64,000 bases of DNA, from positions 2,604,001-2,668,000 of the forward strand of contig NZ_AP024702.1 in NCBI RefSeq assembly GCF_037076345.1, given 5' to 3'. Shown piece by piece: positions 1 to 64,000 of this stretch. Position 1 is the stretch's first letter. Every line of letters begins with the position of its first letter. The position numbers were made by a program, and so were the translations under genes. The DNA is from Haloferula helveola (GTDB taxonomy: Bacteria > Verrucomicrobiota > Verrucomicrobiia > Verrucomicrobiales > Akkermansiaceae). The notes under the pieces were generated by a model. It saw only the letters and a list, made by a program, of their open reading frames with translations. It was not told the DNA's origin and searched no databases.

Positions 1-3000
1 CTCACGAGCCCGAGGTTCCGGATCTCGCCCGGTGCCTGGTATTCGGGAGTGAAGAAGTTGAAGACGTTAGGTGCTCCGGTCGGGTCCTGAAAACTGTAGT
101 CGTAGTAGGTGCCGTCCGGATTCCACCAGACAAACTCGGGATGCGCTTCGGTCAGCTTCATCAGCCGACCAAGGTGCATCGTGCGGATCACCGGCTCGCG
201 GACTTTGCCGAAGGTCGGGTCGCCGGTCAGCTCGCGGGCTTCCGGGTCGAGCAGGATCGCCTTGGCAACGTCGCCGAGGTTTCCACTGGAGAAGGTTGCG
301 GAGACACGGCCGACGTAAGCAGGCGAGGGATTCGCGGTGACCAGGAACTGGATCAGCTTCTTCGAGATGAAGGGAGCGGTATTGGGATGGTCGACCAGCG
401 AGTTGACCGCATCCTTCACGTCCTGAAGTCCGTTCTCGGCACTCGGTTCCCGGGCCGGGATGACGAAGCCGTGGAGGAGGGTCTTGGCACCGAAGTCGTG
501 GTAATCGGGATACATCACCATCGGCCGGATGTAGTGCAAGTCGTCCCATCCGCCGCTGCCCCATCCGTAGGGCGAGTCGTAGTAGAGTCCGGTGAACACG
601 CGCGCCAGTTCGGTGATCTGGTCGTTGCCGTAGGTCTCGATCGGTTCGCCACCTCCATCGAGTTTGCGGGTGCCGTCAGGATTCAGTTCCCACAGTCCGA
701 TGCTGAACAGCTGCATGATTTCGCGGGCGAAGTTCTCATCGGGAAACCGGGGAATGCTCGGGTCCGCCTTCTGGTTTCCGACGTGGCTGAGATACCAGCC
801 CATCGCAGGGTGCATGGCCACGCCCTGAAGCAGTTCTCCATAGTTTCCAAAGGCATGATCGATGAGCATGTCGTAGTAGTTCGAGATCGCCTCGGGCTTC
901 TGTTCGAGTTGGGCGTCGCGACGTGAAACAACGAGAATTTCGGAGAGGGCGAATGCCATCCGCTGGCGCAGCTGGTCGGGACCGTCGATCGCGTGGCGCG
1001 CCCAGGGGGTCGTGACGTTGTTGCCGGTGACGAACTCGCTGCCGGTGTTGTAGTCATAGAGCGGATCAAGCCTGCCGTTCCGGGCGTCGCGCTTGATCTG
1101 TTGGATGTAGGGTTGGAGTTTCGACGGCGGCATCGCCAGCTGCTCGTCGATCCAGGCTTCGTATCCGATCTCGCGGACATGCTCGATGTCTTCGGGCGTG
1201 GGTCCGAAGGTGGCCTGCATCAGGAAGCGTGCCGCTTGCGTCGGTGACGGCTGGCTGGCTCCGCCGGCGGACCCGGGGTAGCTGCCGGTGGAGAGCCTTT
1301 CGATCAGTGTTTTGGCATCCCCGGAGAGTGGAGGCTGACCGTCACGTTCGGCGGACTGGGCGGACGAATTCGCGTCGGTCGGGGAGCTGAACAGCACCTC
1401 GAGCTCGATCCAGTCCTCGACCCCGTCGAGGTCGCTGTCCATCGGCAGCACCGAAGTACGATAGAAGCCGTGGTTAGACGTGAAGGCGTTGGGGATTTCG
1501 ATGCTCAGGCGTCCGTTGGCGGATGTCGCGCCCGGCAGCCCGGTGGCCGGATCCCAGCTGCCGAGGGCATCGGAGTATTCGATGGTGTGCGCCTTGCCCG
1601 GGATATCCGGCCAATCGAGCGTGAGGTTGCTGCCATTGGCGATCACCTTCAGATCAAGCTTCGAGTTCGGGTCGTCGGGGTCGGTACCGGCTTCGGCTTC
1701 CTCGGCATTGGTCATGCCGTCGCCGTCGTCATCGGCCAGTGCGACGCGCGGTGTGCCGCCTGCCCAGAGCAGCCAGGCATCGGACAGTCCGTCGCCATCG
1801 AGATCATCCGGGTTACCGCTGAAGTTGTACCAGACGGGAGTCGAGTCGCTCGAAGTCGGTGAGAATCCCTGACGGATCTCCTCACCGTCACTGACGCCGT
1901 CTCCATCGGTGTCGGGATCGTTGGGATCGGTTCCAGCGAGGCACTCGTCGCGGTTGATGACCCCGTCGCCGTCGGGATCCAGGGTCGCGTCAGCCGGGTC
2001 GGTCGCATTCAGTCCGTAAGTGCCTTCCCACGAGTCGGGCATGCCGTCGCTGTCCGTGTCAGCAGGCCCCAGCGGATCGCGGGTGATGTAGGCTTCGACG
2101 CCGGGTTCGGTCGTGAGGCTCGGAACGTTCGCAACACCGTCGTTGTTGGTCCACGGCGCGGTGCCATCGAGCAGTCGGGCGTCGGCCGCGACGGCATTGG
2201 TCCACTCGCGGGTGGCGATCAGCACCGGATTGCCGGGGTCCGCGGTCTGGTAGAGATTGAAGGTGAGGGTCCAGAGGTTGGTGGCGGCGTCGGGCTGGTG
2301 GGCGGTGAACTCGAATCGCAGCGGATACGAGTCGTCAGCGCTTCCATATCCACTGAGCCCCAGCTCCGCCTTCCTGTCGTTTGCCGCCGACGTCGATCCG
2401 GTGTTGTAGAAGCTGCCGCCTGTGTTCCCGTCCGGATGGAAGACATTGTTGATGCACCGGAAGCGGTGGGTCACGACACCGTCCTGATAGTAGAGACCCA
2501 TCGCGAGCGATGTGGACCAACCGCCGTCGTCGAGCTCGGTCACCAACTCGAACATCGTGCCGCGCCGGGCCGCGAGAAGGGACTGGGGATGGTTCCAGCG
2601 GAGGGTGATGTCATCGACTTGCCAGTGCCACGTTCGGGTCGCGGCGGTCCACACGGGAACCGGAGGGGGAACGCTGGTCGGATCACCCGGGTCACTGCCG
2701 GCGGCCAGTTCGACCGGGTCGTCATGTCCGTCGGCATCGGAATCTGCGAGCAGCGGATTTGACGGGAAGGGGTCGCCGTTGACCTCGATGCCATCGGCAA
2801 GACCGTCGCCGTCGGAATCGCCGTCCAACGGATCGGTGGTCGTTTCCTCACCATCCGACAGTCCGTCGTCATCGCTGTCCGGATCATGGGGATCCGTTCC
2901 GGCAGCCAGTTCGCCGGCATTGTCGAGGCCGTCACCATCGGCATCCGCGGTGGCGTCGTTGGTGGAAGGGTCAAGGCCGGCTTCCAGCTCTTCGGCGTCC

Positions 3001-4613
3001 GACATGCCGTCGCCATCGCTGTCGGAGGATGTGTCGACGATCTGGATCGCGTGGACGCCGACACGGTCGGCATCAAGCTGCTCGACGATCACCGTCTGGC
3101 TGGAGCCGCTGAGCCCACGGAACCGCACGCAATTGGCAAGATCGATGTCCGGTTCGGTGGTGGCGGTGGCTTCATTCCACCCGCGGAAGGGCGGCGAGCT
3201 GTCGGAAAGGAAGTAGCGTCGACTCGCCGGGTCGCCGGAGAGCTCGGCGTAACCGCGGTGGTAGAGGTACTGGTCGCCCAGATAGACGATGATGTCGTAG
3301 TTCGCGAACGGGATGCTGCCAAGGGTCAGCGTGACCGGTTGCATTCCTCCCGCCTGGCTGTCGGTCTGGACCATGCCCGACAATAGACGGGAGTTACCAG
3401 GGCCGGTGTGAAAGCCGACGCCCGCCACGTCGTAGGACCAATCGAGCGCGACGCCGGTGGCTGTGCCGCTGCCGTCCGCCAGTGCGCTCATTGACCCGAT
3501 CAGCGGATCGTCGCTGGGAGCCCAGTGCGGTAGCCGGGCGGTCGGATTCCAGTGGGTCGCCGGAATCAACCCGGCCGTCTCCCAAGGCCCCATCGGGACC
3601 GAGTTCGGCCGTTCGGAAACGAATTGGACGCCGATGCTCCCTGTGAAAACGAAGGGAGTGGAGCCGGAGGCCGTCGGATCGCTGCCCGCTTCGACCTCGT
3701 AGCCATCGGGAAAGCCGTCGCTGTCCGTATCCAAGAGGATCGGGCTGGTGAGAACTTCGTCGCCGTCCTCCAGCCCGTCGCCATCGCTGTCCGGATCCAG
3801 CGGGTCGGTGGCCGTCTCCTCATTGTCGAACAGCCCGTCGTTGTCGCTGTCAGGGTCGGTCGGGTTGGTGCCGAGGTTGAACTCGTCGAGCGCGCCCAAG
3901 CCGTCGCCATCCAGATCGTTGGTCACGTCGGCCGGATTGCTGTCGTCCAGCCCGTAGGTCTCCTCGAACCACAGCGGCATTCCGTCGCCATCGCCATCGG
4001 CAAGCGCGTCGGGGTCCGCCTCGAGCATCAGGTAGTCGAACTGGATATACCCACCGGTAGCTCCGCCAGTGCGCTCGACTTCCAGGACATTGTCCTCCGC
4101 CTGGGCGGCCACCGAAGCGGCGGGCACCTGAATGATGAGAGTCTTGTTGAAGTGAATGCCGGTCCAGCTGCCGAGCGGCTGGCCGTTCAGGGATACGGAA
4201 ACGTCGTGGGTCTGGAAGCCGGGCTCCGAGGCCCCGGTCCATGCGCCACCGCCGAAGAGATCGATCGTGACCGTCAGCAGCGAATCGGTCCCGCGTTCGG
4301 CGGGGCCGAGCGGAAAGTGGAAGCGTTGCCGAGGGTCGCCCTGCGTCACCGCCCGCTCGACATTGATCACGTCCTCATGGGTCGCGAGCACGCCGATCGG
4401 GGCGGCGTAGGTGCCGGCGAAGTAGTAGTCGTCATCCTTGGCGGTCGCGGACCCGGGCGGGACATTCGGGCCGAAGCTTTCCTGACGGAAAGGCGACGTC
4501 TGATTGTCGTCGGATCCGAGAACCCAGACGATTGTCGAGGATGGAGTGGCGGCTTGAGCGCTGGGGGCCGCCCAGAGGACCGCGATGCTGAGCAATCGCA
4601 GGCTGCGGGACAT
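1..4613 (-). CDS. DUF1800 protein with TSP3-like Ca-binding repeats (3' end beyond window)
   Basis: One open frame runs from an ATG at 4613 to the left edge without a stop, about 1537 codons; I checked that codon phase is the same near 3633, 2724, 1440 and 5. The start MSRSLRLLSIAVLWAAPSAQA is a signal peptide. Four blocks of aspartate-rich loops of the type DxDxDGxxDxxE lie at about residues 200-310, 525-650, 850-920 and 940-985, like thrombospondin type-3 calcium-binding repeats. The DUF1800 domain begins near residue 1120 (TQAARFLMQATFGPT) and continues with RQRMAFALSEILVV and NFAREIMQLFSIGLWELNPDG. DUF1800 proteins usually sit beside a DUF1501 gene, which would lie to the left. The function of the family is unknown; secretion and calcium-stabilised repeats suggest a surface or extracellular role. 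Confidence 0.9.
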   Translation of the reverse strand, partial: MSRSLRLLSIAVLWAAPSAQAATPSSTIVWVLGSDDNQTSPFRQESFGPNVPPGSATAKDDDYYFAGTYAAPIGVLATHEDVINVERAVTQGDPRQRFHFPLGPAERGTDSLLTVTIDLFGGGAWTGASEPGFQTHDVSVSLNGQPLGSWTGIHFNKTLIIQVPAASVAAQAEDNVLEVERTGGATGGYIQFDYLMLEADPDALADGDGDGMPLWFEETYGLDDSNPADVTNDLDGDGLGALDEFNLGTNPTDPDSDNDGLFDNEETATDPLDPDSDGDGLEDGDEVLTSPILLDTDSDGFPDGYEVEAGSDPTASGSTPFVFTGSIGVQFVSERPNSVPMGPWETAGLIPATHWNPTARLPHWAPSDDPLIGSMSALADGSGTATGVALDWSYDVAGVGFHTGPGNSRLLSGMVQTDSQAGGMQPVTLTLGSIPFANYDIIVYLGDQYLYHRGYAELSGDPASRRYFLSDSSPPFRGWNEATATTEPDIDLANCVRFRGLSGSSQTVIVEQLDADRVGVHAIQIVDTSSDSDGDGMSDAEELEAGLDPSTNDATADADGDGLDNAGELAAGTDPHDPDSDDDGLSDGEETTTDPLDGDSDGDGLADGIEVNGDPFPSNPLLADSDADGHDDPVELAAGSDPGDPTSVPPPVPVWTAATRTWHWQVDDITLRWNHPQSLLAARRGTMFELVTELDDGGWSTSLAMGLYYQDGVVTHRFRCINNVFHPDGNTGGSFYNTGSTSAANDRKAELGLSGYGSADDSYPLRFEFTAHQPDAATNLWTLTFNLYQTADPGNPVLIATREWTNAVAADARLLDGTAPWTNNDGVANVPSLTTEPGVEAYITRDPLGPADTDSDGMPDSWEGTYGLNATDPADATLDPDGDGVINRDECLAGTDPNDPDTDGDGVSDGEEIRQGFSPTSSDSTPVWYNFSGNPDDLDGDGLSDAWLLWAGGTPRVALADDDGDGMTNAEEAEAGTDPDDPNSKLDLKVIANGSNLTLDWPDIPGKAHTIEYSDALGSWDPATGLPGATSANGRLSIEIPNAFTSNHGFYRTSVLPMDSDLDGVEDWIELEVLFSSPTDANSSAQSAERDGQPPLSGDAKTLIERLSTGSYPGSAGGASQPSPTQAARFLMQATFGPTPEDIEHVREIGYEAWIDEQLAMPPSKLQPYIQQIKRDARNGRLDPLYDYNTGSEFVTGNNVTTPWARHAIDGPDQLRQRMAFALSEILVVSRRDAQLEQKPEAISNYYDMLIDHAFGNYGELLQGVAMHPAMGWYLSHVGNQKADPSIPRFPDENFAREIMQLFSIGLWELNPDGTRKLDGGGEPIETYGNDQITELARVFTGLYYDSPYGWGSGGWDDLHYIRPMVMYPDYHDFGAKTLLHGFVIPAREPSAENGLQDVKDAVNSLVDHPNTAPFISKKLIQFLVTANPSPAYVGRVSATFSSGNLGDVAKAILLDPEARELTGDPTFGKVREPVIRTMHLGRLMKLTEAHPEFVWWNPDGTYYDYSFQDPTGAPNVFNFFTPEYQAPGEIRNLGLV

Positions 4614-4650
4614 GCCCGCACAAATATTTCAAAAAAATCTTAAGGACAAA

Positions 4651-5280
4651 CTAATCTTTTCTTCGTCTGAATGAAAACAGGGCCGCTCCGAGGGCCAACA
4701 GCCCCACGGATGGCTCCGGGACTGCCTGAATGTTGTCGACCCGGAGCGTCCGGAGCCCGGTTTCACCCCGGAAGCTGTCGGTGGTGCTGTGAAGGATCCG
4801 GATTTCAGTGACGTTCCCCAAAGTCGCGGCGGCATCGCTGCCCCCGACATCGATCAGGCTGCCGGGTGTCAGGTCGAAGCTGGCCGACGTCCACGTGCTG
4901 AACCTTCCGAGCTCCTGAGCTGGGGTGACGAACCAGCCGCCGGGGCCGTTGACCGCGACCCGGATGTAGGAACTGATCGATGACTGGTTGCGCAGGTCCA
5001 TCGTCAGGGCGTGGATGCCGGCCCCCAGATAGTCGCCGGCCCAATCGACTTCATTGTAGGCGATCAACCGGCTTCCCGGGCCGCTTCCCGGACTGGAGGT
5101 GATCTGGAGAGACGAGTCGCCGGTGCCAGTCGGTCCGGTGTTGAAGGTGATCACCGGCGGGCTCGGGTTCTGCGCGCCGCTGGTCCAATTCGTCGGGCTG
5201 TCGAAAGTCTCAAGCTGGAAGAGCACCACGGCATGGGCGGTCGATAGGGCGCCGGCCATGCTAGCGATCGCGATGTACAT
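4651..5280 (-). CDS. PEP-CTERM sorting domain protein
   Basis: About 209 residues. The N-terminus MYIAIASMAGALSTAHA is a signal peptide; a longer N-terminal reading is possible but would bury it. The body resembles a secreted jelly-roll domain and includes LETFDSPTNWTSGAQNP and NEVDWAGDYLGAGIHALTMD. The C-terminus is a classic PEP-CTERM signal: PEPS, a hydrophobic stretch (VGLLALGAALFSF), then RRRKD. Such proteins are cut and anchored or released by an exosortase; none is encoded here. A GTG 9 nt upstream (5289) is an alternative start, because the purine-rich GAGAGG lies almost directly against the ATG. It follows the DUF1800 gene on the same strand in reading order upstream of it and is divergent from the stress-protein gene. 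Confidence 0.85.
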   Translation of the reverse strand: MYIAIASMAGALSTAHAVVLFQLETFDSPTNWTSGAQNPSPPVITFNTGPTGTGDSSLQITSSPGSGPGSRLIAYNEVDWAGDYLGAGIHALTMDLRNQSSISSYIRVAVNGPGGWFVTPAQELGRFSTWTSASFDLTPGSLIDVGGSDAAATLGNVTEIRILHSTTDSFRGETGLRTLRVDNIQAVPEPSVGLLALGAALFSFRRRKD

Positions 5281-5423
5281 ACCTCTCACCCGGTCAGCAT
5301 GGGGCCGTGCGACGGACGTTGCCAAGCCCCGGTCGCCTGAGTTGCGGATGGAGTGAACTCGAGGTCGGCCGAACAGCTTTCCGGCTTTTCCGCTGACCAA
5401 TTCTGGCCGAGGGTTAGGCAACC

Positions 5424-6305
5424 ATGAACACCGCCCCCGCACTTGTCGTTGGAATCGACTTTTCCGCTCCCTCAGCCGCGCTGCTCCGCCACGCTGCCCA
5501 TATTGCCAAGGCCGCGGGCTCTCCGGTGTTCGCGGTCTACGTGCTCGACGCCGGCATCCTCGCCCGGCGGGCGGCAAGCGGGGCCGCCAATCCGGAGACC
5601 GAGTTGCTTCTGGATCAGGCTCGCACCAAACTTCAGGAATTTGTGGATCGAGAGCTGCCCGATTCCAACGTCGTGGCGGAGGTCCGGAGCGGACGCCCCG
5701 CCGATGAACTCAACCTTGCAGTTGAGGAGCATCAGGCATCGACGCTGGTCATCGCGGCCAACGACCTGACCAAGAAGCGGCTGGGTTCGATCGCGGCCCG
5801 CTGCGTGAGGACCTCGCCGTGTGACGTGCTCGTCATGCGCGATTGGCAGGACGCGAAGTTCTCCAAGCTGATCGTCTGCATGGATTTCGCTCCCGCGGCC
5901 TCCCGCGCTCTCGCCCGGGGCGTGGAATTGGCCAAGGCCGATGGTGCCGAGCTTGAAGTGGTGCATGTCATGTATCCGCCTTCCGATGATTTCTGGGATG
6001 ACATCCTCGACGACGACGAGTCGACCACGACCTACGCGGAGACTTGCAAGGAGGAGATCGACCAGCAGATGTCAGCGGTCCTCGCTCCGTTCGCGGATGA
6101 TCTGGCCGGTATTTCCCACCGCACGGTCGTCATCGAGTCCAAGGTGCCCTCAGTCGCGCTGACCCATCATATCCAGGACGGCAAGGCTGACTTGGTATTG
6201 CTCGGAACCCATGGCCGATCGAAACTCGCGAGCCTTTTCCTCGGAACCAATGCCGAGCGCCTGCTGCACGATTCCAGCGTTTCCGTGATGGCTGTGCGCG
6301 ACTGA
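5424..6305 (+). CDS. Tandem universal stress protein (UspA family)
   Basis: 293 residues with two Usp domains, about 1-142 and 143-293. The second half ends with the ATP-binding motif G-x2-G-x9-G(T/S), seen as GTHGRSKLASLFLGTNAERL. The first half has only a degenerate version (AANDLTKKRLGSIAARCV), so probably only one half binds nucleotide. Both halves start with the strand typical of the family (LVVGIDFSAPSAALL and LIVCMDFAPAASRAL). There is no signal peptide, so the protein is cytoplasmic. The family responds to starvation and other stress. The gene stands alone, divergent from the PEP-CTERM gene across 143 bp. Confidence 0.93.
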   Translation: MNTAPALVVGIDFSAPSAALLRHAAHIAKAAGSPVFAVYVLDAGILARRAASGAANPETELLLDQARTKLQEFVDRELPDSNVVAEVRSGRPADELNLAVEEHQASTLVIAANDLTKKRLGSIAARCVRTSPCDVLVMRDWQDAKFSKLIVCMDFAPAASRALARGVELAKADGAELEVVHVMYPPSDDFWDDILDDDESTTTYAETCKEEIDQQMSAVLAPFADDLAGISHRTVVIESKVPSVALTHHIQDGKADLVLLGTHGRSKLASLFLGTNAERLLHDSSVSVMAVRD

Positions 6306-6316
6306 CCGGTGATGGC

Positions 6317-6604
6317 TTACAGCTTGCTCTCGACTGCCATCCGCCACTCGGCCGACTTCAGGTCGGGGCCGTGTCCGTCGGAGGAAATGCCGAGATTCCG
6401 GTCGATCGCCATCGCCCATTCGTCCGAGCCGACATCGGGTCCGTGCCCTTGTCCGTCGCCGACCGGCCGCTGCTCCTCGACCCATGCCGCCCATGCATTC
6501 CATTCGGACGGAGCCGGCTCCATCGAGGCCGTGGTTTGGGCCGGCGGGACGACCGGGTCGCAGGCAGTCAGACCGAAAACTCCAAGAAGGATGAGCCACT
6601 TCAT
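6317..6604 (-). CDS. Small lipoprotein with a duplicated GHGPD-EW motif
   Basis: 95 residues. MKWLILLGVFGLTAC is a lipoprotein signal with the lipobox LTAC, so the mature protein should begin at Cys15. The C-terminal half holds two copies of one short unit: GHGPDVGSDEWAMAID and GHGPDLKSAEWRMAVE. I do not recognise the family. It converges on the stress-protein gene with an 11-bp gap. Its upstream region contains a dispersed repeat that recurs near 8913. Confidence 0.7.
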   Translation of the reverse strand: MKWLILLGVFGLTACDPVVPPAQTTASMEPAPSEWNAWAAWVEEQRPVGDGQGHGPDVGSDEWAMAIDRNLGISSDGHGPDLKSAEWRMAVESKL

Positions 6605-6610
6605 GCCTTC

Positions 6611-6676
6611 ACGCTAGAGGAAGGATGGACGGCGAGGCGAGGAAGAAGGGGGCGCGAGGCTTCGCGCTTCGGGGTC
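6611..6676 (+). repeat. Dispersed intergenic repeat, copy A
   Basis: Starts ACGCTAGA and contains ACGGCGAGGCGAGGAAG followed by a GC-rich inverted segment (GCGCGAGGCTTCGCGC). A similar sequence in the same orientation lies at about 8913-8970. The exact 17-base core is shared and flanking bases are partly conserved. Together the two copies bracket the block with the DUF4832-like and zinc-ribbon genes. Confidence 0.55.
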
Positions 6677-6683
6677 CGTACTT

Positions 6684-8036
6684 GTGAACCACAACTCAAG
6701 CTGTGACGATCACAGGAGCCCGGTCTACCCTCTGTTGCAAACTCAGCTGTCCATCCTCGCGTCGTTGATCGGCCCCGCTGTCTTGGTCGTAGGGGGCGTC
6801 GGATCGGCGGCAACAATGGAGTATGCACCAGCCCCCCTCGACAACCCCTTGCGAGGAATGGTGCCCTATGCCTCGGCTACGGGAAGGGACCGGTTCCCGC
6901 ACAGCATGGAGTTTTCCTACTTCGCGCTGGATGAGCTGATGAAGGGGCCGGACGAGTTCGACTGGACGCCGATCGACGCGGTGCTTCGGGACGTGAAGAA
7001 GCGGCGGAACCAGTTGATCTTTCGCGTGTATGCCGAGTATCCGGGAAAGGCATCGGCAGTGCCCGAATACCTGATCGATGCGGGTCTCGCGGTGACGGAT
7101 TGGACTAGCGAAGGAGGCAGGATCACACACCACACGCCCGACTATGAGGACGGGCGGTTCCGCGACGCGCTGGAGGCATTCATCAAAGCGATGGGTGCGA
7201 AGTACGACGGAAATCCCGACATCGGGTACATCACCGCGGGGCTGCTGGGTTCGTGGGGAGAGTGGCATACCTACCCGCGACCCGAGCTCTGGGCATCGAA
7301 GAGGACCCAACGCGAGGTCATGGACGCCTACGCCGGTGCCTTCAAAGCCACCAAGGTTCTCTTACGGTATCCGGCCGGCCCGGAGTCGGAGAGGTATTCC
7401 GACAACCATGACCGACCGTTCGGTTACCACGATGACTCATTCGCTTGGACCACGCTCAAGACCGGCGGGCCGAACGACTCGTGGTGCTTCGAAGGGTTGT
7501 TGGAAGCCACGAATGCCGGAGGCAAATGGAAACACCAACCGATCGGGGGTGAGATCCGGCCGGAGCTGTGGAGCCGCAGTTTCACCTCGGACCGCCATCC
7601 GCGGGATCAGGGGTTTGTCGAGTGCGTCGAGGCGATGCATGTGACCTGGCTTATGGATTCGGGACTGTTCGACGCGCGCTTTCCGATGGATGAGGAGCGC
7701 AAGCGGACGGCACTCACCGAAACCGCACGGCTTGGCTACGAACTCCATGTTGCGGAGGCGAAGTGGGCGGATGGAGTCATGTCGCTGACCGTCGAGAACC
7801 GCGGCGTTGCTCCCTTCTACTACGACTGGCCGGTCGAAGTGGAGGTCGAGGGGGAAGTCCGGACGACCAACTGGAGACTGACCGATGTCCTTCCGGGCCA
7901 ACCCCGGGTCTGGTCATTGGAGATGGCGAAAAGCGGCAGGTTGCGGATCCGTATCCCGAACCCAATGAAAGGTGGTAGGCCTCTGCGCTTTGCCAACAAG
8001 CAGCAGGGAATGGAGTGGCTCGTCGTTCAGTCCTGA
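6684..8036 (+). CDS. DUF4832/DUF4874-like secreted protein
   Basis: 450 residues from a GTG at 6684. A TTG at 6735 would instead place the hydrophobic stretch SILASLIGPAVLVVGGVGSA right at the N-terminus as a signal peptide and may be the real start. The body reads like a TIM-barrel glycosidase-type protein: NPLRGMVPY, FAL-DELMKGPDEFDWTPIDAVL, FRVYAEYPGKASAVPEYL, GYITAGLLGSWGEWHT and a C-terminal beta domain with VENRGVAPFYYDWPVEVEVEG. That order matches DUF4874 followed by DUF4832, which often occur in secreted proteins with carbohydrate context. The substrate is unknown. It is followed at 11 bp by a zinc-ribbon gene. Confidence 0.75.
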   Translation: MNHNSSCDDHRSPVYPLLQTQLSILASLIGPAVLVVGGVGSAATMEYAPAPLDNPLRGMVPYASATGRDRFPHSMEFSYFALDELMKGPDEFDWTPIDAVLRDVKKRRNQLIFRVYAEYPGKASAVPEYLIDAGLAVTDWTSEGGRITHHTPDYEDGRFRDALEAFIKAMGAKYDGNPDIGYITAGLLGSWGEWHTYPRPELWASKRTQREVMDAYAGAFKATKVLLRYPAGPESERYSDNHDRPFGYHDDSFAWTTLKTGGPNDSWCFEGLLEATNAGGKWKHQPIGGEIRPELWSRSFTSDRHPRDQGFVECVEAMHVTWLMDSGLFDARFPMDEERKRTALTETARLGYELHVAEAKWADGVMSLTVENRGVAPFYYDWPVEVEVEGEVRTTNWRLTDVLPGQPRVWSLEMAKSGRLRIRIPNPMKGGRPLRFANKQQGMEWLVVQS

Positions 8037-8046
8037 ACAAGCGGTC

Positions 8047-8532
8047 ATGAAGCGCGAGGAATGCCCACACTGCTACGCCACCGTGGTCCTCACGGAAGCG
8101 GGTGACTGCCCGGCCTGTGGCAAGTCGCCAAGGGGGTTCGGTGCGGATCGAAGCAAGACTCGAATCACCCTTTCGGAGGGTCGGAAGTTGCCCGACATTT
8201 GCTTCTGTTGTGGCACCGACACCGGGCAGCGGGTGTCGGTTCGGCGAGCGACCGCCTTGGGAGTGGGCGCGTTCTTCGGAAACCTTGTGAACGCGATCGT
8301 CGGGGCACTCAACTTTGTAGCGAACGGTCTGCTGGGATTGCTCAACGAAACTTCAACCCGTCAGGCGCCGGTTCTACGGCTTCGGTTCCGAATTCCATGG
8401 TGTGAGCGCTGCTCCAAGCGTGAAGGTCCGAAGGTTGACTGGGTCGATTTCGAGGAAGGGAAGATCTCGATGGTGGTTCCAAAGGTCGTTCGAAATCGGC
8501 TGAATCGTGCCAAGGACAGGCCATGGATGTGA
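8047..8532 (+). CDS. Zinc-ribbon protein with a central hydrophobic segment
   Basis: 161 residues; I chose the ATG at 8047 because it starts right before the first metal-binding pair (CPHCYA). Two further Cys pairs follow (CPACGKSP and CFCCGTDTG), then a hydrophobic span (ALGVGAFFGNLVNAIVGALNFVANGLLGLL) and a fourth Cys pair (CERCSK). The design suggests a membrane-associated zinc-ribbon protein. I do not recognise the family and no catalytic residues are apparent. It probably shares a transcript with the preceding DUF4832-like gene. Confidence 0.7.
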   Translation: MKREECPHCYATVVLTEAGDCPACGKSPRGFGADRSKTRITLSEGRKLPDICFCCGTDTGQRVSVRRATALGVGAFFGNLVNAIVGALNFVANGLLGLLNETSTRQAPVLRLRFRIPWCERCSKREGPKVDWVDFEEGKISMVVPKVVRNRLNRAKDRPWM

Positions 8533-8647
8533 GATCCGGTAGCGGCCTGCGGACCTGCCGCATCCAGAGTCATATGAAGATTCGAAGTGCTATTGGAGTG
8601 TCGATTGTCCACAGTGGACCGCCCTGCAGTCGGGGTGTGAAGAGACG

Positions 8648-8887
8648 ATGAAGCTGCTCCAACGAACGATCACTGCGATCCTTCCAGCGCCGATGGTCGA
8701 GAGGATGAGGTCGGAAACCAACCGGTGGCAGGTTCGCTGCGGGGCTTGCGGGGCGACCCAGCCGCTGTGGGAAGCCGGAGGCATCCGCTACAAGAAAACG
8801 GCAACTGCAAGTGTCTCGGCAACCATCATGGCATGCCCGAACTGCGGTTGTCTTCGCGACGCTGTCGTCGAGCGGTCCGATGGTTGA
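8648..8887 (+). CDS. Small zinc-ribbon protein
   Basis: 79 residues. It has one four-cysteine zinc ribbon split by about 35 residues: CGACGATQPLWEAGGIRYKK and then CPNCGCLRDA. The N-terminus (MKLLQRTITAILPAPMVERM) is amphipathic. The gene follows the larger zinc-ribbon gene by 115 bp and may be related to it. The function is unknown. Confidence 0.6.
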   Translation: MKLLQRTITAILPAPMVERMRSETNRWQVRCGACGATQPLWEAGGIRYKKTATASVSATIMACPNCGCLRDAVVERSDG

Positions 8888-8912
8888 GGGTTGGTCTATC
8901 CGAGCTGACTGG

Positions 8913-8970
8913 ACGCTAGAAGATGGATGAACGGCGAGGCGAGGAAGCAGGTGTCGCCGAGCGCTCGGGG
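8913..8970 (+). repeat. Dispersed intergenic repeat, copy B
   Basis: ACGCTAGA and the core ACGGCGAGGCGAGGAAG recur here in the same orientation as at 6611-6676, followed by a GC-rich stretch with CTCGGGG. It lies immediately left of the insertion sequence. Confidence 0.55.
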
Positions 8971-8983
8971 AGATTCGGACTAG

Positions 8984-9000
8984 GATCTGTTCACGAATTG
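8984..9000 (+). repeat. IS left terminal inverted repeat
   Basis: GGATCTGTTCACGAATT; the reverse complement is found at the other end of the element (about 9827-9843). The TGA stop of the second transposase frame lies inside this repeat. Confidence 0.9.
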
Positions 9001-9395
9001 CGTGCGATGATGAATGCCGCTACCAGATAGACCGCAGAGAAAAAGGTCTGAGAAAGCTTGTCGTAGCGCGTGGCAATGCGTCGGAAGTGTTTGATCTTGT
9101 TGAAGAACCGTTCGACCCGGTTTCGGCGGCGGTAGCGATTCCGGTCATACCGGATGACGCCTGCCCTTGAGTTGATCGGCGGGATCACCGCTTCAATGCC
9201 CTCGAAGTTCAGGCGCTCGCGGATGCGATTGGCGTCGTAACCCTTGTCGAGCATGGCTGCTTCCAGAACGTTCTCCGGCTGGAGGCTTTCGAAGAGTGTC
9301 TCGAACTGCCTGCCATCATGGGCCTGGCCAGGGGTAAGATGCAGCGCCACGCTACAGTTCTCATCAATGGTTGCTGCGTGAATCTTGGTGCTCAA
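8991..9395 (-). CDS. IS5-family transposase, C-terminal frame (orfB)
   Basis: 134 residues from the first ATG, but it is normally made as a fusion with the upstream frame. It contains MLDKGYDANRIRERL (DDE second Asp region) and the Y-(2)-R-(3)-E-(6)-K signature seen as YRRRNRVERFFNKIKHFRR. Read with the -1 shift at the A-run, the junction becomes KKNSSDQALGRSRGGLSTKIH, the conserved junction of IS5-type transposases. The catalytic DDE residues are therefore all present in the fusion. Confidence 0.9.
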   Translation of the reverse strand: MSTKIHAATIDENCSVALHLTPGQAHDGRQFETLFESLQPENVLEAAMLDKGYDANRIRERLNFEGIEAVIPPINSRAGVIRYDRNRYRRRNRVERFFNKIKHFRRIATRYDKLSQTFFSAVYLVAAFIIARNS

Positions 9396-9787
9396 TCCCC
9401 CTCGAGAGCGTCCGAGAGCCTGATCGGAAGAGTTTTTTTTGGCGCTCCGGCCGCATGCTGATGAGCTCGGACTGTGGTGGAGTCCATCATCAGTTCACGA
9501 GCTCCGGCAAAGTGCCCGCCTTGCATTTCCTGCCAAAGGCGCTTCCACACACCACGCTCCTGCCACCGCCGGAAACGCATGTAGACGGCATGCCAATAGC
9601 CCAGTTCAGGAGGTAGATCGCGCCACGGGCAACCTGTCCGGTTCAGATAAAGAACCGCCTCCATGAATTCGCGATCACTCATGGCCGGTGGAGCTCCCGC
9701 ACGCGAATGCTTCGCCTTGGTCAGAGCACTTTCAATCTGCTCCCAAATCTCGTCGGTGATCATGCTTCGAGGATGTCCAGCTGGCAT
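9392..9787 (-). CDS. IS5-family transposase, N-terminal frame (orfA)
   Basis: 131 residues, beginning MPAGHPRSMITDEIWEQIES. It contains CPWRDLPPELGYWHAVYMRF, typical of the DUF4096 N-terminal domain of IS5 transposases, and LMMDSTTVRAHQHAAGAPKK, which holds the first catalytic Asp of the DDE triad. It overlaps the second frame, and ribosomes should slip back one base on the A8 run at 9433-9440 (read on the minus strand) to make full-length transposase. Confidence 0.9.
   Translation of the reverse strand: MPAGHPRSMITDEIWEQIESALTKAKHSRAGAPPAMSDREFMEAVLYLNRTGCPWRDLPPELGYWHAVYMRFRRWQERGVWKRLWQEMQGGHFAGARELMMDSTTVRAHQHAAGAPKKTLPIRLSDALEGD
9433..9440 (-). promoter_or_regulatory. Programmed -1 frameshift site (A8) of the transposase
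   Basis: On the minus strand the sequence reads CC-A8-CT. In frame 0 the codons are CCA AAA AAA ACT. Slipping back one base gives AAC TCT TCC GAT and continues as NSSDQALGRSRGGLSTKIH in the second frame. The restored conserved junction argues for real -1 frameshifting rather than mutation. Confidence 0.85.
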
Positions 9788-9941
9788 CCGAAGCTTGAAA
9801 CAAACGCTTCAGGAAAAGTACAGATTTAATTCGTGAACAGATCCTAGCGCCTTTCGGCGGAGGATAGCTATCGTCTCACCGTGGGAAGAGAGTTTCGGAG
9901 CGCTTGCCACAACCAACGGAAGATCGAAGTAGCAAGAGGAG

Positions 9942-10196
9942 ATGCCACGGGGATCGGGGAACTGGAGCGGAGTCTTGGCGTTTTCAGCGGCTGGATTGGC
10001 GTTTCTGCTGTTCGGAGTGCTTACGATCGTGAAGCCGCAATTCATTGTGATGTCCGGCGGCATCGGCTCGAAGGGTTCGCATCTGGTCACGAGCTTCTTC
10101 GGGACCAAGCAATCCGTGGCATTCGGGGTGGTCTTCGTCGGAATCTCGCTGGTCCTTTTCGCGGTCGCCCGTCGGCTCCTCAAGGATCAGGGCTAG
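9942..10196 (+). CDS. Small two-TM membrane protein
   Basis: 84 residues with two hydrophobic segments: VLAFSAAGLAFLLFGVLTIV (about 11-30) and VAFGVVFVGISLVLFAVARR (about 59-78). A purine-rich AAGAGGAG lies directly in front of the ATG, closer than usual, so a slightly later start is possible. The family is not recognised. It is the first gene to the right of the insertion sequence. Confidence 0.6.
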   Translation: MPRGSGNWSGVLAFSAAGLAFLLFGVLTIVKPQFIVMSGGIGSKGSHLVTSFFGTKQSVAFGVVFVGISLVLFAVARRLLKDQG

Positions 10197-10300
10197 CTGA
10201 GGCGAAATGCCCCAGCCAAAGTGGACACTCCGAAACGCGGCGCGGAGGTCCTGCGCGCTTGTTGCTTCCTTGACGGGTTCGTAGCGTTGTTCCTGAAAGT

Positions 10301-10684
10301 ATGAAACTAGGTTCGCTGCAGATCCGTTGGATCGACCAGATCGTTTCGGACACCAAGGGGGTGTCGGATTTCTATTCGGATCTTTTCGGCTTTGAGCAGG
10401 AGGCGGTGGACGAAGGCAACGGACTGACCTCCTACTGTCTCAACGACAAGGAAGGAGAGAGTGTCTTCGGAATTGTCGAGGAGCGGGTCTTCAAGGATTG
10501 GCCGCACGGGTGGGTGCTGTATTTCGAAGTCCCCGACGACGAATACGACTCCTATTGCGCGCGAGCCGGAGAAATGGGCGCGGAGATCATCCGGAAGTCC
10601 CCGATGCAGTGCCTGATGAAAGACCCCGCCGGCGCACCGATCGTGATCAACCCGAAAAAGTTCATCGGGGAGGTGGAGTCCTGA
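10301..10684 (+). CDS. VOC (glyoxalase/bleomycin-resistance) family protein
   Basis: 127 residues, the usual length for a single VOC domain unit with two beta-alpha-beta-beta-beta modules. Diagnostic pieces are IDQIVSDTKGVSDFYSDLFG at the start, GWVLYFEVPDDEYDSYCARA in the second module and MKDPAGAPIVINPKKF at the end. VOC proteins bind a metal and act as isomerases, dioxygenases or resistance proteins; the substrate cannot be told. There is no signal peptide. The gene converges on the DUF2809 gene, 6 bp apart. Confidence 0.85.
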   Translation: MKLGSLQIRWIDQIVSDTKGVSDFYSDLFGFEQEAVDEGNGLTSYCLNDKEGESVFGIVEERVFKDWPHGWVLYFEVPDDEYDSYCARAGEMGAEIIRKSPMQCLMKDPAGAPIVINPKKFIGEVES

Positions 10685-10690
10685 AAGCGT

Positions 10691-11122
10691 CTAGACGGCC
10701 GTCGCCGGTTCCGGCTTGATTCGAGCTCGCACGGAGAAATCCAGCATCGCCGCGAGTCCGATGCCGGCGGCGTAGCGGAGAAGGTCGATCCAGAGGAAGC
10801 CGTGGCCAAGGATGAGCGCGCCGATGCGGGTGGAGCGGGCATCGACGAGAAACGGGTGCGAGCTGAGTTGGCTGAGCTCGATCGCGAGACAGAAGGAGCC
10901 GGCCGCGATGGCGATCCAGCGGACGGCTACGCGCGGAAACAGGAATGCGAAACCCCAGTAGATCATCGCTGCCCACAACGCGTCGCCGGCATGTTGACGG
11001 ACAAAGGCGGGTTGTGCGTCGATCGAACGAGAAGCCAGGCCGAGCGCGATGATCGCGATCACCAGCCCGCCGCAGAGGATCCGGGATCGCGGTGGTCCGC
11101 TTCGATCTACTGGAAGCACCAT
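10691..11122 (-). CDS. DUF2809 membrane protein
   Basis: 143 residues from the ATG at 11122. It has four or five hydrophobic segments and the family signatures FVRQHAGDALWAAMIYWGFA, AIELSQ and LILGHGFLWIDLLRYAAGIG. DUF2809 proteins are small integral membrane proteins of unknown function. The start codon lies within the last codons of the PQQ-like gene upstream, a 16-bp overlap that suggests translational coupling. Confidence 0.85.
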   Translation of the reverse strand: MVLPVDRSGPPRSRILCGGLVIAIIALGLASRSIDAQPAFVRQHAGDALWAAMIYWGFAFLFPRVAVRWIAIAAGSFCLAIELSQLSSHPFLVDARSTRIGALILGHGFLWIDLLRYAAGIGLAAMLDFSVRARIKPEPATAV

Positions 11123-12366
11123 AGATGATCGTGCGTCCGGACCAGCAGCTTCTTGCCGATCGCGACGGGAGATGCGATCAGGGTTTCGCCAAGGTCGTTC
11201 TGGACAACGTTGTTGAGGCCCTTGCCGGTGATCGTGCCGCAGAACAGGGTTCCGTCGGAGCGGCCGGCATAGAGTTTGTCTCCGGCGATGACGGGCGACG
11301 CGTAGTAGATCGCGGCACTTCTCGGCAGTTCCGATTCCCAGCGGTTCTTGCCGGTCTCGGCATCGATGCAAGTGACGGTGCCTCGGTTCCGGCCCTTGTC
11401 GGTGAGCACGTAGAACTTTCCATCTGCGGCGGCCGGCGTCGACGAGTCGCTACCGATGCCTTCGCGTGTCCAAAGCCGGTGGGTGGCGGTGGTGTCACCC
11501 TCGCCGCCCATCTTCACTCCGGCGAGGAAGTCTCCGCGGCCGAAGGGGACGACGGCGATGCCGTTGGTTGCGGCCGCGGATGCGATGACCCGCCAGTTGC
11601 CTTGCTGGCGCGGATTGAAATCCCCGTGCTTCCACAGTTCCTTGCCGGTTGTGGCATCGTGGCCGGTCAGGTGGTCGCAGCCCCACGTGACGATCGTTTC
11701 CCGGCCGTCGATCTCTGCGACGAATGGAGTCGTGTAGGCGTCCTGAGCTTCGGCTGGAGCCGGGTAATCGCGAGGCGTTTTCCACACCTCCTTGCCGGTT
11801 GCCTTGTCAAAAGCGAGGAGGAACGACGGGTTGTTGTTGTGCATCAGCGCGACCACCACATGTCCGCCAGCGAAGATCGGTGAGGTGCCTAGGTCCCACT
11901 TCAAGCCGTCCGCGGAGTAGTCGTCGTGCAGGTTGCGTTTCCAGACTTCCTCTCCATCCGTCGTCAATCCCGCCAGGGTGCCCGACTTGAAGTAGACGAA
12001 CACATGCTCGCCATCGGTGATGGCCGACGGGTTGCAGCCGCTGCCCGCATTCTTGTGACGGACCCCCGCGACCTCGCCGAAGGTATGCCTCCAGACTTCC
12101 TTGCCAGCCATGTCGTAAGCAAGGACCCCGTCTTTCCCGCCGATGTCGCAGGTCAGGTAGATGCGGTCCTTGTGCACAATCGGCGTCGAGCAACCCCGGC
12201 CCGGCAGCGGCGCTTTCCACAGCACGTTGTCGGTGGGCGACACCTTGGCGGGCGGATCCGAGTCCGGCTGGGCACCGTGGCCATTCGGGCCGCGCCAGTT
12301 CGTCCATTCGGCTGCGGCGACGTGGGTCGCGAGCAGGGCCACGAGGCAAAAGGGATACCGGATCAT
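11107..12366 (-). CDS. PQQ-like beta-propeller protein 1
   Basis: 419 residues. MIRYPFCLVALLATHVAAAEW is a signal peptide. The rest is a run of propeller blades with the AxDxxTGKExW theme: AYDMAGKEVWRHTFGEV, AFDKATGKEVWKTPRDYP, GHDATTGKELWKHGDF and CIDAETGKNRWESELP. The opening WTNWRGPNGHGAQPDSD is typical of the outer-membrane PQQ-like proteins common in Planctomycetes and Verrucomicrobia. No catalytic dehydrogenase residues are seen, so PQQ binding is doubtful. It resembles the gene at 14769-16034, with which it brackets a sulfatase and an SHD1-like gene. It is divergent from the sulfatase across 92 bp. Confidence 0.88.
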   Translation of the reverse strand: MIRYPFCLVALLATHVAAAEWTNWRGPNGHGAQPDSDPPAKVSPTDNVLWKAPLPGRGCSTPIVHKDRIYLTCDIGGKDGVLAYDMAGKEVWRHTFGEVAGVRHKNAGSGCNPSAITDGEHVFVYFKSGTLAGLTTDGEEVWKRNLHDDYSADGLKWDLGTSPIFAGGHVVVALMHNNNPSFLLAFDKATGKEVWKTPRDYPAPAEAQDAYTTPFVAEIDGRETIVTWGCDHLTGHDATTGKELWKHGDFNPRQQGNWRVIASAAATNGIAVVPFGRGDFLAGVKMGGEGDTTATHRLWTREGIGSDSSTPAAADGKFYVLTDKGRNRGTVTCIDAETGKNRWESELPRSAAIYYASPVIAGDKLYAGRSDGTLFCGTITGKGLNNVVQNDLGETLIASPVAIGKKLLVRTHDHLWCFQ

Positions 12367-12458
12367 TCCCCTCCATACGCGCGTCGGAGGCCGGGATTGT
12401 CGAGGCGATTTCGGTGAAGATTGGATGAGGAGAGCCGTCGGGTCCGTAGGAAACGGCC

Positions 12459-13916
12459 ATGCGGTTCCCAGCTCTTCTGATCGGCGTGGCGATGGTTTCG
12501 GCTGTCCTCGCGACCGAGCGCCCGAATGTGGTGTTCATCATGGCCGATGACCTCGGCTACGGCGATCTGTCCTGTTACGGCGCGACCCATTTCAAGACGC
12601 CGGCCTGCGACCGCCTGGCGCGCGAAGGGATGCGATTCACCGACGCGCATTCGCCCTCGGCCGTCTGCACGCCGACCCGCTACTCGGTACTGACCGGCCG
12701 CTACGCGTGGCGGAGCTGGTTGAAGAACTGGGTGCTGCAGGAGAACCATCCGCTGCTCATCGACCCGGACCGCCTGACGATGGGGAAGGTGTTCCAGAAG
12801 GCCGGCTACACGACGGGCTGCATCGGCAAATGGCACCTCGGCTGGGGAACGGAGCTGAACCCCGACTTCGGCGCGGAGCCGAAGCCCGGTCCGCTCGAAG
12901 TCGGATTCGATTCGTTCTTCGGAGTGCCATTCAGCCACAACAGTTCGAAGCCACTGCAGGTCTACGTCCGCGATCGGAGTATCGTCGGGCTTGAGCCAGG
13001 CCTCGGGTACCGAGGCAAGGAGGCGATGAAGGACACGGTACGCAAGCTGGAGGACACCGCGATCGAACTTTCGAACGAGGCGGTCAAGTTCATCGACCGG
13101 CACAAGGACGAGCGATTCTTTCTCTACTACCCGACGACCAACATCCATTTCCCGCTCACTCCGAACAAACGCTTCGAGGGCAAGACAAAGGCGGGGATCT
13201 ATGGCGAGTTCACGGTCGAGTTCGATTGGGCGGTCGGCCAGTTGCTCGACGCGCTCGACCGCAACGGGCTCACCGACAAGACAATGGTGGTCCTGACGAG
13301 CGACAACGGAGGCCGGCCGCATCCGAGCCTCAACGGCCACGAGTGCAACGGTCCTTGGCGGGGAACCAAGCGGACGATTTACGAAGGCGGGCACCGGGTT
13401 CCGCTGATCGTGCGCTGGCCGGGGCAGGTGAAGGCGGGAACGGAGACCGATGAAACCGTGTGCCTGACCGACTTCTTCGCCACCTTCGCCTCGATGCTCG
13501 GTCAGGAGACTCCGGACGATGCTGGCGAGGATAGCTATGACCTCGGTCCGCTATTGTTGGGCGAGGCGTCCGATCAACCGATCCGCGAGGCCACCGTGCA
13601 TCACTCGGTGGCGGGACAGTTCGCCATCCGCAAGGGCGACTGGAAGCTGATCGAGGGCAGCGGCGACGGCGACTACCCGCGGAAAGCCGACGGGAAAATG
13701 GATGTGAAGACCTATCAGCCGACCCGGGATCCTGAGTCAGGCGAATGGGTGGAACTCGACTATTTCAGGCTGAAGCCCGACGGCGCGTTCCAGCTTTTCA
13801 ATCTCGCGGAAGACCCATCCGAAAAGCGGGATCTGGCGGATGAGCGGCCCGAAAAGGTGCGCGAGTTGAAGGAACTTCTGGATCGCTACCGTAGCGCGAA
13901 ACGTTCGACGCCATAA
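12459..13916 (+). CDS. Arylsulfatase (S1 family) 1
   Basis: 485 residues with a signal peptide (MRFPALLIGVAMVSAVLA). Metal-binding Asp pair in NVVFIMADDLGYGDLSCYG. The formylglycine motif C-x-P-x-R is CTPTR in SAVCTPTRYSVLTGRY, so the Cys would be oxidised by a formylglycine-generating enzyme. The second signature is GYTTGCIGKWHLGWG. A late DNGG and a C-terminal LFNLAEDPSEKRDLADERP complete the fold. It removes sulfate esters from an extracytoplasmic substrate that cannot be named from sequence; GalNAc-6- or polysaccharide sulfatases are the nearest in style. Divergent from PQQ-like protein 1. Confidence 0.95.
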   Translation: MRFPALLIGVAMVSAVLATERPNVVFIMADDLGYGDLSCYGATHFKTPACDRLAREGMRFTDAHSPSAVCTPTRYSVLTGRYAWRSWLKNWVLQENHPLLIDPDRLTMGKVFQKAGYTTGCIGKWHLGWGTELNPDFGAEPKPGPLEVGFDSFFGVPFSHNSSKPLQVYVRDRSIVGLEPGLGYRGKEAMKDTVRKLEDTAIELSNEAVKFIDRHKDERFFLYYPTTNIHFPLTPNKRFEGKTKAGIYGEFTVEFDWAVGQLLDALDRNGLTDKTMVVLTSDNGGRPHPSLNGHECNGPWRGTKRTIYEGGHRVPLIVRWPGQVKAGTETDETVCLTDFFATFASMLGQETPDDAGEDSYDLGPLLLGEASDQPIREATVHHSVAGQFAIRKGDWKLIEGSGDGDYPRKADGKMDVKTYQPTRDPESGEWVELDYFRLKPDGAFQLFNLAEDPSEKRDLADERPEKVRELKELLDRYRSAKRSTP

Positions 13917-13991
13917 GCTGCTCGGGCATCGCGTATTTCCGTCACCGGGTTTCCGAATTGCGGATTTCGAAAAAATCAGCATCCTGATGAT

Positions 13992-14750
13992 ATGAAGCAC
14001 TTCCTCTCCAGCTTCCTGGTCCTGCTTCTCGGCGCATCATTCTCGATGGCCGAACCGCGGACCTTCACCAACACCGAAGGCCAGACGGTCGAGGCCGAAC
14101 TGGTCGCGGTGCGCGATGGCGCGGCGGTTCTCCAACTCGCCAACCGGAGCATCGCCAAGGTGCCGCTCACGAGCCTTTCCGAGGCCGACCAGACCTTCGT
14201 CAAGGAGTGGTGGGAGAAGAACAAGAACAAGCTCGATCCGATGGATTTCAAACTCGAGATCGACAAGAACACCGAGCGGATCGATCGCAAGGTGACGAAG
14301 TCCGGCGGAGGTGGCGGGAACAAGAACAAGAGTCCGGTCACCAAGAAGATGCAGAAGGACGAGATCAGCTACAGCTGCGAGCTGGAGAGCTACGCCCAGC
14401 GCGACATTTCCGACATCGCCGTCAACTACACGATCTACAAGCGGGTCAGCACCCGCGACAAGGAGGGCTCCGAAACGACCACCGAGGAGATCGAGGGAGA
14501 GACCAACATCCGTCTCCTCGAAGCCAAGGGCTCGACCACTTTCGAGACCGACACGGTGCCCTGCGAGGACAGCTCCCAGACCGGCGGCAACCAGCCGCGG
14601 ACCTACAAGCGGGAAACGGTGATCGGTCTGGTCGTGCGGCTCAGCGTCGGCGGCGAGCAGTTCCTTGAGGAGAGCTACCCCGAGAACTTCCTCGATCGGC
14701 TCAAGGAGGAAGAGGAGCGCGAGGAAGAGCGGGCCGAGGACGAGGACTGA
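13992..14750 (+). CDS. Secreted SHD1-like domain protein
   Basis: 252 residues with a signal peptide (MKHFLSSFLVLLLGASFSMA). Residues about 22-72 (RTFTNTEGQTVEAELVAVRD ... VPLTSLSEADQTFVKEWW) match the SHD1-like fold found repeatedly in secreted verrucomicrobial and planctomycete proteins. A Gly/Lys linker (KSGGGGGNKNKS) leads to a beta-rich second domain and the protein ends in an acidic, charged tail (EEEEREEERAEDED), possibly a short helix. The role is unknown; SHD1 in eukaryotes binds peptide motifs, but that cannot be carried over. Confidence 0.75.
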   Translation: MKHFLSSFLVLLLGASFSMAEPRTFTNTEGQTVEAELVAVRDGAAVLQLANRSIAKVPLTSLSEADQTFVKEWWEKNKNKLDPMDFKLEIDKNTERIDRKVTKSGGGGGNKNKSPVTKKMQKDEISYSCELESYAQRDISDIAVNYTIYKRVSTRDKEGSETTTEEIEGETNIRLLEAKGSTTFETDTVPCEDSSQTGGNQPRTYKRETVIGLVVRLSVGGEQFLEESYPENFLDRLKEEEEREEERAEDED

Positions 14751-14768
14751 AGCTGCTCTCGGCGGATC

Positions 14769-16034
14769 CTACAGACCTGAGGGGAAACGCCAGAGCGTGA
14801 GCTTCTCACCGGCTTTGATGAGCAGATCGCGCCCGACCAATGCCGGGGCCGTCCAGGTGTCCCCATCGGCAAGCCGGTAGGTTCGGACGACCGAAGGCTT
14901 CTGCTTCGGGTCGCCGTTTTTCAAGATCCGGAGCCGGCCGTCATCCGTCAGGGCCAGCACATGCCCGGGAATCGCGAGGAACTGGCCGTTCTCGCCAGCG
15001 CGCGGGTCACCGAGCCAGATGACCTCCCCGCTCTCCGGATCGAGACTGAACATTTGACCGGTCTTGAAGTGGGAGAATCCAAAGACCTGCCCGTTGCCGA
15101 GGACCGGGCTGCTCATGTCGAGCGAGGTGTCGCGATGTTGCCAAACTTCTTCCGCCGACCACGCATCGTCCGTCCTGCTCACCCGGATCGCGAACATCCC
15201 GCGGTTCTCACCGCCGACGATGAAGGTGTTCTCAAAACGGATGGGAGTTGGCGTGTTCTGGTTGTTTCCGCGATGCGGGAAGTTGTGTTTCCAGAGCAAC
15301 TCGCCAGTCGAAACGTCGATCCCGCACAAGCCGTCGTGATTGAACTCCACCAACTGCCGGACGCCATCGATGGTCTCGACGAGGGGCGACGAGTAGCAAT
15401 TCGCCTCTTCGGTCCGGACCCAGAGGTCCTTGCCGGTTTTCGGGTCGAGGCAGAACAGCGCCCCATCCTCGCAGCTGCCGGTGTGGGCGAACAGCCGGTC
15501 ACCATCGACGATGGGTGACGTTGCGGTGCCCCAGTAGGGATGCGCCTCGTCGAAGTGCTCGCGAAAGTCGCGTTTCCAGAGCGGTTTGCCATCGGCCGCC
15601 GACCAAGCCCGGAGGGTGCCGTCGATGCTCAGGGTGAAGACGCGACCATCGGCAAACGAGGGCGTCGACTTCGGTCCCGGACCATGACGCTCACCACCGC
15701 GTCCGGGAGTGAAACGCACGGGCCACGACTTGCGCCAGACCGGCTTTCCGGTGTCCCGATCCAGGCACCACAGCACCTCGTCGGCACCTTTGCGGGCGTG
15801 CTGAAAGACCCGGTCGTCGATGATCAGGGGCGTCGAGTAGCCCGTGCCGACCTCGGTCGTCCAGACGCTCTCCGGCGAATCAGGCCAAGGGTCCGGCACC
15901 TTGAAATCCGGCAATCGCGCGCTCCGGTCATCGCCCCGCCATCCGGTCCACGAGGTGTCTTCCGCCAGGCAGAGTGGACTCAGGAGCGAAAGCCCCGCGG
16001 CAAGCCGGCAGAGCGATGATTGACCTTTTCTCAT
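14769..16034 (-). CDS. PQQ-like beta-propeller protein 2
   Basis: 421 residues with signal peptide MRKGQSSLCRLAAGLSLLSP. It has the same build as the protein at 11107-12366: an opening TSWTGWRGDDRSARLPDF, then blades such as CLDRDTGKPVWRKSWP, AWSAADGKPLWKRDF, CLDPKTGKDLWVRTEE, GIDVSTGELLWKHNFP and SLDPESGEVIWLGDPR. The two proteins are probably diverged paralogues. It ends convergent with the SHD1-like gene, 18 bp apart. An extracytoplasmic scaffold or sugar-binding role is possible; nothing shows enzyme activity. Confidence 0.88.
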   Translation of the reverse strand: MRKGQSSLCRLAAGLSLLSPLCLAEDTSWTGWRGDDRSARLPDFKVPDPWPDSPESVWTTEVGTGYSTPLIIDDRVFQHARKGADEVLWCLDRDTGKPVWRKSWPVRFTPGRGGERHGPGPKSTPSFADGRVFTLSIDGTLRAWSAADGKPLWKRDFREHFDEAHPYWGTATSPIVDGDRLFAHTGSCEDGALFCLDPKTGKDLWVRTEEANCYSSPLVETIDGVRQLVEFNHDGLCGIDVSTGELLWKHNFPHRGNNQNTPTPIRFENTFIVGGENRGMFAIRVSRTDDAWSAEEVWQHRDTSLDMSSPVLGNGQVFGFSHFKTGQMFSLDPESGEVIWLGDPRAGENGQFLAIPGHVLALTDDGRLRILKNGDPKQKPSVVRTYRLADGDTWTAPALVGRDLLIKAGEKLTLWRFPSGL

Positions 16035-16085
16035 GCTCGCATCGAAGCACGGGGCACCGGCCCGCGCAACCGGAGCCGGTCGGTT

Positions 16086-16772
16086 TCACATGCCGCTCGT
16101 CTGCAGAGCTGGGAAACACTTCGCGAACTCCGGATCGACCGGAGCCTCGATCCGCAGCGGTTCGCCGGTGCGGGGATGCGTCAGTTCCAGACACTTCGCC
16201 TGCAACAGCATGCGGGTGCCGGTGCCGAGGGTGGCGCCGAGGCGGTCGCTGGTCTCGATGCCGGCGTAGCGGTAGTCGCCGACGATCGACTGTCCGCGAT
16301 CCAACAGATGACGGCGGATCTGGTGGAACCGCCCGGTTGCAGGGATCGCCTCGATCAGAGAGAGCATCAACTCGGGGTCGCTGGAAAAGGAACCCCGCTC
16401 ACGCACCGTGAGCCGGCGGAACGACGTTCGGGCAGGCAGGAGGTCGTCCTCCGGGTTCCTTCGCAATGGCGTCTCGCACTCCCAGTGGTCGGGAACCTCA
16501 CCCACCACGACCGCATGGTAACGCTTCTCGACCCGGCGCGTCTCGAAGGCTTGCTGGGCAGCGGCGGCGGTCTTCTTGTCGAGTGCGAGCAAGAGCACGC
16601 CGGAGGTCGGGCGATCGAGGCGGTGAACGGGATACACGCGGCGCCCGAGCTGGTCGCGCAGTCGCTTCATGACGATCTGTTCCGGAGGTTCCGGATCGCG
16701 GCCCGGATGCACCAGCATGCCGGCCGGTTTGTCGATGGCGATGAGGAACTCGTCCTGGTGAAGGATGGTCAG
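16086..16772 (-). CDS. RluA-type pseudouridine synthase (start codon uncertain)
   Basis: The conserved body includes VYPVHRLDRPTSGVLLLALD, with the catalytic Asp in HRLDRPTSG, then EKRYHAVVVGEVPDHW and ATGRFHQIRRHLLDRGQSIVG. It isomerises uridine to pseudouridine in tRNA or rRNA and resembles TruC/RluA subtypes. The first ATG (16718) would cut off the family's N-terminus, because the upstream in-frame sequence ILHQDEFLIAIDKPAG is conserved. No in-frame ATG, GTG or TTG lies between a TAG about 120 nt further up and that region; I place the start at the CTG at 16772. A lost start by frameshift is also possible. Confidence 0.75.
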   Translation of the reverse strand: MTILHQDEFLIAIDKPAGMLVHPGRDPEPPEQIVMKRLRDQLGRRVYPVHRLDRPTSGVLLLALDKKTAAAAQQAFETRRVEKRYHAVVVGEVPDHWECETPLRRNPEDDLLPARTSFRRLTVRERGSFSSDPELMLSLIEAIPATGRFHQIRRHLLDRGQSIVGDYRYAGIETSDRLGATLGTGTRMLLQAKCLELTHPRTGEPLRIEAPVDPEFAKCFPALQTSGM

Positions 16773-16889
16773 GGGCGCGTCGATGTCCGAGCCTTGCCCG
16801 AATTCCCGAAGCTTCCAATCCCGGAACCGCTCATCGAGTTGTACGAACTCCTGAGAGTGATCTGATTTATTCCGATGACAATGGATGGA

Positions 16890-16959
16890 ACCGCCAAGTC
16901 GCCAAGGGCGCTAAGGAAAGCGATAGTGTTTAGCTTGGCGCCCTTGGCGACTTGGCGGT
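16890..16959 (+). repeat. Large intergenic hairpin repeat (type AACCGCC...GGCGGT)
   Basis: A perfect 22-nt stem: 16890-16911 (ACCGCCAAGTCGCCAAGGGCGC) pairs with its reverse complement at 16938-16959, around a 26-nt loop. It lies between the pseudouridine synthase gene and the 3' end of the lyase gene, so it might also stop transcription, but there is no following T-run. Similar but different-sequence hairpins occur at 36734-36827. Confidence 0.85.
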
Positions 16960-16996
16960 GAATCAAACAGAGTCGGAATCGTTTGGGAGAATCGTA

Positions 16997-19900
16997 TTAC
17001 TCGACCTTGTGCGTGGCAGGCATGCCGCGGAAACGGTCGTCGGGATCGTTGGTGCCGCGGAGCGGAATCGCGACGCGGGTTTCGGCATCAATGTCGGCCA
17101 GCCCGGAGCCGAGAACGACCTCGGCCGTGTCGATCATCTTGTCTGTGTCCGCGGTGCATGCGGCGATCGGATCCTGCAGCGTGACCGAGGAAGTGGCGGG
17201 CCGCCACATCACGCTGAGTGGCGTGGGAGTCCGGAAAAGCAAGACTCCGTCGGGATCCTTCAGTTCACCCGCTTCGCGGAAAAACGCATGGGAGGTGCCG
17301 TCGCGCGGGTCGCGGGCGGCTTGCAACTCCGCGCGGTTGGCGAGGATCTCGACCGGTGGCGATGAGAGCCAAGTCTTCGCGTCGGCCGCGTCGCCGCGCA
17401 TGCAGACGAAGTAGCTGGCCGATGCGTCTTTCGGATGCGGTCCGTGATCGATCGACAGATGGAAGACGGGTGCCTTGCGGTCCTTTGCCGGGCTGTTGGA
17501 GATCGCTTCCCGTGTTTCTTCATTCATCGCGAATCCAGGGATCGGAGTGAAAGGATCACGGCGGGTGAGCTGCAGGTTGAGCGAGCCCGCCTTGCCGCTG
17601 CCCGCCTCGTTGCCGGTCGGCAAAATCAGGTAGCCGATCCCCGAATGCAGGACCCAGTAACGTTGGTCGAGCGGCAACGAGACGTTTGCCTCCGGTCCGT
17701 CCCCGGCATGGGTCGTGGTCGTTCCGTCCTGGGCGATGACCGTGACATCCCCGTTCCAGTCGCACTGGTTGAGGTTGGTGCGGGTCGTCACGCCATCCGG
17801 AATCTCACCGCCACGGCTGGTGGTGATCGAGTGGATCAGCATCAGCATGCCGTCGTCGGTGAACACATGCATCTTCCGGCAATTGCCGCCGGTGTTCTTG
17901 TTGACGTAGTGGAAAGCCGCGTGGCCGAGTTCGCCGTCGGTCACGCCACCCGCGGTCGATCCGCCGCCGGCGCGGTAGCGGTCGGGCGCGTGAAGTTCGT
18001 CGTCGAGGTGCGTCGTTCCCGGCAGCGACCGGTAGCGCCACAGCGACGGGTTGTCGGCGAGCTTGCGAATCTGGCCGTAGGCGGAGTTCGGCGCGTTGCG
18101 GTGGATGCCAGTGAATTCCTTGCCCGTCCGCATGAAGGTGGTCACGCCGTCGGCGAAGGACATGTTCCACGGGAAGTGCCCGGCGAACGACTCGATCGGT
18201 CCGGCCATCGGCGAGATCATCTTCAGGTCGATCTGGTAGTCGTCGCGGCGGTGGACGGTCAACAGGTTTCGCCAGAAGAAACGATGCCCGGTGATCGTGT
18301 TCGCGGCCTTGGCGTGGATCCGCGCGTGCATGGCCTTCAGCGAGCTACGGTCTTCGTCGTAGATGGCGCCCTCCGGAAGGTTGGTCAGCCGGTTGGCGAG
18401 TTGCGTGAGCTCCCAAACGTTTCCCTTGTGGTCGTTGTGACGGCCGTTGGTGACCCACGGGTCCGTACCTTGGTAAAAGAACCACTCGAACGCGAGCAGG
18501 TAGCGGGTGAGCCGTCGGTACTGCTCGCGGGTGTAACCCCATGGCGACCCGAACCTCGCGCCGTTGGCGATGCGCGAGTACCAGTCGCGGCCGTAGCCGT
18601 GCATATGGATGTGGCGGCCGTTGGCATTGTGGAAGATGAACATGCCGTCGCTCGACAGGCCCTCGGCCCGGCCGGCGGCGTAGCGGAAGTGGCTGTCCAT
18701 CAGGCAGGCCGCGGTGTCCCATGCGTGGGGATCGTCGAGCGAGCGCGCGGCGCGCCAGAAGTTCACGATGAGGTTGTCATTGTCGCCGTAACCGTCGTTG
18801 GCGCCGTGATGGGCCTCGGAAAAGAACGAGCGCGAGAGGCAGGTGGCGACCGCGTATTGGGCGAGCTCGGATCGCGCCTGCAATGCTTCCAATTGGAGGT
18901 CGGGCACCGTGTCGCAGAGCGAAAGGAATCCGCGCAACGACTCGAAGTGCCGCATCATCCGCCCGTCGGTCTTGCCGAAACCGGCGACCTTGAGCTGATC
19001 GGGATGGGATCGCAGGAATTCGGACCTCGCGCCGATCAATGCGAAAGCCGCGCGGGCGGCACGTGGGTCTCCTGCAAGCGACTTGCCTTTGAGGAAGGCG
19101 GCAACCAGTAGGTTGCTGTGTTTGATGAAGGTCGGGGCATCACCGACGTAAGGGTTGAGGTCCGCGCCTTCGGCCAGAACCGCATCGATGATTGCCGCCG
19201 CTTCCGTGTCGTTCGCCGATGGATGGATCTTCGCCGCACGGTGGGCGAGCCCGTCGGTGACCGATGCGAGGGCCGCCTCCCGAACGGAATCGACCCGGTG
19301 GGCGAGACGGGACTCGGGGAAGGGCACGAACGTTTCCGAGCCGGGCGGCTTCCACATCAGGCGCGATGCGAGGTGCGGCTGCTCTTCGGTATTGGCGAGC
19401 AGCACCTCGATGGGAATCGTGCCAGCTTTCCCGGCCTCTAGCTTGAGGGGCATAGCGACCTCCGAGGCGCTGGCTCCAACGGCCCAGCGGCCGGGCAGAT
19501 TGCAGTCGAGCCGGAACTCGTGCGTGCCGGGTTCCTCGATGAGCAATTCTCCCGCAATCCGCGCGTAGACGCGGAAGCCCGGCGAGAGATCGTTGAAGGG
19601 GTAGTTATGGATTCCGCGGCTCTCGATGATCGCGGCGCGGTCTTTCGCGATCGAGAGCGAAGGTAGCAGTCCGCAAAGGTACGACGGCTTCTCCCACCAC
19701 GGACGCGTGACGTCATCGAGTGGCGGGGTGTGGACCGACTCGCCGGTCCGGAACGCCGGATAGCCATTGGCGGTGTAGCCGTCCGGCCAGCTTGCCTTGC
19801 CGCCGAACTTGACGGGCTCCTTCAGGTCGAACGCTTCGCCGTCGCGCCGCTCGAATTCGTAGATCAGCCCCGGATAAAGCGCGTCGCTGCCGTCGGGGAA

Positions 19901-20278
19901 ACGGATCGTGAATTCCTGCTCCACGGCCGGGTCACCCGCGCTGCTCTCCGATAAGGTCGCCGCCAAGCGAGTGAACCGCTTCCTCAGCGCGAAGCTGCCA
20001 AGGTCGAGCTGTTCGGCCGGCCCCGAGTACCACAGCACCCCGGTGTCGGGATCACGGAGGCTCAGGTCGCGTCCGGACGATGCGGTGGTCGCCTCGATTC
20101 TGAGGTAGCTGCCGGGCTGGACCTCGATCTCACCTTCGGCCCAGCCGCCATTGATCAGAATGCCGGGCCTCGAGGGAGCTTCGGTGGTCGCTTCGTGGGG
20201 CTCGGGCTGCGGGCTTTCCTCGCCGCAGGAGATCAAGGCCGCGCAGAAGGAAACACTGAGAAGACGTCGGAAAAGCAT
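16997..20278 (-). CDS. PL8-like polysaccharide lyase lipoprotein
   Basis: 1093 residues starting at the ATG at 20278 (MLFRRLLSVSFCAALISCGEE), which gives a lipobox LISC. The middle has a PL8-like alpha-toroid: SSDGMFIFHNAN followed by a His-rich stretch and HGYGRDWYSRIANGARFG, NGRHNDHKGNVWEL and FFWRNLLTVHRRDDYQIDLK. That layout (DGxFxxH ... GYG ... HRR) is what chondroitin/hyaluronate-type lyases show, with His, Tyr and Arg as catalytic candidates. The N-terminal ~250 residues contain extra beta domains including a possible PA14-like piece. It would cleave a uronic-acid-containing polymer at the cell surface. It is divergent from a sulfatase, which supports a sulfated glycosaminoglycan-like target. 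Spacing between His and Tyr differs from classic PL8, so exact family is uncertain. Confidence 0.8.
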   Translation of the reverse strand: MLFRRLLSVSFCAALISCGEESPQPEPHEATTEAPSRPGILINGGWAEGEIEVQPGSYLRIEATTASSGRDLSLRDPDTGVLWYSGPAEQLDLGSFALRKRFTRLAATLSESSAGDPAVEQEFTIRFPDGSDALYPGLIYEFERRDGEAFDLKEPVKFGGKASWPDGYTANGYPAFRTGESVHTPPLDDVTRPWWEKPSYLCGLLPSLSIAKDRAAIIESRGIHNYPFNDLSPGFRVYARIAGELLIEEPGTHEFRLDCNLPGRWAVGASASEVAMPLKLEAGKAGTIPIEVLLANTEEQPHLASRLMWKPPGSETFVPFPESRLAHRVDSVREAALASVTDGLAHRAAKIHPSANDTEAAAIIDAVLAEGADLNPYVGDAPTFIKHSNLLVAAFLKGKSLAGDPRAARAAFALIGARSEFLRSHPDQLKVAGFGKTDGRMMRHFESLRGFLSLCDTVPDLQLEALQARSELAQYAVATCLSRSFFSEAHHGANDGYGDNDNLIVNFWRAARSLDDPHAWDTAACLMDSHFRYAAGRAEGLSSDGMFIFHNANGRHIHMHGYGRDWYSRIANGARFGSPWGYTREQYRRLTRYLLAFEWFFYQGTDPWVTNGRHNDHKGNVWELTQLANRLTNLPEGAIYDEDRSSLKAMHARIHAKAANTITGHRFFWRNLLTVHRRDDYQIDLKMISPMAGPIESFAGHFPWNMSFADGVTTFMRTGKEFTGIHRNAPNSAYGQIRKLADNPSLWRYRSLPGTTHLDDELHAPDRYRAGGGSTAGGVTDGELGHAAFHYVNKNTGGNCRKMHVFTDDGMLMLIHSITTSRGGEIPDGVTTRTNLNQCDWNGDVTVIAQDGTTTTHAGDGPEANVSLPLDQRYWVLHSGIGYLILPTGNEAGSGKAGSLNLQLTRRDPFTPIPGFAMNEETREAISNSPAKDRKAPVFHLSIDHGPHPKDASASYFVCMRGDAADAKTWLSSPPVEILANRAELQAARDPRDGTSHAFFREAGELKDPDGVLLFRTPTPLSVMWRPATSSVTLQDPIAACTADTDKMIDTAEVVLGSGLADIDAETRVAIPLRGTNDPDDRFRGMPATHKVE

Positions 20279-20475
20279 GGGTTGTGAGATCGGGATGGCC
20301 GGTCGGGCCAAGGAACGGCTCGGGCCCGGGTATGCTTTCAGATGCAGGAATCAATCCGGAAGGTGAGTTTTCTTGATCGGATGGGCGAGGGATGGCCCGC
20401 TCGGGTGGACGACCGATCCGGAAACATCAGGGACCGGATCCGCGTAGTCGCCCGCCTGATCCCTGTCGATTTCCC
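20279..20475. promoter_or_regulatory. Shared divergent intergenic region, lyase/sulfatase
   Basis: 197 bp between the start of the PL8-like gene (minus) and sulfatase 2 (plus). A divergent arrangement like this could allow co-regulation. I do not see a convincing operator or -10/-35 pair by eye. Confidence 0.35.
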
Positions 20476-22017
20476 ATGCGATTTACTCACCTTGTCACGC
20501 TCTTCACCCTTGCAGTCGGACTCTCCCACGCCGCCGAGCAGAAGCCGAACATCCTCGTGATCTATGCCGATGATCTCGGCTACGGCGATGTCGGCTGCTA
20601 CAACCCGGAGCGCGGGAAAATCGACACACCCCACATCGATGCGCTCGCCGCACAGGGGATCCGTTTCACGGACGGGCACTCGTCGTCGGGGGTCTGTTCG
20701 CCGTCGCGCTACACCCTGCTGACCGGCCGCTACCACTGGCGCAGCCGGCTGCAGAAGGGGATCGTCAACCATTGGGCGGCTCCTCTCATTTCGCCCAGCC
20801 GCCTTACGATCGGAGGTTTGGCCAAGAAGCACGGATACCGCACCGCCTGCATCGGCAAGTGGCACCTTGGCTGGAACTGGCCGATCCCCGAGGGGAAGAA
20901 GAGTCTTTTCAGCGGGCCGAAGAAGGGTGCGAAGGCGACCGACGCCCACCGGGCCGTGTGGAAGGAGACATTCTCGAAGCCGATCGGTGGCGGACCGACC
21001 GCGGTCGGCTTCGACGAGTACTTCGGCACCGATGTCCCGAACTGGCCACCCTACTGTTTCATCGAAAATGACCGCACGGTTGGCATTCCGACCGAGTTCG
21101 GAAGCGATGCGTTGTTTCGTCCCAACCAGGCCAGCACCCAGGGTCCTGCGCTCGAAGGCTGGATGCTTGAGCCGATCCTGCCGGCGCTGGGTGATCGCGC
21201 GGTCGAGTTCATCGAGCGCGAGGCGAAGACGCCGGAACCATTCCTGATCTACCTGCCTCTGACGTCACCGCACACGCCGCTTTCGGTGAACGACGAATGG
21301 AAGGGCAAGAGCGGCCTCGGTGCCTATGCCGATCTCGTCATGGAGACCGACGCGGTCGTGGGCCGCGTGCTGAAGGCACTCGATGATGCCGGCGTCACGG
21401 ACAACACGCTGGTCGTCTTCACGAGTGACAACGGCTGCGCCCACTACATCGGCACAGCGGAGATGGAGAAGAAGGGGCACTTCGCCAGCGGGCCGCTCCG
21501 CGGCTACAAGTCGGACACTTGGGAAGGTGGACATCGTGTTCCGTTCATCGTTCGCTGGCCCGGTGTCGCGAAGGCCGGCGGTGTCTCGGGACAGCTGGTC
21601 CACCAAGCGGATCTGATGGCGACCTTTGCCGATGCCATCGGCGCCGAGCTCGGACACGATGAGGGCGAGGACAGCTTCAGCCTCGTACCGCTCCTGAAGG
21701 GCAGTGACGAACCCGTTCGCACGACCTCGGTCAGTGCCTCGATCCGTGGACTGCCGTCGTTCCGCACGGGATCATGGAAATTCATCCCCGGTTCCGGGTC
21801 CGGCGGGTGGACCGGAGGCGGGGCGAAGAAGGGCGTCCAACTTTACAACCTCGCTGAAGATCTGGGGGAAAAGAACAACCTCGCGGATCAGGAACCGGCC
21901 CGTGTCTCGGAGATGAGGATCGCGTTCGAGGCGATCATTTCCAACGGCCGCAGCACGCCCGGACCGAGGCAGCCGAATGACGTCAAAGTGGTACGCTTCG
22001 GTCCCAAGGACGGATAA
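20476..22017 (+). CDS. Arylsulfatase (S1 family) 2
   Basis: 513 residues from the ATG at 20476, giving the signal peptide MRFTHLVTLFTLAVGLSHAA. It has ILVIYADDLGYGDVGCY (metal site), the formylglycine motif CSPSR in SGVCSPSRYTLLTGRY, GYRTACIGKWHLGW and a late FTSDNGCAHY. The C-terminus LYNLAEDLGEKNNLADQEP is typical. The motif pattern closely resembles sulfatase 1 (CTPTR), but this protein has longer loops. It is divergent from the PL8-like lyase gene and they probably act on the same polymer. Confidence 0.95.
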   Translation: MRFTHLVTLFTLAVGLSHAAEQKPNILVIYADDLGYGDVGCYNPERGKIDTPHIDALAAQGIRFTDGHSSSGVCSPSRYTLLTGRYHWRSRLQKGIVNHWAAPLISPSRLTIGGLAKKHGYRTACIGKWHLGWNWPIPEGKKSLFSGPKKGAKATDAHRAVWKETFSKPIGGGPTAVGFDEYFGTDVPNWPPYCFIENDRTVGIPTEFGSDALFRPNQASTQGPALEGWMLEPILPALGDRAVEFIEREAKTPEPFLIYLPLTSPHTPLSVNDEWKGKSGLGAYADLVMETDAVVGRVLKALDDAGVTDNTLVVFTSDNGCAHYIGTAEMEKKGHFASGPLRGYKSDTWEGGHRVPFIVRWPGVAKAGGVSGQLVHQADLMATFADAIGAELGHDEGEDSFSLVPLLKGSDEPVRTTSVSASIRGLPSFRTGSWKFIPGSGSGGWTGGGAKKGVQLYNLAEDLGEKNNLADQEPARVSEMRIAFEAIISNGRSTPGPRQPNDVKVVRFGPKDG

Positions 22018-22020
22018 CTG

Positions 22021-22047
22021 CGAGGCGAAGTCGACGCTTTAGCCTCG
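22021..22047 (+). terminator. Possible hairpin terminator after sulfatase 2
   Basis: CGAGGC at 22021-22026 pairs with GCCTCG at 22042-22047, and the bases between them contain the inner palindrome GTCGAC. There is no clear T-run, so the terminator call is tentative. It lies 3 bp after the sulfatase stop and before the cls gene. Confidence 0.35.
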
Positions 22048-22080
22048 ACGGCATCGGTGGTGATACGCCCTAGTTTCCGG

Positions 22081-23586
22081 ATGACTGCCGAGGATCATCC
22101 GGAAAAACTGTCGGGCCACGAATCGCAGGACTCGGAACAAGCGAAGCCGCGTCGCAGGCGGCGGCGGAAGTGGGTCACTGCGATCATCGTGATTGCCCAC
22201 ATCCTCGGTGCGCTGACATCGGTGAAGGCGATCATGGAGACCCGCACCGCGCAGGGTGCGGTTGCGTGGGCGATTTCGCTCAACACGATGCCCTACGTCG
22301 CGGTGCCTGCCTACTGGGTGTTCGGTCGCTCCGACTTCAATGGGTACGTCAATGCCCGGCGCGATCACCGGGAGGTGTTGACCGAGTACTGGGACGACTT
22401 CGAGGGCAAGCTGGAGGAAAAGGACCTCGTCTGGCAGGGCCCGGCCCGCGATCCGTTTGTTTCCGAAGAGCTCGCGATGCTGCCGGCAACCGGCGGCAAC
22501 GATGCCGAGTTGCTGGTCGATGGCGATGCGGTCTTCGAATCGATCCTCGAGGGGATCAAGCGGGCCGAGAAGTACGTGCTCGTGCAGTTCTACATCATCC
22601 ACGACGACGGCGTCGGCCGCGAGCTCCGCGACGCGCTCGTCGAGCGTGCCGAAGCGGGTGTGCGATGCCTCCTTCTTTACGACGAGCTTGGCAGTGACAT
22701 GTCCGAGGAATACCTCGCCTCGCTGACCGATGCGGGCGTCCTGGTCAGCCCCTTCAACACGACCCAAGGCAAGGCCAACCGCTTCCAGGTGAACTTCCGC
22801 AACCATAGGAAGATCGTCGTGGTCGACGGCCGGGAGGCATGGGTCGGAGGTCTGAATGTGGGTGACGAGTACAAGGGGCTCGACCCCGAGGTCGGCTACT
22901 GGCGCGACACCCATATGCGGGTGGAAGGACCCTCGGTGCAATGCGTGCAAGTCGCCTTTGCCGAAGACTGGCACTGGGCCGCGAAGGAGATCCTCGAAGG
23001 GCTCGATTGGGAGCCGCGGCCCGCGAAGAGCGGTGCGAAGAAGGGTGTTCTCTGCCTGCCGACGGGTCCGGTCGACCCGCTGGAAACCTGCACACTGTTC
23101 TTCCTCAACCTGATCAACAACGCCGAGGAGCGGCTATGGATCGCGAGCCCGTACTTCGTGCCCGACCAGCAGTTCATCAGTGCGCTGCAACTCGCCGCAT
23201 TGCGTGGAGTGGACGTGAAGATCCTCGTCCCCGACGAGTCGGACAGCACGATGGTCGATCTCTCCGCGTGGTCCTTTGTTCCGGAGCTTCAGGACGTCGG
23301 GATCGAGGTGTATCGCTACACCAAGGGCTTCATGCATCACAAGGTGACGCTGATGGACGACCGCTACTGCACGATCGGCACGGCGAACTTCGACAACCGT
23401 TCGTTCCGTCTCAACTTCGAGATCACGATGGGAGTCGAGGACGAGGCATTCACCAGCGAGGTCGCGGCGATGCTGGAGGAAGACTTCTCCAACGCGCGGC
23501 TCGTTGCCGATGGCGAACTGGAGAAGAAGAGCGACTGGTTCCAATTCTGGACCCGCGTCTCGCGGCTGGCGGCACCGGTGCAGTGA
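22081..23586 (+). CDS. cls: Cardiolipin synthase
   Basis: 501 residues from the ATG at 22081; a GTG 24 nt further up is also open. A basic cytoplasmic N-terminus (KPRRRRRRKW) leads to two membrane segments (about 40-65 and 70-95: WVTAIIVIAHILGALTSV, GAVAWAISLNTMPYVAVPAY). Both HKD phospholipase D motifs are complete: HRKIVVVDGREAWVGGLN and HHKVTLMDDRYCTIGTANFD. This is the usual bacterial cardiolipin synthase layout. The enzyme joins two phosphatidylglycerol molecules at the inner membrane. A second, lipoprotein-type phospholipase D is encoded at 62495-63928. Confidence 0.93.
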   Translation: MTAEDHPEKLSGHESQDSEQAKPRRRRRRKWVTAIIVIAHILGALTSVKAIMETRTAQGAVAWAISLNTMPYVAVPAYWVFGRSDFNGYVNARRDHREVLTEYWDDFEGKLEEKDLVWQGPARDPFVSEELAMLPATGGNDAELLVDGDAVFESILEGIKRAEKYVLVQFYIIHDDGVGRELRDALVERAEAGVRCLLLYDELGSDMSEEYLASLTDAGVLVSPFNTTQGKANRFQVNFRNHRKIVVVDGREAWVGGLNVGDEYKGLDPEVGYWRDTHMRVEGPSVQCVQVAFAEDWHWAAKEILEGLDWEPRPAKSGAKKGVLCLPTGPVDPLETCTLFFLNLINNAEERLWIASPYFVPDQQFISALQLAALRGVDVKILVPDESDSTMVDLSAWSFVPELQDVGIEVYRYTKGFMHHKVTLMDDRYCTIGTANFDNRSFRLNFEITMGVEDEAFTSEVAAMLEEDFSNARLVADGELEKKSDWFQFWTRVSRLAAPVQ

Positions 23587-23674
23587 CTTCGTGCCCCGTT
23601 CCGGCTTGTCGCTGGAGGGGATCTTCGGCTAGGTGGCAGGGATTCGCTTTCCCGGCCCGAAGCCTCCCCCTGCC

Positions 23675-26600
23675 ATGTTCCGTTGTTTCCCGAAGTGCCT
23701 CGCCTCGCTCCTCCTCCTTCACTCTCTCGACGCCGCTACGTTCACCTGGGATGGTGGTGGGGCTGACGACAACCTGACGACTCCGGCCAATTGGGTCGGG
23801 GATATCGCTCCGAATCCGGCTGGAGGGGATGATCTCGTTTTCGCCGGTTCGACCCGACTGTCTCCGCAGGTGGATGTGCCGTTCATCGCGGAGTCGATCA
23901 CGTTCAACAACACCGCCGCCGCATTCTCGCTTGCTGGAGCGAACCCGCTGACCATCGGCAATGGAGATCTCCAGAATTACTCGGCCCAGACCCAGACGCT
24001 GGGATGTGACCTGGCCATCGGGGGAAGCACGTTCCTCTTCATCAACGCGGTGTCGGGCAACATCGTGGTCAACGGTGACATCGACAACGCGGGCAAGATC
24101 CTCGTCAGCCAGCCGAGCGCCGGTCGAAGCGTGACCTTCAACGGCGTCACCGCCGGGACCGGAAGTTTCCGGGTGCAAGGGAGCGGCACCACGGTCGGCG
24201 GTGCCAGCGGCCAGACCTACACGGGCGGGTTGTTGGTGCTTGGCGGGCGGTTCGAGGTCGGCGGTAGCGATTCCTATCTCGGGGCGGGAACGGTCACCCT
24301 GCAGAGCGGAGGTGTGATCGATGTCAACGGGACGGCCAACATCTGGCGGAACATTTCGATCTCCTCATCCGGCGGCGGCCTCGAAGCATCATCGGGCAGC
24401 CCGTTCTTCACCGGCGTGGTTTCCGGCAACGGCGAACTGACGATCGGCGGCGGGTCGGTAAGGCTCACCAATCTGTCCAACAGCTACTCTGGAGGAACCC
24501 GGGTCATCGGCGGTGGCATTCTCCGGATTTCAGACGTGGCGCAACTCGGTTCGGGAGGACTTTCGCTCGACGACGGATCACTCCAATTCCTCGCTGCGGA
24601 GTCGATGTCGACGGATCTCGTGATCGGAGCCGGGGGCGGAACGCTCAATACCAACGGTTACGATTGCGAGCTCGGTGGATCCATCGCTGGGGGCAGCCTG
24701 ACCAAATCCGGAAGCGGGAACCTGAACCTCGTGTCGAACACGGTCACGTCGCTCGACACGCTTGTGGTTTCCCAGGGAAGCTTGGCCACGTTTAATACGC
24801 CACTTCCCGTAGGTGTGGACCTCACTGTTTCGGCGGGTGCGGTGTTCAGCACGGGTGCTCACGATTACGAGTTCGGACAGATCGGCGGCTCCGGGAACCT
24901 GAATCTCAATTCTCCGACCCATACCACGACCTTCGGCGCGGACGACAGCTCGGGAAGCCTCGATGTCTCGCTGACCGCAACCGGAGAGCTCGTGAAGTCG
25001 GGCACGGGCACCTACACGGTGACGGCGGACAACAGCCTTTTCGGAGGCCCCCTGATCCTTCAGGGAGGAACACTTTCCTTCGATGCCGGCAACCAACTCG
25101 GCAGCGGCCCGATCAAGATGGATGGGGGCGCCCTGAAGGCCGAAGCCACGCTGACCCATGGCTCCGGGCTCATCCTCGAAGGTGGAACGCTTGAGGTGGC
25201 GGACTCCGCGATCCTCACTTTCAGCGGGGTCGTCAACGGTTCCGGAGCGATTGGAAAGACGGGCGAGGGGATTTTGGTTTTCAGCGGCACCCAGTCGAGC
25301 GGGCTGCCGTCCATCACTATTTCGGCGGGTAGCCTCCGCTTTTCCGGAGTGCCGGGATTCGCCGGAAGCATCATCAATCAGGGATTGCTTGAGTTGTTCT
25401 ATGGAACGACCGAAACGATCGCGGCGTCGATCAGCGGCACCGGCGCGCTCTACAAGACGGGTACCGGAGAAGTGATCCTCTCCGGCGATATCGATCTCGC
25501 CGGAGATACTTCGGTGCTGGCCGGAACGCTTTCGATTTCGGGGAGTGGTGAGACCCTCGGCGACGTGGACGTGCTGGCCGGGACGACCCTCAGGGTCAAG
25601 GAGGCCGCGGGAGTCAGCATGAACCGGCTCGAGGGTGTCGGAACGGTTGATCTCGAGGATTTCGGAGGGATCGGCGTCGGTGTCGACGGCAGCTCGTTCA
25701 GCTTCGGCGGCAGCGTCACCGGGCCGGGCGGCTTCGCCAAGCGGGGTTCGGGCACGGTGACCCTGACCGGAACCGGCATGAGCAATTCCCTCGGGGTGAT
25801 CGAAGGGGTGCTTTCGGTCAATTCGGCCGACCAGCTGCCGAGCTCCCAGCTGTTCCTGCTTGGGGGGACATTGCGGAATACCGCACCGATCGTTCACTCG
25901 GGGCCGTTCGAGACCAGCGTGGCAAGTACGGGAGCCACTGTGGATACCCAGGCGGACCTGACCCTCGGAGGTTCGCTGAGCGGAGGTAGTGCCGGGACGC
26001 CGTTCGTGAAGGCCGGCAGCGGAACGTTGACGCTGACCGGCAGCCAGAATTTCGACAGCAGCTTGGAGGCGGTGGTGAACGCGGGCGGCTTGCGGTTGAG
26101 CGGTGTCACGCAGTTCGGCGGCAATATCGTCGTCAATTCCGAACTCGTCCTCGATTACGCCGTCGACGCGACGCTGGCGCCCACCCCGACCCTCGATGGT
26201 CCCGAACTCCCTCTGAATGTTTCAGGCACCGGAGCGGTCCGGAAGACCGGAACCGGAACATTGACGGTCGAGCGACCGACATTCGCCCATGGCGGCGGCC
26301 TGTTTGTCGATCAGGGGATGCTTGTCCTGGAAGACGCGGTGGTGACGCATGGAGGGGGCGTGACGATCGATGGTGGCGGGCTGACCTTCGACAGCGCGAC
26401 TCTCGGCTACACCGGTGGCACTTCGGTGAACGGAACTTCGGTCCTCACGTTGACGGACACCGACGCGTCGGGCGGCATCGGCACCATCAGTCTGGCCGAC
26501 ACGGCCACCATCGCCCTGAACGGTGCTTCCGGTTCGTCATTGGTTGCCGGCTCGCTGACCGGCAACGGCTCGATCATGATCGATTTTCCGAGTGGCGTGG

Positions 26601-29600
26601 GTGTCGGCGAGGATGACAGCTCGTGCAGCTTCGGCGGAACCGTCAGCGGCACGGGCGGATTCGGGAAGCGCGGCAGCGGCACGCTGACCCTGACCGGCAG
26701 CGGGATGTGCTCTTCCATGACGGTCATCGAAGGCGTGCTGGAGGTTGACTCCGCGGATCAGCTTCCGAGCTTCCAGCTTTTCCTACTCGGCGGAACCCTG
26801 CGCAACACGGCGCCGCTCAGTTACACCAGCGGCGACCGGATCTCGGTCGCAAGCACGGGCTTCACCATCGATGCGCAGGCCGACCTGATCCTCGGTTCGT
26901 CGCTTGCCGGTGGCACAGCGGGCAATCCGCTGGTGAAGTCCGGTCCGGGCAAGCTGACGCTGACCGGCAGCCACGGGATCGACGACTATCTCAACGCGAC
27001 GGTCACGCAGGGCACGCTTTGTCTGAATGGCCTGACCCGGTTCGGAGGAAGTCTTGTGGTGAATACCGAGTTGGTTTTTGACTACGGATCCGATGCCACG
27101 CTCCTGCCGGGATCGGATCTGGGCATCAGCGACATCCCGATGCTCGTATCGGGCACCGGCTCGGTCCGCAAAACGGGCATTGGCGTCCTGACCATCGAGC
27201 AACCGGAGTTCACGCACTCCGGCGGACTGACCCAGAGCTCAGGCGGGCTGGTCCTCGATGATGCAGTGGCGGTTTTTGGAGGAGGCGTGGCGGTCGAGAC
27301 CGGCAGTTTGACCATCAGCGATGCGTCCGTTTCCTACCCGGGCGGAACGGTGGTGAGTGACGGTGGATCGTTCCTTGTGGAGAACTCCTCATTCACGCAT
27401 CCGGGTGGGACGACCCTCAATGGATCCGGTTCCCTCACGTTCGACGACCTGTCTCCCTTTTCCCACTCCGGGGGCATCGATATCAACGGCGGCGGCACGC
27501 TGACCCTGACCGACACCGATGCCTCGGCCGGAGTGGGTCAGGTCACTCTCTCGGACACAGGCACGATCGCCCTCAACGGGACGGTGGGTGCCTTCCTCGA
27601 TCTTCCTTCGTTGACGGGCAACGGGTCGCTTTCGGTGGATTTCGGCAGCGGCGTGACGCTGGGCTCGGATGACAGCTCGTTCACGTTCGGCGGCGATGTC
27701 AGCGGCCAGGGTCAGTTCGCCAAGGTGGGTGCGGGGACACTCACCCTGACCGGTTCAAGCATGTGCGCCTTCGCCAGCATCGGTGGAACCGGAGTGCTGT
27801 CCGTCAGTTCGCCGGACCAGCTCCCCGGGACCCTGCTGTGGATCTACGGAGGGACCCTTCGCAACACCGCCGCGTTTACCTATTCCAATCCGGGTGGGAT
27901 CGAAGTGGCGAGCCCGGGCGCGTTTCTCGACAATCAGGCCGACCTGACCCTCGGTGCCGCGCTTTCGGGATCGAATCTCGAGAAAGCGGGTCCGGGCCGC
28001 CTCGTCCTCACCGTCGGTCCGCAGAGTCAAGGCCTCAACCTGACGAACTCCGAAGGCGTTTTGGAACTGCGCGATCTTTCGAGTTTCGGAGGCAATGTGA
28101 TCAACAATTCCGAAGTCGAGCTGAACTACTCGGTCAACCAAACACTACAGCCGACATCGTTCGTTCCGGACACGTTTCCGCTGATGATGACCGGCAGCGG
28201 CTCGGTGACCAAGACGGGGAGCGGGGAGCTGATCGTGGACGGCCACGAGTTCAACCTCTCCGGAGGGCTGTCGGTCGAGGGAGGAAATCTGACATTTGCC
28301 GACACGCCCGCGACCTTCGCGGGTATCGACATTTCGGCCTCCCGGATCCTGATACTTGACGATTCGTCGTTGCTGAACGCGGACGAGCTCTCCGGAGGTG
28401 GCATCCTCTCGATCGGATCGGGCTGTGAGGCGTCGCTGGGAAACAACGACGCAACCTTCTCGTTCAGGGGCACTGTCAACGGTGTCGGCAACGTGGTCAA
28501 AGTCGGCTCCGGAATCATGACCCTGACCGGCAGCAATCTGGTGTTCGGAACCACCCGGGTTGAGGGAGGGACGCTTGACGTCGGTCAGGATCCCACCCGT
28601 CTCGGAAGTGGCGGTGTGCTTCTCGACGGTGGCGCCATCCGGATTTCCGGATCACCCGAGATCACCCAAAGCATCACCTTGGGAACGAACCACGGGACGA
28701 TCGATGTTCCGTCCGGGAGCCCGTGGATCAGCGGGCCGGTGAGCGGAACCGGCGGGTTGTTCAAAGCCGGGACGGGAACATTGGAACTACGCTATGGCAA
28801 CAGCTACTCCGGCACGACGCGGGTGGAAGCAGGCACTCTGCTGGTGACCAATGCGGTGTTCTACGGCACGGGCTACGGCGACGTAGAAGTCGGCAATGGG
28901 GCGCTGCTGGCAGGAACGGGAACGAGTTTCGGAACGGTGACGGTCGAAGCGGGAGCGACCGTATCCGCAGGTCTGAGTCCGGGTGTGCTGAGCATGGGCG
29001 GACTGGACTGGGAAGGGGGAGGAATCAATACCGTCGAGATCAACGACACGACGTCCGGTGCGGGTACGGGTTGGGATGTGCTCAGCGTCGACGGCACTCT
29101 CACGATCAACGCGACCTCGGGTGTGCCCTTCGTCATCGATGTCGACAGCCTGACTCCCGCCAACCTGCCCGGTTCCCTGGCGGGATTCGCGCGTGCCACG
29201 GACTACTCGTGGGAGATCGTGCAGACGACCGGAGGGATTTCCGGGTTCTCGGCCGAAAAGTTCGTGATCGACTCCTCCGGCTTTGCCAACGACCTGGATG
29301 GTGGAGTGTTCGCGGTGTCGGTCGACGGCAACAATCTGGTGCTTGAGTTCAATGCGGCGGTGACGCCCTACAACGCATGGCTTCAATCGAAGTTCAGCGC
29401 GGCCGAACTCGCCGATCCCACGATTTCCGGGGACGATGCCGACATCGACCGCGACGGGCTGACGACTCTTCAGGAGTACGCATTCGGCGGGGAACCGAAG
29501 CTTGCCGACTCGGGATCCGTTCTGCCGACCGGCGCGTTGGACTCCGTCAACTTCGGGGACACTTATCTGACCCTTGAGTTCCCGCGTCTGCTCGACCGGA

Positions 29601-29815
29601 CCGACATCAATTACCGGGTGATCGCCGGCGATCGGCCTGACGCACTGTCGACCGTGGTGGCCCAAAGCCTGGGTGGCGCCGCCACGGCCGGAGTGAACGG
29701 CGGTCAGGTCACCTCTGTCACCGCCGGGAATGTTGAAATGGTCACGAGCGCCGACAACACGCCGGTCTCCACGGCGAACCGCCGCTTCATGGCGGTTCTA
29801 ATCGAAAGACCGTGA
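23675..29815 (+). CDS. Giant autotransporter-associated beta-strand repeat protein
   Basis: 2046 residues. MFRCFPKCLASLLLLHSLDAA is a signal peptide, followed by TFTWDGGGADDNLTTPANWVGD, the typical start of passenger-like domains in this phylum. Most of the protein is made of beta-strand repeats with the theme KSGSGTLTLTGS, LVSGTGSVRKTG and FGGNIVVNSELVL. Four larger modules start near 25672, 26593, 27651 and 28421, each opening with a (DDS)SFxFGGxV piece; three share SADQLPSSQLFLLGGTLRNT-type segments. No C-terminal autotransporter barrel is seen. Instead it ends with DADIDRDGLTTLQEYAFGGEP, a calcium-loop-like element common at the C-terminus of secreted verrucomicrobial proteins. An outer-surface, adhesin-like role is likely by analogy only. 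Confidence 0.88.
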   Translation: MFRCFPKCLASLLLLHSLDAATFTWDGGGADDNLTTPANWVGDIAPNPAGGDDLVFAGSTRLSPQVDVPFIAESITFNNTAAAFSLAGANPLTIGNGDLQNYSAQTQTLGCDLAIGGSTFLFINAVSGNIVVNGDIDNAGKILVSQPSAGRSVTFNGVTAGTGSFRVQGSGTTVGGASGQTYTGGLLVLGGRFEVGGSDSYLGAGTVTLQSGGVIDVNGTANIWRNISISSSGGGLEASSGSPFFTGVVSGNGELTIGGGSVRLTNLSNSYSGGTRVIGGGILRISDVAQLGSGGLSLDDGSLQFLAAESMSTDLVIGAGGGTLNTNGYDCELGGSIAGGSLTKSGSGNLNLVSNTVTSLDTLVVSQGSLATFNTPLPVGVDLTVSAGAVFSTGAHDYEFGQIGGSGNLNLNSPTHTTTFGADDSSGSLDVSLTATGELVKSGTGTYTVTADNSLFGGPLILQGGTLSFDAGNQLGSGPIKMDGGALKAEATLTHGSGLILEGGTLEVADSAILTFSGVVNGSGAIGKTGEGILVFSGTQSSGLPSITISAGSLRFSGVPGFAGSIINQGLLELFYGTTETIAASISGTGALYKTGTGEVILSGDIDLAGDTSVLAGTLSISGSGETLGDVDVLAGTTLRVKEAAGVSMNRLEGVGTVDLEDFGGIGVGVDGSSFSFGGSVTGPGGFAKRGSGTVTLTGTGMSNSLGVIEGVLSVNSADQLPSSQLFLLGGTLRNTAPIVHSGPFETSVASTGATVDTQADLTLGGSLSGGSAGTPFVKAGSGTLTLTGSQNFDSSLEAVVNAGGLRLSGVTQFGGNIVVNSELVLDYAVDATLAPTPTLDGPELPLNVSGTGAVRKTGTGTLTVERPTFAHGGGLFVDQGMLVLEDAVVTHGGGVTIDGGGLTFDSATLGYTGGTSVNGTSVLTLTDTDASGGIGTISLADTATIALNGASGSSLVAGSLTGNGSIMIDFPSGVGVGEDDSSCSFGGTVSGTGGFGKRGSGTLTLTGSGMCSSMTVIEGVLEVDSADQLPSFQLFLLGGTLRNTAPLSYTSGDRISVASTGFTIDAQADLILGSSLAGGTAGNPLVKSGPGKLTLTGSHGIDDYLNATVTQGTLCLNGLTRFGGSLVVNTELVFDYGSDATLLPGSDLGISDIPMLVSGTGSVRKTGIGVLTIEQPEFTHSGGLTQSSGGLVLDDAVAVFGGGVAVETGSLTISDASVSYPGGTVVSDGGSFLVENSSFTHPGGTTLNGSGSLTFDDLSPFSHSGGIDINGGGTLTLTDTDASAGVGQVTLSDTGTIALNGTVGAFLDLPSLTGNGSLSVDFGSGVTLGSDDSSFTFGGDVSGQGQFAKVGAGTLTLTGSSMCAFASIGGTGVLSVSSPDQLPGTLLWIYGGTLRNTAAFTYSNPGGIEVASPGAFLDNQADLTLGAALSGSNLEKAGPGRLVLTVGPQSQGLNLTNSEGVLELRDLSSFGGNVINNSEVELNYSVNQTLQPTSFVPDTFPLMMTGSGSVTKTGSGELIVDGHEFNLSGGLSVEGGNLTFADTPATFAGIDISASRILILDDSSLLNADELSGGGILSIGSGCEASLGNNDATFSFRGTVNGVGNVVKVGSGIMTLTGSNLVFGTTRVEGGTLDVGQDPTRLGSGGVLLDGGAIRISGSPEITQSITLGTNHGTIDVPSGSPWISGPVSGTGGLFKAGTGTLELRYGNSYSGTTRVEAGTLLVTNAVFYGTGYGDVEVGNGALLAGTGTSFGTVTVEAGATVSAGLSPGVLSMGGLDWEGGGINTVEINDTTSGAGTGWDVLSVDGTLTINATSGVPFVIDVDSLTPANLPGSLAGFARATDYSWEIVQTTGGISGFSAEKFVIDSSGFANDLDGGVFAVSVDGNNLVLEFNAAVTPYNAWLQSKFSAAELADPTISGDDADIDRDGLTTLQEYAFGGEPKLADSGSVLPTGALDSVNFGDTYLTLEFPRLLDRTDINYRVIAGDRPDALSTVVAQSLGGAATAGVNGGQVTSVTAGNVEMVTSADNTPVSTANRRFMAVLIERP
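25672..28500 (+). repeat. Four large internal modules of the giant protein
   Basis: Units begin near 25672, 26593, 27651 and 28421. The first three share, in order: an S(S/F)xFGGxV opener, RGSGTLTLTGS-type strand, S(A/P)DQLP with a GGTLRNT strand, and a VTQFGGNIVVNSELV-type strand followed by SGTGxVRKTG. The fourth is shorter. Spacing is about 920, 1060 and 770 bp. The modules are diverged in DNA but clear in protein, so this is old tandem duplication. Confidence 0.75.
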
Positions 29816-29842
29816 TGCGGGCGCTGAAACTTCCGGGCCAGC

Positions 29843-31498
29843 CTATCGCGAACCAGAGCTGAGCAGGTCGCGCAGAAGTCGTGGCCCTCTGGGCTGCGGC
29901 TTCGGGTCGGGATCGATTTTCAGCTCCTTGACGAGGTTCGACGAGTTGCCGCTGTGATCGGTCGCGCTGACCTTGAGGGTCAGCGTGTCGGTCTGGAGAG
30001 AGACGTCGCTGTTGCCTCCCTGGATCCGCAGCTCCTGTCCGTCGGCCACCGTCGTTCCGAGCACCGAGTCGACCTCCGGATTCGGATCGCAGAGGTCATC
30101 GGCCTTCACCCGAACTACAACACGGCTAAGCTTTCGGGATGCGATGGTCTCGATCCTCTCTCCCGTCTTGCGATCCTCGAACCATGCTTCGATGACGGGT
30201 GGCATGGTGTCGGTGATGACCATGTTGACCGAGTCTTCCACCACTCCGTCATCTGCCGTCACGCCGCGGACCGAGAGTTCGTGGATGCCCAAAGGCACCC
30301 GTACCTGCGTCGGTGCCCCGGTGGCGACGACATCGCCATCGATCGCGATTTCGAGGGAGATCAATTCGAGGTCCTCAGGTGTGGTTTTCACGCTCAGCGA
30401 GACCAGCGCACCGCCATGGGTGTTGCATTCCTGCTCCAGTCCGCCCTCGACGAACAGACCGATCCCCGCGCCGGTATCGGCTTCGAACGCACCGATGTCG
30501 GTGAGCGCGACGGTGTCTCCATCGCCGTCGATCGGCCGGGGTTTGCCGTCGAAGTCGAAGAGTGGCGCGCTCATGTTCGTTCCGGCATCGACAGCCGGGG
30601 AGTTGCGCGGGAGCCGGAAGTTGTTGTTGGAGGCGTCGAGGAATTGCGGATCGGCGGAGATGTTTCCGTTCGTGCCGGTCGGGTCGGCGACGCCTTCATA
30701 CGCGACGGTGTTGCCGAAAAGCAGGTTGTTCTCCCAAGTGCCGATCGGGAATGTGCGGGTCAGCCGTAAGCCGACTTCGTTGTTGGTGATCAGATTGTTG
30801 CGCAGGACCCGCTGGCCTTCTTCGTTGATGGACTCGACGACGATTCCTCCGATGCCCCGCACCATCGTGTTGTTGACCACCACCGGAAGTTCGGCGGGCG
30901 CTATTCCGCGCAGAAAGACCGCAAATGCTTCGTTGTCGTGGAAGACATTGTTGGTGATGAGAGGGGAGGAGCGTCCCCATGCCGAGACCATGGCGATGTT
31001 CGGACGAGTGGAATTGCCGCCGTTTCGGAAGATGTTCCCTTCGATGACGGGCGAGGCGAACAGGACGTTGATCGAGCAGCCGACCTGCATGACTTGGCTG
31101 GCATTTTGTTCGAAGATGTTTCCGGCAATGTAGGGGCCACTGACGCCGGGCGGACCGTTCACGGTGATCGCTCCACCGACCGCTGGCCGGGTGCCCCGAA
31201 CGGTGAAGCCGATCAGCGAGGCACCTCCGCCGATATCGAACTGAGCGCCAACGTTGATGATCGTCAGCTCCGGCCCCGCGACACTTGCCAGCTCCACGGC
31301 TTTTCCATTGAAGTCGATGTCACCCGAATAGCTGCCTGGCGCGACCAGCACCCGATCGCCGGCGACCGCCGCATCGATGGCCGCCTGGATGGTCGGATGG
31401 TCGCCCGGCACCTGAACATCCGCGGCCGTCGCGCAGGCGAGAATGGCTGAAAACAAGCCTACGGTCGCATTCTTGGGGGTGAGTGGGTGAGCACGCAT
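29843..31498 (-). CDS. Secreted right-handed beta-helix protein
   Basis: 551 residues from the ATG at 31498 with a signal peptide ending near CATAADVQVPGD. It opens with PGDHPTIQAAIDAAVAGDRV, the standard entry into a pectate-lyase-like beta-helix, and continues with helix rungs (GGASLIGFTVRGT, PYIAGNIFEQNAS, PLITNNVFHDNEAFAVFLRG, RVLRNNLITNNEVGLRL). The later part has a Gly/Asp segment DFDGKPRPIDGDG and then two Ig-like or cadherin-like beta domains. Catalytic residues of a lyase or hydrolase are not obvious, so it may only bind carbohydrate. It converges on the giant repeat protein with a 27-bp gap. Confidence 0.82.
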   Translation of the reverse strand: MRAHPLTPKNATVGLFSAILACATAADVQVPGDHPTIQAAIDAAVAGDRVLVAPGSYSGDIDFNGKAVELASVAGPELTIINVGAQFDIGGGASLIGFTVRGTRPAVGGAITVNGPPGVSGPYIAGNIFEQNASQVMQVGCSINVLFASPVIEGNIFRNGGNSTRPNIAMVSAWGRSSPLITNNVFHDNEAFAVFLRGIAPAELPVVVNNTMVRGIGGIVVESINEEGQRVLRNNLITNNEVGLRLTRTFPIGTWENNLLFGNTVAYEGVADPTGTNGNISADPQFLDASNNNFRLPRNSPAVDAGTNMSAPLFDFDGKPRPIDGDGDTVALTDIGAFEADTGAGIGLFVEGGLEQECNTHGGALVSLSVKTTPEDLELISLEIAIDGDVVATGAPTQVRVPLGIHELSVRGVTADDGVVEDSVNMVITDTMPPVIEAWFEDRKTGERIETIASRKLSRVVVRVKADDLCDPNPEVDSVLGTTVADGQELRIQGGNSDVSLQTDTLTLKVSATDHSGNSSNLVKELKIDPDPKPQPRGPRLLRDLLSSGSR

Positions 31499-31665
31499 CC
31501 TTAGGGGATAGTGAAAACCGGAGCGGGGAGGCAAACCCAATCGGCCGCCACCGGGGGCAGGGTCCGGGAGCTTCCACGCACCGAACGGGCTTCATTGACG
31601 GCCTCGATGATCTGCCCGCCCGTTTCGATTCGGGTCATGGGCGGATCGGGGTTAGAAACGATGCC

Positions 31666-32355
31666 GTGACCCGTCCGCCACTCCCTTGGAAGGCCGTCGT
31701 GCCTGCGATGGTGGTTCCTCTTCTCGGTTCCTTGATTTACTTCGTCTGGTTCCCGCACGGTGGCGTGGGTCAGACGGCATACACCGCGACCAAGCTCTTC
31801 ACCCTCGTCTATCCGTTCCTGTTCCTGCGCCGCATCGGGACCAAGGGTCTGCGGCCGGAGCGCGGGACGAAGGGGTCATCGGTGGCATGGGGGATTGGCA
31901 GCGGTCTCGCCATCTGCGCGGCCGGCGCCTTGCTCATGCTGAGCCCGCTCGGCGCCGTCGTCCGCGATTCCGCCTCAGCGGTCACGTCGCGGGCCGAGAG
32001 CCTGGGGTTCATCAAGCACTACCTCCTGTTTTCAGTCTTCATCTGCGTCTTCCATTCCGGTCTCGAGGAGTTCTACTGGCGCTGGTTCGTCTACGGGCAG
32101 CTCCGGGAGAAGGTGAAGCCGGTCCTCGCCCACGTTCTCGCGGCGGTCTCGTTCGCTGCTCACCATCTGGTCGTCACACTCCAGTTCTTCCCGACCGGGC
32201 TTGCGGTTTTTCTGGCCCTCTGTGTGGCTGTCGGCGGCCTGATCTGGTCATGGATGTACGAGAAGCACGGTGGACTGCTCGGCTGCTGGGTCAGCCATCT
32301 CTGTGTCGACGCGTTGCTGATGGGGATCGGCTACCAACTCATCACCGGTGGATGA
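31666..32355 (+). CDS. CPBP-family intramembrane metalloprotease
   Basis: 229 residues from the GTG at 31666 (reading TRPPLPWKAVVPAMVV). At least five hydrophobic segments. The catalytic motif EExxxWR is LEEFYWRWFVYG; the second and third metal-ligand motifs are SFAAHHLVV and GCWVSHLCVD. This is the CPBP (Rce1/abortive-infection-type) family, membrane proteases that process prenylated or other peptides. It is divergent from the beta-helix gene and overlaps no neighbours. The substrate is unknown. The ATG at 31661 is in another frame. Confidence 0.88.
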   Translation: MTRPPLPWKAVVPAMVVPLLGSLIYFVWFPHGGVGQTAYTATKLFTLVYPFLFLRRIGTKGLRPERGTKGSSVAWGIGSGLAICAAGALLMLSPLGAVVRDSASAVTSRAESLGFIKHYLLFSVFICVFHSGLEEFYWRWFVYGQLREKVKPVLAHVLAAVSFAAHHLVVTLQFFPTGLAVFLALCVAVGGLIWSWMYEKHGGLLGCWVSHLCVDALLMGIGYQLITGG

Positions 32356-32422
32356 GACGTGGCGTTACGATCAGCGAACGCCACGATTGTTTTGCAAGCC
32401 GGGCTGCGTATCCGTGGCACTC

Positions 32423-33490
32423 ATGAAATGGATTTCCACGAATCTTGGGCCAAGGACCGCATGGCTCCTCGGCGTCCTCGTTCCCTCTCTGTCCTGCGCC
32501 GAGACCGGGTTCCGCTTCGACGATCCGAAGCCGCAGCGCTATCAGCTCACCGCCCGGGCCAGCAAGATCGACCCGCGGGTGAAGGCGCATCCGGAGATCG
32601 ACTTTCTGATCGAGACGAAGGATGGCAAGCCGGCCGACGTCCAGCAGGCGTCGGTCGATACCCGCGTGGCGCCGCGTGGCGAGCTCGTGATCTGGCTGAT
32701 GGGCTACAACCCCGGCCTCTTCGAACGCTGGAACTCCTACGGCCTGCACGCGATCCGGCCACACTATGCGAACAAATGGTTTTCGATCTGCTGCCGTGAG
32801 AAGCCGGTCGGTGAGAACTGTCGAGGCAACATCCGGCTCGAGGCGGCGACCGGTGAGGACTTCTCCGACGAGGTCGATATCCCGAAGCCCGACGGCATGG
32901 CGGAGCGGTCGGTCCGCTTCGTGAAGTGGCTCGCGAAGGAAAACCCGCAGGGTGGTTGGGCATACTTCCTCAATGATGATCAGACCGACCTTCTTTGGGA
33001 GCGGGTGATCGTGTCGGGGGCGTCGCATGGATCGACCACTGCCGCGCGCTTCGCCAAGCATCAGAAGGTCGCTAGGGTTGTGGCCCTGTGCGGTCCGCGC
33101 GACCAGTTCCAGACCTGGCAGTCGTTGCCGTCGGCGACTCCGGAGAACCGCTACTTCGGATTCAGCCACGTGCTGGACGAAGGCTGGACCAACGACCACT
33201 ACTGCCGGTCATGGGAACTTCTCGGCATGCACCGGTTCGGCCCGATCGTGAATGTCGACCAGTCGAAGCCGCCCTACGGCAACACCCGTAGATTGGTCAC
33301 CTCATTTGATGTCGGCGGGAATGCCGGTCGTGCCCATGGCGCGGTCCAGCCGGGTCGAAGTGCCGCCAAGGGTAAGGGCGGGAAGTATCTGCACGAGGAC
33401 GTTTGGCGCTATCTCTATACTCACCCGGTGGATAAGACCGGCAACGCGGTGCCGATGGATCCCGAGTGCCTGAAGGTGCATCCCCAATAG
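32423..33490 (+). CDS. Alpha/beta-hydrolase-like secreted protein
   Basis: 355 residues from the ATG at 32423 (MKWISTNLGPRTAWLLGVLV), which gives a signal peptide. The nucleophile elbow appears as VIVSGASHGSTTAARFAKH, matching G-x-S-x-G loosely as GASHGS. Other recognisable pieces are ELVIWLMGYNPGLFERWN and ARVVALCGPRDQFQTW. It looks like the family sometimes called BPSS1187, but the assignment is by shape. It probably hydrolyses an ester in the periplasm or outside. It starts 67 bp after the CPBP protease. Confidence 0.65.
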   Translation: MKWISTNLGPRTAWLLGVLVPSLSCAETGFRFDDPKPQRYQLTARASKIDPRVKAHPEIDFLIETKDGKPADVQQASVDTRVAPRGELVIWLMGYNPGLFERWNSYGLHAIRPHYANKWFSICCREKPVGENCRGNIRLEAATGEDFSDEVDIPKPDGMAERSVRFVKWLAKENPQGGWAYFLNDDQTDLLWERVIVSGASHGSTTAARFAKHQKVARVVALCGPRDQFQTWQSLPSATPENRYFGFSHVLDEGWTNDHYCRSWELLGMHRFGPIVNVDQSKPPYGNTRRLVTSFDVGGNAGRAHGAVQPGRSAAKGKGGKYLHEDVWRYLYTHPVDKTGNAVPMDPECLKVHPQ

Positions 33491-33502
33491 GATCGGCCGC
33501 CT

Positions 33503-34840
33503 TCAAAGGCGTGACCGAACCTCCTCCGGCGCGCTCTCGACCAGGTCGGAATTCTCATCCGAGTCGGTTTTCGTGAACACCGCCCGGTCATAGGTGACGT
33601 GCGAGAGATGCCCGTTGCCGTCGTGGATCCAGTACGAGTCGTTGTTCTCCACGAAGATGAACCAGTCGGTTCCCACGTTCGGCACATTGAACCTCAGGGT
33701 GGGATAGGGCGACGGTAGCCGGACCATTTTCAGGGTGATGTTCAGACCCTTTCTCTGGTCCGGGTAGGCGAGTATCTGAATGGTCCCCTTGACCTCCTTG
33801 AGGCGCTTCGGAAGTTCGAACAGATGGACGTGATTGCCGCCGCGGGTGATCATCCGGCGGGCCGCCTGGGCGGCCGTTTCCTTTTCTAGTAGCGGTCGGG
33901 CTTCTTCCTCAAGCGCCGCCATGTCGCCTCCCAGCTCGCGGGCGTAGTGTTCCTCCTCCAGCTTCATGGTGAACGCATTCGATCGCAGGACGCTCTTCGG
34001 TCCGCCGAGTTCTTCCCCCGCCAGTTCCTCCCGGACCGTTTCAGGTGCGGATTTCAGAAGATCGGGGTCGTCATCGACGGTCGTGACCTTCCACGGATGA
34101 TCGGTCTGCTTGACGGGACGCAAGGTGGGCAGGCGGACCACCTTTTCGAGATGTCCGTCACCGGTATAGACCCAGTAGGTCACGACGTCCTCGATGTAGA
34201 TGAACCAATCCGAGTCCGGATCGACCGGACGGACGTTCTGGTAATTGGCGGCTCCGCCCGGTTTGCCGTTGGCCGAGGTGATCCAGAATTGGACCGAACC
34301 GTTCGACTCTTTGGTAAGGACGCTGACCCGGCTGCGGTCCTTGGGCGGTTCGACCAGCAGCTTGTTGAAGTTGCCGAGGGTATTCACCAGCCCCTGCTTT
34401 GCCGGATCGACGGGTTCAGGTTCGGCGTCGGGTTCTGTTTCCGTTGTTTCGGCCACCGACTCCACGGGTTCCTCGATCTCCATCTCTTCCTTCACCTCGT
34501 CGACAATCTCCGCGAGTGTGACTCGGTCCTCGGGCGCCACGAAGACCATTGTCTGGATGATGCTGGCGATGACCATGTAGCCGGTGAAAGTCCCGGCAAT
34601 CGCCGCCGCCTTTCCCGCGCCGACGTAGAACCAGCGCATCAGCGGGAACATCACGATGACGAAGTAGAGCGGGATCACGAGCAGTCCGATGAACTGCGAG
34701 AGAATCGCCAGCGCCCAGACCGGCAGGTAGAACACGAGCGCGATCTTCGGCAGGGAAATGTCGGCTTCGTGCTTCGCATAAAGATGCATGAACAGCGCGA
34801 GGACGAGAAGGTGGGCGGCGACGATGAAGATCAGCAGCAT
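33503..34840 (-). CDS. Membrane protein with duplicated DWFIxxE-YW module (DUF5684-like N-terminus)
   Basis: 445 residues. The first ~110 residues contain four hydrophobic segments (MLLIFIVAAHLLVLALFMHL, ALVFYLPVWALAILSQFIGL, LVIPLYFVIVMFPLMRWFYV, GYMVIASIIQTMVFV), then an acidic linker. Two copies of one domain follow: DSDWFIYIEDVVTYWVYTGD near residue 207 and GTDWFIFVENNDSYWIHDGN near residue 387, each ending in DGHLEKV or NGHLSHV. The protein looks like a membrane-anchored sensor or enzyme with two beta domains. It is divergent from a small lipoprotein gene. I do not recognise the repeated module. Confidence 0.72.
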   Translation of the reverse strand: MLLIFIVAAHLLVLALFMHLYAKHEADISLPKIALVFYLPVWALAILSQFIGLLVIPLYFVIVMFPLMRWFYVGAGKAAAIAGTFTGYMVIASIIQTMVFVAPEDRVTLAEIVDEVKEEMEIEEPVESVAETTETEPDAEPEPVDPAKQGLVNTLGNFNKLLVEPPKDRSRVSVLTKESNGSVQFWITSANGKPGGAANYQNVRPVDPDSDWFIYIEDVVTYWVYTGDGHLEKVVRLPTLRPVKQTDHPWKVTTVDDDPDLLKSAPETVREELAGEELGGPKSVLRSNAFTMKLEEEHYARELGGDMAALEEEARPLLEKETAAQAARRMITRGGNHVHLFELPKRLKEVKGTIQILAYPDQRKGLNITLKMVRLPSPYPTLRFNVPNVGTDWFIFVENNDSYWIHDGNGHLSHVTYDRAVFTKTDSDENSDLVESAPEEVRSRL

Positions 34841-34961
34841 GGGGAGATATGTTCCGTGACAGGCAAGTGTTACGCGTCTTCGCCGTCAAGCGGATCGTCC
34901 GCATGGTCGCCTCCATCAACGGCGAGCTTGTATGTGGGGCGCTTTCCGACGACCGTGGCGC

Positions 34962-35276
34962 ATGATGATCCGCGAAAGTCTACTGGCAGCATGCCTCGGA
35001 GTGTGCGTTGCCTCCTGCGGCATGCCGGTGATCGGAGGAAGCCGGGCTCCGGAAGAGTCGACATGGAATGCCGATGGCGTGTGGCAGCGACAGGCGGGCG
35101 ATCCGCCGGTGTATGTGCCGAAAGGCTACTCGGGATCGGCGGATGAGTCGCAGGGTTCCTTCGTCACCGACAAGCGCGACAAGAAACGCTTTTTCATTCC
35201 GAGCGGAGGTGCCGGAGGGATCAGCGAGGCGGTCCTGCGCAACGACGCCTACAGCAATTCCGGCGGGCGGCCGTAG
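34962..35276 (+). CDS. Small secreted lipoprotein
   Basis: 104 residues from the first of two adjacent ATGs at 34962. MMIRESLLAACLGVCVASCG contains a lipobox (VASC). The mature part (VWQRQAGDPPVYVPKGYSG, KKRFFIPSGGAGGISEAVLR) has no recognised domain. It is divergent from the DWFI-YW protein over 121 bp and converges tightly, at 8 bp, on the DUF1552 gene. Confidence 0.62.
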   Translation: MMIRESLLAACLGVCVASCGMPVIGGSRAPEESTWNADGVWQRQAGDPPVYVPKGYSGSADESQGSFVTDKRDKKRFFIPSGGAGGISEAVLRNDAYSNSGGRP

Positions 35277-35283
35277 CAGCTGC

Positions 35284-36651
35284 TCAGACCTTTCTCAGCG
35301 CACCGGTCGAGTCGCCGAAGCGCTTCTCGTCCACTCCGAACTCCTCGAGCATCCGCAGGTAGAGGTTTGTCAGCGGGACGTCCTCGCCGAGGTCGACGTG
35401 GCGGCCCGGCTTGAAGGCTCCGCCGCCGTTGCCTGCCAGCACGATCGGAAGGTTGTCGTTGTTGTGACGGTTGCCGTCCTTGATGCAGCCGCCATAGACG
35501 ATCATCGAGTTGTGCAGCAGGCTCTTGCCGTCGACATCCTCGGTCGCCTTCATTTTGTCGAGGAAGTAGCCGAACTGCTCCATGTAGAAGCGGTCGATCT
35601 TGCCGATCATCTCCAGCTTCTGCTTGTTCCCCTGGTGGTGGGAAATGCTGTGGTGGCCGGCCGACACGCCGATCTCCTGGAAGCTCCGGTTGCTGCCCTC
35701 GTGGCTGAGCATGAAGGTCGAGATGCGGGTCGAGTCGGTCTTGAAAGCCAGCACCATCATGTCCATCAGCAGGCGCAGGTGCTCTTTGAACGAGTCCGGC
35801 TTGCCACTCGGAGCGCCGACTCCGGGATCCGGTGGCAATCCCATCGACTCGACCTTTTCGATCTGCCGTTCGATCTCGCGCACGCCGGTCAGGTACTCGT
35901 CGAGCTTCTGCTGGTCGTTCTTCCCGAGGTGCCGGTGCAGGGCCTTCGCGTCGTTCTGGATGAAGTCGAGCAACGAGCGCTTTGAGGCATAGCGCTGGCC
36001 GAGGCTGTCGGCGCGCTCCTTGGCGCTGCCGGCGCCGAACAGGCGTTCGAAGACCGAGCGCGGATTCGACTCCGGCGTCATCGGCTGGGTTTCCGAGCGC
36101 CACGAAAGATTGTACTGGTAGGCGCAGGAGTAACCCGAGTCGCACTTGCCCGACTTGCGCACTCCGGCGGTCGAGAGCTCCAGTGATGGCAAGCGGGTCA
36201 CGGCACCTGCCTTCATCGCCGCCACCTGATCGATCGAAATGCCGAGTTGGATATCCGCGCCGGCGGTCTTCCGCGCCCGGGCTCCGGTCAGGAAGGTGGC
36301 ATTGCCGCGGGCGTGGTGACCCGGGCCGTCCTTGCCGGATGTCGCGTTGACCTGCTCGAAGCCGCTGAAAACCTGGAAGTGCTCCTTCAGATGCTTCACC
36401 GGCGCGAAGGTCGAGCCCAGCTCGTAGCCGGCGCCGTTCCCTTTCGGCTGCCAGTTGGAGACGTTCACGCCGTTCGGAATGTACATGTAGGCCATCCGCA
36501 GCGGAGCGCCGCTGGCGGTGGTGGCGATCGGGCGTGATTCGAGTCCTGCAGCCAGCAGGGGCCGGAACGACTCCAACGCAGGCAGTGCCATCGAGACTCC
36601 GACTCCGCGGAGGAATCCGCGCCGTCCCATGCTTCCGATTTGCCGACTCAT
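35284..36651 (-). CDS. DUF1552 protein (Tat signal)
   Basis: 455 residues. The N-terminus has a twin-arginine signal, MGRRGFLRGVGVSMALPALE. DUF1552 landmarks are present: RMAYMYIPNGVNVSNW, QVFSGFEQVNATSGKDGPGH, HARGNATFLTGARARKTAG, SIDQVAAMK, CAYQYNLSW and LLHNSMIVYGGCIKDGNRHN. These proteins belong with the DUF1501-like superfamily and usually sit beside a DUF1592 cytochrome-like protein; here the partner is 1.3 kb to the right. The function is unknown. Folded export through Tat is expected. Confidence 0.93.
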   Translation of the reverse strand: MSRQIGSMGRRGFLRGVGVSMALPALESFRPLLAAGLESRPIATTASGAPLRMAYMYIPNGVNVSNWQPKGNGAGYELGSTFAPVKHLKEHFQVFSGFEQVNATSGKDGPGHHARGNATFLTGARARKTAGADIQLGISIDQVAAMKAGAVTRLPSLELSTAGVRKSGKCDSGYSCAYQYNLSWRSETQPMTPESNPRSVFERLFGAGSAKERADSLGQRYASKRSLLDFIQNDAKALHRHLGKNDQQKLDEYLTGVREIERQIEKVESMGLPPDPGVGAPSGKPDSFKEHLRLLMDMMVLAFKTDSTRISTFMLSHEGSNRSFQEIGVSAGHHSISHHQGNKQKLEMIGKIDRFYMEQFGYFLDKMKATEDVDGKSLLHNSMIVYGGCIKDGNRHNNDNLPIVLAGNGGGAFKPGRHVDLGEDVPLTNLYLRMLEEFGVDEKRFGDSTGALRKV

Positions 36652-37049
36652 GGGTCTCCTATACGCCCTGTGGGCCGTTTTTCACGCACAATCTCCGAAA
36701 GCCGGCCCGGCAGCACGCTGCCATGATAGGATGAACCGCGAAAGAACGCGAATCGTCGCGAAGCTTGGCGATGCCGTCCGCCTTGGGATGACCTCACCTT
36801 TCGTGCGACTTCGCGACTTTCGCGGTTGGCATCCGGGCCTCGCTCCGCGCCCCGGCCTTCGTCGATCTACCATGAACCGCACCTCTCCCGACGGGCGGAC
36901 GATTCCCCCTGATTGGCTCTTCAACTTGCCAGTCTTTAAATTTCAAGAGGGTTCGAGTGCTGAGAAATCCGCACTTCTTCTGGTTGCACGCATGGGGACT
37001 CAGCTTCTTGTTTGAATTGGGTTCCTCGCGCTGGTGAAGTAGTCTCGGC
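36652..37049. other. Gene-poor gap between DUF1552 and the orphan gene
   Basis: 398 bp containing the upstream region of the DUF1552 gene and one large intergenic hairpin repeat (36734-36827). The remainder (about 36830-37049) is less GC-rich and I see no convincing reading frame, RNA gene or terminator in it. Confidence 0.6.
36734..36827 (+). repeat. Large intergenic hairpin repeat (type AACCGCG...CGCGGTT), full copy
   Basis: AACCGCGAAAG (36734-36744) pairs with CTTTCGCGGTT (36817-36827), and TCGCGAAG (36756-36763) pairs with CTTCGCGA (36809-36816), with an 11-nt bulge on the left side. The right part and its flank (36777-36829, 53 nt) recur at 37891-37943. Same layout as the hairpin at 16890-16959 but different bases. 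Confidence 0.8.
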
Positions 37050-37607
37050 TTACTCAAGCTCGGTGCTTCTTGAGTGAAATCGGATAAGTCTCTCGAATCG
37101 ATCCGAAAACTTCCATCTTGCGGAGCCTTTGACTTTGTAGGCAGGCGGAGGACTGATTTCAAACTTCGCAAGTCCGCTTGTATAATTGACCACTAGTACA
37201 ACGCCGCGAACGGTTGTTCCAGAGGCGGTCACTTGCGTTTGCATACCCTTTGTATCGACGGACACCACGCTCATTCTCTTACCAACCTTAGGCAGTTGGT
37301 TCATTAGCCTTCGATAGTCGTCGAGATATTCGTCTCGTGCTAGCGTCCAGTTCTCTATGCTCGCAGCCTGGTTGAGGCCTCGGTCGGCATGGGAGGTCCT
37401 GTACTCTTCGAGATCACAAAAATCGTTGAGCACAAGTTGTAGGTCTCTTTCGACCAGGAATCGGAATAGACGCTTGTATAGACCCGCAAGCTCCGGATCA
37501 ACCTGCTCCCGGGCGGTCTCGAAGGGATCCGGCCCAGGTTTTCCGGTGACTTCTGACATCAGCATCGAAGAAGCCAGGACGAGGAGGAGGCGGATGGTGG
37601 CAATCAT
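37050..37607 (-). CDS. Orphan secreted protein in AT-richer DNA
   Basis: 185 residues with a signal peptide (MIATIRLLLVLASSMLMSEVTG). The body is partly helical (LAGLYKRLFRFLVERDLQLVLND, WTLARDEYLDDYRRLMNQLP) followed by a beta-rich part (VVSVDTKGMQTQVTASGTTV). The DNA is visibly less GC-rich than neighbouring genes, which suggests acquisition from elsewhere. It splits the DUF1592/DUF1552 pair and has hairpin repeats on both sides. The family is not recognised. Confidence 0.65.
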   Translation of the reverse strand: MIATIRLLLVLASSMLMSEVTGKPGPDPFETAREQVDPELAGLYKRLFRFLVERDLQLVLNDFCDLEEYRTSHADRGLNQAASIENWTLARDEYLDDYRRLMNQLPKVGKRMSVVSVDTKGMQTQVTASGTTVRGVVLVVNYTSGLAKFEISPPPAYKVKGSARWKFSDRFERLIRFHSRSTELE

Positions 37608-37953
37608 CTGGTTATGTCGACCAGTGTATCATGTGAATCGTGACAAAGCAGGCAGCTTATTCAGCAGCGCCGTTGCCGCAAGAGCCCCAGCGAGAAACGA
37701 CGGCGATCTTCCCTTGCCTCGCGGGAAAGTTAGATGTGGTCTCTTCGGAGCGGGAGCAAGTCCGCCGGGGCTGCCGACTCATCACGGGATCGGCCCTGCT
37801 GTCGCTCGTGTCTCGGCATCAGCAGGAGCAGGTCACCTTCGTCGAAGTGCGGCATCCGGCTCGCCTTGCCCACCGGATTGCCATCGGCCATCCGCCTTCG
37901 AGACCTTCACCTTTTCGCGCCCTTTCGCGATTTTCGCGGTTGGAAACCGATCG
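37608..37953. other. Gap between orphan gene and DUF1592 gene
   Basis: 346 bp that hold the upstream region of the orphan gene and the partial hairpin repeat at 37891-37943. One short open frame crosses the region on the plus strand but has no domain, signal peptide or sensible start, so I did not call it. Confidence 0.55.
37891..37943 (+). repeat. Partial copy of the AACCGCG hairpin repeat
   Basis: 53 nt matching 36777-36829 in the same orientation, both beginning TCCGCCTT and ending TTTCGCGGTTGG with a TTTCGCG core, but differing at many positions between. The left arm of the stem is missing here, so the hairpin is degenerate. Confidence 0.65.
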
Positions 37954-40266
37954 CTATTCCGCGCCACGGCGCCTCTGGAACGGCGCGCTTTCGATGATGC
38001 CGACGAGCAATTCCTTGAGGCTGCCGTCGTGGGTTTCCATGCGGTCGACGAGCTGGTCGATGGTGGTCGCATCGTAGTACTCGACACCGCGACCGATGGC
38101 ATACGTAAGCATCTTTTCCGCAAGGCAGCGGTAGAAGTCGTCCCGGCGTTTGCCAGCGAGGATCTCCTTGAGTTCGGCGACGTTCGCGAACTTCTCTCCG
38201 GTGATCAGCTCACCGCCCGCATCGATCGGCTTGCCGTTCTCCTCGCGACGGAACTGGCCGAGCGCGTTGAAGTTCTCAAGCCCCAGCCCGATCGGATCCA
38301 TGCGCGCGTGGCAACCGCGGCAGTCCGGCTTGTCGCGGTGGATCTGCATCATTTCGCGCATCGTGTTCTTGCCCTCTCCCGACTCCTTGCCTTCCTCAAG
38401 CTCCGGGACGCCGGGCGGGGCCGGTGGCGCCGGCGTGCCGAGCAGGTTGTCGAGGACGAACAATCCGCGCTTCACCGGCGAGGTGCGCGTGGGGTTCGAG
38501 CTGACAATCAGATACGACCCGTGCGTCAGCACTCCGCCGCGCTCGGGGTGCTCGGTGAGGTCGACCGGCACGAACTTGTCTCCCTCGACGCCCGCGATCC
38601 CGTAGTAATCCGCGAGTCGTTCGTTGAGAAACGTGTACCTCGCCGAAATGAGTTCCTCGGCCGGCCGTTCCTCGCGCAGGACGAAGTCGAAAAGCATCTC
38701 GGTCTCGCGGCGCATCGCTTCCCGCAGGCGGACGTCGAACACGAGCGATGCCTCCCGTTTCGACTTCAACCCGAGAATCTCCTGGGCCTGCACCGGCAGG
38801 GTTTCGAGGTCGCGCGTCTGCAGCCACTGGCCGACGAAATTCTCCACCAGCCGGTCCGAGCGCGGGTCGGCCAGCATGCGGTCGATCTGGGCGTGCAGTT
38901 GTTTGCGGAGCTGCTTGTTGAAGGCGAGGCTCAGAAGCTCGTCATCGGGCACCGAGCTCCAGAGGAAAAACGACAGCCGCGACGCCAGCGCGTACTCGTC
39001 GAGCAGGACGACCTTGCCCGGGTTGTTCGGTTCCGGCTGGATCTCCACCCGGAACAGGAACCGCGGGGAGCATAGGCAGGTGGTGATCGCGGCGCGGATG
39101 CCGTCCTCAAACGACTTGCCCGGCAGGCGGTCGACCTCCTTCACGATTCCGACCAGCCGCTCGATCGTCGAGCCGTCGAGCGGACGGCGGAAGGCACGGC
39201 TGACGAAGCTCCGCATGATCTTCCGCGCGTAGTTCTCGCGTGCCTTGTCGTCCTCCGGCGCGGGTCCGTCGACGAAGATCATCTGGTAGCCCTTCGCATA
39301 CTCCCGCTGCTTTCCGCCGAGCGGCCCCTGGACGATCACGCGCTGCAGTGTCAGCGCCAGCTCCTCCTCGTCCGGTCCCGGCTCCTTGACCGGTGAAAGC
39401 TCGACCTCGATCGCCTGTTTGCCCTTTTTCAACGGCACCCGCCCGCGCATCTGGATCACCTTGCTCTGGTCCCAGCCGAGCACCTCTTCACCGAGCTGCT
39501 TCTCGCCGCAGCGCACCTTCAGCTTCGCCTCATGGCCGGTCGCTTCGGTCGCGCCGTGGGTCGCGTATTCGACCGTGATCTGGTAGTCGCCCGGCCACTT
39601 GACGGGGACTTCCGCACGCACGGTCTGCTTCTTCCGAAAAGGCATCCAGCCGGCGTCGCCACCCTTGAACTCGCTGCCGGAGATGTCGGTGCGCGGCACT
39701 TGCGCCGCAGCGCCCTTCGGCAGGGCGAGGTCCACGACCTGCTCGGCGGCCGCGATGTACTTTTCCATCAGCAGCGGGGAAATCGACAGCACGTCCCCGA
39801 TGTTGTCGAAGCCGTAGCCGGTGTCGTCGGGCGGAAACACGTCCTCGGCCTGGAACTCGACGCCGAGCAGGTCGAACACGGCGTAGCGGTACTCCGTGCG
39901 GTTCAGCCGCCGGATCGTCACCCGGCCGGGGTCGGGATTTTCCGGATCCAGCTTGAACACGTCCGTCTGGATCCAGTTGAGCAGGGTATCCTTCTCCTTC
40001 TGGGTGAGCTGGTCTTCGTCCGAAGGCGGCATGATCTGGCTGCGGACATTCTGCCAGATGTGCATCCAGTGCTCGCGGTCATCGAGGTGCTTGGAAAGGT
40101 CCCCAAACTCATCCATCGAGAACTTTCCCTTCGATGAGCCGTCGCCGTGGCAGCCGTAGCAGTAGAACTCAAGAATCGGCAGGATATCCTTCCGATACGT
40201 CTCTTCCGGCGAGGCGGCCACGGGCGCCGCCAGCAGCACCAGTCCCGGCCACAGCTTGAGCATCAT
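37954..40266 (-). CDS. DUF1592-type cytochrome-like protein (PSD1 family)
   Basis: 770 residues from the first of two ATGs at 40266, with a signal peptide (MMLKLWPGLVLLAAPVAA). Near the N-terminus is a CxxCH haem-binding motif, CYGCHGDG, in a Planctomycete-cytochrome-like domain (ILPILEFYCYGCHGDG, SQIMPPSDEDQLTQKEK). It continues with RRLNRTEYRYAVFDLLGV (DUF1587), FVSRAFRRPLDG (DUF1592), QTRDLETLPVQAQEIL and, near the end, RDKPDCRGCHARMDPIGLGL (DUF1588) and MLTYAIGRGVEYYDATTIDQ (DUF1585). The second CxxCH (CRGCH) is near the C-terminus. It is the usual partner of a DUF1552 protein. The role is unknown. Confidence 0.93.
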   Translation of the reverse strand: MMLKLWPGLVLLAAPVAASPEETYRKDILPILEFYCYGCHGDGSSKGKFSMDEFGDLSKHLDDREHWMHIWQNVRSQIMPPSDEDQLTQKEKDTLLNWIQTDVFKLDPENPDPGRVTIRRLNRTEYRYAVFDLLGVEFQAEDVFPPDDTGYGFDNIGDVLSISPLLMEKYIAAAEQVVDLALPKGAAAQVPRTDISGSEFKGGDAGWMPFRKKQTVRAEVPVKWPGDYQITVEYATHGATEATGHEAKLKVRCGEKQLGEEVLGWDQSKVIQMRGRVPLKKGKQAIEVELSPVKEPGPDEEELALTLQRVIVQGPLGGKQREYAKGYQMIFVDGPAPEDDKARENYARKIMRSFVSRAFRRPLDGSTIERLVGIVKEVDRLPGKSFEDGIRAAITTCLCSPRFLFRVEIQPEPNNPGKVVLLDEYALASRLSFFLWSSVPDDELLSLAFNKQLRKQLHAQIDRMLADPRSDRLVENFVGQWLQTRDLETLPVQAQEILGLKSKREASLVFDVRLREAMRRETEMLFDFVLREERPAEELISARYTFLNERLADYYGIAGVEGDKFVPVDLTEHPERGGVLTHGSYLIVSSNPTRTSPVKRGLFVLDNLLGTPAPPAPPGVPELEEGKESGEGKNTMREMMQIHRDKPDCRGCHARMDPIGLGLENFNALGQFRREENGKPIDAGGELITGEKFANVAELKEILAGKRRDDFYRCLAEKMLTYAIGRGVEYYDATTIDQLVDRMETHDGSLKELLVGIIESAPFQRRRGAE

Positions 40267-40332
40267 GGAACCTACTTCATTAATTGCCGATCCTGTCGCA
40301 AAAATCCGCATGCACGAACCGGCTTGCCTGAA

Positions 40333-41346
40333 TCACGGCGTGATCCGGTAGGTGTCGGACTTGGCGTAGAGTGAGATCGAATGATGGTCTTTCTTGAATT
40401 GCTGGGCAGTCTCCTCGGTGATCGCGGTGTCCATCAGCGTAAGCCGCCTCAACTTCGGAAGTTCGCCGAGCATCGGGAAGCTCTGGTCGGTCATCCCGAC
40501 TCCCCAAAGCTCGAGACTCACGAGGTTCTCGAGCTTGGACAGCTGCGAAAGCCCGGCGTCGCTGATCGTCATGGATCCGGCGCCTTCCGCGGCTTTGGCG
40601 CCGGCGTCCGGCGTCGGTGCCTCGCCCGCTTCGCCTTCCGGCTTGGCGGCGCCCGGCTCGATCCGGGCTCCGATCGTGAGCTCCATCAATCCGGTCAGCC
40701 CGGCGACCGTCCGCATCCCCTCATCCGAAATCTCGCCACCGCCGACGTGCAGCACCTTCAGATCGGTCAGCCCCTCGAGCAGTTTGAGGTCGGCATCGGT
40801 CGTGGGGGTCGTGCTGAAGTTCACGGTGAGCGGGTCCTGTGTCACGACCGCCTTGGCTTGGGTCAGTTTGGCGAGCTTCTGCTTCTGGGCGGACTCTTCC
40901 GCCATCGCAGCCTCTTCCGCCTTCGCTGCCGCGTCCGCTGCGGCGGTCGCCCGGCGTTCCTTCGCCTTGTTGTTCGCCTGGTAAACGAAGATGCCCGCTC
41001 CGCCGCCGAGCACGACGACCACCGCGAGGATGGCGATGATCGGGCCGGACGATGACGGCTGGGCAACCTTGATCCCGGGCTTGGGCATCGTGCCCGGCTG
41101 GGTGGCACCGCCGGGCGTGACCATGCCTGTGACCGCTCCGCGTGGCGGCGCCGGGGGTGCCGGCGGAGGAAGGGGCGCGCGGGATGGCGCGATGTCGAAT
41201 ACGGCCGACAGCGGCACCCACTCCTCTCCGTCCTCGGGCATGACCATGGTGTCGGCCGTCAGTTGGCCGGACTGCAGCATGCTTCCGATTTCCTCGACGG
41301 GAAATGGTCCCTGCGTTTCTTCGCCGATCGCGACCCAGTAGTTCAT
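40333..41346 (-). CDS. GYF-2 and leucine-rich-repeat membrane protein
   Basis: 337 residues from the ATG at 41346. Residues 1-55 (NYWVAIGEETQGPFPVEEIG and EEWVPLSAVFD) are a GYF_2 domain. A proline-rich stretch follows, then one membrane helix near 104-122 (PIIAILAVVVVLGGGAGIFVY) and an alanine/lysine-rich segment. The C-terminal half is leucine-rich-repeat-like: LKLLEGLTDLKVLHVGGGEIS, GLTGLMELTIGARI, LENLVSLELWGVGM and LPKLRRLTLMDTAI. The cytoplasmic GYF and outside LRR suggest a signalling or scaffold protein. It is divergent from the DUF900-type lipoprotein gene across 103 bp. Confidence 0.8.
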   Translation of the reverse strand: MNYWVAIGEETQGPFPVEEIGSMLQSGQLTADTMVMPEDGEEWVPLSAVFDIAPSRAPLPPPAPPAPPRGAVTGMVTPGGATQPGTMPKPGIKVAQPSSSGPIIAILAVVVVLGGGAGIFVYQANNKAKERRATAAADAAAKAEEAAMAEESAQKQKLAKLTQAKAVVTQDPLTVNFSTTPTTDADLKLLEGLTDLKVLHVGGGEISDEGMRTVAGLTGLMELTIGARIEPGAAKPEGEAGEAPTPDAGAKAAEGAGSMTISDAGLSQLSKLENLVSLELWGVGMTDQSFPMLGELPKLRRLTLMDTAITEETAQQFKKDHHSISLYAKSDTYRITP

Positions 41347-41449
41347 GTTCCGAGACTGCCAAATCGCCCGCTTTCCGGGAAAGCCTATTCCCGTTGCCCA
41401 AATCGCCGGATGGCTTGCCAAGGTCGGGCCGCTGGGATTGGAGTGGATC

Positions 41450-42664
41450 ATGCAATACCTCGCGATCCTCGCGTTTGCCGTGCTGGGCCTTGTTTCGTGC
41501 TCCACGCTTCCGGGAAACCAGACCGCACTGATCCGTTCGCCCGAGGTCGTCTCGCTCGCCCGGGAGGAGTTCGGCTACAAGCCGCTCGACCGTATTGAGA
41601 TCGCCTACGCCACGGATCGCGAGAAACCCGCTGGCGGCGGCACGTCCGGCGACTACGAAGACCAGCGCGGCCTGCGGGTGTGGCTGGGCTTCGCGGACCT
41701 CGAGGTGAAGAACCGCGAGAAGTCCGGCCGGATCCAGCTCAACCAGGTTCGCGAATCCGGGGTGCTCCATGCGTCGGTCGGCGCGTGGGACCTGCCGGCT
41801 TCGAAGGAGGAAATGGCGGGCGAAGCCGAGTTCTTCCGCCATCTGAACCGCAAGCTCGATGCGACGAAAAAGGGCGACCTCGTCATCTACATTTCGGGCT
41901 TCCGCATGCCCTTTTCCGACCCGCTGCTGGTGTCCGGACAGTTCTCTTCTCTGGCGGCGGACAACGTCGTCTTCATGGGCTACAGCTGGCCGACCACTCC
42001 CACGCTGACCTCCTACTTCCGCGACATCGAGACGGCCGAGTATTCGTCCCGCAACCTCCGCCTGCTGCTCAGGCAGCTCGCGGCCAAGAGCAGTGCCCGC
42101 AGAATCCACATCTTCGCCTACAGCGCCGGCACCCGGCTGGCGGCCCGCACGCTGCAGGAGATCAATCTCGAAACCCGCAGCGACTCGGCCGCACGGCAAC
42201 GCTACCGGTTGGGCCAGGTAGCGCTGGTTTCCTCCGACATGGACCGCCAGCTCTTCGGGTCTTTCCTCGCCGACGACATCACGCGCGCCTGCGAGCGGTT
42301 GCTGGTGTACCGCTCCGGGAAAGATGGCATCCTCGGGCTGTCCGGCTGGTTGTTCAGCCGGGGCCGGCTCGGCCATGTGCCGAAAGACGAAGCCTATCCG
42401 CCGCACCGCCGGGATTACCTCCGGAAACTCGACAAGCTCGACGTGGTGGATGTCAGCGATGCGCCATTCGCGGGATCGTACGGGGGCCACTTCTACTTCT
42501 TCCAGAGCCCTTGGGTGAGTAGCGACCTGTTGCTGAGCTTTGTCTCCGACCTGAGACCCGGCAGTCGCGGGCTGGTGCGCGATGACCAGAGCTTCGCGTG
42601 GAAGTTTCCCGCCGACTATCCGGAGCGCCTCGAGGCTATCGCCCGGGAGCGCAAAAAGCGGTAG
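41450..42664 (+). CDS. DUF900-type alpha/beta-hydrolase lipoprotein
   Basis: 404 residues from the ATG at 41450. MQYLAILAFAVLGLVSCSTL contains a lipobox (LVSC). The hydrolase part reads YATDREKPAGGG, LVIYISGFRMPFSDPLL, VVFMGYSWPTTPTLTSYFRD (the GYSWPT piece is typical of DUF900), HIFAYSAGTRLAARTLQEI with the likely nucleophile Ser in YSAGTR, and GQVALVSSDMDRQLF. DUF900 proteins are alpha/beta hydrolases of unknown substrate. The protein is likely surface- or periplasm-anchored. It starts a plus-strand run with the BLUF and sulfatase genes. Confidence 0.82.
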   Translation: MQYLAILAFAVLGLVSCSTLPGNQTALIRSPEVVSLAREEFGYKPLDRIEIAYATDREKPAGGGTSGDYEDQRGLRVWLGFADLEVKNREKSGRIQLNQVRESGVLHASVGAWDLPASKEEMAGEAEFFRHLNRKLDATKKGDLVIYISGFRMPFSDPLLVSGQFSSLAADNVVFMGYSWPTTPTLTSYFRDIETAEYSSRNLRLLLRQLAAKSSARRIHIFAYSAGTRLAARTLQEINLETRSDSAARQRYRLGQVALVSSDMDRQLFGSFLADDITRACERLLVYRSGKDGILGLSGWLFSRGRLGHVPKDEAYPPHRRDYLRKLDKLDVVDVSDAPFAGSYGGHFYFFQSPWVSSDLLLSFVSDLRPGSRGLVRDDQSFAWKFPADYPERLEAIARERKKR

Positions 42665-42739
42665 CGGTGGCGCGGATCGGAGATTGGATTGACTCGGAAT
42701 GCGAATCGCCCGTTAGATCAGTGGAGCAAAGCATTGGCC

Positions 42740-43222
42740 ATGTCCGAGAACTCGTCCACTTCCGGCAACGAACCAACCTGCCGGCTCATTTACAAGAGCC
42801 AGACTTCGTGGGATCTGTTGTCCAACGAGACGCTGCTCGAGCTCGCGAAAACCAGTGCCGAGCGAAACGATGCCAGGGGGATCACCGGCCTGCTGCTACT
42901 TTCGGGCGAATCGTTCCTCCAGGTGCTGGAAGGCCCCTCCGGCGAGGTCAACGACCTCTACCTGCGCATTTCGCGCGACGACCGCCATGGTAAGCTCCGG
43001 CTGCTGATCTTCGAGCCGATCGTTCGCCGGACCTTCGAAGACTGGGCGATGCACGTTGTGGATCTCGACGAGCTGCCGATGGCGCAGCGCGATTTCCTGA
43101 GGGCGAAGTATCCGGTCGAGGATGACTCGATCACGATTCCCGACGACGACCGGCTGGCCATCGCGCTGTTGCTCGACGCGCGGCAGCTCACGCTTTCCGA
43201 GACCGACCGGTCTTCGAGTTAG
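42740..43222 (+). CDS. Short BLUF-domain blue-light receptor
   Basis: 160 residues from the ATG at 42740. The BLUF fold is clear: RLIYKSQTSWDLLSNETLLE (Tyr near the start of strand 1), SAERNDARGITGLLLLSG (Asn of the flavin site) and ESFLQVLEGPSGEVNDLYLR (the key Gln in FLQVLEG), then RDDRHGKLRLLIFEPI. FAD should bind here and blue light would change the hydrogen bonds of Tyr and Gln. Length is that of a short BLUF protein with no fused output domain. A short C-terminal helix (FLRAKYPVEDDSITIPDDDR) could be the output. It lies between a hydrolase and a sulfatase gene; whether light controls either is unknown. Confidence 0.92.
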   Translation: MSENSSTSGNEPTCRLIYKSQTSWDLLSNETLLELAKTSAERNDARGITGLLLLSGESFLQVLEGPSGEVNDLYLRISRDDRHGKLRLLIFEPIVRRTFEDWAMHVVDLDELPMAQRDFLRAKYPVEDDSITIPDDDRLAIALLLDARQLTLSETDRSSS

Positions 43223-43258
43223 TTCGGAGCCGCGGCGGACGTATGGGAGGCGATCCTC

Positions 43259-44545
43259 ATGACCGTCCGACCGATTGCCTTCGCCTCCATCCTTGCCGCC
43301 GCGCTGCCGTATTCGGCCACCGCTGACGAGCGGCCACCGAACGTCATCGTCATCCTCGCCGACGATCTCGGTTGCCGTGACCTGAAGCTTTACGACGGCT
43401 GGATCGAGACCCCGCGGATCGAGCGGATGGCGAAGGAAGGCATGACGTTCACCGACTTCCACGCGAACTCGTCAGTCTGCAGCCCGACACGCACCGCCTT
43501 TCTTACTGGCCGCTATCAACAGCGCGCCGGCATCGTCGATGTGATCGTCGGCGACAAGGAGCCGGACCAGGGGATCCCGGCATCGACGCCAACCTTGGCG
43601 AAGGTTTTCCAGAAGAACGGCTACGCGACCGCGCTCTTCGGCAAGTGGCACTGCGGATTTCAGGACCAGTACAATCCCGTCCACCACGGCTTCGATGAGT
43701 TCGTCGGCCTGCTGAACGGAGCGGGTGACTTCCACCAGCACGGGAGCTGGCGGGTCGGACTCGAGAAGCGGAATGTCGAGGGCTACTCAACCGACATCAT
43801 CACCGACCGGAGCGTCGACTTCATCCGTCGCCAGAAGGATAAACCTTTCTTCCTCTACGTCTCGCACCAGACGCCCCACAACCCGTATCAGACCCGTGCC
43901 GACGTGCCGGAGAAGCGCGACAAGGATTGGAAGCAGAACCGCGTCGGCGAGGAGAACCGGCCGCGCTACCAAGAGATGGTGAAGGACCTTGATGACAGTG
44001 TGGGCAAGATCCTCGACACGCTCAAGGAGACGGGACTGTCGGAGAACACGCTGGTGTTCTTCTGGTCGGACAACGGCGACGTCCGGATGAGCCCTGTGGC
44101 AGGCGATCTGCGGGGCAGCAAGTTCAGCCAGTACGAGGGTGGCCACAGGGTTCCCGCCGTGGCGTGGTGGCCGGGCAAGATCAAGGCCGGCGCGGAGTCC
44201 GATGCGTTGGTTCTGGGCTTCGATCTATTCCCGACCTTCACCGAGATCGCGGGGATCGGGGAAGATGCGCCGGACAATCTCGACGGCACGAGCGCGAAGG
44301 CGCACCTGTTGGAACAGGCGGAGTTCAAGGACCGCGAGATTTTCTTCGGCTACGAGCCGAAACTAGGAACCGCGATGCGTCGTGGTGACTGGAAGCTCAT
44401 CGTCAAGGGTGACGACGTGCAGCTTTACAATCTGAAGGACGACCTTTCCGAGACGCGCAACGTCGCCGAGGAACATCCCGACGTCACCAAGTCGATGCGA
44501 GCCGCGATCGAGCGCTTCAAGCAGACGGTGACGAAGGGATCGTAG
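43259..44545 (+). CDS. Arylsulfatase (S1 family) 3
   Basis: 428 residues with a signal peptide (MTVRPIAFASILAAALPYSATA). It has VIVILADDLGCRDLKLY, the formylglycine motif CSPTR in SSVCSPTRTAFLTGRYQQRA, GYATALFGKWHCGF and FFWSDNGDVRM. The C-terminus LYNLKDDLSETRNVAEEHP is typical. The style is that of arylsulfatase A/GalNAc-6-sulfatase relatives. A ribosome site GGGAGG lies 9 bases before the ATG. It needs a formylglycine-generating enzyme from elsewhere. Confidence 0.95.
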   Translation: MTVRPIAFASILAAALPYSATADERPPNVIVILADDLGCRDLKLYDGWIETPRIERMAKEGMTFTDFHANSSVCSPTRTAFLTGRYQQRAGIVDVIVGDKEPDQGIPASTPTLAKVFQKNGYATALFGKWHCGFQDQYNPVHHGFDEFVGLLNGAGDFHQHGSWRVGLEKRNVEGYSTDIITDRSVDFIRRQKDKPFFLYVSHQTPHNPYQTRADVPEKRDKDWKQNRVGEENRPRYQEMVKDLDDSVGKILDTLKETGLSENTLVFFWSDNGDVRMSPVAGDLRGSKFSQYEGGHRVPAVAWWPGKIKAGAESDALVLGFDLFPTFTEIAGIGEDAPDNLDGTSAKAHLLEQAEFKDREIFFGYEPKLGTAMRRGDWKLIVKGDDVQLYNLKDDLSETRNVAEEHPDVTKSMRAAIERFKQTVTKGS

Positions 44546-44578
44546 AGACGGTCGCCGTAAGCTAGGCTCGGCGCCGAC

Positions 44579-44926
44579 TCAATCGAGCCAGCGCCTGAGC
44601 TGGGCCGGTGGACGCGTGATGAGAATCGCGGCGAGACCCGCGAGGGCGCCTGCAGCGAACACGCCCCACACCAAAGGGCTGGCACCGAGCAGCCGGTTCT
44701 TGTCCTCGTCGGCCAGTCGCCGCTCGATCGCCTCGTAACGGATCACGTTCCGAAAAGTTCCGTCGCGGCGGTGGACCACGACGTTGCACTCGTCGTCTTC
44801 GGCGACGTCGATCGACGCCTCGATGGCAGCTTGCTGGGTGTCGTGGATGGAGAGCGGTTTGTCGGTTCCGGAAAGGCGGATCGCCCATCCGTCTTCGTGC
44901 GGGACGATATGGAGATTGTGTTTCAT
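44579..44926 (-). CDS. DUF2188 protein with C-terminal membrane segment
   Basis: 115 residues. The N-terminal half is DUF2188-like: MKHNLHIVPHEDGWAIRLSG, TQQAAIEASIDVAEDDEC and VVHRRDGTFRNVIRYEA. The C-terminal half has one hydrophobic helix (PLVWGVFAAGALAGLAAILI). DUF2188 is a small domain often found in stress-related proteins of unknown function. It converges on sulfatase 3, 33 bp apart. Confidence 0.78.
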   Translation of the reverse strand: MKHNLHIVPHEDGWAIRLSGTDKPLSIHDTQQAAIEASIDVAEDDECNVVVHRRDGTFRNVIRYEAIERRLADEDKNRLLGASPLVWGVFAAGALAGLAAILITRPPAQLRRWLD

Positions 44927-45135
44927 GTGTGGTCTCGAGCGTTTGCTACGCTATTGGAGAGCGAATCCCGTGCCCGACGGTTTCATAGGCCTCGCGGCCG
45001 CTCTTCGTGCTTCGTGCACCGACTTCTGCAACGCCGCGGTTGCGAATTGCACAGGCTCAGGCGAGCGGTTCATCAGCGGCAACCACCGGGTTCGGCCTTG
45101 TTGCTGGAGGTAGCGCAGCCGATAACACCCCGCCC

Positions 45136-47118
45136 ATGAGGAAACGCCACCTCGCATTCATCGGTCTCGCGGTGCTGATCGGCATCGGTGAGCTGCAAGC
45201 CCGCGCAGGGGGCGGCGGTGGCTTCTCCGGCGGTGGCGGTGGAGGGGGTTTCAGTGGCGGCGGCGGAGGAGGCTTCAGCGGCGGTGGTGGCGGCGACGGC
45301 GATGGAGACCTCGGCATTCTGATTTATCTGCTGTTCCGCCTGTGCGTCGAACATCCGTTCATTGGCATTCCGCTGGTGGCTGTTCTCGGCTGGGCCTTCT
45401 TCTTTTATGGCAAGAAGGGCTACAACGGGTCGGTCGGCTACCATCAGGGATCGGTCATCCGGAAGGGCCGCGCGATGCAGGAGCAGCGCATGCGTGAGGT
45501 GGCGCTCGGCAACTTGCGCGAGCGGGATCCGGGCTTTGACGAGGGAGCGTTCTGCCGGCGGGTCGGACTCGCTTTTCTCAAGATCCAGAATGCGTGGTGC
45601 GCGCATGACCTGAGGCAGGTCGAGGCGTTCATTTCCGACGGCGTGGACGAACGCTTCAGTCTGCAGATCCAGGAGCAGCAGGAAGAGGGCTGGCGGGACC
45701 ACATGGAGAACATCCAGATCCATCGGACGCGGATCGTGCAGGTGAAATCGGATTCGGTGTACGACGTGATCACGGTGGAGCTGCACTGCTCCGCGGTGGA
45801 CTACCGGGTCAACCTGAGGACCGGCATGAAGACCTCGGGTTCGAGTGCGGACTCGTCATTCACCGAATACTGGTCGTTCATCCGTAGGCCGGATGCCAAG
45901 ACCCTGGCGGCGGGTGGTTTGATCGAAGGGCAATGCCCGAACTGCGGCAGCCCGCTCGAGCTGAACGAATCGGCCCAGTGCGGCAGTTGCCTTTCGCTGG
46001 TGAAGAGCGGTGCCTACGACTGGGTTCTCGCCGAGATCACCCAGGCCTCGGAGTGGGTGGCGACGGAGGATGTCGCTTACCCGGGATTGCCTGCGATGAT
46101 GAAGAAGGATCCGGGCTTCTCGTTCCAGGCCCTCGAAGACAAGACCAGCGTGATGTTCTGGCGTCTGATGGCGTCCTACCGGAGCGGCAAGAGCGACCCG
46201 ATCCGCAAGATGGCGACCGATGCCTGTGTTGAACGCCTGGCCGGAGAACTGGCGGCTGACGCACAGGGCAATCGATCCTACCCGGGTGACTGTGCGGTCG
46301 GGGGCGTGGAGTCGCTGGGCGTCATTCCGGGTGACGACGGCGACCGGGCGCTGGTGAAGGTCCGCTGGAGCGGATCGATGCATCGGCAAACGGCCAACGG
46401 GGAAAGGACCCGTGCCGGAGCGAAGCTGATCCACACCGACATCTTCGTGCTTCTGCGCGGAGGGCAGACGAAGACCAACATCGAACGGGGTCTGCAGGCG
46501 AGCCATTGCCCCAACTGCGGCGGAAGCGTGTCGAGCAGCGCGGCCACGGCCTGCGAGTACTGTGGCACCGTGATCAACGACGGTGCCTTGGACTGGGTCC
46601 TCGAATACAGGGCCGGACCGTACGATCCGTGGATCAAGTCACTCCGCGAGGCGATGGCCGCCCAGCCGCGGGGAGCGGCGGGCGAGGGTGTCGCGGCTGT
46701 GGCACCGGGTTTGGATGGCGTCGAACATCACGGTGGCCTCACCCTCGCGGCGTGGCTGGTCAACGTGATGATGGCGGACGGCCAAGTCGATCCGAAGGAA
46801 CAGCGGGTGCTGGAAGGATACGGGAAACGTGCGGGTCTGCGCCCCGAAGAGATCGAATCGCTGATCACGTCCGCACACGACGGAACGCTCGAGCTGGAGA
46901 GTCCGGACGATGAAGGGGAGATCCGCGCCTGGCTCACCGAGATGGCGGCGATGGCGCTGGCCGACGGCCGCGTGTCGCGTGAGGAGAACCGCGCCCTGGT
47001 CCTGCTCGGCGGCAAGCTCGGTTACGGCCCGGTTGACATCAGCCAGCTGATCAACCGGACCCGCACGCAACTCTACCGGCAGAGCAGGGGATTGATCCGG
47101 GAAGTACGGGCATCCTAG
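45136..47118 (+). CDS. Glycine-rich Tim44-like, double zinc-ribbon and TerB protein
   Basis: 660 residues from the ATG at 45136. A signal peptide or anchor (MRKRHLAFIGLAVLIGIGEL) leads to a glycine-rich stretch (GGGGGFSGGGGGGGFSGGG), then one or two membrane segments (LGILIYLLFRLCVEHPFIGI, LVAVLGWAFFFYG). Residues about 130-250 look Tim44-like (FLKIQNAWCAHDLRQVEAFI, YDVITVELHCSAVDYRVNL). Zinc ribbons follow near 265 (CPNCGSPLELNESAQCGSC) and 457 (CPNCGGSVSSSAATACEYCG), with a second helical region between. The end (about 535-650) is TerB-like (LAAWLVNVMMADGQVDPKEQ, MALADGRVSREENRALVLL). The protein resembles tellurite-type membrane-linked modules, but no enzyme activity is seen. Confidence 0.82.
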   Translation: MRKRHLAFIGLAVLIGIGELQARAGGGGGFSGGGGGGGFSGGGGGGFSGGGGGDGDGDLGILIYLLFRLCVEHPFIGIPLVAVLGWAFFFYGKKGYNGSVGYHQGSVIRKGRAMQEQRMREVALGNLRERDPGFDEGAFCRRVGLAFLKIQNAWCAHDLRQVEAFISDGVDERFSLQIQEQQEEGWRDHMENIQIHRTRIVQVKSDSVYDVITVELHCSAVDYRVNLRTGMKTSGSSADSSFTEYWSFIRRPDAKTLAAGGLIEGQCPNCGSPLELNESAQCGSCLSLVKSGAYDWVLAEITQASEWVATEDVAYPGLPAMMKKDPGFSFQALEDKTSVMFWRLMASYRSGKSDPIRKMATDACVERLAGELAADAQGNRSYPGDCAVGGVESLGVIPGDDGDRALVKVRWSGSMHRQTANGERTRAGAKLIHTDIFVLLRGGQTKTNIERGLQASHCPNCGGSVSSSAATACEYCGTVINDGALDWVLEYRAGPYDPWIKSLREAMAAQPRGAAGEGVAAVAPGLDGVEHHGGLTLAAWLVNVMMADGQVDPKEQRVLEGYGKRAGLRPEEIESLITSAHDGTLELESPDDEGEIRAWLTEMAAMALADGRVSREENRALVLLGGKLGYGPVDISQLINRTRTQLYRQSRGLIREVRAS

Positions 47119-47251
47119 TTTTTGAGGCACGGCTGGCGGCCGGATACCGGCTTCCGGAGTTTCCTGAACCTATTGGATTCATTGCCTTCTGAACGAGCCG
47201 GATCAACCTGTGGAACGCGTAACCCATTTGACCCGACCGGTGCCGGAAGAT

Positions 47252-47296
47252 GCCGGTTTCAAAACCGGCGCTCCATTCCGGGCCATCACCGGAATG
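47252..47296 (+). other. Two adjacent strong hairpins upstream of the lipoprotein gene
   Basis: GCCGGTTT (47252-47259) and AAACCGGC (47262-47269) pair perfectly around CA; CATTCCGG (47274-47281) and CCGGAATG (47289-47296) pair perfectly around a 7-nt loop. They lie 46 bp before the lipoprotein ATG. They could be RNA structure in the leader or the end of the preceding transcript. No T-run follows. Confidence 0.6.
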
Positions 47297-47342
47297 GGAT
47301 TTCTCCGCTGGCGGAAGAAACGATCCGGGGCTTCAATGCGGG

Positions 47343-48071
47343 ATGGGAATCCGCGGCGCCTTCATCCTTCTCGTCGGACTGCTCTCGGGCGGCTGCGCCA
47401 CCGTGGCGGGCGAGGGAGAATCGGGATTCAATGCGAAAGTCCTCGCGGCGGTCCGGCAGATGCCCGCGGGAGGCGGATACGACGGTAGTGACGCGACCAA
47501 GAACTTGCTGCCCGGCGCCTGCGAGCTGCGGGGTGGCACGGTCCGGGTGCAGGCGAATCTCGCCAAACCGAGTTTCTGTTCCGGGGCCACCTACCTCGTT
47601 TTGCTGAAGGCACTGGAGAGCGACTCCGAGGCTCTGCTGCCGGTCATGGATCACCAGGATGGCCACGGGGTGTTCGGACGGTGGAACTCAAACGGTCCGG
47701 GCAGCGCGAAGTTGGTCGCCGACCTGCGTGCGGGCCGCAATTTCACCTCGTGGGACGAGGCCCGGCCGGGTGACTTCCTGAAGATCTGGTGGACCGACGC
47801 CATCGGCGGCCGGGAAAGGGGCCACCTGGTTGTTTACCTCGGTCACGACGCGAAGACGGTTCGCTTCTGGTCGAGCAACCAACCTGGCGGCTACGGAATG
47901 AAGTCGGTCCCGATCGCCGATTGCCGTCGGGTTCTCTTCACCCGTATCACGCGGCCAGAGAAGTTCGCGGCTGCAAAGCGCCTGCCCGAGATTGATCCGT
48001 GGTTAGCCAGGATGCTGCGTGAGGACTTCACGTGGAACGAAGTCGCGGCGAAATGCCGGGTCGCCGAGTGA
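47343..48071 (+). CDS. NlpC/P60-like or amidase-like lipoprotein
   Basis: 242 residues from the ATG at 47343; MGIRGAFILLVGLLSGGCAT gives a lipobox (SGGC). The C-terminal part has CSGATYLVLLKALES followed by EARPGDFLKIWW and RGHLVVYLGHDAKTVRFWSS, which is the layout of a papain-like NlpC/P60 or amidase fold: a Cys in CSGATY and a His in GHLVVYLG as candidate catalytic residues. The target, if active, would be cell-wall peptide or another amide. It is the last of the plus-strand genes before a convergent PEP-CTERM gene. Confidence 0.65.
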   Translation: MGIRGAFILLVGLLSGGCATVAGEGESGFNAKVLAAVRQMPAGGGYDGSDATKNLLPGACELRGGTVRVQANLAKPSFCSGATYLVLLKALESDSEALLPVMDHQDGHGVFGRWNSNGPGSAKLVADLRAGRNFTSWDEARPGDFLKIWWTDAIGGRERGHLVVYLGHDAKTVRFWSSNQPGGYGMKSVPIADCRRVLFTRITRPEKFAAAKRLPEIDPWLARMLREDFTWNEVAAKCRVAE

Positions 48072-48084
48072 GCAGGCCCGCGAG

Positions 48085-48795
48085 TCAGGCGCGCCGCCTG
48101 CGCAGCGCGAGAGCGACTCCGAGGATTCCCAGCACGGCGACCGAAGGTTCCGGGACCGCGGTGATCGTCCCGTTCAGTGTGAACGAGTCGTATCCGACGT
48201 TGTTGCCTTGGCCGCCGTTGTAATCCGCATAGATCCGCAAGGTCCACGTTTCGCTGGGATCGATCGTGTAAGGGAGATCCAGGGAGGTCGCGTAGGGCCC
48301 GCCGGGATATGCTCCGCCGATATTGAGGTCGCTGTCGGTCACCACGACTCCGGACGTCGACCCGATCAACTCGGCCCGGTGATCGGACCGAGTCGCGCCA
48401 TTGCCTTGCGCCGCGCCGGTGTTGCTGAAGTGGTTGAAGGTCAGGTCGAGCGTGTCGATGGCGATCGACGCGGTTCCGGACGATAGCACCACCGGAACGT
48501 CGAAATACCATCCGTCCTCGTTGTCGATGTTCAGGTCGAGCGCCAGATAGCCCTGTGCCGGGGTTGTGTTGAAGAGCCCCGCATTCTGGGTCGAGCCGTC
48601 GTTCACACCGTTGCTTTCGTTCTCGAAAACGGTGATGGAGCTTCCCGGCGAATCAATGCCGTTGGTGCTGAAGGTGATGTTGCTCGCCGTGGTTCCCGAG
48701 ACCGTGCGCCCGCTGAAGTCCGTGGAGACAATGATCGCCCCGTTTGCTGTCGCTGATGCGAGGGCAAGTAGAGCGAGGGGTCGGGACAGGATCAT
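48085..48795 (-). CDS. PEP-CTERM sorting domain protein 2
   Basis: 236 residues from the ATG at 48795, with signal peptide MILSRPLALLALASATANGA. The body is a secreted beta domain (FSGRTVSGTTASNITFSTNG, GYLALDLNIDNEDGWYFDVP, AIDTLDLTFNHFSNTGAA). The C-terminus is VPEPSVAVLGILGVALALRRRRA: PEP, hydrophobic segment, Arg run. It should be handled by an exosortase. It is convergent with the amidase-like lipoprotein gene, 13 bp apart. Confidence 0.88.
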   Translation of the reverse strand: MILSRPLALLALASATANGAIIVSTDFSGRTVSGTTASNITFSTNGIDSPGSSITVFENESNGVNDGSTQNAGLFNTTPAQGYLALDLNIDNEDGWYFDVPVVLSSGTASIAIDTLDLTFNHFSNTGAAQGNGATRSDHRAELIGSTSGVVVTDSDLNIGGAYPGGPYATSLDLPYTIDPSETWTLRIYADYNGGQGNNVGYDSFTLNGTITAVPEPSVAVLGILGVALALRRRRA

Positions 48796-48896
48796 GGCGG
48801 CTGCGGACGGAGGAAAGGAACACGCGAAGGGCCGTCCGTCAAACTCGTTGAATGCCAGCCTGTGGTGTTGATCAGGGTCCTTCCCGGGCAACCCGG

Positions 48897-50087
48897 CTAC
48901 TTGTTCGTCCGCAACTTCACCAGCGCATCGGCGAAGGCCTTGCCGATCTGGCCGAAGAACTTGGCGGAGCCGTAGTAGTGGAAACCTTGGTTGGAGATCC
49001 CGTTGTCGAGAAGGAACAGCTCGTCGGCGCTCAGCGACTTCTCGATCTTCGCGCGCTTCTCGGCTTCGAGCTTGGCCTTGTCCGCCTTCACGTTCTCCCC
49101 GGCTTTCCGCCGCTTATCGAGTTCCTTGTCTCGCGCCGCGAATTCCTTCTTTACCTCATTCACCTTCGCCAGCACGTCATCCAGTTCCGTCGGCCAGTAT
49201 TTGTGGGTGAACACATTGGTGACGTTCCCCTTGAACTCGTCCATCCCGGCCGGCGCGGCCATGGCGGCGCGGAAGGCATCCGTGTTCTCGCCCGCCGCTT
49301 CGCCGCCGGTGCCGAGCACCCCGATCACGAATGGCAGCTTCGGAGCCGAGAGGTCCTTGCGGACGTCGCGGATGAAGCAAGCCAGCAACCGGCTGTATTC
49401 GGAGTAGTCCTTGGTGCTCTTCTTGCCGGCGGACGGATCGGTCCGGGGATAGTTGCCGACCAGATCGTTGAACCCCTGGAACCACACGAAACCGGAAAGC
49501 TCGTAGCCCTCCTTCGGGTCGTAGTCCGGATAGACTTTCTTCGGGTCGGCCAGCACCTCCTTCACGTGCTCGATCAGGTAACCGTAGTACTTGCCCGCCT
49601 TCTCCTTGGATTTCTCCTCCTCGGGTTCGCCGCCGCTCGGCGGGCGGAAGTCGACCTTCAGGCTCTTGCCACCCCATGAGTCCTTGATCAGCAGGATCGG
49701 TTCGCCCAGCGCCTTGTTCATGTAGATGCCGAAGGTGAACTCGGGGCCGATCTTGCCGGTGCCGACATGGTGCTGGCTGCCGTATCCCGCGGTCAGCTTG
49801 CCCGACTTCTTTCCGACCGGGTTGCCGGAAAAGTCGCCGTAAGAGTAGGCGATCCAGACATCGTCACAGACGACCGGCTCGCCGTCGGGGCCGACCATCG
49901 CCTTGTGGAGCTCCGCCGTCTTCGGGTCCTTGGCGACCGCGGGGAAGGTCTTGGTCTGGGCGTGGCCTTCCATGTTCGACTGGCCGCAGAGGATGAAGAC
50001 CTTGAGCGGTTTCGCACCCGCCGGGATGGCGAAGGCGATGGCAGCCAGGCAGGAGAGGAGGGTGAACGGGAAGCGGGTAGGTCTCAT
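48897..50087 (-). CDS. SASA-type carbohydrate esterase
   Basis: 396 residues with signal peptide MRPTRFPFTLLSCLAAIAFA. The catalytic block is VFILCGQSNMEGHA, in which the Ser of GQSNM is the nucleophile; later come LIKDSWGGKSLKVDFRPPS, FVWFQGFNDLVGNYP and SNQGFHYYGSAKFF with a candidate His. This is the sialate O-acetylesterase/DUF303 family (CE6-like), which removes acetyl groups from sugars. A charged coiled segment (AARDKELDKRRKAGENVKA) sits near residue 310-345. It would work with the nearby sulfatase on a decorated polysaccharide and is divergent from it over 160 bp. Confidence 0.9.
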   Translation of the reverse strand: MRPTRFPFTLLSCLAAIAFAIPAGAKPLKVFILCGQSNMEGHAQTKTFPAVAKDPKTAELHKAMVGPDGEPVVCDDVWIAYSYGDFSGNPVGKKSGKLTAGYGSQHHVGTGKIGPEFTFGIYMNKALGEPILLIKDSWGGKSLKVDFRPPSGGEPEEEKSKEKAGKYYGYLIEHVKEVLADPKKVYPDYDPKEGYELSGFVWFQGFNDLVGNYPRTDPSAGKKSTKDYSEYSRLLACFIRDVRKDLSAPKLPFVIGVLGTGGEAAGENTDAFRAAMAAPAGMDEFKGNVTNVFTHKYWPTELDDVLAKVNEVKKEFAARDKELDKRRKAGENVKADKAKLEAEKRAKIEKSLSADELFLLDNGISNQGFHYYGSAKFFGQIGKAFADALVKLRTNK

Positions 50088-50247
50088 CGGTTGCGTTCGT
50101 TCGGATTCGGTCTAGCGGTCAGCCTATCGGAGCATTTTCGCCGATGAAGGAGAATCTCGGATCACGAACGCCTCGCGCTCCGGTGACGGAATCCGATCTG
50201 CCTCGCGAGGGTTTGACCGGAGGCGTCCGGCTTGGGAGGTTCGGCGT

Positions 50248-51708
50248 GTGAAACTGATCCTGATTGCGGTCCTTGCGGGATGCCTTGGCAAGGCGGTTGC
50301 GGCCGACCCGGCCCGCCCGAACTTCATCTTCTTCATCTCGGACGACATCTCGCAGGAGGACCACGGCTGCTACGGGCACCCGGTGATCCAGACTCCGAGC
50401 ATCGATCTTCTTGCCGCCGGCGGCATGCGTTTCGATCAGGCTTATCTCACCATCAGCAGCTGCAGCCCGAGCCGGTGCAGCATCATCACCGGCCGCTATC
50501 CGCACAACACAGGTGCGCCTGAGCTCCACTCGAAACTACCCGACGACCAGGTCCGCTTCCCCGAGTTGCTGAGGAATGCCGGCTACTACACCGCGCTTTC
50601 CGGGAAGAACCATATGTTCTCCAACAAGGACCGGGCTTTCGACAAGATTACCGGAGGAGGTGGTCCTGGGGGAGCCGGCGATTGGGTGGAGCTGGTTCGA
50701 GACCGTCCAGAGGGCCAGCCGTTTTTCTTTTGGTTCGCCGCCTACGATGCCCACCGGGGTTGGACGATCGGCGATGATGCGCCCGAGTACAAGCCCGCGG
50801 AAGTGGTGGTGCCTCCTTACAACGTCGACAGCCCGACCACCCGTGAGGATTTCGCCAGCTACTACCACGAGGTCAGCCGCTTCGATCATTTCGTCGGCAA
50901 GGTGCGGGACGAACTCGAGCGCCAGGGAGTCCTGGAGAACACGTTCCTTGTCGTCGGTTCGGACAACGGTCGTCCGTTCCCTCGCGCCAAGAGCCGGCTG
51001 TACGACAGCGGTATCAAGACGCCGTGGGTCGTCCATTTCCCGGCGCTGATCAAAGAGGCTGCCGTCACCGAGAGCTTCGTCAGCGTGATCGACCTCAGCG
51101 CCACCTGTCTTGAGCTTGCCGGTGTCGAGATTCCCGAATGCGTCCAGGGCCGGAGCTTCGTGCCGATCCTCAAGGACCCTGCGGCCACGGTGCGCGAGGT
51201 CGTCTTCTCCGAGCAGAACTGGCACGTCTATCGAAACCACTCGCGCCTCGTCCGGTGGGGTGATTTCGCCTACATCCGCAACCGCTTTCCCGACCAGATG
51301 AACCTGTGTGCGGAGTCGGACACCACCTATCCGGCGGGCAAGGAGCTGTGGCAGGCCCATGCGGAAGGTCGGACGACCGAGGATCACTGGCAGACCTTCG
51401 CCAACCCGTGTCCGAAGGAAGAACTCTACGATCTGAGCAAGGACCCGGACCAGCTGCACAACCTCGCGGATGATCCGGCGATGGCCGGGGCGTTGGAGAA
51501 AGGCCGTGAGTTGCTTGTGGCATGGACGGAGCAGACCGGTGATACCTTGCCGGCCAATCCGACACCGAGTCGGCACGGACCGCCGCGCATCAAGGACGGC
51601 AAGGTGCTGCCTTGGGAGAGAGGCCCGGGTGGGAATCCCCATGCGGAATTCCCCGGCGCGGCTCGCGACGCTGACAGCATCGATCACCCGGGACCGCTGC
51701 GCAGGTAA
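50248..51708 (+). CDS. Sulfamidase-like S1 sulfatase 4
   Basis: 486 residues from a GTG at 50248 with GGGAGG 8 bases upstream. The signal peptide is MKLILIAVLAGCLGKAVA. It has NFIFFISDDISQEDHGCYG, the formylglycine motif CSPSR in SSCSPSRCSIITGRYPHNTG, and a variant second motif GYYTALSGKNHMFS, where most arylsulfatases have GKWH. That pattern and FFWFAAYDAHRGW are like heparan N-sulfatase (sulfamidase) relatives. A late VVGSDNGRPFPRAKS is also family-typical. It would remove N- or O-sulfate outside the cytoplasm. A Pro/His-rich tail follows. Confidence 0.92.
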   Translation: MKLILIAVLAGCLGKAVAADPARPNFIFFISDDISQEDHGCYGHPVIQTPSIDLLAAGGMRFDQAYLTISSCSPSRCSIITGRYPHNTGAPELHSKLPDDQVRFPELLRNAGYYTALSGKNHMFSNKDRAFDKITGGGGPGGAGDWVELVRDRPEGQPFFFWFAAYDAHRGWTIGDDAPEYKPAEVVVPPYNVDSPTTREDFASYYHEVSRFDHFVGKVRDELERQGVLENTFLVVGSDNGRPFPRAKSRLYDSGIKTPWVVHFPALIKEAAVTESFVSVIDLSATCLELAGVEIPECVQGRSFVPILKDPAATVREVVFSEQNWHVYRNHSRLVRWGDFAYIRNRFPDQMNLCAESDTTYPAGKELWQAHAEGRTTEDHWQTFANPCPKEELYDLSKDPDQLHNLADDPAMAGALEKGRELLVAWTEQTGDTLPANPTPSRHGPPRIKDGKVLPWERGPGGNPHAEFPGAARDADSIDHPGPLRR

Positions 51709-51717
51709 GCCACCCGG

Positions 51718-53220
51718 TCAGTTCCTGACCGGCGCCGCCAATGGGGCCTCCAAGAAGAGGACCTCTTTGCCGAAGCTTCCGTTCCCGATTTCGAAGGGCG
51801 CTTCGCGAACGAGCGCGCCGCGGGCATCGTAGTGCCGAATGAACGCGTGGTGGACTTCTCCGACCGCATCGCTCTTCTCGGCCCGCCCGAGGCGTAGGAA
51901 AAGGCGGCCGTCCGTGCGGTCGGCTGCGACTTTCTCGACGAGTGAGGTCAGGTCGATCCCAACCTCGATCGGCGAGGAGTCGTCGGGGCCTGCCATCGGC
52001 ACGTGGCCGGCGTCGGACCGTCCGAACAAGGGCCAACCATTGAGGACCTCGGGTGCGAATTCGTGTTCCGGACTCTCGGCGTCGGGGTCGCCGGCGATAC
52101 CGACTGTCACTCTCAGGTCCGACCGGTCGTCGCATGCGAGCTTGAGGCGCAAGGTCGTCGTGGGAAGGTAGCGCGCGACCTCCACCCGGCCGAGGTAGTT
52201 GCCGCGTTCCCAAGTCGGGTCGATCATGGCGCTGTAGAGGAGGTAAATCCGGCCGCGGTCGGACCACTTCTCACCCCACGAGTTCGCCACGATGTAGGCA
52301 CCGCGTTCCCAGTCCGCCAGCGTGACCTCCCCGTCGCCATTGGTGTCGATGTCGTTGGTGATCTTGCCGTCGCCATTCACATCGTAGCCGACCTCGTCAT
52401 CGTAGCCGACGCAGGCCATGCCGTGGCCGTAGCCGCTCGGGCCCCAGCGGATCCAGACCTCCTTGCCCTCCTCGTGTTCGTCTTCCGGGATGGTCTTCGT
52501 GACCTTGCCCCGTTCGCCCATGCGTCCGTCCATCGCCAGCAGTCCGCCGGTGCCGGGCCCGTTGCTGCCCGGGCGGTTGCGGTCGAAGAGCCAACCGCGG
52601 GCCTCGTTCAGTTGCGCGACGGTCGAGGCCGGCGAGTAGCGGTAGCCCGAGACGCGATACTCCATCGCCTCGCGCCAGACCGCGTAGCCATCCGGCCACA
52701 GGCCGATCTTGTCGAGCCGGACACCGCCGTACGACTTCGCGGTGGGAATGCCGAGCCGCTTGGCCACCTCCCAGCCGTGATAGGCTTCCGATCCGCGGTT
52801 CGACGCCCCGTTGATCATGTTCCAGGAAAAGTGGGCGGGGAACCGGGTCGCGTCACTGTCGGCGGCGGTGCCGTTGAGGACGTTCATCTCGTAGCTGAAG
52901 ATCGTCGCGACCGAGGCGAACTGGCCGCATGCTCCCCACTTTTGTCGGAAGATTCCCGGAAACTCCGGGCGGGCGGAATTGTCGACCCGCGAAGGCAAAC
53001 GTTTCGGATCGACAGAAGTTTGGCCGATGTCGGCACCGGAGGCATCGCGCCACGTGTCGTAGTTCTTGCCGGCACTCGGCGGTCGGGAAAACGGGCGGGG
53101 ATAAGCGGCATGCGCATCCGGGTTCTCCGCTTCGGCTGCAGCCGACGCCCCTGTCAGGCCGGCGGAAATGCCGAGCGCGAGGCTGCATACCAGGGAACGG
53201 GAGAGGATCGCGGCGTTCAT
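51718..53220 (-). CDS. Secreted papain-like (C1) peptidase with EF-hand loops
   Basis: 500 residues from the ATG at 53220 with a signal peptide (MNAAILSRSLVCSLALGISA). The C1 fold shows KWGACGQFASVATIFSYEMN (oxyanion Gln and catalytic Cys), GYGHGMACVGYDD (His) and AYIVANSWGEKWSDRG (Asn). Within it is DVNGDGKITNDIDTNGDGEV, two calcium-loop motifs of the DxNxDG type inserted between His and Asn. A C-terminal beta domain of about 150 residues follows (TTLRLKLACDDRSDLRVTVG). Most secreted C1 peptidases lack such an insertion, so calcium dependence is plausible. Confidence 0.88.
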   Translation of the reverse strand: MNAAILSRSLVCSLALGISAGLTGASAAAEAENPDAHAAYPRPFSRPPSAGKNYDTWRDASGADIGQTSVDPKRLPSRVDNSARPEFPGIFRQKWGACGQFASVATIFSYEMNVLNGTAADSDATRFPAHFSWNMINGASNRGSEAYHGWEVAKRLGIPTAKSYGGVRLDKIGLWPDGYAVWREAMEYRVSGYRYSPASTVAQLNEARGWLFDRNRPGSNGPGTGGLLAMDGRMGERGKVTKTIPEDEHEEGKEVWIRWGPSGYGHGMACVGYDDEVGYDVNGDGKITNDIDTNGDGEVTLADWERGAYIVANSWGEKWSDRGRIYLLYSAMIDPTWERGNYLGRVEVARYLPTTTLRLKLACDDRSDLRVTVGIAGDPDAESPEHEFAPEVLNGWPLFGRSDAGHVPMAGPDDSSPIEVGIDLTSLVEKVAADRTDGRLFLRLGRAEKSDAVGEVHHAFIRHYDARGALVREAPFEIGNGSFGKEVLFLEAPLAAPVRN

Positions 53221-53408
53221 GATCGGGAGGCAAGGCCCGGGACGAAGTCCGCAGGCGCGGCATCCGATACGCGATCGAATCGGAGCCTCTACCATCGGGC
53301 GCGGGGCATCCGGATTTGGTCGACCCTCCGGAGGCCGCCGTCCTACGTTCCTCCGCGGGGAAGGTGACCGATGGGAACAGGTTCCGGAGGTTTCCCCGAC
53401 GCGGGACG

Positions 53409-54230
53409 ATGAGTGAGATCGCTTACCTGAGCTTTTTGGCCACCGATGACTTCCTGCCGGGAGTTCGGGTGCTGGCATACTCGCTGGCGCGGACCCGGCC
53501 GAAGGCTCCCTTGCTCGTGCTGGTCACCGACGGCGTGGGGGAGGCCGCCCGTCGGGAACTGCAGGACTCCGGCATCGCGATCAGGGAAGTCGATGCGGTG
53601 CCCATGCCGGAAGGGATGGCGGTCGTTGAAGAACGTTGGCGCCACAGTTTCACCAAGCTGCGGATCTTCGAGCAGACCGAGTTCGCGAAGGCGGTCTATC
53701 TGGATGCCGATATGCTGGTGTGCGCGAACCTCGACGAGCTTTTCGAGCGTCCCCACATGAGCGCGGTGAATGCCGGCGGGATGCTCCCGCAGCATTCGCA
53801 TTGGGTGGACCTGAATGCCGGCTTGCTCGTGATCGAGCCCGATCAGGAATTGTTCGGGCGGATGCTCTCGCAGCTCGGACAACTCGAGGGCCGGGGGCAG
53901 GGTGATCAGAGTTTCCTCCATTCCTTCTACCCGGATTGGCCGAAACGGGAGGAGCTGCATCTCGACCATGCATTCAACCAATGCCACCTCTTCCTTGATG
54001 AATACCGGCTGCGCTTCGGCTACCGGGTCATGCGCGGAATGGATCCGACACCGCGTGAACTCGCCCACCCAAAGTTGGCCAAGGTCATCCACTACATCGG
54101 CCCCGACAAGCCATGGCTCGATCTCGACGCGACCCGCCGTCTGGTTCGCCGCAAGCGCTGGACCCGCCCCCAGATGGCGCGAGCCTTGAAGCTCTGGCTG
54201 GATTTCCACGAGGACAGCCTTGGCCGGTGA
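53409..54230 (+). CDS. GT8-family glycosyltransferase
   Basis: 273 residues from the ATG at 53409. The glycogenin-like fold shows AYLSFLATDDFLPGVRVLAY, the metal-binding DxD in AVYLDADMLVCANLDELF, and LNAGLLVIEPDQELFGRML, followed by GQGDQSFLHSFYPDW, ALFNQ-like HAFNQCHLFL and VIHYIGPDKPWL. It would transfer a sugar from a nucleotide sugar. No signal peptide, so it acts in the cytoplasm. It is divergent from the peptidase gene across 188 bp. Its role here (glycan or glycogen) is not known. Confidence 0.92.
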   Translation: MSEIAYLSFLATDDFLPGVRVLAYSLARTRPKAPLLVLVTDGVGEAARRELQDSGIAIREVDAVPMPEGMAVVEERWRHSFTKLRIFEQTEFAKAVYLDADMLVCANLDELFERPHMSAVNAGGMLPQHSHWVDLNAGLLVIEPDQELFGRMLSQLGQLEGRGQGDQSFLHSFYPDWPKREELHLDHAFNQCHLFLDEYRLRFGYRVMRGMDPTPRELAHPKLAKVIHYIGPDKPWLDLDATRRLVRRKRWTRPQMARALKLWLDFHEDSLGR

Positions 54231-54293
54231 TTCGGTGAATGCTGGGGGGAGTCCCGTTGCAACCCTCCAGATGCTCCGAGATGGTCCGATCCG

Positions 54294-54311
54294 CGTTTTC
54301 TGTGGAAAACG
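54294..54311 (+). terminator. Hairpin between GT8 and transglutaminase-like genes
   Basis: CGTTTTC (54294-54300) and GAAAACG (54305-54311) pair perfectly around TGTG. A short T-containing run follows (TATTTGTAAGTTTT). It could end the GT8 transcript, but it is weak. Confidence 0.4.
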
Positions 54312-54384
54312 GGGTCCGTATTTGTAAGTTTTCCGGTCCATTCCGGTATTTGGTGACCCGTTCGCATTGATTTTCCCAAGGACC

Positions 54385-56388
54385 ATGAAGCTCATCGGTA
54401 TTGCCATTCTCGCGCTGGCGGCCCCTCTCTTCGCCGCCGCCGATTCTTCCGCGCTGCTCCGTGCCACCGCCACCCGTGTGCTGGACGAAGCCGGATTGAC
54501 GACCGAGAAAGCCGCCGGATTCCGCGAGGCATTCCTCGGCTCGGAAGTTTGGCAGCACGAGTTCTTCGACTCCGGCCAGGTTGCCGACCCCACGGCATCG
54601 ATGGCCACGCTCCACGCGCTGTGGGAGTCCGACCCGGCGATGGTCGAGGTGCCGGTCGACCGTGGCATGGCGACGGCCTGCGCGCTCGAGGGACCGGTGA
54701 AGAAGTGGGACGCGGCCCGGATGACAGGCCGTTACGAATACTTCCGCGACAACTGGAAGGTCGGCCTGCTCAACGAGATGTACGGCAACCTTAGTGTTTT
54801 CGAGCGGCGCTATCTGGCGAACGGTGTCCAGCACGACCGCTTCAACTCTCTGGAGTCGATGAACTACCAGCTCGAGGAGGTGTGTTTGCCGGCCGATCAA
54901 TACACCGGCGCCTGCTGGTATGCGCGTTGGATCGCCCACAACGCGTTCGGCGACTCGGTGCAGGGTCCGCACTACTACGAGCCCTTCGAAGCGAGTTGGG
55001 ACAGCCCGGCGGAAATGGTGAGGCACGTCGGTGGCGTTTGCGGATCGCTCTCGAATTTCGGCGCCGCCGCGGCGATCGCGAACGGCATCCCGGCCGCGAC
55101 CATGGGCGAGCCGGGCCACTGCGCCCATGTGATCATGATCCGGCCGCAGGAATGGGTGCCGGCCTACTCACTGTCATGGAGCCGCGGTCTTCATCACTCG
55201 TTCTACGGCACTTCCTGGAGTTGGCATCTCTACAACACGCGCTCGCAGAATTCGACGAGCGAGGCGCGCGAGTCCGGTGACATGCGCCGCGAGGCCGGGA
55301 GCCTCCGGCAAAAGGGATCCATCGGCGAGGCGATCGCCGCCTATCGGAAAGCCCGCTCCCGTCATCCGCTCGATTACGCGAACTGGTTGGAGAGTGCGGA
55401 ACTGCTGAGGGACAAGCGCGCTCCCGAGAAGGCATGGCACGACCTCCATGCCGACGTGCTGAAGCATCTCGCGCCGGAGTTTCCCGAGGTCGCGTGGGAC
55501 TTCCTCTCGAAGGAGGTCTATCCCGCCATCCTGCCGAAAGGCGAAGACGAGCTGCGTCTCCGTCAGGACGTGCTGCTCTCCTACCATCGCGCCATTTCCG
55601 GTTGGGGCGCGGCGCGCTGGAACCTGACCGCCGCGGTGAAGAAGCAGATGTCCATGGTGTCGAAGAAGCCCGTCGAGCAGGACGAGTTCGCGGTGGCCGT
55701 CTTCGGCATCCATGCCGAGCAGGCCGAGCTCGTGCCGACCCTTCTCGAGGCGCAGTTCGCGGTTTGCGGCAAGGATGAGGAGCGCAAGCAGGCTTTCATC
55801 CACCGCATCACCGAGGGCCTCGGCAAAAGCAACGGCCGCGACTTCGGCGAAACGATCGGCGTGCTCGCCGCCAAGATCCTTCCGAGCGCCGCCGCAAGTG
55901 GAGACAAGGCGACTTTCCAGTTCCTCGGTGAGCTCGCATCGAAGTCTTACGAACCGTGCGACGTGAAGGTGGAGAATTTTCCCGGGATCCTGCTAAGCTC
56001 CGGCGGCACGCTCGCCATCGCCAAGCCCGGCAACCGCTGGGACGTGCCGACCCGCCACTGGGGCGTGATCGAGGAACACGGGGGCGACTTCCACACCGAT
56101 GCGGCGCCCGCATTCGCGACCGTCCAGCTCGGCAACTACGGCCGGCTGTCCGGCGTGGTGATCGTCCAGCGCGGTGGCAACCTCGCCCGCCTCAACGGGG
56201 CCAAGCTCCAGGTTTCCACCGACGGCACGAGCTGGACCGACGTTCACACCTTCACCCAAGCGAAGCGCGTCGAGCGCATCGATCTGGCCGACCGCAAGCT
56301 CGACGCCGGCTACGTCCGCGTGCTGCAGGAGAACGGACCCCACCTCCACTTCAACCGCTTCCTCGTTTACGGCGCCAAGCAGAACTGA
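54385..56388 (+). CDS. Transglutaminase-like protein with C-terminal discoidin-like module
   Basis: 667 residues from the ATG at 54385 with signal peptide MKLIGIAILALAAPLFAAAD. The middle shows GGVCGSLSNFGAAAAIANGI followed by GEPGHCAHVIMIRPQEW, the Cys-His arrangement of a transglutaminase-like fold with CGSLS as nucleophile site. Helical linker repeats follow (IAAYRKARSRHPLDYANWLE). The last ~130 residues (ATVQLGNYGRLSGVVIVQRG, AKLQVSTDGTSWTDVHTFTQ, IDLADRKLDAGYVRVL) look like an F5/8-type discoidin module. It is followed after 3 bp by a gene with a similar C-terminus, so the two form an operon. Function unknown. Confidence 0.78.
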   Translation: MKLIGIAILALAAPLFAAADSSALLRATATRVLDEAGLTTEKAAGFREAFLGSEVWQHEFFDSGQVADPTASMATLHALWESDPAMVEVPVDRGMATACALEGPVKKWDAARMTGRYEYFRDNWKVGLLNEMYGNLSVFERRYLANGVQHDRFNSLESMNYQLEEVCLPADQYTGACWYARWIAHNAFGDSVQGPHYYEPFEASWDSPAEMVRHVGGVCGSLSNFGAAAAIANGIPAATMGEPGHCAHVIMIRPQEWVPAYSLSWSRGLHHSFYGTSWSWHLYNTRSQNSTSEARESGDMRREAGSLRQKGSIGEAIAAYRKARSRHPLDYANWLESAELLRDKRAPEKAWHDLHADVLKHLAPEFPEVAWDFLSKEVYPAILPKGEDELRLRQDVLLSYHRAISGWGAARWNLTAAVKKQMSMVSKKPVEQDEFAVAVFGIHAEQAELVPTLLEAQFAVCGKDEERKQAFIHRITEGLGKSNGRDFGETIGVLAAKILPSAAASGDKATFQFLGELASKSYEPCDVKVENFPGILLSSGGTLAIAKPGNRWDVPTRHWGVIEEHGGDFHTDAAPAFATVQLGNYGRLSGVVIVQRGGNLARLNGAKLQVSTDGTSWTDVHTFTQAKRVERIDLADRKLDAGYVRVLQENGPHLHFNRFLVYGAKQN

Positions 56389-56391
56389 GCC

Positions 56392-57759
56392 ATGCGACTC
56401 TTCCTCATTACCGCCCTGATCGTCCACGCCGCCGCGGCGGAAGTCTCCGTCGTTGACGGCTTCCCGAAAGCCCGGGAGGCCTCCGGAAAGTCCGGACGCC
56501 CGTTGGCGGTGCTTGTTTACGGCAGCGACTGGCACCGTGCCTCCCGCACCTTCGCCACCGGCTTCTGGCAAGCCGCGGAATTCCGGGCCGCACTCGAATC
56601 CGACTTCGTGCTCAGCGCGATCGATGTTCCCCAGAACCTCGACGAAGAGGGCCGGAAGGCATTCGACGCTTCGGTCAAAGGCTGGGACCGCAAGTCGGTC
56701 CGGTCCTACCCCGCGATCCAAATCTACGGACCCGACGGGCACCTGCTCAAAACCCTGTCCGGGCGCGAACTCCGAGAGGTGTCGCTTTCTCCCGCCACCG
56801 TCGCCGCGCAGGTCGACCTCATCGGCCGGGCATCCCGCGAGCGCGACCGCTTGCTACGGGAAATCTCGGAGTTGAAGGACAAGCCCGACGAAATCGCCAA
56901 GCGTATCGACGCCCTGAACGGATTGCCGATCGCGCCAGAAAAGGACGCCGTGAAAACCTTCACCGAACTCGATCCCTCCGACGCCTCCGGCTGGGCCGCG
57001 CGCCTCGCCTTCAAGGATTGGGAGTTCATCCGCGGCATCACCGGGCGAATCGGAAAAGGAGAGACTGAAGCCGCGCTGACCGAAGTCGAAGCGATGCTCG
57101 CCAACGACGCCTACACGCCGCAGCAGCGCTGCCTGATCCTTGCCGCCCAAGGCATGTTGCTGACCGCGATCGATCGCAAGGACGAGGCATGGGAGGTCTA
57201 TCTGCAGGCGTGGCGGCTCGACCCAGACGGCCCGAATGGCAAGGCGGTCATCCGCCACGGCTGGCGGGGTGTCGGCAAGGACCTGCGCGCCGGCGTGTCG
57301 CCGGATTCGCCGCGCTTCGGACGGAGCGACATGAAGAACCTCACCCGTGGCCACGCCGAGTTGACGCTTTCATCGTCTGACCCGCAGAGCGACCACAAGG
57401 CCGACCACGCGAGTCTCTTCGACGGACCGATGAAGGACTTCGCCTTCCACACCCGGGAGGAGAATGCCGCCAGCGCCACCATCGACCTCGGCGACGTTTG
57501 CCAGATCGACGTCGTTCAGATCCTCAACCGGCCGCAGCTCAAGCAACGCGCCGCCGGCCTCACTCTCTGGCTTTCTGAGGACGGGAACTCGTGGAAGTCC
57601 TGTTGGCAGGCGGAGACGCCAGCCGCCTCGTGGGAGATCGAACTGGCCGCCGATGGAAAGCCTGCCCCGAAGGCCCGCTACCTCAAACTCTCCCTGCCGG
57701 GCGACCGCCCGGGCATCCTCCACCTCCGCGCGGTCAACGCCTTTGGTGAGCGCCCCTGA
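56392..57759 (+). CDS. Thioredoxin-like (no CxxC) protein with discoidin-like C-terminus
   Basis: 455 residues from the ATG at 56392 with a signal peptide (MRLFLITALIVHAAAAEVSV). Residues about 20-130 (PLAVLVYGSDWHRASRTFAT, VRSYPAIQIYGPDGHLLKTL) follow the thioredoxin fold, but the CxxC site is replaced by SDWHRAS, so redox activity is unlikely. A helical TPR-like middle (AQGMLLTAIDRKDEAWEVYL) leads to a C-terminal module of discoidin type (ENAASATIDLGDVCQIDVVQ, AAGLTLWLSEDGNSWKSCWQ) like that of the upstream gene. Gap 3 bp, so they are co-translated. Confidence 0.75.
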   Translation: MRLFLITALIVHAAAAEVSVVDGFPKAREASGKSGRPLAVLVYGSDWHRASRTFATGFWQAAEFRAALESDFVLSAIDVPQNLDEEGRKAFDASVKGWDRKSVRSYPAIQIYGPDGHLLKTLSGRELREVSLSPATVAAQVDLIGRASRERDRLLREISELKDKPDEIAKRIDALNGLPIAPEKDAVKTFTELDPSDASGWAARLAFKDWEFIRGITGRIGKGETEAALTEVEAMLANDAYTPQQRCLILAAQGMLLTAIDRKDEAWEVYLQAWRLDPDGPNGKAVIRHGWRGVGKDLRAGVSPDSPRFGRSDMKNLTRGHAELTLSSSDPQSDHKADHASLFDGPMKDFAFHTREENAASATIDLGDVCQIDVVQILNRPQLKQRAAGLTLWLSEDGNSWKSCWQAETPAASWEIELAADGKPAPKARYLKLSLPGDRPGILHLRAVNAFGERP

Positions 57760-57774
57760 AGGGGTGGGTCCTGC

Positions 57775-58269
57775 TCAATGCAGGCAGCCGATGTAGATTT
57801 TGGTCTTCTTCGCGTAGGCGGTCGGAGCCCACTTCTTGAACTTCTCGGCCTGCTTCACAGCGTCGGCCCGGTTGTCGCGGATACCCGCCACCACGATGTA
57901 GTATCCCGGCGTGAAGCCCTTGTAGGCATCCGACTTTTCGACCGAGAGGTAGGAGGTCTCCTTGTCACCGCCATCGAGAATGGTCTTGTCGAAGCGCCTT
58001 GCCACGTAGCCGCCACGGAAGGCCTCGTCCTCGAAGTCGTCGGGATAAATGAGCCCGCGTTTCTTGTCATAGACCCGGCCCTGCATGGAAAACGGCACCT
58101 TGGACTCCTTGGCGATCTTTTCGGCATCGGCGCGCGCATCCTTGAAGGCCTTGTAAGCGGAAAGGATCGCCACGTGGCGCTCGACGAACTGATCCTCCTC
58201 AGCCCGGAGGATCGAGGGCAGCAGAGAGAAGGCGCAGAAGATGAGAGGCAGAGCGATTCGAAGCGACAT
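57775..58269 (-). CDS. Hypothetical secreted protein
   Basis: 164 residues with signal peptide MSLRIALPLIFCAFSLLPSI. The mature part is charged with a helix (FVERHVAILSAYKAFKDARA) and a beta part ending YKGFTPGYYIVVAGIRDNRA and TKIYIGCLH. The last segment has a loose SPOR-like pattern, but this is weak. No catalytic residues seen. It converges on the thioredoxin-like gene, 16 bp apart, and is divergent from the barrel gene. Confidence 0.6.
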   Translation of the reverse strand: MSLRIALPLIFCAFSLLPSILRAEEDQFVERHVAILSAYKAFKDARADAEKIAKESKVPFSMQGRVYDKKRGLIYPDDFEDEAFRGGYVARRFDKTILDGGDKETSYLSVEKSDAYKGFTPGYYIVVAGIRDNRADAVKQAEKFKKWAPTAYAKKTKIYIGCLH

Positions 58270-58402
58270 GCTCCCATCCCTCGGTCAACGGCGCTCGCGC
58301 GTCAATCCAATCCGCACCCGGACACGGAGCGATGGATGTGAATCGTGACCGGATTTCAATTGTTTCTTGCGCCCCTCCGTTTAAGCAGGGGGAGGCTGTG
58401 TT

Positions 58403-59122
58403 ATGTGCGTTCGCTGGATCATCCCCCTGTTGGCCTTCGTGATTCTCACACCGGTGAGTGCCGGGACGTCCGGGTCCGGCTCCAAGGCCGTTGTTCCGGA
58501 GCTGGTGGAGGAGAAGCCTGAGGATGTCGAGAAGCGCTGGCGCCTCGGCCTGCAGTACTTTCAGGGGACGTCCAACAGCCTTGGCGAGATCTTTACCGGT
58601 GACATCGACACCCTGCCGCAGAACGGAGTGCGTCTCAGCGCGGCGCTGGTCCTCGTCGAGGACCTCTGGGATTGGCCGGTCAACGTTTTGGCTGAGGGAG
58701 GGGTGATGTGGCACAACGAGAAGTCCGCGCAGTCGGATGTCTTCCAATACACGATGGCGGTCCGCTTCGAATGGACCGAGTTCCCGTGGAGCGATTCGTT
58801 GCGCACGCGCCTCGGTTTCAGTACCGGCCTTTCCTATGCCGACGGTATTCCGGTGGCGGAGATCCAGAATCGCGGCACGAACTCGAGCAAACACCTCCTG
58901 CACTACCTCGAGTTCTCGCTCGCCTTCAATTGCGCCGACCTTACCCGCATTACCCGGCTCGACTCGCTTGGGGTGTCGGCAGCTTCGATGGAACACCTGT
59001 GGCTGTTTGCCGGGATCCCGCATCGATCCGGTGCGGGCGGGCTATACGGAAGCGACAATACCGGCCGTTCGATCCGGGGTGGCTCGAATTACCTGTCGAT
59101 CGGGATCGAGGTGGAGTTCTAG
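58403..59122 (+). CDS. Outer-membrane beta-barrel-like protein
   Basis: 239 residues. MCVRWIIPLLAFVILTPVSA is a signal peptide; a GGGGGAGG-like ribosome site lies 7 bases before the ATG. The mature protein alternates polar and hydrophobic residues in strands and closes with YLSIGIEVEF, ending in Phe as outer-membrane barrels often do. Strand-like pieces are RLGLQYFQGTSNSLGEIF, VLAEGGVMWHNEKS and LRTRLGFSTGLSYADG. I do not recognise a named family; a MipA or lipid A-type barrel is possible but unproven. Confidence 0.68.
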   Translation: MCVRWIIPLLAFVILTPVSAGTSGSGSKAVVPELVEEKPEDVEKRWRLGLQYFQGTSNSLGEIFTGDIDTLPQNGVRLSAALVLVEDLWDWPVNVLAEGGVMWHNEKSAQSDVFQYTMAVRFEWTEFPWSDSLRTRLGFSTGLSYADGIPVAEIQNRGTNSSKHLLHYLEFSLAFNCADLTRITRLDSLGVSAASMEHLWLFAGIPHRSGAGGLYGSDNTGRSIRGGSNYLSIGIEVEF

Positions 59123-59193
59123 ACGATCCGCCGCCGGTCCTGCCCGGCGAAAGGCTTTGCGGTCGGCCGCGATTCATCGGAGCCTTGGCATCG

Positions 59194-60132
59194 ATGAACA
59201 CCCCACCGGTTTCCCGTCGCGGATTTCTCGCAGGCAGCGCGCTCGCCGTGGCGGGCTCGACCCGGCTCGCAAGCGCCAACCCGACCCAGCCGCCCGCCCG
59301 TTTCCGCTACGGTCTCAACATGAGCACGATCCGTGGCCAGAAGCTGGATGCCGCCGAGGAGATCGAGATCGCGGCGAAGGCCGGCTACGATGCCGTCGAG
59401 CCGTGGCTCGGCACGCTCGGTCAGTATGTCGGGAAAGGAGGCAAGCTCGCCGATCTCAGGAAGCGCCTCGAGGACCACGGCCTGACGGTGGAGAGCGCGA
59501 TCGGTTTCGCGCCGTGGATCGTTGATGATGACGCGAAGCGTGCCGAGGGATTCGAGCAGGCGAAGCGTGACATGGACACGATCGCCCAACTCGGAGGCAT
59601 CCGGATTGCCGCTCCTCCCGCCGGAGCTCCGGGCGACAGCGCGATTGATCCGATGCGGGCCGCGGAGCGTTACCGGGCGCTGCTTGAACTCGGCGACGAG
59701 ATGGGAGTGATTCCCCAGATCGAGATGTGGGGCGGCAACAAGAGCATCGGCCGGGTCAGCACCGCGGTGTTCATCGCGATGGAAGCCGGGCACCCCAAGG
59801 CCTGCTTCCTCGGGGACGTTTATCACACCTATAAGGGTGGCTCCGACTTCGCCTCGCTCCTGCAACTGGGACCGCAGGCGCTCCAGACCTTCCACATGAA
59901 CGACTACCCGGCCGACCCGCCGAGGGAATCGATCAAGGACGAGCACCGGGTTTATCCAGGCGACGGCATCGCGCCGCTCACCGAGATTCTGCAGGGTTTC
60001 CACCAGGTCGGTGCCAGCCCGGTCCTCAGCCTTGAGCTCTTCAACCGCTCCTACTGGAAGCAGCCCGCCCTCGAGGTGGCGAAGACCGGCTTGGCGAAGA
60101 TGAAGGCAGCCGTTGCGAAGGCAGGACTCTGA
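59194..60132 (+). CDS. Tat-exported sugar isomerase/epimerase-like TIM barrel
   Basis: 312 residues from the ATG at 59194. The N-terminus has a Tat signal (SRRGFLAGSALAVAGSTRLA). The xylose-isomerase-like barrel reads FRYGLNMSTIRGQKLDAAEE, AGYDAVEPWLGTLGQYV, LADLRKRLEDHGLTVESAIG, MGVIPQIEMWGGNKSIG, with Glu/Asp/His metal ligands (IEMWGG, FLGDVYHTYK, FHMNDYPA) and VLSLELFNRSYW. Export of this type is common in polysaccharide-degrading Bacteroidota and Verrucomicrobia. The sugar is unknown. No conserved-operon partner is adjacent. Confidence 0.88.
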   Translation: MNTPPVSRRGFLAGSALAVAGSTRLASANPTQPPARFRYGLNMSTIRGQKLDAAEEIEIAAKAGYDAVEPWLGTLGQYVGKGGKLADLRKRLEDHGLTVESAIGFAPWIVDDDAKRAEGFEQAKRDMDTIAQLGGIRIAAPPAGAPGDSAIDPMRAAERYRALLELGDEMGVIPQIEMWGGNKSIGRVSTAVFIAMEAGHPKACFLGDVYHTYKGGSDFASLLQLGPQALQTFHMNDYPADPPRESIKDEHRVYPGDGIAPLTEILQGFHQVGASPVLSLELFNRSYWKQPALEVAKTGLAKMKAAVAKAGL

Positions 60133-60162
60133 CGGAGAGGCGGCACCAGACGGATGCGCCAA

Positions 60163-60720
60163 TCAGGGGCTCCCGGGGATCGGTTCCGGTTCGATCAGGG
60201 CTGATCCGAAGTTCCGGCCGAAGCGTCGGCACCAGATGGAGATGACGGGGTAATCCTCAAGATCGAGTCCGTCCTCCAACGCATAGTTCTGGTCGCCGAT
60301 GTTTCCCTTGAGCGTGCCGAGATTGATGAATCCTCCTTCGCTGACGGTGCTCTTGACCTCTTGGTTGTCGGTCGAACTGCTCTTGACCGCATAGACGAAA
60401 AGGTCGGGGCCGTTGGTCACATCGAAGCCGGTGAAGGTGAGGTTGAGTTGACCATTGATCCGGCTGAGGAACGCGTCACCCGAAATGGTGTAGGTGCTGT
60501 CGCCTTGCCGGAAAGACCCTTTGCCGAGGAGTGCCCTTTCCGCATCCGTGGATGCGGATCCGCCGTCCTGGCCGGAGACCAGACTCATGACCGCCTCGGG
60601 CACTTGCTCCTCGACTTTCCGATCGATGAACAGGGCTTGGATGCCGAAAACTCCGAACACCAACCACGCGAAGACTCCGGCTGCGACGAGAAACAATGGG
60701 ATCTTCAGGGATCTCTTCAT
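60163..60720 (-). CDS. DM13-domain membrane protein
   Basis: 185 residues from the ATG at 60720. One N-terminal membrane helix (SLKIPLFLVAAGVFAWLVFG). The DM13 domain follows: GKGSFRQGDSTYTISGDAFL, LTFTGFDVTNGPDLFVYAVK, INLGTLKGNIGDQNYALED and VISIWCRRFGRNFGSALIE. The Cys in IWCRRF is the conserved residue proposed to act in redox chemistry. The protein faces outside the cytoplasm. It is convergent with the sugar isomerase-like gene and lies next to a secreted gene on the same strand, 50 bp from its end. Confidence 0.88.
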   Translation of the reverse strand: MKRSLKIPLFLVAAGVFAWLVFGVFGIQALFIDRKVEEQVPEAVMSLVSGQDGGSASTDAERALLGKGSFRQGDSTYTISGDAFLSRINGQLNLTFTGFDVTNGPDLFVYAVKSSSTDNQEVKSTVSEGGFINLGTLKGNIGDQNYALEDGLDLEDYPVISIWCRRFGRNFGSALIEPEPIPGSP

Positions 60721-60770
60721 GGGTGTCTCGAGTGAGGCAGGCTTCCCTAGGGACGAAAGGAGCTGGAGTG

Positions 60771-61364
60771 TTACTCCTCGGGTGACTCGACAAGCTCCGC
60801 CGACCACTTCCAGCTGTGGGCCTTCACGTTGATCGCCTCGCCCTCGACCTTGGTGCCGGTCAGCGGCGCTGTCTTGGTCGCGTAGGCGTCGTTGACCTCG
60901 AGCACCAGCACCGGTGGGCCGTCCGCCCGGCTCTCCACCCGCCAGCGATCGTTGTCGAAGGTGGTGTTGTTGGGGCTGTTGTCCTTGAGCCGCCCGTCGG
61001 CCAGGAACTCGATCGTGTAGGTCGATCCCTCGCCTTCGGTCAGTTTCCAAACTGTTCCGACGAGCGGCTCGAGCAGCGCCTGGACCCTGATGTGGCGTGC
61101 GCGCATCCGGATCTCCGGGTGCTCGCTTTCCATCGCGGCGTCCAAAGCGGCCGATGCGTCCTCAGCCATCGCGATCAATGCCTCGGTCGCCTCGACCCGG
61201 CGGGGGAACGACTCGTCACCGAGTTGGGCGATCCAGTCCTCCACGGAGCGGGCTCCGGCCTCGGGCTTCGCCGGAGGGGTCTGCTGCGCGATCGAAACCG
61301 AAAAGAACGCTCCGACGCAGCCGACGGCGGCGATCCACGCACGGATGATGGGGGCGTTGCGCAT
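60771..61364 (-). CDS. Hypothetical secreted protein
   Basis: 197 residues from the ATG at 61364. Signal peptide MRNAPIIRAWIAAVGCVGAF. The helical first half (VEDWIAQLGDESFPRRVEAT, AEDASAALDAAMESEHPEIR) looks like a short HEAT-type or armadillo-like segment, and the second is a small beta domain (TYTIEFLADGRLKDNSPNNT, WRVESRADGPPVLVLEVND). No family recognised. It is upstream of the DM13 gene on the same strand and may be in its operon. Confidence 0.6.
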   Translation of the reverse strand: MRNAPIIRAWIAAVGCVGAFFSVSIAQQTPPAKPEAGARSVEDWIAQLGDESFPRRVEATEALIAMAEDASAALDAAMESEHPEIRMRARHIRVQALLEPLVGTVWKLTEGEGSTYTIEFLADGRLKDNSPNNTTFDNDRWRVESRADGPPVLVLEVNDAYATKTAPLTGTKVEGEAINVKAHSWKWSAELVESPEE

Positions 61365-61508
61365 GTCCGGGGATCGGGTTCGACGATGGCGGGGAAAGCA
61401 GTCACCGGTCGGCGGTGATCCAGCCGTGATGCACGGCCCGTGCCGATTTCCCAACGGACAAATCTGGCACAACTCCGGGAGAATTCCGAGAACCTTCTGT
61501 TCGGGGCC

Positions 61509-62297
61509 CTAGCGCCGGCGGCGAAGAAAAACCGCCACTCCCGCGAGGCCGATCAGGGCACAGGTCGAGGGCTCGGGAATCGGGGTCACGGTGTAGCCTG
61601 CCAAAATCGCTCCGCCGAATCCGCCGCTGACTCCCCCGAAGGTCAGGGTCAGGTCATCGGTGGCGGACGTCGTCGTGACATCGATGTTGTAGGTGAACGC
61701 GGAACCACTCGATCCGTAGGCGGCGACGGTGCTCCCGAGCGTGCCGATCTGTGGCGACGTCGTGGTGAACTCGGTGGTGGAACCGCCGTCGAAGCTGACG
61801 TCCATGTCGAACACGCGGTTGTTCTCCGAGTGTCCCATGTAGAGCGTGATCTCGTACTGGCCGATGCCGAGATCGTTGAAGGTCATCTGCCAGATGTTGG
61901 CTTCGTTGGGTGCGAAGTTTCCGTACGATCCGTGGGCAGTCGTGCCGTCGAAGGTGTAGTTCGAGACATTGCCCTGGCCTCCGATGGTATCGGTGCCGGT
62001 CGTGCCTTCGGTGAGGGTGACCGTGCCGATGGTGGAGGCGCCGCTGACCGTCGAGAGAACGGTCCCTCCGTTGTTCGATACGGTTCCGAAGCTCGTGTTG
62101 CTGTAGGACGCTCCGGCTCCTCCGAGATTGCTGTCGAAGAATCCGCCGGCGACGCTGATGTAACCCCAGTCCGCCGTTCCGGCCGTGTTGACCGCCCCGC
62201 TGGTCACCCCGGAAAAGGAACTGCTGTTGACCGTGATGGCGGCACCCGCGACCCCGGCGGAGACGGCGATGGCTGCGAGAGTGAACCGGAGATGCAT
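61509..62297 (-). CDS. PEP-CTERM sorting domain protein 3
   Basis: 262 residues from the ATG at 62297, with signal peptide MHLRFTLAAIAVSAGVAGAA. The body is rich in Ser, Thr, Gly and Asn (GTADWGYISVAGGFFDSNLG, GTTGTDTIGGQGNVSNYTFD, MTFNDLGIGQYEITLYMGHS) and is a typical beta-sandwich. The end is IPEPSTCALIGLAGVAVFLRRRR, a complete PEP-CTERM signal. It is divergent from the phospholipase D lipoprotein over 197 bp. Confidence 0.9.
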   Translation of the reverse strand: MHLRFTLAAIAVSAGVAGAAITVNSSSFSGVTSGAVNTAGTADWGYISVAGGFFDSNLGGAGASYSNTSFGTVSNNGGTVLSTVSGASTIGTVTLTEGTTGTDTIGGQGNVSNYTFDGTTAHGSYGNFAPNEANIWQMTFNDLGIGQYEITLYMGHSENNRVFDMDVSFDGGSTTEFTTTSPQIGTLGSTVAAYGSSGSAFTYNIDVTTTSATDDLTLTFGGVSGGFGGAILAGYTVTPIPEPSTCALIGLAGVAVFLRRRR

Positions 62298-62494
62298 GTG
62301 CGTTGATTCGGCAAACTCGGAAGGCGGGGGCTTTCCGAACACGGGAAACTCGGAAATCACCGGATCGGTGACAAGCAGTTCTTCGTCCGGGCCGGGATTG
62401 AGGAGCCCGATGACCCTGACGAACCCGGTTCTCAGGGTGTAACCTTCTCCTCCCGATCCGGATTCGATGGGTGAACCCCTCTCGTTTCCGGAAA

Positions 62495-63928
62495 ATGAAG
62501 AACGAATCCGCGACCTCTCCCACCACTTTGGTGCTGCTCGGCCTTTTGGGCATGGCGGCGTGCTCCTGCACTTCGATGCGGAGTCAGCGTCTCCAGGCCA
62601 GCGAGACGGGCACCGCGACCGCGATGCTCGGGCAGACGGCATTCCGCGCCACGGCGGTTGCGACGGTCCGCCAGCCGGTCAGTTCCACCGCGACGGCCTT
62701 CTCCTCGTTCTGGCACCGGACGCGCGGCTTGGTGGAGGGAAGTGCTCCGGTGGCGATGACCTGGAACGCGATCCCGACCGCCCGTCCCGGAAGTGAAGCG
62801 TTCGAACACTTTCTCGATCAGCAGGGACTTCCAGCTCGCGAACTCGGAAGCATCAAGTGCCTGGTCGACGGCCCGGGATTCTTCGATGAACTCGACCGGC
62901 AACTTGCGGGCGCCCGCGAGTCGGTCGACGTTCAGGTTTACATCTTCGACAATGACGACATCGGCGTGAAGTACGCCCGCAAGCTCGCTGACAAGGCGGA
63001 GAGCGTTCCGGTACGGGTGATGTTCGACGACATGGGAACGAACACCGCGATGATGTCGGCCCCGCGCACCCCCGCGCCGGACCGGTTCTCGCCGCCTGCG
63101 GACATGGGCAGCTTCCTCAAGCGGGGAACCGAGATCGAAGTGCGGCGCACGCTCAATCCGTGGCTGGCGGCGGACCATACCAAGTTGCTCCTCTTCGACA
63201 ACCGCACGGCGATCATCGGTGGCATGAACATCGGTCGAGAGTACTTCTCCGAGTGGCACGACCTGATGATCCGGGTCGAGGGTCCGATCGTCGGCAGCCT
63301 CGCCCGCGATTTCCAGAGCTCATGGAGGAAAGCCGGGCCGTGGGGAGACTTCGCGGTTTTCAAGCCACGCCAAGAGATCCGCTGGCCTGTGGCCGGAAAG
63401 AACGATGTGCCGCTCCGAATCTTGCGGACCGATGTGGCTGCCGGCCGTTCCGAGGTGCTCAAGGCGTCGATCGCCGCGATGCATGCCAGCCGCGATCGGA
63501 TCTGGATCGAGAATCCGTATTTCTCTTCGGACCGTCTGGTCAGGGCGGCACAGGACGCGGCGCGCAGGGGTGTGGATGTGCGGGTAATCTTCCCGGCCGA
63601 GAACGACTCGCAGCTGATGGAGGTCTCGAACCTTGCGACTGCAAGAGATCTGATTGCGGCCGGAGTGAAGGTCTACCACTACCCGCGCATGACGCATCTC
63701 AAGGCAATGATCTGCGACGACTGGGCGACGGTCGGGTCTGCCAACCTCGACATCCTCAGCATGCGGCTGAATCGCGAACTGAACCTCGCCTTCTCGGACC
63801 GCCGCAGTGTCGACCACCTCGCGGACTCGATCTTCCTTCCCGACTTCAAGCGCTCGAAGCGGATCCGGCTCAAGGATGCCGAGCGTCCGATGTCGGATCT
63901 GGCCGAAATGATCGCGGACCAGCTGTAG
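62495..63928 (+). CDS. Phospholipase D/cardiolipin-synthase-like lipoprotein
   Basis: 477 residues from the ATG at 62495; a GTG at 62471 is in frame and would lengthen it by 8. The N-terminus MKNESATSPTTLVLLGLLGM then AACSCTS gives a lipobox (MAAC). Two HKD motifs are complete: HTKLLLFDNRTAIIGGMNIG and HLKAMICDDWATVGSANLD. Unlike the cls gene at 22081 it has no membrane helices, so it acts outside the cytoplasm. Substrate could be phospholipid or another phosphodiester. Confidence 0.88.
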   Translation: MKNESATSPTTLVLLGLLGMAACSCTSMRSQRLQASETGTATAMLGQTAFRATAVATVRQPVSSTATAFSSFWHRTRGLVEGSAPVAMTWNAIPTARPGSEAFEHFLDQQGLPARELGSIKCLVDGPGFFDELDRQLAGARESVDVQVYIFDNDDIGVKYARKLADKAESVPVRVMFDDMGTNTAMMSAPRTPAPDRFSPPADMGSFLKRGTEIEVRRTLNPWLAADHTKLLLFDNRTAIIGGMNIGREYFSEWHDLMIRVEGPIVGSLARDFQSSWRKAGPWGDFAVFKPRQEIRWPVAGKNDVPLRILRTDVAAGRSEVLKASIAAMHASRDRIWIENPYFSSDRLVRAAQDAARRGVDVRVIFPAENDSQLMEVSNLATARDLIAAGVKVYHYPRMTHLKAMICDDWATVGSANLDILSMRLNRELNLAFSDRRSVDHLADSIFLPDFKRSKRIRLKDAERPMSDLAEMIADQL

Positions 63929-63941
63929 TCCGGCTTGTCGG

Positions 63942-64000
63942 TCAGGCGAGCACCGCGAAACAGCATCCGTACCACAGACAGAGGCAGAGGATGATCTGGC
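63942..64000 (-). CDS. C-terminal tail of a membrane protein (5' part beyond window)
   Basis: On the minus strand from the right edge an open frame reads QIILCLCLWYGCCFAVLA and ends at a TGA at 63942-63944. A hydrophobic, Cys-rich tail like this is consistent with the end of a membrane protein. Only 18 residues are visible, so the call is tentative. Confidence 0.35.
   Translation of the reverse strand, partial: QIILCLCLWYGCCFAVLA

Follow-up and report, generated by a model that had tools for sequence, protein, structure and literature searches.

A Haloferula helveola membrane protein carrying two copies of a module related to small lipoproteins of Verrucomicrobiota

In a 64,000-nucleotide stretch of the Haloferula helveola genome (contig NZ_AP024702.1, positions 2,604,001 to 2,668,000; here called the window), one gene encodes a 445-residue protein that joins a four-transmembrane (4-TM) domain to two copies, A and B, of a module that appears to be undescribed in Pfam, NCBIfam, and PHROGs. 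Sequence comparisons showed that copies A and B share ancestry with one another and with single-copy modules in small lipoproteins and secreted proteins, and that a rare 4-TM protein that occurs on its own is a homologue of the N-terminal half. Our working model, to which we give an even chance, is that the protein is anchored in the inner membrane, displays its tandem all-β envelope modules in the periplasm, and acts as a tethered bivalent binder.

The anatomy of the protein is well supported. Its gene lies on the minus strand (33503 to 34840, 445 codons and a stop) and starts with ATG; no strong ribosome-binding sequence was apparent by eye in the 60 bases 5' of this codon. Its GC content by codon position (0.635/0.374/0.794) resembles that of most neighboring genes. 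The N-terminal membrane domain (residues 1 to 99, 34544 to 34840), delimited by hydropathy and homology, comprises about four TM segments with the motif A-K-H-E-A-D in loop 1. Hydropathy peaks at about residues 1 to 20, 31 to 47, 49 to 67, and 78 to 98 (limits set by eye) agree with the four N-terminal hydrophobic segments given in a preliminary description of this DNA, and a count of 18 Asp/Glu versus 3 Lys/Arg in residues 99 to 150 agrees with the acidic linker that it placed after them. This linker (residues 100 to 150, 34391 to 34543), modeled mostly with low pLDDT, leads into copy A (residues 150 to 278, 34007 to 34393), whose core, DWFIYIEDVVTYWVYTGDGHL, occupies residues 211 to 231. A spacer predicted with low confidence to be helical (residues 279 to 330, 33851 to 34006) is followed by copy B (residues 331 to 445, 33506 to 33850), with the core DWFIFVENNDSYWIHDGNGHL at residues 392 to 412. 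There is no cysteine among the 445 residues.

The two DWFI...GHL cores begin at residues 211 and 392. Each spans 21 residues, and an ungapped alignment of the two shows 11 of 21 identities. When copy A was compared with copy B by BLASTP, the match was 36% over 64 amino acids (E = 2e-12), and none of 2,000 shuffles (best score, 56) attained their Smith-Waterman score of 111. These values bear out the original reading of the repeats as two copies of one domain. The similarity also continues beyond the DWFI...GHL motif into the C-terminal D-L-[LV]-x-S-A-P-x-x-V-R-x-x-L of each copy. The repeats had further been said to share the same spacing, which holds inside the 21-residue core but neither before it nor after GHL: copy A (about residues 150 to 278) is longer than copy B (about residues 331 to 445) and has nine extra residues after GHL in the BLASTP alignment, and the copies also differ ahead of the core.

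The module is not peculiar to the window protein, in which it had been described, since small single-copy secreted proteins and lipoproteins of Verrucomicrobiota carry it as well. A first contig scan with the window protein returned no relative, and a second with a lipoprotein alignment returned four loci. Weak matches within the genus pointed to small proteins of ~175 amino acids that, with a hydrophobic N-terminal signal and an invariant Cys (11/11), are lipoproteins. When one of them was used as the query, matches at E < 1e-6 were obtained in 9 of 18 genus genomes. In the window's own genome, the same query gave five matches at chance level (E = 0.07 to 0.77), two of which were the copies in the window protein (E = 0.073 and 0.39), and pairwise comparison of lipoprotein and window protein would not by itself have been convincing. 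A profile built from 12 lipoproteins of the window's genus only, with the window protein excluded, gave a clearer result. Against 2,662 open reading frames (ORFs), this profile matched the window protein at E = 5.9e-10, while the best unrelated ORF scored 0.18 and the best reversed sequence 0.26; a further locus, L061, fell between the window protein and the best unrelated ORF at E = 0.0077. The profile aligned to two stretches of the window protein, residues 182 to 233 and 386 to 416, one per copy, with domain scores of 16.7 and 17.5.

Profile searches at E <= 0.01 found the module in 17 of 384 genomes of the class and 18 of 195 genomes of the family, and at E <= 0.001 in 11 of 387 genomes of the phylum; all three counts include the window's genome and are probably lower bounds, since only the best 11 (class and phylum) or up to 23 (family) candidates per genome were scored. 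The alignments used for these searches contain copies A and B, so the E values that they give for the window copies are not independent. Among the candidates scored in the window's genome, copies A and B were the only matches, although a more divergent copy there may have escaped notice. The single match outside the class (L096, E = 2.7e-6 in the phylum search) is known from the profile alone.

The more distant relatives read in the DNA (L074, L075, L078, L080, and L081) are small single-copy proteins that appear by eye to be secreted. Together with L076, they share the core and a similar C-terminal helix with the window module; they differ from the window protein in having a single copy and other partners, and L074 is 18% and 26% identical to copies A and B, respectively. 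L076 has an unusual architecture: its open frame (L076:1-1818) contains sigma-70 region 2, sigma-70 region 4, and DUF3738, all by Pfam, followed by one β-module at the end. In 23 module instances, the W at the first core position and the second W were always present, G was present in 21, and F, E, and L were present in 20 each, with the reservations that the instances were picked partly by a pattern requiring W, so that 23/23 is partly built in, and that they include the borderline L061 and L083 (E = 0.0079), possibly nonmembers. The count leaves out L079/L115, L082, L084, L086, L095 to L098, L100, L116 to L119, and L123; 10 of the 15 loci queried (L095 to L098, L100, L115 to L118, and L123) gave nothing with the search pattern used and were not read. 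Both window copies retain the most conserved residues of the family, that is, both tryptophans together with F, E, G, and L.

The curated libraries offered no name for the module. The sole Pfam match of the window protein was to DUF7206 (PF23836), at 14.8 bits and E = 0.045, below the gathering score of 25.6 bits; we rejected this identity because the match is subthreshold. The family was not listed for any of 13 related proteins scanned. NCBIfam gave no match for the window protein, and PHROGs gave none for the two proteins scanned. Among module relatives compared with curated families, there was no match at E < 0.1 (best values, 0.16 to 0.24), and sequence searches of the PDB returned nothing useful (the best E value was 0.42 when the module alignment served as the query and 0.61 for the window protein). 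The strong match to a known domain that a profile search against Pfam might have produced was thus absent, and the preliminary statements that the module could be placed in no family and was a poorly described domain were fair: there was no match above the cutoff in Pfam or NCBIfam and none at all in PHROGs. Literature searches on the module found nothing, although these were word based and absence from print cannot be concluded from them.

The genus lipoproteins occupy a characteristic place in the genome. Eight of nine lipoprotein loci have, on one strand, ftsY, one to three lipoprotein genes, a ketoacyl synthase gene, and an L,D-transpeptidase/HAD gene; the ninth (L059) has the ketoacyl synthase and L,D-transpeptidase/HAD genes without ftsY. 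In the window's genome, the three partners were recognized by Pfam as an SRP54 GTPase, a ketoacyl-synt protein, and a YkuD protein with HAD. Of the 17 genus genomes in which ftsY was matched strongly, 8 carry a lipoprotein gene in the slot, and in the other 9, the window's included, no more than about 110 bases separate ftsY from the synthase gene; in the window's case, the ftsY and ketoacyl synthase genes overlap by four bases. A comparison of homologue neighborhoods, as had been proposed, thus uncovered the order ftsY-lipoprotein-ketoacyl synthase in 8/17 genus genomes and not at the window protein, whose gene lies outside this slot, ~2.7 Mb from ftsY on the contig. We dropped a scenario in which the fusion simply took the lipoprotein's place. 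The slot is likewise without a lipoprotein in G013, G017, and G014, the three members of the genus whose FtsY is most similar, so the empty slot in the window's genome is no proof of such a replacement. Separately, as seen at L102:8132-11144, ftsY, the ketoacyl-synthase-like gene, and the L,D-transpeptidase/HAD fusion stay together in the genus, and the lipoprotein between the first two is optional.

The ftsY-locus lipoproteins (L052 to L060 and L064 to L067) have the same WF[IV][YF]xE....[LY]WxxxG...L core as the window copies, with strands ahead of it, and most of them share the P-x-x-[VL]-[RQ] ending of the window module. Unlike the window protein, they have a single copy, a lipobox-type Cys signal, a Gly/Ser-rich loop, a PS[LIF] ending, and a location between ftsY and the ketoacyl synthase gene. 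The PS[LIF] C terminus was found in 12 of 12 lipoproteins and is absent from the window protein; in the L052 to L060 lipoproteins, this conserved extreme C terminus could be a recognition tail. The lipoprotein genes at L064 equal those on contig C110 of G005, a genome assigned to the window's genus, and the title of L064, "Akkermansia muciniphila MAG," may be misassigned.

The membrane half has a separate set of relatives. It is 40% identical over 96 residues to L003, which is encoded as a stand-alone protein in an order-level relative. With residues 1 to 106 as the query, relatives were found in 3 of 238 other genomes of the order: G026 (E = 1.6e-18), G458 (E = 1.5e-8, with one stop in frame), and G014 (E = 8.1e-4). 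A search with an alignment of four membrane-half sequences gave matches in 5 genomes among the 384 of the class, but three of these (the window's, G014, and G026) had themselves supplied rows of the alignment. The resulting family is rare and consists, besides the window domain (34544 to 34840), of stand-alone hydrophobic 4-TM proteins of ~100 amino acids (L003, L004, L006, L106, and L107) that have the same loop motif, [RK]-H-[ED]-A-[DE], and lack the β-modules. The motif was present in 5/5 stand-alone proteins checked, a set that does not contain the G458 match, and the two members scanned had no Pfam match.

The loops of the membrane domain contain two (loop 1), zero (loop 2), and two (loop 3) Lys/Arg residues, and an acidic stretch follows TM4. 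By the positive-inside rule, these charges provide weak evidence that both ends of the window protein lie outside the cytoplasm. This orientation would agree with the location of the module in the lipoproteins, which, given their signal and invariant Cys, should be extracytoplasmic.

Membrane-tethered small periplasmic β-domains are a known kind of protein. In our working model, the 4-TM domain would anchor the window protein in the inner membrane, and copies A and B would lie on the periplasmic side, as in the lipoprotein relatives. The module would be a ligand- or protein-binding domain rather than an enzyme, and two copies combined with a membrane domain would make a tethered bivalent binder; its putative partner would most likely be an envelope protein or a glycan. 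The fusion may then serve a purpose similar to that of the lipoproteins in the window's genome, where the searches turned up no lipoprotein copy. A binding or sensing role for the module is an inference, as these analyses found no ligand, partner, or catalytic signature, and the role of the conserved W, F, E, W, and G may be purely structural.

It is also conceivable, though we consider it unlikely, that the protein is a sensor whose periplasmic copies respond to an envelope signal, which the 4-TM domain relays to the cytoplasm through the loop motif (R/K-H-E-A-D). The conservation of the loop 1 motif in the window protein and in all five stand-alone relatives checked would fit such a relay, and the joining of the module to sigma-70 regions 2 and 4 and DUF3738 in L076 is suggestive of signaling, although that frame was read as open in DNA alone and not as one cellular protein. 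However, no known signaling domain was matched in the window protein by Pfam or NCBIfam, and none of seven neighboring genes scanned matched a known regulator family.

AlphaFold gave a model of modest quality for the full-length window protein, with a mean pLDDT of 60.6 and a pTM of 0.40. Block means of pLDDT were 70 to 90 in much of copy A and 57 to 81 in residues 391 to 445 of copy B; the copy B strands ahead of residue 390 were at about 43 to 52, and this copy was modeled with almost no aligned relatives. Predicted strands in copy A span residues 156 to 163, 169 to 179, 182 to 191, 203 to 206, 213 to 216, 221 to 225, 231 to 236, and 250 to 254, and those in copy B span residues 354 to 361, 367 to 374, 394 to 399, 402 to 406, 412 to 418, and 421 to 427; two short helices are predicted in each copy, and the last strands and the helices share the same order. 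A lipoprotein modeled from nine aligned sequences (pLDDT, 77.8; pTM, 0.72) shows the same succession of eight strands and two short helices as copy A, although the two models share aligned lipoproteins and are not independent. The module is thus predicted to be an all-β meander with two short helices.

At E <= 0.001, Foldseek found no match for either model in the PDB or for the lipoprotein model in BFVD. With VIA-align, the β part of both models reached Z scores of about 5 to 6.5 and never 7; for Z scores below 8, the program cautions that a match can reflect nothing more than a shared arrangement, and families missing from the matches are not excluded. Residues 142 to 270 superimposed on 2gop with a Z score of 6.0 and a root mean square deviation (RMSD) of 2.6 over 81 residues; we take 2gop and many of the other best-matching chains of both models to be β-propellers, and we presume the same of the WD40, TolB-like, and methylamine dehydrogenase matches. 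The matches of the lipoprotein model include HIRA, nucleoporin, and GATOR2 chains, and non-propeller structures such as rotavirus VP8* also appear among the VIA-align rows. Compared with β-propellers, the module matches locally in its antiparallel strand runs; it has only about eight strands and no sequence match. These matches name no fold, and a propeller-like meander is a lead from the models rather than a result.

The presumed propellers among the best matches, 2gop included, nevertheless raise the possibility that the protein is a structural or assembly unit, in which two propeller-like meanders self-associate into a larger β structure and the fusion links two such units. We regard this as improbable, because Foldseek returned nothing at its threshold, no VIA-align Z score reached 7, and non-propellers appear among the matches too.

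Only the window's genome showed the combination of a 4-TM domain with two module copies: no full-length homologue of the fusion was found in the 37 other genomes searched. This restriction would suit a chance or decaying fusion of a membrane gene with a former lipoprotein gene that has little present function, as would the occurrence of two flanking genes: the 380-amino-acid neighbor was found in three of six genomes and the 114-amino-acid neighbor in none of six, the latter without a positive control. Yet the 445-codon frame is intact, its GC content by codon position is normal, and neither copy has lost any of the six residues most conserved in the family. We doubt this explanation about as much as the assembly unit. 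The synteny of the fusion's own neighbors is not informative.

Several features of this neighborhood may be recorded in their own right. The 114-amino-acid ORF (34932 to 35276) has a lipobox-like start and is divergent from the fusion gene, and a 185-amino-acid ORF at 37050 to 37607 has a GC content of 0.522 compared with 0.631 for the window; neither matched a Pfam family at E <= 0.01. Two genes on the same strand encode DUF1552 (35284 to 36651) and DUF1587/1592/1588/1585/1595, of the planctomycete-type cytochrome kind (37954 to 40311). We dropped a proposed synteny between the window and the lipoprotein loci through DUF1552/DUF1592-type genes, whose order and distance differ.

In a far more speculative vein, and with very little expectation that it is correct, the module might be a half-ring of two propeller-like meanders that works only when paired: the lipoproteins, whose genes stand in tandem in some genomes, would pair with each other in the envelope, and the fusion would be a fixed receptor, for which the sigma-70/DUF3738 frame elsewhere suggests a possible link to envelope signaling. 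If so, the fusion would turn a diffusible, lipid-anchored pair into a fixed membrane receptor.

Our analyses expose a Verrucomicrobiota envelope domain family without a curated match above the cutoff in the libraries searched; in one genus, 8 of 17 genomes encode it beside ftsY and the gene for an L,D-transpeptidase. The settings of the module are three: single lipoproteins, a tandem anchored in the membrane, and the end of a frame resembling a sigma factor. Proteins that had no annotation thereby become recognizable as a set and provide a starting point for work on their topology, partners, and fold.
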